Shown one piece after another: positions 1 to 11,216 of a stretch of DNA of 11,216 nucleotides. A program made the translations under genes and the position numbers. Source of the DNA: Planctomycetota bacterium (GTDB taxonomy: Bacteria; Planctomycetota; PUPC01; DSUN01); NCBI GenBank assembly GCA_016872875.1, contig VGYW01000276.1:1-11216 (forward strand), in the 5' to 3' direction. Position 1 is the first letter of the stretch, and every line of letters begins with the position of its first letter. The notes beneath the pieces are model-generated. The model was not told the DNA's origin. It saw only the letters and a list, made by a program, of their open reading frames with translations, and did not search any database.

Positions 1-2
1 TC

Positions 3-1157
3 CTCGACAACCAGATGTGCACCGAGGGCCAGGAGCCGCTCGTCCGCTACACGCCAGAGGTCTGCTTCCCTGAGACCGAGGGCTGGCCTCGCACGTACTT
101 CAACAGCCCCTACCCCCTCGCCGAGCGCTACTATCTCGTCTCCTGGAGCCCCTTCCCCATCCAGGGCGAGGGCAGCCGCAACAACACCAACTGCCTGGGC
201 CTCTACCTCGCCGACGCCTTCGGGAACCTCGAGCTCCTCTACCGCGACCCCGCGATCTCCGCCGAGTTCCCACTCCCGCTCGCCCCGCGCCCGAAGCCCC
301 ACCAGCTCCCCCAGATGGCCGCCGACGGCAAGACCGATGAGGCGCGTTTCATGGTCCTCGACGTCCACCGCGGCCTCCCTGGCATCGAGCGCGGCGCCGT
401 CAAGCGCATCCGCGTCGTCGCAGTCCCCGCCAAGACCCAGCCCGAGATGAACAGCCCGAACCTCGGCCTCACGAGCGAGGACCCCGGCAAGCTCGTCCTC
501 GGCACCGCGCCTGTGGAGGCCGACGGCTCGGCCCACTTCCGCGTGCCCGCGGGCGTCAACGTCTTCTTCCAGGCCCTCGACGCCGACGGCATGGCCCTTC
601 AGACGATGCGCACGATCACCTACGCCCAGCCAGGCCAGACCCTCGCCTGCATCGGCTGCCACGAGCACCGCGGCGAGGCGCCCAGGAACATCCTCGCCTC
701 GGCCCTCACCCGCGAGCCGTCCAAGCTCGCCCCCGGCCCCGAAGGCTCCTGGCCCCTCCGCTTCGACAAGCTGGTGCAGCCCGTGCTCGACGCCAATTGC
801 GTCAAGTGCCACAGCCCGGCGGGCAAGCCCGAGGCCGCGAAGAAGCTAGTCCTCACCGCCCCTGGCGCCTACGACGCCCTCGTCAAGCACCCCGCCCTCC
901 AGATGGGCGGCCTCGTGAGCCGTGACTACAGCGGCGGCTACTCGCAGGTTGGCTTCGGCATCGCCCGCTCAAGCCCCCTCCTTGCCATGGTCCGCAAGGG
1001 CCACAACGACGTGAAGCTCGACGCCCCCTCCCTCGACCGCCTCATCACCTGGCTCGACACCTACGCCCAGCGCCAGGGCCACTTCAGTCCCGAGCAAGAG
1101 CGCCACCTCGAGCAGCTCCGCCTCCGCTCCGCCCCGCTGCTTGCCGAGAAGCCGTGA
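3..1157 (+). CDS. PD40/HzsA-like protein with two c-type haem sites, C-terminal part (5' partial)
   Basis: The frame is already open at the left edge, so the true start lies upstream and only the last 384 residues are visible; it ends at TGA 1155-1157. The first ~90 residues (YLVSWSP, then LGLYLADAFGNLELLYRD) resemble the last blades of a PD40/TolB-type beta-propeller. A following segment containing RFMVLDVHRGLPGIERG and IRVVAVPAK resembles the middle domain of hydrazine synthase alpha (HZS_alpha). Two CxxCH haem c sites follow: CIGCH at 648-662 and CVKCH at 798-812. The second begins a cytochrome-like tail ending in DRLITWLDTYAQ. Proteins of this layout are common in planctomycetes and are normally exported. 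They are not evidence of anammox, because the hydrazine synthase beta/gamma partners are absent here. A redox or electron-transfer role is inferred and the substrate is unknown. Confidence 0.75.
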   Translation, partial: LDNQMCTEGQEPLVRYTPEVCFPETEGWPRTYFNSPYPLAERYYLVSWSPFPIQGEGSRNNTNCLGLYLADAFGNLELLYRDPAISAEFPLPLAPRPKPHQLPQMAADGKTDEARFMVLDVHRGLPGIERGAVKRIRVVAVPAKTQPEMNSPNLGLTSEDPGKLVLGTAPVEADGSAHFRVPAGVNVFFQALDADGMALQTMRTITYAQPGQTLACIGCHEHRGEAPRNILASALTREPSKLAPGPEGSWPLRFDKLVQPVLDANCVKCHSPAGKPEAAKKLVLTAPGAYDALVKHPALQMGGLVSRDYSGGYSQVGFGIARSSPLLAMVRKGHNDVKLDAPSLDRLITWLDTYAQRQGHFSPEQERHLEQLRLRSAPLLAEKP

Positions 1158-1231
1158 GGAAGCGGTGTTTCGTGTTCGGTGATAGGTGTTCGGGGTAAGA
1201 CGCCGCGGTGGAGTGCTGGGCCGCCCTCGGC

Positions 1232-1285
1232 GTCCCTCTTGTCCCTGTGGTCCCTGTTGTCCCTTTCGTCCCTTCTGTCCCTTCC
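1232..1285. repeat. Six-copy 9-bp tandem repeat GTCCCTNNN
   Basis: GTCCCT recurs at 1232, 1241, 1250, 1259, 1268 and 1277, exactly every 9 bases, with a variable three-base remainder (CTT, GTG, GTT, TTC, TCT, TCC). It lies outside any credible gene. On the plus strand it would read as alternating Val-Pro, which explains the proline-rich open frame there. Its origin is unknown; slippage expansion is the simplest reading. Confidence 0.85.
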
Positions 1286-1445
1286 CCCTCGACTGCCGCC
1301 CCGCCGCGCACCCTCTTAGGGATTTGGGCAACAGGCCCTGTCGGCATGGCACCCCGCCCCCCGCAAGGAAGCAGCGTCAAGGTGCCTGGCCCCTTGCTGT
1401 TGCGCGCCAGGGGATCACCTCGGGCGGCCAAGCCCTGCCTGAGCC

Positions 1446-1746
1446 AACTCAGTACAACGCCCCACAAACAAGGGGACAGAATCGCGGGCACTTCGCTCTC
1501 TTGCTCCCAAAGGGAGCACCGTGGGTAGCCGGCGGCTTCAGCCGCCGGACTCGTGCGCCAGAAGTAGGGAAGTCCCGAAGGGACGGCAGATATACGCGCC
1601 GGGCCGTCTCCCGTGGGCTACTGCCGTCCCTTCGGGACTGGGCTGTGCGTGCGCCCCCGCCCGGCGGCTGAAGCCGCCGGCTACCCACTGCCGTCCCTTC
1701 GGGACTGCGGCCTTGACCCCTTATCCGTGGGGCGTTGTACTCAGTT
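1446..1746. repeat. ~300-bp nested inverted-repeat element (MITE-like) with 20-bp ends
   Basis: The ends are inverted copies: 1446-1465 (AACTCAGTACAACGCCCCAC) matches the reverse complement of 1727-1746 at 19 of 20 bases, and the next ~14 bases inward match imperfectly. Inside are a 28-bp perfect inverted repeat (1521-1548 with 1661-1688), a 19-bp perfect inverted repeat (1571-1589 with 1621-1639) with a third copy at 1688-1706, and a TGCTCCC/GGGAGCA hairpin (1502-1518). There is no transposase, so this would be a non-autonomous or REP-like composite. The right end overlaps the stop codon of the SGNH hydrolase gene (1741-1743). Target-site duplications were not evident by eye. Confidence 0.75.
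1521..1688. repeat. Inner inverted repeat with 28-bp perfect arms (GCCGGCGGCTTCAGCCGCCG core)
   Basis: The arms at 1521-1548 and 1661-1688 are exact reverse complements. Each arm is itself near-palindromic around GGCGGCTTCAGCCGCC, so it can fold alone or with its partner. The loop carries the second nested pair built on AGTCCCGAAGGGACGGCAG. The same architecture, with different bases, recurs at 2922-3021 in this window. Repeats of this look are abundant between genes in planctomycete-type genomes (recalled, not searched here). Confidence 0.85.
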
Positions 1747-2889
1747 GCCTGGCCGCAGGAACCAGCCCTTGGCGCAGGGGTCGGACTTGAGGAGGCCGAG
1801 GAGGAGGCGAGCGACCTTTTCGCGGCCGGAGGGGCTGGGGTGGGTGCCGTCGCCCCCGAGGTCCTCGCGCTGCCACACCGACCCGTCGCTCTTGCGGGGC
1901 GTGACGCCGTCGCCCCAGAGGTAAGGCCCCCAGAGGAGGAGGGGCGCCTTGACCGGGCCTTTGGCCGCGTCCCAGTTGAGCTTCGCGTCGCCCCTCATCT
2001 GGTCCTGGATGAGGCCGCGGACGGCGAAGGCGCTCTCGTAGGCGTAGGGCTCGGGGTTCAGCGGCGTGGCCGCGTAGCCGGCGTAGATGCGGCTGGAGAG
2101 GAACGCCAGCAGCAGGTTGGGGTAGCGCTCGCGGGCGATGTTGAGGGAGGCGAGGATGTGGCCCTTGAGCTCGTCAGCGTGCTTCGGGAACTCGCCATAC
2201 CGGGCCGGCCCGATGCGCGCGTGCTTCATCCAGACGGCCTGGACCTGCTGGGGTGTGACGGCTGCGGCGCGGAGGCGGTCCTCGGCCACCCGCCAAGCCG
2301 GCATGTCATTCGTGCTCCAGCGGGCGGCGTCCTGCCCCCCCTGAGCGCCGTCCACGATTGCGAGCAGGGGGGACTTCGCAGGGTCCTTGTCGGCCAGCTC
2401 CTTGAACTTCGAGAACTCCTGGGTGGTGTTGGACATGCCGATGGAGAGGAGGACGATTCTGCCGTCGGGGGCCGGCTTGCCCTGGGGGTCGAGTGGGCGA
2501 ATCTTCGCGGCCTCCGCGAGCGCGGCCTTGAGGTGTTCGTCGGGCGGGGTGTTGCGTCCGCCGCCATAGAGGCCGCCGTCCTCGCCCTTGTACCTATCTT
2601 GGGCCGTCATCTGGTCGAGCGGCGCGAGGCCGGTGGAGGGCTTGGCCTGTGGCGCGGGGCCTTTTGGCCGTCCCTCTCTGCCCTTCGCCGCCTTCGCGCG
2701 CTCCAGGTAGGCGTTCTCCTCCGCCGTGAGGGCCTCGCCGCGGCGCGACCTCTGGTAGAGCTCCCGCGCGCGGTTCCAGTCTATCTCCTCCGTCGCCTTC
2801 TCCTCGGCAAAGCCCTGCAATGCTGCCCCCAGGGCCAGCCACACGGCCACGAGAATCGCCCACCCCGACGCCCGACATAGCAGCTTCAT
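1741..2889 (-). CDS. Secreted SGNH/GDSL-type hydrolase (382 aa)
   Basis: The start at 2887-2889 is chosen because GGAGG (2897-2901) lies 7 nt upstream and the first ~28 residues form a signal peptide (positive MKLLCR, hydrophobic AILVAVWLALGAAL, then GFA before EE). Residues 30-130 are a charged, low-complexity linker. The SGNH core starts near residue 145: IVLLSIGMSN places the likely nucleophile at Ser153, DGAQGGQD (180-187) fits the block II glycine region, and DGTH gives Asp347 and His350, the Asp-x-x-His pair typical of the superfamily. Relatives remove acetyl or other acyl groups from sugars or lipids; the substrate here is unknown. It lies last in the minus-strand group but 242 bp after the EF-hand gene, so it may have its own promoter. 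Its last codon and stop lie in the right arm of the 1446-1746 repeat. Confidence 0.82.
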   Translation of the reverse strand: MKLLCRASGWAILVAVWLALGAALQGFAEEKATEEIDWNRARELYQRSRRGEALTAEENAYLERAKAAKGREGRPKGPAPQAKPSTGLAPLDQMTAQDRYKGEDGGLYGGGRNTPPDEHLKAALAEAAKIRPLDPQGKPAPDGRIVLLSIGMSNTTQEFSKFKELADKDPAKSPLLAIVDGAQGGQDAARWSTNDMPAWRVAEDRLRAAAVTPQQVQAVWMKHARIGPARYGEFPKHADELKGHILASLNIARERYPNLLLAFLSSRIYAGYAATPLNPEPYAYESAFAVRGLIQDQMRGDAKLNWDAAKGPVKAPLLLWGPYLWGDGVTPRKSDGSVWQREDLGGDGTHPSPSGREKVARLLLGLLKSDPCAKGWFLRPGN

Positions 2890-2921
2890 AGATTCGCCTC
2901 CATTGATGCGCGGACATGTTG

Positions 2922-3021
2922 GTAGTGCGGGCTTCAGCCCGTCTCGTAGCGCCAGCGTCCCGCTGGCCCTCTGCCGCCGGGACGGCGGCGTTACCCAGAG
3001 ACGGCCTGAAGGCCGCACTAC
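2922..3021. repeat. 100-bp intergenic inverted repeat with 24-bp arms and inner hairpins
   Basis: The arms 2922-2945 and 2998-3021 are reverse complements at 22 of 24 positions. The two mismatches compensate each other within each arm, so each arm keeps its own hairpin (CGGGCTTCAGCCCG on the left, CGGCCTGAAGGCCG on the right). Two smaller hairpins sit between them, GCCAGCGTCCCGCTGGC and CCGCCGGGACGGCGG. It lies just upstream of the SGNH hydrolase start on the minus strand, where a transcript leader would fold strongly. It is a REP-like element of the same design as 1521-1688. Confidence 0.8.
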
Positions 3022-3081
3022 GAGCGTGATGCTACCACTTTCCCACTCGCGTAACAAGCTCTCCCGACCCAGAACGCGCGA

Positions 3082-3104
3082 GGGGCAGGCGCGGCGCCTG
3101 CCCC
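3082..3104. repeat. 10-bp perfect hairpin, possible terminator of the EF-hand gene
   Basis: Arms 3082-3091 and 3095-3104 (GGGGCAGGCG / CGCCTGCCCC) are perfect, with a 3-nt loop. It lies 27 bp beyond the stop of the minus-strand EF-hand gene, where a terminator would be expected, but no T-run follows on that strand. It could equally be another dispersed palindrome. Confidence 0.45.
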
Positions 3105-3131
3105 CTTGCGTGTGGTTTCCGGCGCGTCGCG

Positions 3132-3401
3132 TCAGACGCGTGGCCCGAGGCCGGCTCTTGGGCCTCTGCCGGCGCGGCGCTCGCGGACCTCCTGGAGCTT
3201 GGCGCGCAGCGCGGCGAGGGCAGCGGTGAGCTCCTCGCGCGAGAGCTTGCCGTCGCCGTCCTTGTCGAAGCGCTCCACGATGCGCTCCCGAATCCTGCCG
3301 CGGATGCCGCCGCCGGGGCCGGGGGGCGGGGCCTGCTCGTCGGCCGCGAGGGCCGGCAAGGCGAGGCACACGATTCCTGCGATCACAACCAGCTTCTTCA
3401 T
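3132..3401 (-). CDS. Small secreted single EF-hand protein (89 aa)
   Basis: The start at 3399-3401 follows AAGGAG (3409-3414) by 7 nt. Residues 1-20 (MKK, hydrophobic LVVIAGIVCLALPALAA) are a clear signal peptide. A Pro/Gly linker leads to one canonical 12-residue EF-hand loop, DKDGDGKLSREE at 46-57, with Asp46, Asp48, Asp50, Ser54 and Glu57 in the calcium-coordinating positions. The flanking helices are IRERIVERF and LTAALAALRAKLQEVRERR; the tail is Arg/Gly-rich. A lone EF-hand usually pairs with another copy, so it may dimerise or bind a partner. It lies 36 bp after the repeat-protein gene on the same strand, with the same GGAAAGGAGAC ribosome-binding context. That argues for co-transcription and a shared periplasmic or envelope role. 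Calcium binding is well supported by the motif; the biological role is unknown. Confidence 0.82.
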   Translation of the reverse strand: MKKLVVIAGIVCLALPALAADEQAPPPGPGGGIRGRIRERIVERFDKDGDGKLSREELTAALAALRAKLQEVRERRAGRGPRAGLGPRV

Positions 3402-3408
3402 CTTCCGT

Positions 3409-3414
3409 CTCCTT
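3409..3414 (-). promoter_or_regulatory. Ribosome binding site of the EF-hand gene (AAGGAG)
   Basis: On the minus strand AAGGAG lies 7 nt before the ATG at 3401. The 11-nt context GGAAAGGAGAC is identical to that in front of the 296-aa repeat-protein gene, which fixes both starts and suggests matched translation. Confidence 0.8.
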
Positions 3415-3437
3415 TCCTCTGAGGGTTTCGCTGTTGC

Positions 3438-4328
3438 TCAGCGGCCGCGCTTGCCGCCGGTGCTGCGCTTGGCGGTGGGGGGCTTTGGGCGGCCGCCGAA
3501 GATGTCGTGGTCGTCCGCGTAGCTCGGCTTCCACTGCTTGGTGCCGCCGGAGTAGGTGCGGGCGCCGTCGTGGGTCACGGTGTTCCCGCTGCGGGTCCAG
3601 GTGTCGTCGCGGGCCACGCTCCTGCCGCCGGAGCCGGTGGAGGTGCCCTCGCGGGTCACGGTGTTGCCGTTGCGGGCGAAGGTGTCCTGGCTTGTGACGC
3701 TCTTGCCGCCGGAGGTGGTGGTCTGGCCGTCGCGGGTCACGGTGTTGCCGTCTTTCTTCCAGGTGACGTCCTGCTCGACGGTCTTCCCGCCAGGGCCGGT
3801 GACGGTGGTGTCGCGTGTGACGGTGTTGCCTTCCCTGGTGGTCGTGCCCTCGATGGTGGCGGTCTTGCCGCCGGGGCCGGTCACGGAGCCGTCGCGCGTG
3901 ATTGTGTTGCCCTCGCGGGTCCAGGTGTCCTCGCGGGTGACGGTCTTGCCGGCTGGGCCGGTGACGGCGCCGCTGGCGTTGAGGGTGGCCGGCTCGTCGG
4001 GGAGGTCGTACTCCTCGTGGAGGGCCTTGAGGCGTTCGGAGGTGCCTGGGCGCTTCTCTTCGATCTTCGAGCGGAAGCTTTCGGGGAGAGCCTGCCAGGC
4101 TTGGCGAGCCTTCGCCACGGCGGCGAGAGCGGCCTCGCGGTTGGCCGCGTCCTTGGCCGCGAAGAAGTCGGCCACGGCCTGCCGCAGCGTGGCGATCTGC
4201 CCCTGGGTCTCCTTGAGCTTCTCGGCGACCCGCTCCTTGATCTTCTCGCGCCAGGTGCCCTCGGCGTTGGCCAGTGTCGCGAGGCTCAACACAACCGTTG
4301 CGGAAGCCAGCACACTCCTCAGCCGCAT
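3438..4328 (-). CDS. Exported protein with five 27-residue Thr/Gly repeats (296 aa)
   Basis: I do not recognise a named family. The start at 4326-4328 has AAGGAG (4336-4341) 7 nt upstream. Residues 1-22 are a signal peptide (MRLR, hydrophobic core, LANA before EGTW). Residues 25-110 are helical and charged (REKIKERVAEKLKETQ and following) and probably form a coiled coil. Residues 120-254 are five back-to-back 27-residue repeats, roughly G-x-V-T-G-P-x-G-K-T-V-x6-W-x-R-E-G-N-T-V-T-R-D. A partial sixth (255-266) and a basic Pro/Lys/Arg tail follow. The alternating Thr pattern and fixed Gly turns suggest a beta-strand stack. The EF-hand gene follows after 36 bp with an identical ribosome-binding context, so the two are probably made together. 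A structural or envelope role is inferred only from export and repeats. Confidence 0.75.
   Translation of the reverse strand: MRLRSVLASATVVLSLATLANAEGTWREKIKERVAEKLKETQGQIATLRQAVADFFAAKDAANREAALAAVAKARQAWQALPESFRSKIEEKRPGTSERLKALHEEYDLPDEPATLNASGAVTGPAGKTVTREDTWTREGNTITRDGSVTGPGGKTATIEGTTTREGNTVTRDTTVTGPGGKTVEQDVTWKKDGNTVTRDGQTTTSGGKSVTSQDTFARNGNTVTREGTSTGSGGRSVARDDTWTRSGNTVTHDGARTYSGGTKQWKPSYADDHDIFGGRPKPPTAKRSTGGKRGR
3531..3971 (-). repeat. Coding tandem repeat: five 81-bp units plus a partial sixth
   Basis: The units cover 3567-3971 (5 x 81 bp, codons 120-254) and a partial unit runs to 3531 (codons 255-266). Every unit keeps GNT(V/I)T(R/H)(D/E) at its end and a Gly-Gly/Ala-Gly-Lys/Arg turn near its start, while the middle diverges. 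Length is invariant, so selection on the fold is more likely than recent slippage. Confidence 0.85.
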
Positions 4329-4335
4329 CTCTGGT

Positions 4336-4341
4336 CTCCTT
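4336..4341 (-). promoter_or_regulatory. Ribosome binding site of the repeat-protein gene (AAGGAG)
   Basis: On the minus strand AAGGAG lies 7 nt before the ATG at 4328, in the same GGAAAGGAGAC context as at the EF-hand gene. No clear -10/-35 pair was found in the 117-bp gap between this gene and the upstream glycosidase-like gene. Confidence 0.8.
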
Positions 4342-4445
4342 TCCGCTGCCTCTCACACAAGTTGTTTGTCCGACACAGGTTACGATTCTCAGCGGCTGCC
4401 CGTCACCGCCTCGACACTCGTGAGAGGAGCAATCGCCGTGCCAGT

Positions 4446-7400
4446 TCATTTCCCCTTTTCTACGACCAGGCATCCGACGTCGTTGGGCCCGAGTTCGAGG
4501 GAGATGATGGCGTGGTTGCCCTCGCGGCGGATGGCGGCGGGGCGCTCGCGCCACTCGTCGTGATATGTCGCCCCCGTCTCGTACGGCACACGCAGCACTT
4601 CGCCCCGCACGGTGCGGTGGCGGGCGTTGTAGAGGGTGTAGACGGTCTTGCCCGCGACGGGGAACTTGTTGGCCCATACGCCGCCCATCTCGGTGGGGAC
4701 AAGCGGCACGGGCTCGAGGCTCGTGAAGGCGTCCTTGTGCTTGCGCAGGACGCGGTAGCACCGGCGGATGGCCTCGCGAGTCTCCGGCTCGAACCAGTCG
4801 GGCGGGCCTTCGAGCCAGATGGCCTCGCCGTTGAAGAAGACCCACTTGACGCCGGTAGCCCAACTGCCCGTGGGCTTGTCGCACACGAGGATTTCGATGG
4901 TCTTGAAGTCGGGGAAGGCGAAGCGGGCCATGTTGATCGGCACGAGGGTCTGGGTCCGCCTCGCCTCGCTCATCGCATACGTGAAGCTGCCGTCCTGGAA
5001 CGGCGTCGTAACGTCAACGGGCGTCTCCTCGGTGTAGATTGCGACGCCCGGCCTGGCCTTCTCCACCCGCTCGCGGATGAGCTTCGTTGTCTCGCGCTCG
5101 GTGGCGGCGGGGCAACTGGGCGTGGGATGGCCGTGCTTGTCCGAATAGCAGTCCTTCCACGGGTCTGCGAAGCCGAACTGGTCAATGTACATGCCGTCCA
5201 CGCCCAGCTCTTTCACCTTCGTCTCGTAGGTCGAGGCCTGGACTTCGCACCAGGCGGGGACGCCTGGGCAGACCATCATCTCCTCGTTGCCGGGCCACCA
5301 GAGCGGCTTGCCGTCGCGGGTGATGATCTGCCAGTCCTTGCCGTGGGCCTGTCCGAGCTTGCCCCTGGCCGTGAGCAGATAGCCCTCGATGTAGAGGCCA
5401 ACCGGCACGCCCTGCTTCTGGACCCCCTCGATGGCCTTTCGCAGCGCGTCGCGTCCGCCCTTGATGTAATCGTAGGGCGAGTAGTCCCCCGTCCGCCCAT
5501 AGATTCGCCCGTAAGGCCCGCAGTTCCCCCAGTCGAAGAGGTGCAGGTAGTCAATCCCCCCGAACTCCCGCTTCGCCTCCTCCACCGCCCGTTCCAGGTG
5601 CAGCTCGCCCGTCTTCGCGTCGTAGAGCGGGTCAAGCCAGTGCAGGAACCGCTGGCGGAAGTTGAAGATTTCGCGGAACCATTGCTTCCGTGGCAAAAGG
5701 GGCTTCAGCGACTCCTTGACCGAGGCGCGATAGGCATCGAAGTCGCGACGCCAGTTGCTATCGCTCAGGCGGATCCACCTTGCCGGACCTGCTGAGCTCT
5801 CGCCGGGCCGCAGGGTGCGCGGGAAGCGGACCGCGGCCGCTGCGAACGCGGCCGCCTCATCGCGGGCCTCGGGAAAAGCGCCCTTCTCGGCCGTGCGGGC
5901 GGTGAGGGCCGCGGCGGCGAAGGCGGCTTGCCTGGAGGCGTCGCGGAGGACGACGGCCTTGAGGGGCTTGGAGGGGTCGGCGGCGGCGACGAGGACCTGG
6001 GGGCCGGGGCCGATGCCGAATTGCCTGGTGGCGGCGTTGAGCGGGAGGCATTCGTCGGCCGTGCCGTCGGCGTATTCGAGGCGCAGGCGGAAGCGGTCGA
6101 GGTCGCGGATGGAGCGGAACTTGCCGCCGCCGAAGACCGGCTCCTCGGGGCCGACGAGAGCCGCCAGCAGCAAAAGATAGACCTCGCTGGCCTTGAGGCC
6201 GCAGGGGAAGCGAAGCTCGGCTTTCGCGCGAACGCCTGTGGCGGCAAGCCCCGTAACCTCCCGAAGGTTTGGAACCTTCGGGAGGTTAAGGGAGAACGGG
6301 ATGCCGTGCATGGTGATCGTTGAATCACTGAACCAGTCGGCGAGGCGGAGGTGGCGGCGCCACTCGGCGCTGTCGCCCGTGCCCGCATCGCCGAGCGGGA
6401 TGGCGGCGAAGCCGTCGAAGCGGGCGCCCGGCTGCCAGTCAATCGAATCGGAGAGCTTGGAGGGCTGGATGGCATTGACAAAGCGGATGTCGGCTACTTC
6501 TAACGTGGCACAGCCGCCCTCGGCTGTGAAGGGGGCAGCCTGGACCTGGAGTGCGAGTGCGCCGATGGCGGGGAAGCGGGCCGCTGCCTTGCGGATATCC
6601 ACGGTAAGGGTGTGCCAGCGGCCATCGGAGACGAGCTCGGTGTCGGAGATGACGGGCGTGTAGTCGAGGCCGGCGGTGCGCGGCTTGCCGAGGACGCACA
6701 GGGCGTAGTCGCCCACGGGCCGCAGGCCCGTGCCACGATACCGCAGGGAGACATAGCGGTGCCCTTCCAGAGGGGCCGGCTCTGGCAGGTCCCACGACCA
6801 TTTCATCCCTCTCGACGGCTCGGCGACGGCGAAGCGGGTGACTTCGCCCTTGCGCTCGACGGAGTGCTTGCCATCGGGGGCGGGGTTGGAGAGCCAGGCG
6901 GTGTGGGCGGCCCACTTCGCTTCGGCGAGGGGCGCAACCCAGTCGGGCTTGGGGGACGCGGCGGGGACGCGCTGGAGCACCTGGGCGTCCTTCGGCGGGT
7001 CGGGGTGGAAGGCCAGCCAGTCGAGCCAGAGCTTCGCGTTGCCCTTCTCGGTGGCCTGCACTTGCACGGCCAGGCCGTGGACGCCATCCGCTTCGGTGAG
7101 GGTGGAGACCTCCACCGCAACGGTGTGCCACTGTCCGTCGGCGATGGTATCGCAGAGGCGGAGGGCGTGGAGCTGTCTCCCCTGCACTGCGTCGTCGAGG
7201 TAGACGAGGTAGTCTTCGCTTTGGGTGTCGAGGCTTTCGGCCCGGTAGCGGAGGGCGAGCCAGGGGGTCTCGTCGAGAGAGACGAGGGGCATTGGTGCCG
7301 ACCATTTCATCCCCTTTCGCGGCTCGTCGGCGCGGAAGCAGGCGGCCTGCCCGTCGCTCGTCACCGACGCGCTTGGCGATGGGTTGGCAAGCCAGGCGGC

Positions 7401-7520
7401 CTGCGCGGCCCAGCGCTCGGCCTTCTCGAACTCCTCGCGCCAGAGGAAATCATCCAGCTCGCCGCACACGCCCGCCGACAGGCCAATGGAGACAAGCAGA
7501 GATATTGCCAGGCATCGCAT
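4446..7520 (-). CDS. Large secreted glycosidase-like protein (DUF6259-like TIM barrel) with duplicated N-terminal modules (1024 aa)
   Basis: The start at 7518-7520 is preferred over an in-frame ATG at 7548-7550 because AAGGAG (7530-7535) lies 9 nt upstream and a signal peptide follows at once (residues 1-20, MRCLAISLLVSIGLSAGVCG). Residues 22-175 and 195-350 are related beta-sandwich modules, probably carbohydrate-binding-like: both carry W-L-x-N-P, R-G-M-K-W-S, L-R-Y-R and D-G-x-W-H-T. Residues 360-585 form another beta-rich region. Residues 610-925 look like a TIM barrel of the DUF6259/alpha-galactosidase-like kind, with DYLHLFDWGN (657-666), GVPVGLYIEGY (704-714), DGMYIDQFGF (775-784) and YTEETPVD (829-836). 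Asp780 and Glu831/Glu832 are candidate catalytic acids by analogy. A beta-sandwich tail with YTLYNA ends the protein. Polysaccharide or glycoside hydrolysis outside the cytoplasm is inferred. Two palindromic repeats lie inside the coding region. Confidence 0.78.
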   Translation of the reverse strand: MRCLAISLLVSIGLSAGVCGELDDFLWREEFEKAERWAAQAAWLANPSPSASVTSDGQAACFRADEPRKGMKWSAPMPLVSLDETPWLALRYRAESLDTQSEDYLVYLDDAVQGRQLHALRLCDTIADGQWHTVAVEVSTLTEADGVHGLAVQVQATEKGNAKLWLDWLAFHPDPPKDAQVLQRVPAASPKPDWVAPLAEAKWAAHTAWLSNPAPDGKHSVERKGEVTRFAVAEPSRGMKWSWDLPEPAPLEGHRYVSLRYRGTGLRPVGDYALCVLGKPRTAGLDYTPVISDTELVSDGRWHTLTVDIRKAAARFPAIGALALQVQAAPFTAEGGCATLEVADIRFVNAIQPSKLSDSIDWQPGARFDGFAAIPLGDAGTGDSAEWRRHLRLADWFSDSTITMHGIPFSLNLPKVPNLREVTGLAATGVRAKAELRFPCGLKASEVYLLLLAALVGPEEPVFGGGKFRSIRDLDRFRLRLEYADGTADECLPLNAATRQFGIGPGPQVLVAAADPSKPLKAVVLRDASRQAAFAAAALTARTAEKGAFPEARDEAAAFAAAAVRFPRTLRPGESSAGPARWIRLSDSNWRRDFDAYRASVKESLKPLLPRKQWFREIFNFRQRFLHWLDPLYDAKTGELHLERAVEEAKREFGGIDYLHLFDWGNCGPYGRIYGRTGDYSPYDYIKGGRDALRKAIEGVQKQGVPVGLYIEGYLLTARGKLGQAHGKDWQIITRDGKPLWWPGNEEMMVCPGVPAWCEVQASTYETKVKELGVDGMYIDQFGFADPWKDCYSDKHGHPTPSCPAATERETTKLIRERVEKARPGVAIYTEETPVDVTTPFQDGSFTYAMSEARRTQTLVPINMARFAFPDFKTIEILVCDKPTGSWATGVKWVFFNGEAIWLEGPPDWFEPETREAIRRCYRVLRKHKDAFTSLEPVPLVPTEMGGVWANKFPVAGKTVYTLYNARHRTVRGEVLRVPYETGATYHDEWRERPAAIRREGNHAIISLELGPNDVGCLVVEKGK
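6254..6288. repeat. Perfect 16-bp-arm palindrome inserted in frame within the glycosidase-like gene
   Basis: Arms 6254-6269 and 6273-6288 (TAACCTCCCGAAGGTT / AACCTTCGGGAGGTTA) are exact reverse complements with a 3-nt TGG loop. On the coding strand they give residues 411-423, read as LNLPKVPNLREVT. The palindrome fits the frame without a stop and looks like a mobile palindromic repeat that has become part of the protein. Confidence 0.85.
6714..6732. repeat. 8-bp palindrome CACGGGCC-GCA-GGCCCGTG inside the glycosidase-like gene
   Basis: Perfect 8-bp arms (6714-6721, 6725-6732) with a 3-nt loop encode the peptide TGLRPVG in the second N-terminal module. The other module has an unrelated stretch of nearly the same length here. 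It may be a second palindromic repeat absorbed into coding sequence, but it is short enough to be chance. Confidence 0.5.
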
Positions 7521-7548
7521 GGCCCCACACTCCTTCAAGGTGAACGCC

Positions 7549-7577
7549 ATTGTCCTGCGATGGCGGGCGGGAGTCAA
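7549..7577 (-). promoter_or_regulatory. Candidate promoter of the glycosidase-like gene, divergent from cassette 1
   Basis: On the minus strand TTGACT (7572-7577) and GACAAT (7549-7554) are separated by 17 bp, 5/6 and 4/6 matches to the sigma-70 consensus. The -10 lies 28 nt before the chosen ATG at 7520. The -35 is only 15 bp from the -35 of the opposing cassette-1 promoter, so the two promoters are back to back and could share regulation. Confidence 0.5.
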
Positions 7578-7592
7578 GAGCATTGCGCCTGT

Positions 7593-7621
7593 TTGACACC
7601 CCTTCCGGCCCACGCTATAAT
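7593..7621 (+). promoter_or_regulatory. Consensus sigma-70-type promoter, cassette 1
   Basis: TTGACA at 7593-7598 and TATAAT at 7616-7621 are perfect consensus hexamers with a 17-bp spacer. The sequence CGGCCCACGC before the -10 and CACTTTCGGAGAGCA after it are nearly the same in copy 2. Exactly 40 nt separate the -10 from the ATG, as in the other two copies. Confidence 0.85.
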
Positions 7622-7661
7622 CACTTTCGGAGAGCAACGAGTGGAGCAAGGGAGTCCGAGC

Positions 7662-7925
7662 ATGCAGAACGACGATGACGTGATAGCCGTAGAGGAGGCC
7701 CGCAGGCGCCACGCGGGCAAGTGGCTGGCCCTTAGGGTGGTCTCGCGGGATGCGAACCGTATGCCTGCCAATGTGCGCGTCGTTGCAGAGGCGGACACGC
7801 TTGAAGCCCTCTGCAAGAGGGCACGCCCCATCAACGGCCTCTACCTCACGTTCGCCGGCCCGATCGTCCCACCTGGTTGGGCATTTGTCTTCTCTTCCAC
7901 CGGCCAGCGGCCGGGGTGCAGCTAG
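7662..7925 (+). CDS. DUF5678-like small protein, cassette copy 1 (87 aa)
   Basis: The start at 7662 has AAGGGAG (7648-7654) 7 nt upstream and matches the start of its two paralogues at the same distance from the promoter. The conserved core is V-I-A-V-E-E-A, then R-H-A-G-K-W-L-A-L-x-V-V-S-R-D (residues 16-30), a variable loop, VRVVAEADTLEAL, then YLTFAGPIVPPGWAFVFSS near the C-terminus. The 'AGKWLAL' block with a following strand resembles DUF5678 as I recall it; this is not searched. No signal peptide or membrane segment is seen, so it is probably cytoplasmic. Its stop is 9 bp before the protease start, and the protease ribosome-binding site overlaps the stop, so the pair is likely translationally coupled. 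Function is unknown; adaptor, inhibitor or substrate of the protease are possibilities, none shown. Confidence 0.8.
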   Translation: MQNDDDVIAVEEARRRHAGKWLALRVVSRDANRMPANVRVVAEADTLEALCKRARPINGLYLTFAGPIVPPGWAFVFSSTGQRPGCS

Positions 7926-7934
7926 GGGTGGCGC

Positions 7935-8318
7935 ATGCAACTACCGATCCGGCCGGGCGCGCCGATCCACCTCACTGCGCGGATGTTCGGCCCGGCAGGT
8001 GAGTGCGAGTTGGATGCCGTGCTCGACACGGGTTCGCTCTTTGTCACCATTCCTCCGGAGTGCGCGCAGGAACTCGGCTACGACCCCGAGAACGCCCCGC
8101 TTACCAAGGTCGTCACTGCCGGCGGCGTCATCCATGTTCCCCAGATCACCCTCGGCCGTTTGGTGGTGTGTGAGGAGTTCGAGGCGGCCAACATACCGGC
8201 GCTCTGTCTCAATGTCTCGGCCGCAGGCACCCGGTGCTTGCTCGGGCTGGCGTTCCTCTCCCGCCTGAACTTCTCGGTGGACAACAAGGCTGGCACACTG
8301 ACTATCACAGACCCTTGA
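7935..8318 (+). CDS. Single-domain retropepsin-like aspartic protease, cassette copy 1 (127 aa)
   Basis: The start at 7935 follows AGGGGTGG (7924-7931), which overlaps the stop of the preceding gene. The layout is that of clan AA proteases, which act as dimers with one catalytic Asp from each chain. LDAVLDTGS places the catalytic Asp31 in D31-T-G-S, followed by FVTIP. TAGGVIHVP (61-69) fits the flap region, and LLGLAFLSRLNFSVD gives the second hydrophobic-hydrophobic-Gly motif at Leu102-Leu103-Gly104. The C-terminal strand is TLTITDP. About 125 residues is the usual size for free-standing prokaryotic members such as the DTGF/AF_0612-type group. There is no signal peptide and no reverse transcriptase or integrase nearby, so this is a cellular protease, not retroelement debris. 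The target is unknown; the adjacent small protein is the obvious partner. Confidence 0.85.
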   Translation: MQLPIRPGAPIHLTARMFGPAGECELDAVLDTGSLFVTIPPECAQELGYDPENAPLTKVVTAGGVIHVPQITLGRLVVCEEFEAANIPALCLNVSAAGTRCLLGLAFLSRLNFSVDNKAGTLTITDP

Positions 8319-8341
8319 CACGCGCGGGCCCCGCCCACCCC

Positions 8342-8374
8342 TGGATTCGTGGCGCAGTTCCCCTCATGAATCCA
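8342..8374. other. Stem-loop between cassettes 1 and 2
   Basis: TGGATTCGTG (8342-8351) and CATGAATCCA (8365-8374) pair at 9 of 10 positions (one G-T-type mismatch) around a 13-nt loop, 23 bp after the stop of protease 1. There is no T-run, so it is at most a weak terminator or mRNA 3' end structure. Confidence 0.35.
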
Positions 8375-8432
8375 CGCGCCTCGGTCTGACCAAGCCGGTC
8401 TTGCCCACCTCCTGGAGCGGCCATCCGGGCGT

Positions 8433-8461
8433 TTGACGCCACTTCCGGCCCACGCTATAAT
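8433..8461 (+). promoter_or_regulatory. Sigma-70-type promoter, cassette 2
   Basis: TTGACG (8433-8438), a 17-bp spacer and TATAAT (8456-8461) repeat the cassette-1 promoter with one change in the -35. The ATG is again exactly 40 nt after the -10. The promoter stays intact although the protease behind it is broken. Confidence 0.82.
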
Positions 8462-8501
8462 CACTTTCGGAGAGCAGCGAGCGGGACAAGGGAGCCTGAA
8501 G

Positions 8502-8735
8502 ATGCCCAAGACAAATGGCGTGATGACGGTGGCCCAGGCGCGCAAGCGCTACGCGGGGAACTGGATGGCGCTGGAAGTGGTCTCGCGGGACAAGAACCAG
8601 TTCCCGAAGACGGTGCGCCTCATCGCGAAGGCGCGGGATCAGCGCGAGCTTCACGAGAAGGTGCGCACGTTCGCGAATAAGTATATCGCCTTTGCAGGCC
8701 CCGTCGCGCCCAAGGGGACGGTGGCGCTGTTTTGA
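8502..8735 (+). CDS. DUF5678-like small protein, cassette copy 2, shorter C-terminus (77 aa)
   Basis: The start at 8502 follows AAGGGAG (8488-8494) by 7 nt and sits at the conserved distance from its promoter. It keeps the family core: V-M-T-V-A-Q-A, Y-A-G-N-W-M-A-L-E-V-V-S-R-D-K-N (residues 17-32) and YIAFAGPVAPKG near the end. Two differences stand out. The usual Lys in A-G-K-W is Asn, and the C-terminal P-G-W-x-F-V-x-S-S seen in copies 1 and 3 is replaced by T-V-A-L-F and a stop. It is followed after 34 bp, a wider gap than in the other copies, by the deleted protease remnant. The reading frame and promoter are intact, so it may still be made, with or without its original partner. Confidence 0.75.
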   Translation: MPKTNGVMTVAQARKRYAGNWMALEVVSRDKNQFPKTVRLIAKARDQRELHEKVRTFANKYIAFAGPVAPKGTVALF

Positions 8736-8769
8736 CGCCTGGGTTGTCCTAGACGCACCAGAGGATTGC

Positions 8770-8934
8770 ATGGAAGTCCCGATCACCGCAGGCCGTATCA
8801 TTCACGTGCCGGTCCAAGTTCTCGGACCTCTCGCTGTCAGTGAGATGGAGGCGGTCTTCGACACTGGCGCGGCCTTCGTGTTCCGCATCGTGATCGATCC
8901 CAGCAGACGGTTGCTCTCCATCACACGGCCCTGA
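8770..8934 (+). pseudogene. Retropepsin-like protease remnant with in-frame core deletion, cassette copy 2 (54 aa)
   Basis: The frame from ATG 8770 runs to TGA 8932-8934. The first 30 residues follow the paralogues (MEVPITAGRIIHVPV, then MEAVFDTGAA), keeping the catalytic D-T-G at 31-33. After FVF at 36-38 the sequence jumps directly to RIVIDPSRRLLSITRP, which corresponds to the extreme C-terminal strands of copies 1 and 3. About 73 residues (some 220 bp), with the flap and the L-L-G motif, are missing without a frameshift. A dimeric retropepsin fold is not possible from what is left, so it is almost certainly inactive as a protease. The next cassette's -35 box begins two bases after its stop codon. 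It could still be translated as a short peptide. Confidence 0.8.
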
Positions 8935-8935
8935 T

Positions 8936-8964
8936 TTGACGCCGGTTGCGGCCCACGCTATAAT
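8936..8964 (+). promoter_or_regulatory. Sigma-70-type promoter, cassette 3
   Basis: TTGACG (8936-8941), a 17-bp spacer and TATAAT (8959-8964), with GCGGCCCACGC before the -10 as in the other copies. The ATG is exactly 40 nt after the -10. The -35 starts directly after the stop of the copy-2 remnant. It is the only clear promoter ahead of the downstream sugar nucleotidyltransferase/kinase gene. Confidence 0.82.
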
Positions 8965-9004
8965 CACTCTTGGGGAGCGAGGAATGCGAAGTGGGGGCTT
9001 GACG

Positions 9005-9259
9005 ATGGGCGAGAACAACGACGTGATGACGGTTGAGCAAGCGGAGAAGCGCCACGCTGGCAAGTGGCTCGCGCTGGAGGTCGTGTCCCGAGACAAGAAC
9101 GGCTTCCCACACGAGGTGCGGTTCGTGGAGGAAGCCGATACCCAACCTGCTATCTTCGAGAAGACACGCGCTCTCAAAGATGTCTTCATTACCTTCGCTG
9201 GGCCTCTGGTCCCCCCGGGTTGGGAATTTGTCCTCTCTTCCCGCTGCTTGCCGCGGTAG
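9005..9259 (+). CDS. DUF5678-like small protein, cassette copy 3 (84 aa)
   Basis: Start 9005 is chosen over the in-frame ATG at 8984 because it keeps the 40-nt distance from the -10 found in the other two copies and aligns the N-termini. A GGGGG tract (8993-8997) 7 nt upstream is a mediocre ribosome-binding site. The core is V-M-T-V-E-Q-A, R-H-A-G-K-W-L-A-L-E-V-V-S-R-D-K-N (residues 16-32), VRFVEEAD and FITFAGPLVPPGWEFVLSS. It is closest to copy 2 at the N-terminal core (E-V-V-S-R-D-K-N) and to copy 1 at the C-terminal P-P-G-W block, which suggests either shared ancestry or recombination between copies. The protease gene begins 18 bp downstream. No export signal is seen. Confidence 0.8.
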   Translation: MGENNDVMTVEQAEKRHAGKWLALEVVSRDKNGFPHEVRFVEEADTQPAIFEKTRALKDVFITFAGPLVPPGWEFVLSSRCLPR

Positions 9260-9277
9260 GAAGCACCAGGCGGACGA

Positions 9278-9658
9278 ATGGAAATCGCCGTATCGCCCGG
9301 ATCCCCAGCGCGGCTCACTGTTCGAGTCTATGGGCCACACGGCGTCCGGGAGATTCCCGCTCTTCTCGACACGGGCGCGTCGGTATTCACGATCACCCCC
9401 GATGCCGCCATCGAGTTGGGGTATGATCTCCACCTCGCCCCGAAGGTCACAGTCGCAACCGCAAGCGGTCCCGCGGAGGCACCAAGGATATTGCTCTCCC
9501 GCGTTCAGGTGGGCGAATTCTGCTTTGAGGGTGTGCCGACCCTCTGCCTCAACGTGTCTTCACTGGGTGTTTCGCGCCTCTTGGGCATGAATATCCTTGC
9601 GCAGCTCAACGTGTTCCTGAACAACAAGACCGCGACCCTTTTGATCACCGATCCCTGA
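9278..9658 (+). CDS. Single-domain retropepsin-like aspartic protease, cassette copy 3 (126 aa)
   Basis: The start at 9278 follows AGGCGGA (about 9268-9274). It aligns with copy 1 over its whole length: LLDTGAS gives catalytic Asp31, ATASGPAEAP (60-69) fits the flap region, VPTLCLNVSSLG matches the shared IPALCLNVSAAG block, and RLLGMNILAQLNV carries the second motif at Leu101-Leu102-Gly103. It ends in TLLITDP, almost as copy 1 does. DTGA replaces DTGS, a common variation in the clan. All residues expected for an active homodimer are visible. Its stop lies 10 bp before the GlmU-like/kinase fusion gene, with no promoter seen between, so the two are probably on one transcript. Confidence 0.85.
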   Translation: MEIAVSPGSPARLTVRVYGPHGVREIPALLDTGASVFTITPDAAIELGYDLHLAPKVTVATASGPAEAPRILLSRVQVGEFCFEGVPTLCLNVSSLGVSRLLGMNILAQLNVFLNNKTATLLITDP

Positions 9659-9668
9659 GAGCCGGGGT

Positions 9669-11216
9669 ATGCAGCGCATACTGGATTCTGTCGAGCGGTT
9701 CTCCCCTGAGATACACGAGCGGGTGCTGGACCTCTGGCGCCGGGGCGTGGTGGAGATCGACCGGGAGGGGCAACGGGTCGCGCCGCGGGCCGAGCCGGGG
9801 CTGAGCGAGGAGGACCAGGCGGTTTTCGACCAGCTCGCCGCGGCGCTGGAGACGATTCGCGCCTTCCCCGAGCCGCCGGCAAGCCCCGACCCCGCTGGGC
9901 CGGTCTCCGTCATCCTCTGCGGCGGGCGCGGCACCCGCATGCGCTCGCGGGACAAGCATAAGGTCTGCTTCCCCGTGGCCGGCCGAGCCGCAATCAACCG
10001 CGCGATTGACGTCTACGGGCAGTGCGGGGTCCGCCGCCACGTCGTCGTGGTCGGCGTCCTCGGCGAACAGGTCGCCGCCGAAGTCCTCCGCGAGCACCCG
10101 CAGGGAGTCGAGTTCGTCTACCAGCTCAACCCGGTCGGCACGGGGAACGCCGCGAAGCAGGCCGCCTACCTCCTTGAACGCCAATACTACCAGGGCGAGG
10201 TGCTGGTGGTCGCGGGCGACAAGGTGATTGACCCGCGTGCCATCCGCAAGCTCATCCACGAGTTCCGGGAGCGGCACGCCGACCTGGCGGTCACGGTGTC
10301 GCCCAAGTCGCGCTGGGCGGAGAGCGGGCGCATGGTCTTCCGCCGCGACGGCTCGCTGTGCGGCACGGTGGAGGCGCGCGACATCGCCCGCGCCCGCACC
10401 CTCGCCCGCATCCTCCGCGAAAAAGCAGCGTCGCCCGAGCTGCGAAACGACTACCTCCTGCGCCTCGTCCGCGAGGCGGAGCCCCGCCCGGAGAAGGCGC
10501 GCCTCATGTTCGGCGAGCTGCTCGCACGGCTGGGATCCGAGCCAGAGACGCCCCTGCCCGCCCTCCGCTCACTCATCCGCCCGGAGCAAACCCGTTTCGC
10601 CATCGCCGAGGCCGACGGCTCACAGACCCTCCTCACCGCCGACCAGCTCGAGGAGACGGCCTCGAAGGTCAACGTGTCGGTCTACATGTTCAAGGCCCGC
10701 GCTTTCTACGAGGCCCTCCGCCGCATCAGCGCCGACAACGCCCAGAAGGAGGAATACCTCACCGACGCCGTGGGCATCCTGGCCAACGCCCGCAACCCCG
10801 ACGGCACGCTCCGCTACAAGCTCATCACGGTGGACGTTGACGACCCGAACTGGGTTCTGGCGTTCAACAACCCCGAGGAGCTGCTCGACATCGAGGACTA
10901 CCTCCGGCGCCAGGAGGCGATTGCGAAGGGCGTCGAGCTCCACGAGCCCGCCCCCCGCCCGCGCCGCACCGTCGAGGAATGGCTCCACATCCTCGACGCC
11001 GACGATCCGGCGCTGCGGCGCCGCTTCACCGAAATCTACGGCCCAGACCCCGCCCTCCACGAGGAACGCCGCCGCGCCTACCGCGAGACACTCCTCGAGT
11101 TCGCCCGCGTCTACGGCACCGACAGCCGCGTCCTCATCATCCGCTCCCCCGGGCGCGTGAACCTCATGGGCCGCCACGTGGACCACCGCGGCGGACACAA
11201 CAACCTCGTGGCCATC
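9669..11216 (+). CDS. GlmU-like sugar-1-phosphate nucleotidyltransferase fused to a galactokinase-type GHMP kinase (3' partial, 516 codons visible)
   Basis: The frame from ATG 9669 stays open to the window edge, and only a weak ribosome-binding site (GAGAG/GGGG) precedes it. Residues 1-75 are an extra N-terminal segment with no family I recognise. Residues 78-415 are a GlmU-type NTP transferase: VILCGGRGTRM (81-91) is the nucleotide-binding G-G-x-G-T-R loop, SRDKHKVCFPVAG replaces the usual S-x-x-P-K-x-L-x-P-V-x-G, VGTGNAAKQA (156-165) matches the base-binding loop, VAGDKVI (181-187) holds the metal-site Asp, and EEYLTDAVGIL (361-371) is a GlmU-like E-Y-Y-L-T-D element. Residues 492-511 (SPGRVNLMGRHVDHRGGHNN begins at 493) match the N-terminal galactokinase signature G-R-V-N-L-x-G-E-H-x-D-x-x-G-G. 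The order is that of the bifunctional FKP enzyme, but the kinase motif is galactokinase-like, not fucokinase-like. Salvage of a free sugar to a nucleotide sugar is inferred. Confidence 0.8.
   Translation, partial: MQRILDSVERFSPEIHERVLDLWRRGVVEIDREGQRVAPRAEPGLSEEDQAVFDQLAAALETIRAFPEPPASPDPAGPVSVILCGGRGTRMRSRDKHKVCFPVAGRAAINRAIDVYGQCGVRRHVVVVGVLGEQVAAEVLREHPQGVEFVYQLNPVGTGNAAKQAAYLLERQYYQGEVLVVAGDKVIDPRAIRKLIHEFRERHADLAVTVSPKSRWAESGRMVFRRDGSLCGTVEARDIARARTLARILREKAASPELRNDYLLRLVREAEPRPEKARLMFGELLARLGSEPETPLPALRSLIRPEQTRFAIAEADGSQTLLTADQLEETASKVNVSVYMFKARAFYEALRRISADNAQKEEYLTDAVGILANARNPDGTLRYKLITVDVDDPNWVLAFNNPEELLDIEDYLRRQEAIAKGVELHEPAPRPRRTVEEWLHILDADDPALRRRFTEIYGPDPALHEERRRAYRETLLEFARVYGTDSRVLIIRSPGRVNLMGRHVDHRGGHNNLVAI

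What the first reader, a model, noticed from the sequence alone, without database searches (positions are those of the whole stretch)
7591..9658. Threefold tandem 'promoter + DUF5678-like protein + retropepsin-like protease' module
Three consecutive copies each carry their own strong promoter, a small soluble protein with the A-G-K/N-W-x-A-L core, and a one-domain aspartic protease. Keeping the pair together through two duplications implies that the proteins work as a unit. The protease is complete and catalytically plausible in copies 1 and 3. A two-gene regulated-proteolysis module in which the small protein is substrate, adaptor, inhibitor or antitoxin would be new to my knowledge, but that role is inference.
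Basis: partly seen in the sequence, partly recalled or inferred. Interest (0 to 1): 0.78.

Follow-up and report, generated by a model that had tools for sequence, protein, structure and literature searches.

The report
Small partner protein plus retropepsin-like protease
A bacterial DNA stretch carries three tandem copies of a small gene, two of them still followed by an intact gene for a virus-type protease; relatives elsewhere usually keep the two genes side by side or fuse them into one protein, so they very probably act as a unit, perhaps as a held-in-check protease.

Summary
Window 7591-9658 holds three tandem units, each with a near-perfect sigma-70-type promoter and a 77-87 aa small protein. 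Units 1 and 3 carry complete one-domain retropepsins; unit 2 keeps only a 54-codon remnant. Of 35 DUF5678 hits in 392 Planctomycetota genomes, 26 have a clan-AA protease directly downstream, two of them in one fused ORF. Of 16 window-type small-protein hits, 11 do. Two Elusimicrobiota genomes carry the pair. A search with one fusion returned six proteins of fused length, four with both Pfam domains. The window's small proteins join DUF5678 by profile-profile comparison, not by Pfam's cut-off. Loss is lopsided: small genes often stand without a recognisable protease, while the one partnerless protease found inside the paired clades has a degenerate active site. PADLOC lists two candidate defence systems built as small protein + clan-AA protease (PDC-M08, PDC-M52); some paired proteases match their B models, mostly weakly, and our small proteins match no A model. 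Best reading: the small protein is a dedicated partner that restrains or gates the protease. Pairing near certain; role inferred.

The parts
7593..7621 (+). promoter of unit 1, TTGACA-17-TATAAT
   Evidence: 12 of 12 consensus positions
7662..7925 (+). small DUF5678-like protein, copy 1, 87 aa
   Evidence: ORF; sub-threshold PF18929 match, 15 bits; alignment
7935..8318 (+). retropepsin-like protease, copy 1, 127 aa, DTG and LLG motifs present
   Evidence: PF13975 E 7.2e-11; alignment
8433..8461 (+). promoter of unit 2
   Evidence: 11 of 12
8502..8735 (+). small DUF5678-like protein, copy 2, 77 aa; looks to be under purifying selection
   Evidence: 66 of 77 aa identical to L001 copy 2, dN/dS 0.17, bootstrap 0.08-0.37
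8770..8934 (+). remnant of the copy 2 protease, 54 codons
   Evidence: no Pfam or NCBIfam match up to E 1; alignments
8936..8964 (+). promoter of unit 3, directly after the remnant's stop codon
   Evidence: 11 of 12; sequence
9005..9259 (+). small DUF5678-like protein, copy 3, 84 aa
   Evidence: ORF; alignment; AlphaFold2 model mean pLDDT 81
9278..9658 (+). retropepsin-like protease, copy 3, 126 aa
   Evidence: PF13975 5.2e-13; TIGR02281 59.9 bits, cut-off 57.95

Best explanation
Each whole unit encodes a two-protein module: a small protein of the DUF5678 superfamily (predicted strand-strand-helix-strand core) and a one-domain aspartic protease that should work as a homodimer. Shown: in relatives the two genes are close together or overlapping, recur together in Planctomycetota and Elusimicrobiota, co-diversify, and are sometimes fused. 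Inferred: the small protein binds the protease and holds it in check or gates its access to substrates, much as an antitoxin or inhibitor does, and the protease is a conditional effector. Copy 2 would then be a solitary partner kept because it can serve the sister proteases in trans. An anti-phage use is possible but untested.
For: PAIRING. 26 of 35 DUF5678 hits have a protease directly downstream on the same strand; none of the protease matches in those stretches lay upstream or on the other strand. 11 of 16 window-type hits do. Elusimicrobiota: L002 and G301. In 20 of 24 two-gene loci a possible protease start (ATG in 13, GTG or TTG in 7) lies within -11 to +3 nt of the small gene's stop. 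The fused query returned six proteins of fused length, four with DUF5678 and protease domains by precomputed Pfam, the other two by alignment only. Distance matrices correlate: r 0.74 over 30 pairs, 0.58 over 21 representatives, 0 of 5000 permutations as high. RESTRAINT. Of 51 examined proteases found by protease profile, 11 have a partner; the only partnerless one inside the clades of paired proteases outside the long-frame kinds (L018) has a degenerate active site. Small genes stand without a recognisable protease in 9 of 35 loci, in window copy 2 and in L001 copy 2, and copy 2's small protein looks selected. A second pair in G001 lies beside a PIN-domain gene (over cut-off) and a gene with sub-cut-off ribbon-helix-helix antitoxin matches. 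Window protease 3 matches PDC-M08B at 4.5e-4; among 24 paired or fused proteases the best matches to PDC-M08B and PDC-M52B are 1.3e-7 and 1e-6. A related protease type has a different small upstream partner (PDC-M52A, partial match) on two cyanobacterial plasmids; partner exchange is typical of toxin-antitoxin pairs (established knowledge).
Against: No activity, toxicity or binding data exist. Three protein queries and one DNA query with small genes against plasmids, one against phages and one viral-contig scan found no relative, which is unlike mobile toxin-antitoxin or defence genes. The window's neighbours do not look like a defence island. None of the small proteins scanned (24, 14 and 8, overlapping sets) matches a PDC-M08 or PDC-M52 A component. 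Window protease 1 gave no PADLOC match at E 0.01, and the member counts are at E up to 1, so mostly weak. The partnerless-protease argument rests on one locus. The fused model has a low-confidence linker and shows no testable interface.
Confidence: 0.43

Rival explanations
1. The small protein is an activator, assembly factor or substrate-delivering adaptor that the protease needs. The module carries out ordinary regulated proteolysis, not self-poisoning.
For: Protease and partner are sometimes one polypeptide, with a linker of low model confidence. Proteases of the window's clade were all found with a partner. The bacterial retropepsin RimB works with partner proteins (abstract and passages of PMC11957791). 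No small-gene relative was found on phages or viral contigs.
Against: An adaptor without its protease should be lost, yet small genes stand alone in 9 of 35 loci, and copy 2 looks selected, although it could serve copies 1 and 3.
Confidence: 0.33
2. The small protein is the substrate: a sensor or regulator whose cleavage by the neighbouring protease is the signal.
For: A DUF5678 domain also sits at the C-terminal end of a response-regulator-like ORF (L083). Small proteins have a life of their own. In the six fused sequences the segment between the domains keeps conserved Arg, Trp and Pro columns, so a cleavage site there cannot be excluded.
Against: Joint diversification and overlapping or touching genes fit a lasting complex at least as well; nothing tested here speaks for cleavage itself.
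Confidence: 0.14
3. Chance neighbours: the tandem array is a local duplication without functional linkage.
For: None found.
Against: 26 of 35 and 11 of 16 conserved adjacencies, fusions, two phyla.
Confidence: 0.01

Closest known systems
DUF5678 (PF18929)
   Same: Core with G-K-W/Y-x-A, strand, helix, strand; the same strand-strand-helix-strand order in the two models; position directly before a clan-AA protease
   Different: The window's proteins stay below the Pfam cut-off (15 against 23.2 bits for copy 1, none for copies 2 and 3), carry an insertion of about 8-11 residues between the first two strands (alignment) and a conserved FAGPxVPxG segment
Single-domain clan-AA proteases, TIGR02281 / retropepsin-like (nearest solved chain by sequence: ApRick protease, 5c9d, E 1.2e-4)
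   Same: DTG active site, LLG second motif, about 126 aa, PF13975 over cut-off
   Different: A small partner gene upstream. The partnerless proteases with short frames in these genomes form a separate clade. No signal or membrane segment seen in the window's copies (by eye, not tested)
PADLOC candidate system PDC-M52
   Same: Small upstream gene overlapping a clan-AA protease gene (L128, L129)
   Different: Its small component is a different 72-aa protein without a DUF5678 match; found here on cyanobacterial plasmids
PADLOC candidate system PDC-M08
   Same: B model of 128 positions matches window protease 3 (4.5e-4); an A model has 86 positions, the size of our small proteins
   Different: None of the small proteins scanned matches the A models
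RimB and RloA retropepsin-like proteases of Pseudomonas (abstract and passages of PMC11957791; passages of PMC12239564)
   Same: Bacterial retropepsin-like proteases in operons with partners
   Different: Their operon partners are an ATP-grasp protein (RimK, RloC), a phosphodiesterase (RimA) or an inactive transglutaminase (RloB), not a small DUF5678-like protein

Membership tests
DUF5678 (PF18929) | Score over Pfam gathering cut-off 23.2 bits | tested here: not met
   copy 1 15 bits, copies 2 and 3 no match
DUF5678 superfamily (wider) | Significant profile-profile similarity to DUF5678 proteins | tested here: met
   hhalign of A7 against A5: probability 94.6, E 6.7e-8, 42 columns; with A3 alone 76.7, 2.1e-5, 34 columns
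DUF5678 superfamily (wider) | Fold shared with a solved relative | tested here: inconclusive
Clan AA retropepsin-like protease | D-T/S-G active site plus hydrophobic-hydrophobic-Gly | tested here: met
   copies 1 and 3, PF13975 over cut-off; copy 2 fails
Clan AA retropepsin-like protease | Proteolytic activity as homodimer | not testable with these tools
   -
PDC-M08 | B component model match | tested here: inconclusive
   window copy 3 PDLC04402 E 4.5e-4, copy 1 none at 0.01; 12 of 24 paired or fused proteases at E up to 1, best 2.4e-7; partnerless proteases were not scanned as a control
PDC-M08 | A component model match | tested here: not met
   none of 24, 14 and 8 small proteins, overlapping sets; not filed as a member
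PDC-M52 | A and B component model matches | tested here: not met
   B: 9 of 24 paired or fused proteases at E up to 1, best 1e-6, but window copy 3 has no PDC-M52B match; A: none of the small proteins
Type II toxin-antitoxin system | Small upstream gene, touching or overlapping genes, conserved pair | tested here: met
   in the window itself the gaps are 9 and 18 nt
Type II toxin-antitoxin system | Second gene toxic alone, neutralised by the first | not testable with these tools
   -
Type II toxin-antitoxin system | Presence on mobile elements | tested here: inconclusive
   four small-gene queries against plasmids, one against phages, one viral scan: no DUF5678-type relative; a PDC-M52 relative lies on a plasmid between transposase genes

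The most novel reading that the evidence does not exclude
DUF5678-superfamily proteins are dedicated inhibitors (antitoxins) of cytosolic retropepsins, and the pair is a proteolytic toxin-antitoxin or anti-phage system. The small partner is exchangeable (DUF5678, PDC-M52A, PDC-M08A) while the retropepsin effector is the common part.
Probability: 0.3. Interest if true: 0.87.

Novelty: new variant of a known kind. Interest (0 to 1): 0.62.

Why it matters
I found no description of what DUF5678 does: a text search of the held library gave one unrelated paper for DUF5678 (listing seen) and none for PF18929. The survey ties 26 of 35 Planctomycetota members to one enzyme class, shows fusions, and gives a direct test: does the small protein switch the protease off or on? 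If it restrains the protease, a retropepsin would be the effector of a toxin-antitoxin or defence system. That would link two PADLOC candidates to a wider family and add cleavage by a virus-type protease to the list of possible effectors.

Tried and rejected
Chance adjacency: rejected. Fusion in L022: the frame is open from a small-protein-like stretch into the protease, but the small hit is weak (2e-3) and the protease falls in the partnerless clade, so I count it as unpaired; it is, however, one of the 30 pairs. ThiG, Rad51 and HNH matches of some small proteins are below cut-off and ignored. The small protein's model gave no match in the PDB; that does not show a new fold. The fused model's protease domain matches retropepsins (best E 4.8e-6), but its mean pLDDT is 69.8 and the linker is under 50, so nothing is said on an interface. 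Plasmid, phage and viral searches with small genes found nothing. Protease queries against plasmids: L008 gave 7 records, P0045 gave 2, L012 and L097 none; of the 7 I opened three regions and did not analyse their upstream genes. The first genome-contig scan with the protease alone found no relative. PDC-M08A could not be compared directly; one of its models gave only E 0.165 in G001. Partnerless proteases were not scanned against PADLOC (cap reached), so I cannot say that the PDC matches are specific to the paired kind. The protease HMM was built from 27 seeds. Seeds L044, L048 and L066 are the same places as surveyed loci L097, L074 and L100, so 3 of the 26 matches hold by construction, as do the L001, L002, L008 and L012 pairs. 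Of the 48 matches, ten had no locus and were not fetched; four of the 55 loci given to one search gave no domain of 75 aa or more and were dropped. The second Gly motif is a loose pattern. YN00 dN/dS failed for most pairs; NG86 values are quoted. An earlier argument of mine, that the fused linker is not conserved, was wrong and is withdrawn; this, and seeing that the PADLOC member counts are at E up to 1, moved the odds slightly (restraint 0.45 to 0.43, substrate 0.12 to 0.14, novel case 0.33 to 0.30).
Full report
WHAT IS IN THE WINDOW. Three tandem units lie at 7591-9658. Each begins with a promoter at 11 or 12 of 12 consensus positions and exactly 17 nt spacing, followed by a small gene of 77-87 codons. 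Units 1 and 3 then carry a complete one-domain clan-AA protease. In unit 2 the protease is reduced to 54 codons that keep the N-terminal part, DTG and the last strand; I judge that it cannot form the domain. Promoter and leader are well conserved between units 1 and 2 (61 of 71 nt), while the small proteins share 32 of 77 residues.

ORIGIN. No whole genome is held for the window. The closest relative found, L001, is a Planctomycetota MAG with the same downstream NTP-transferase/galactokinase gene, so the window is probably planctomycetal (inference). L001 has only units 2 and 3. Its unit 2 protease remnant is 40 codons without DTG, while its small protein is 66 of 77 identical to the window's, with dN/dS 0.17 (bootstrap 0.08-0.37); 20 of the 32 changes are at third positions. 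So the copy-2 small protein looks selected although its own protease is gone in both.

THE PAIR ELSEWHERE. The 36-row window-type profile (A3) finds four places in the L001 genome and a match in no other of the 294 genomes of the phylum searched. One unlinked pair in that genome (L006/L008) has small gene and protease almost touching. It lies beside a PIN-domain gene over the Pfam cut-off and a gene with ribbon-helix-helix antitoxin matches below cut-off. An Elusimicrobia MAG (L002) has the same pair. With the wider 14-row profile (A7), 16 hits in 11 of 392 Planctomycetota genomes were found. 11 have a recognisable protease directly downstream, among them broken or altered ones (L108, L109, L112). 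Of the other five, one is copy 2 of L001, one sits at a contig end, two have none and one has a possible fragment.

DUF5678. PF18929 hits 35 places in 23 of 392 Planctomycetota genomes. 26 of the 35 have a clan-AA protease directly downstream on the same strand. The nine without a recognisable one are L072, L075, L077, L080, L083, L084, L087, L091 and L103; a very divergent protease could have been missed. Two of the 26 are fused, and in 20 of the 24 two-gene loci a possible protease start falls within -11 to +3 nt of the small gene's stop (ATG in 13). Of the 26 proteases, 23 have D-T/S-G and a second Gly motif; L071, L085 and L096 do not. In the Elusimicrobiota 2 of 16 genomes have a DUF5678 hit: G301 is paired, and in G297 the small domain runs into what looks like the tail of a protease.

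FUSIONS. Two G038 loci (L078, L095) encode both domains in one ORF. A search of 5.8 billion proteins with the 200-aa one returned six proteins (length window of the search 0.55-1.75 times the query), one being the query itself and the others 33-81% identical over the alignment. Four carry both Pfam domains by precomputed annotation; P0046 and P0047 show the N-terminal part by alignment only, and P0047 gave no DUF5678 match when scanned here.

IS THE WINDOW'S SMALL PROTEIN A DUF5678? By Pfam's cut-off, no. By profile-profile comparison with the surveyed DUF5678 proteins (A5), yes in the wider sense: E 6.7e-8, probability 94.6. The AlphaFold2 model (mean pLDDT 81) has the order strand-strand-helix-strand also seen in the DUF5678 part of the fused model. 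No solved structure matches it.

CO-DIVERSIFICATION AND ASYMMETRY. Distances among 30 small proteins and their 30 proteases correlate (r 0.74; 21 representatives r 0.58; 0 of 5000 permutations as high in each). This shows joint inheritance, not binding. Among 51 proteases fetched by protease profile, 11 have a partner and 40 do not. Of these 40, 21 (open frames of 127-307 aa) form one clade without any paired row. The other 19 are L018, L030 and L031 (178 and 183 aa) and 16 with frames of 347 aa or more. The six-row clade of the window is wholly paired. L018 lies inside another paired clade; its active-site triplet is degenerate. Four long-frame partnerless proteases branch near the window clade with weak support. 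Small genes, in contrast, often stand without a protease. Such one-way loss is what an inhibitor or antitoxin predicts; an independent second role of the small protein would give it too, and the protease side rests on one locus.

KNOWN CANDIDATES. Window protease 3 matches PDC-M08B of PADLOC-DB (E 4.5e-4); window protease 1 gave nothing at 0.01. Among 24 paired or fused proteases, at E up to 1, 12 match one PDC-M08B model (best 2.4e-7), 9 another (best 1.3e-7) and 9 a PDC-M52B model (best 1e-6). A PDC-M08A model has 86 positions. None of the small proteins scanned matches a PDC A model (one AbiEi match at 0.047). Two cyanobacterial plasmid loci, L128 and L129, match PDC-M52 by both components (B 2.2e-47 and 1.3e-44; A 2.6e-8 and 5.4e-6 over about the first 29 positions): a 72-aa gene without a DUF5678 match overlapping a protease gene by 8 nt. 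So clan-AA proteases have at least two different small upstream partners. No paper holding PDC-M08 was found; a five-term search listed 15 of 322 papers, none of these with PDC-M52. That PDC stands for phage defence candidate is recalled; the abstract of PMC12988326 speaks of single-gene PDCs as putative candidates found by guilt-by-embedding (passages seen).

MECHANISM. Shown: units with their own promoter-like sites; close spacing or overlap in relatives; conserved pairing; fusions; clan-AA domain. Inferred: dimeric protease, physical complex, restraint by the small protein, release under stress or infection. I put 0.95 on a real functional unit, 0.43 on restraint or gating, 0.33 on activation or adaptor, 0.14 on the small protein as substrate.

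LIMITS. The survey covers samples of two phyla because other centres could not be reached. MAG sequence errors may fake some broken frames. PADLOC specificity was not tested on partnerless proteases.

Noticed in passing
L006 784-2912 (G001:C378): A small-protein/protease pair sits beside a PIN-domain gene and a gene with sub-cut-off ribbon-helix-helix antitoxin matches, on the same strand: a possible cluster of toxin-antitoxin-like genes.
   Followed up: partly
G001 (genome of L001): One 8.9 Mb Planctomycetota MAG has 21 PF13975-type protease hits; 15 of them fall in the partnerless clade.
   Followed up: partly
L083 1039-1650 (reverse complement coordinates): A DUF5678 domain at the C-terminal end of a response-regulator-like ORF of 203 residues (by eye).
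   Followed up: no
L121 (G297, Elusimicrobiota): A DUF5678 start joined in frame to what looks like the last 30 residues of a clan-AA protease, as an internal deletion would leave.
   Followed up: no
window 15-1157 +: Protein with the hydrazine synthase alpha middle domain (PF18582, 82.6 bits over a cut-off of 26.6) and CXXCH motifs.
   Followed up: no
window 9669-11216 + and L001 3845-6769 +: Nucleotidyltransferase joined to a galactokinase part (PF12804, PF10509), syntenic in L001.
   Followed up: no
window 3438-4328 -: Open frame with tandem GPGGKT..TREGNT-like repeats and no Pfam match over cut-off.
   Followed up: no
L128 and L129: Two cyanobacterial plasmids carry PDC-M52-type pairs with the same 8-nt overlap; in L128 transposase genes lie on both sides.
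   Followed up: partly
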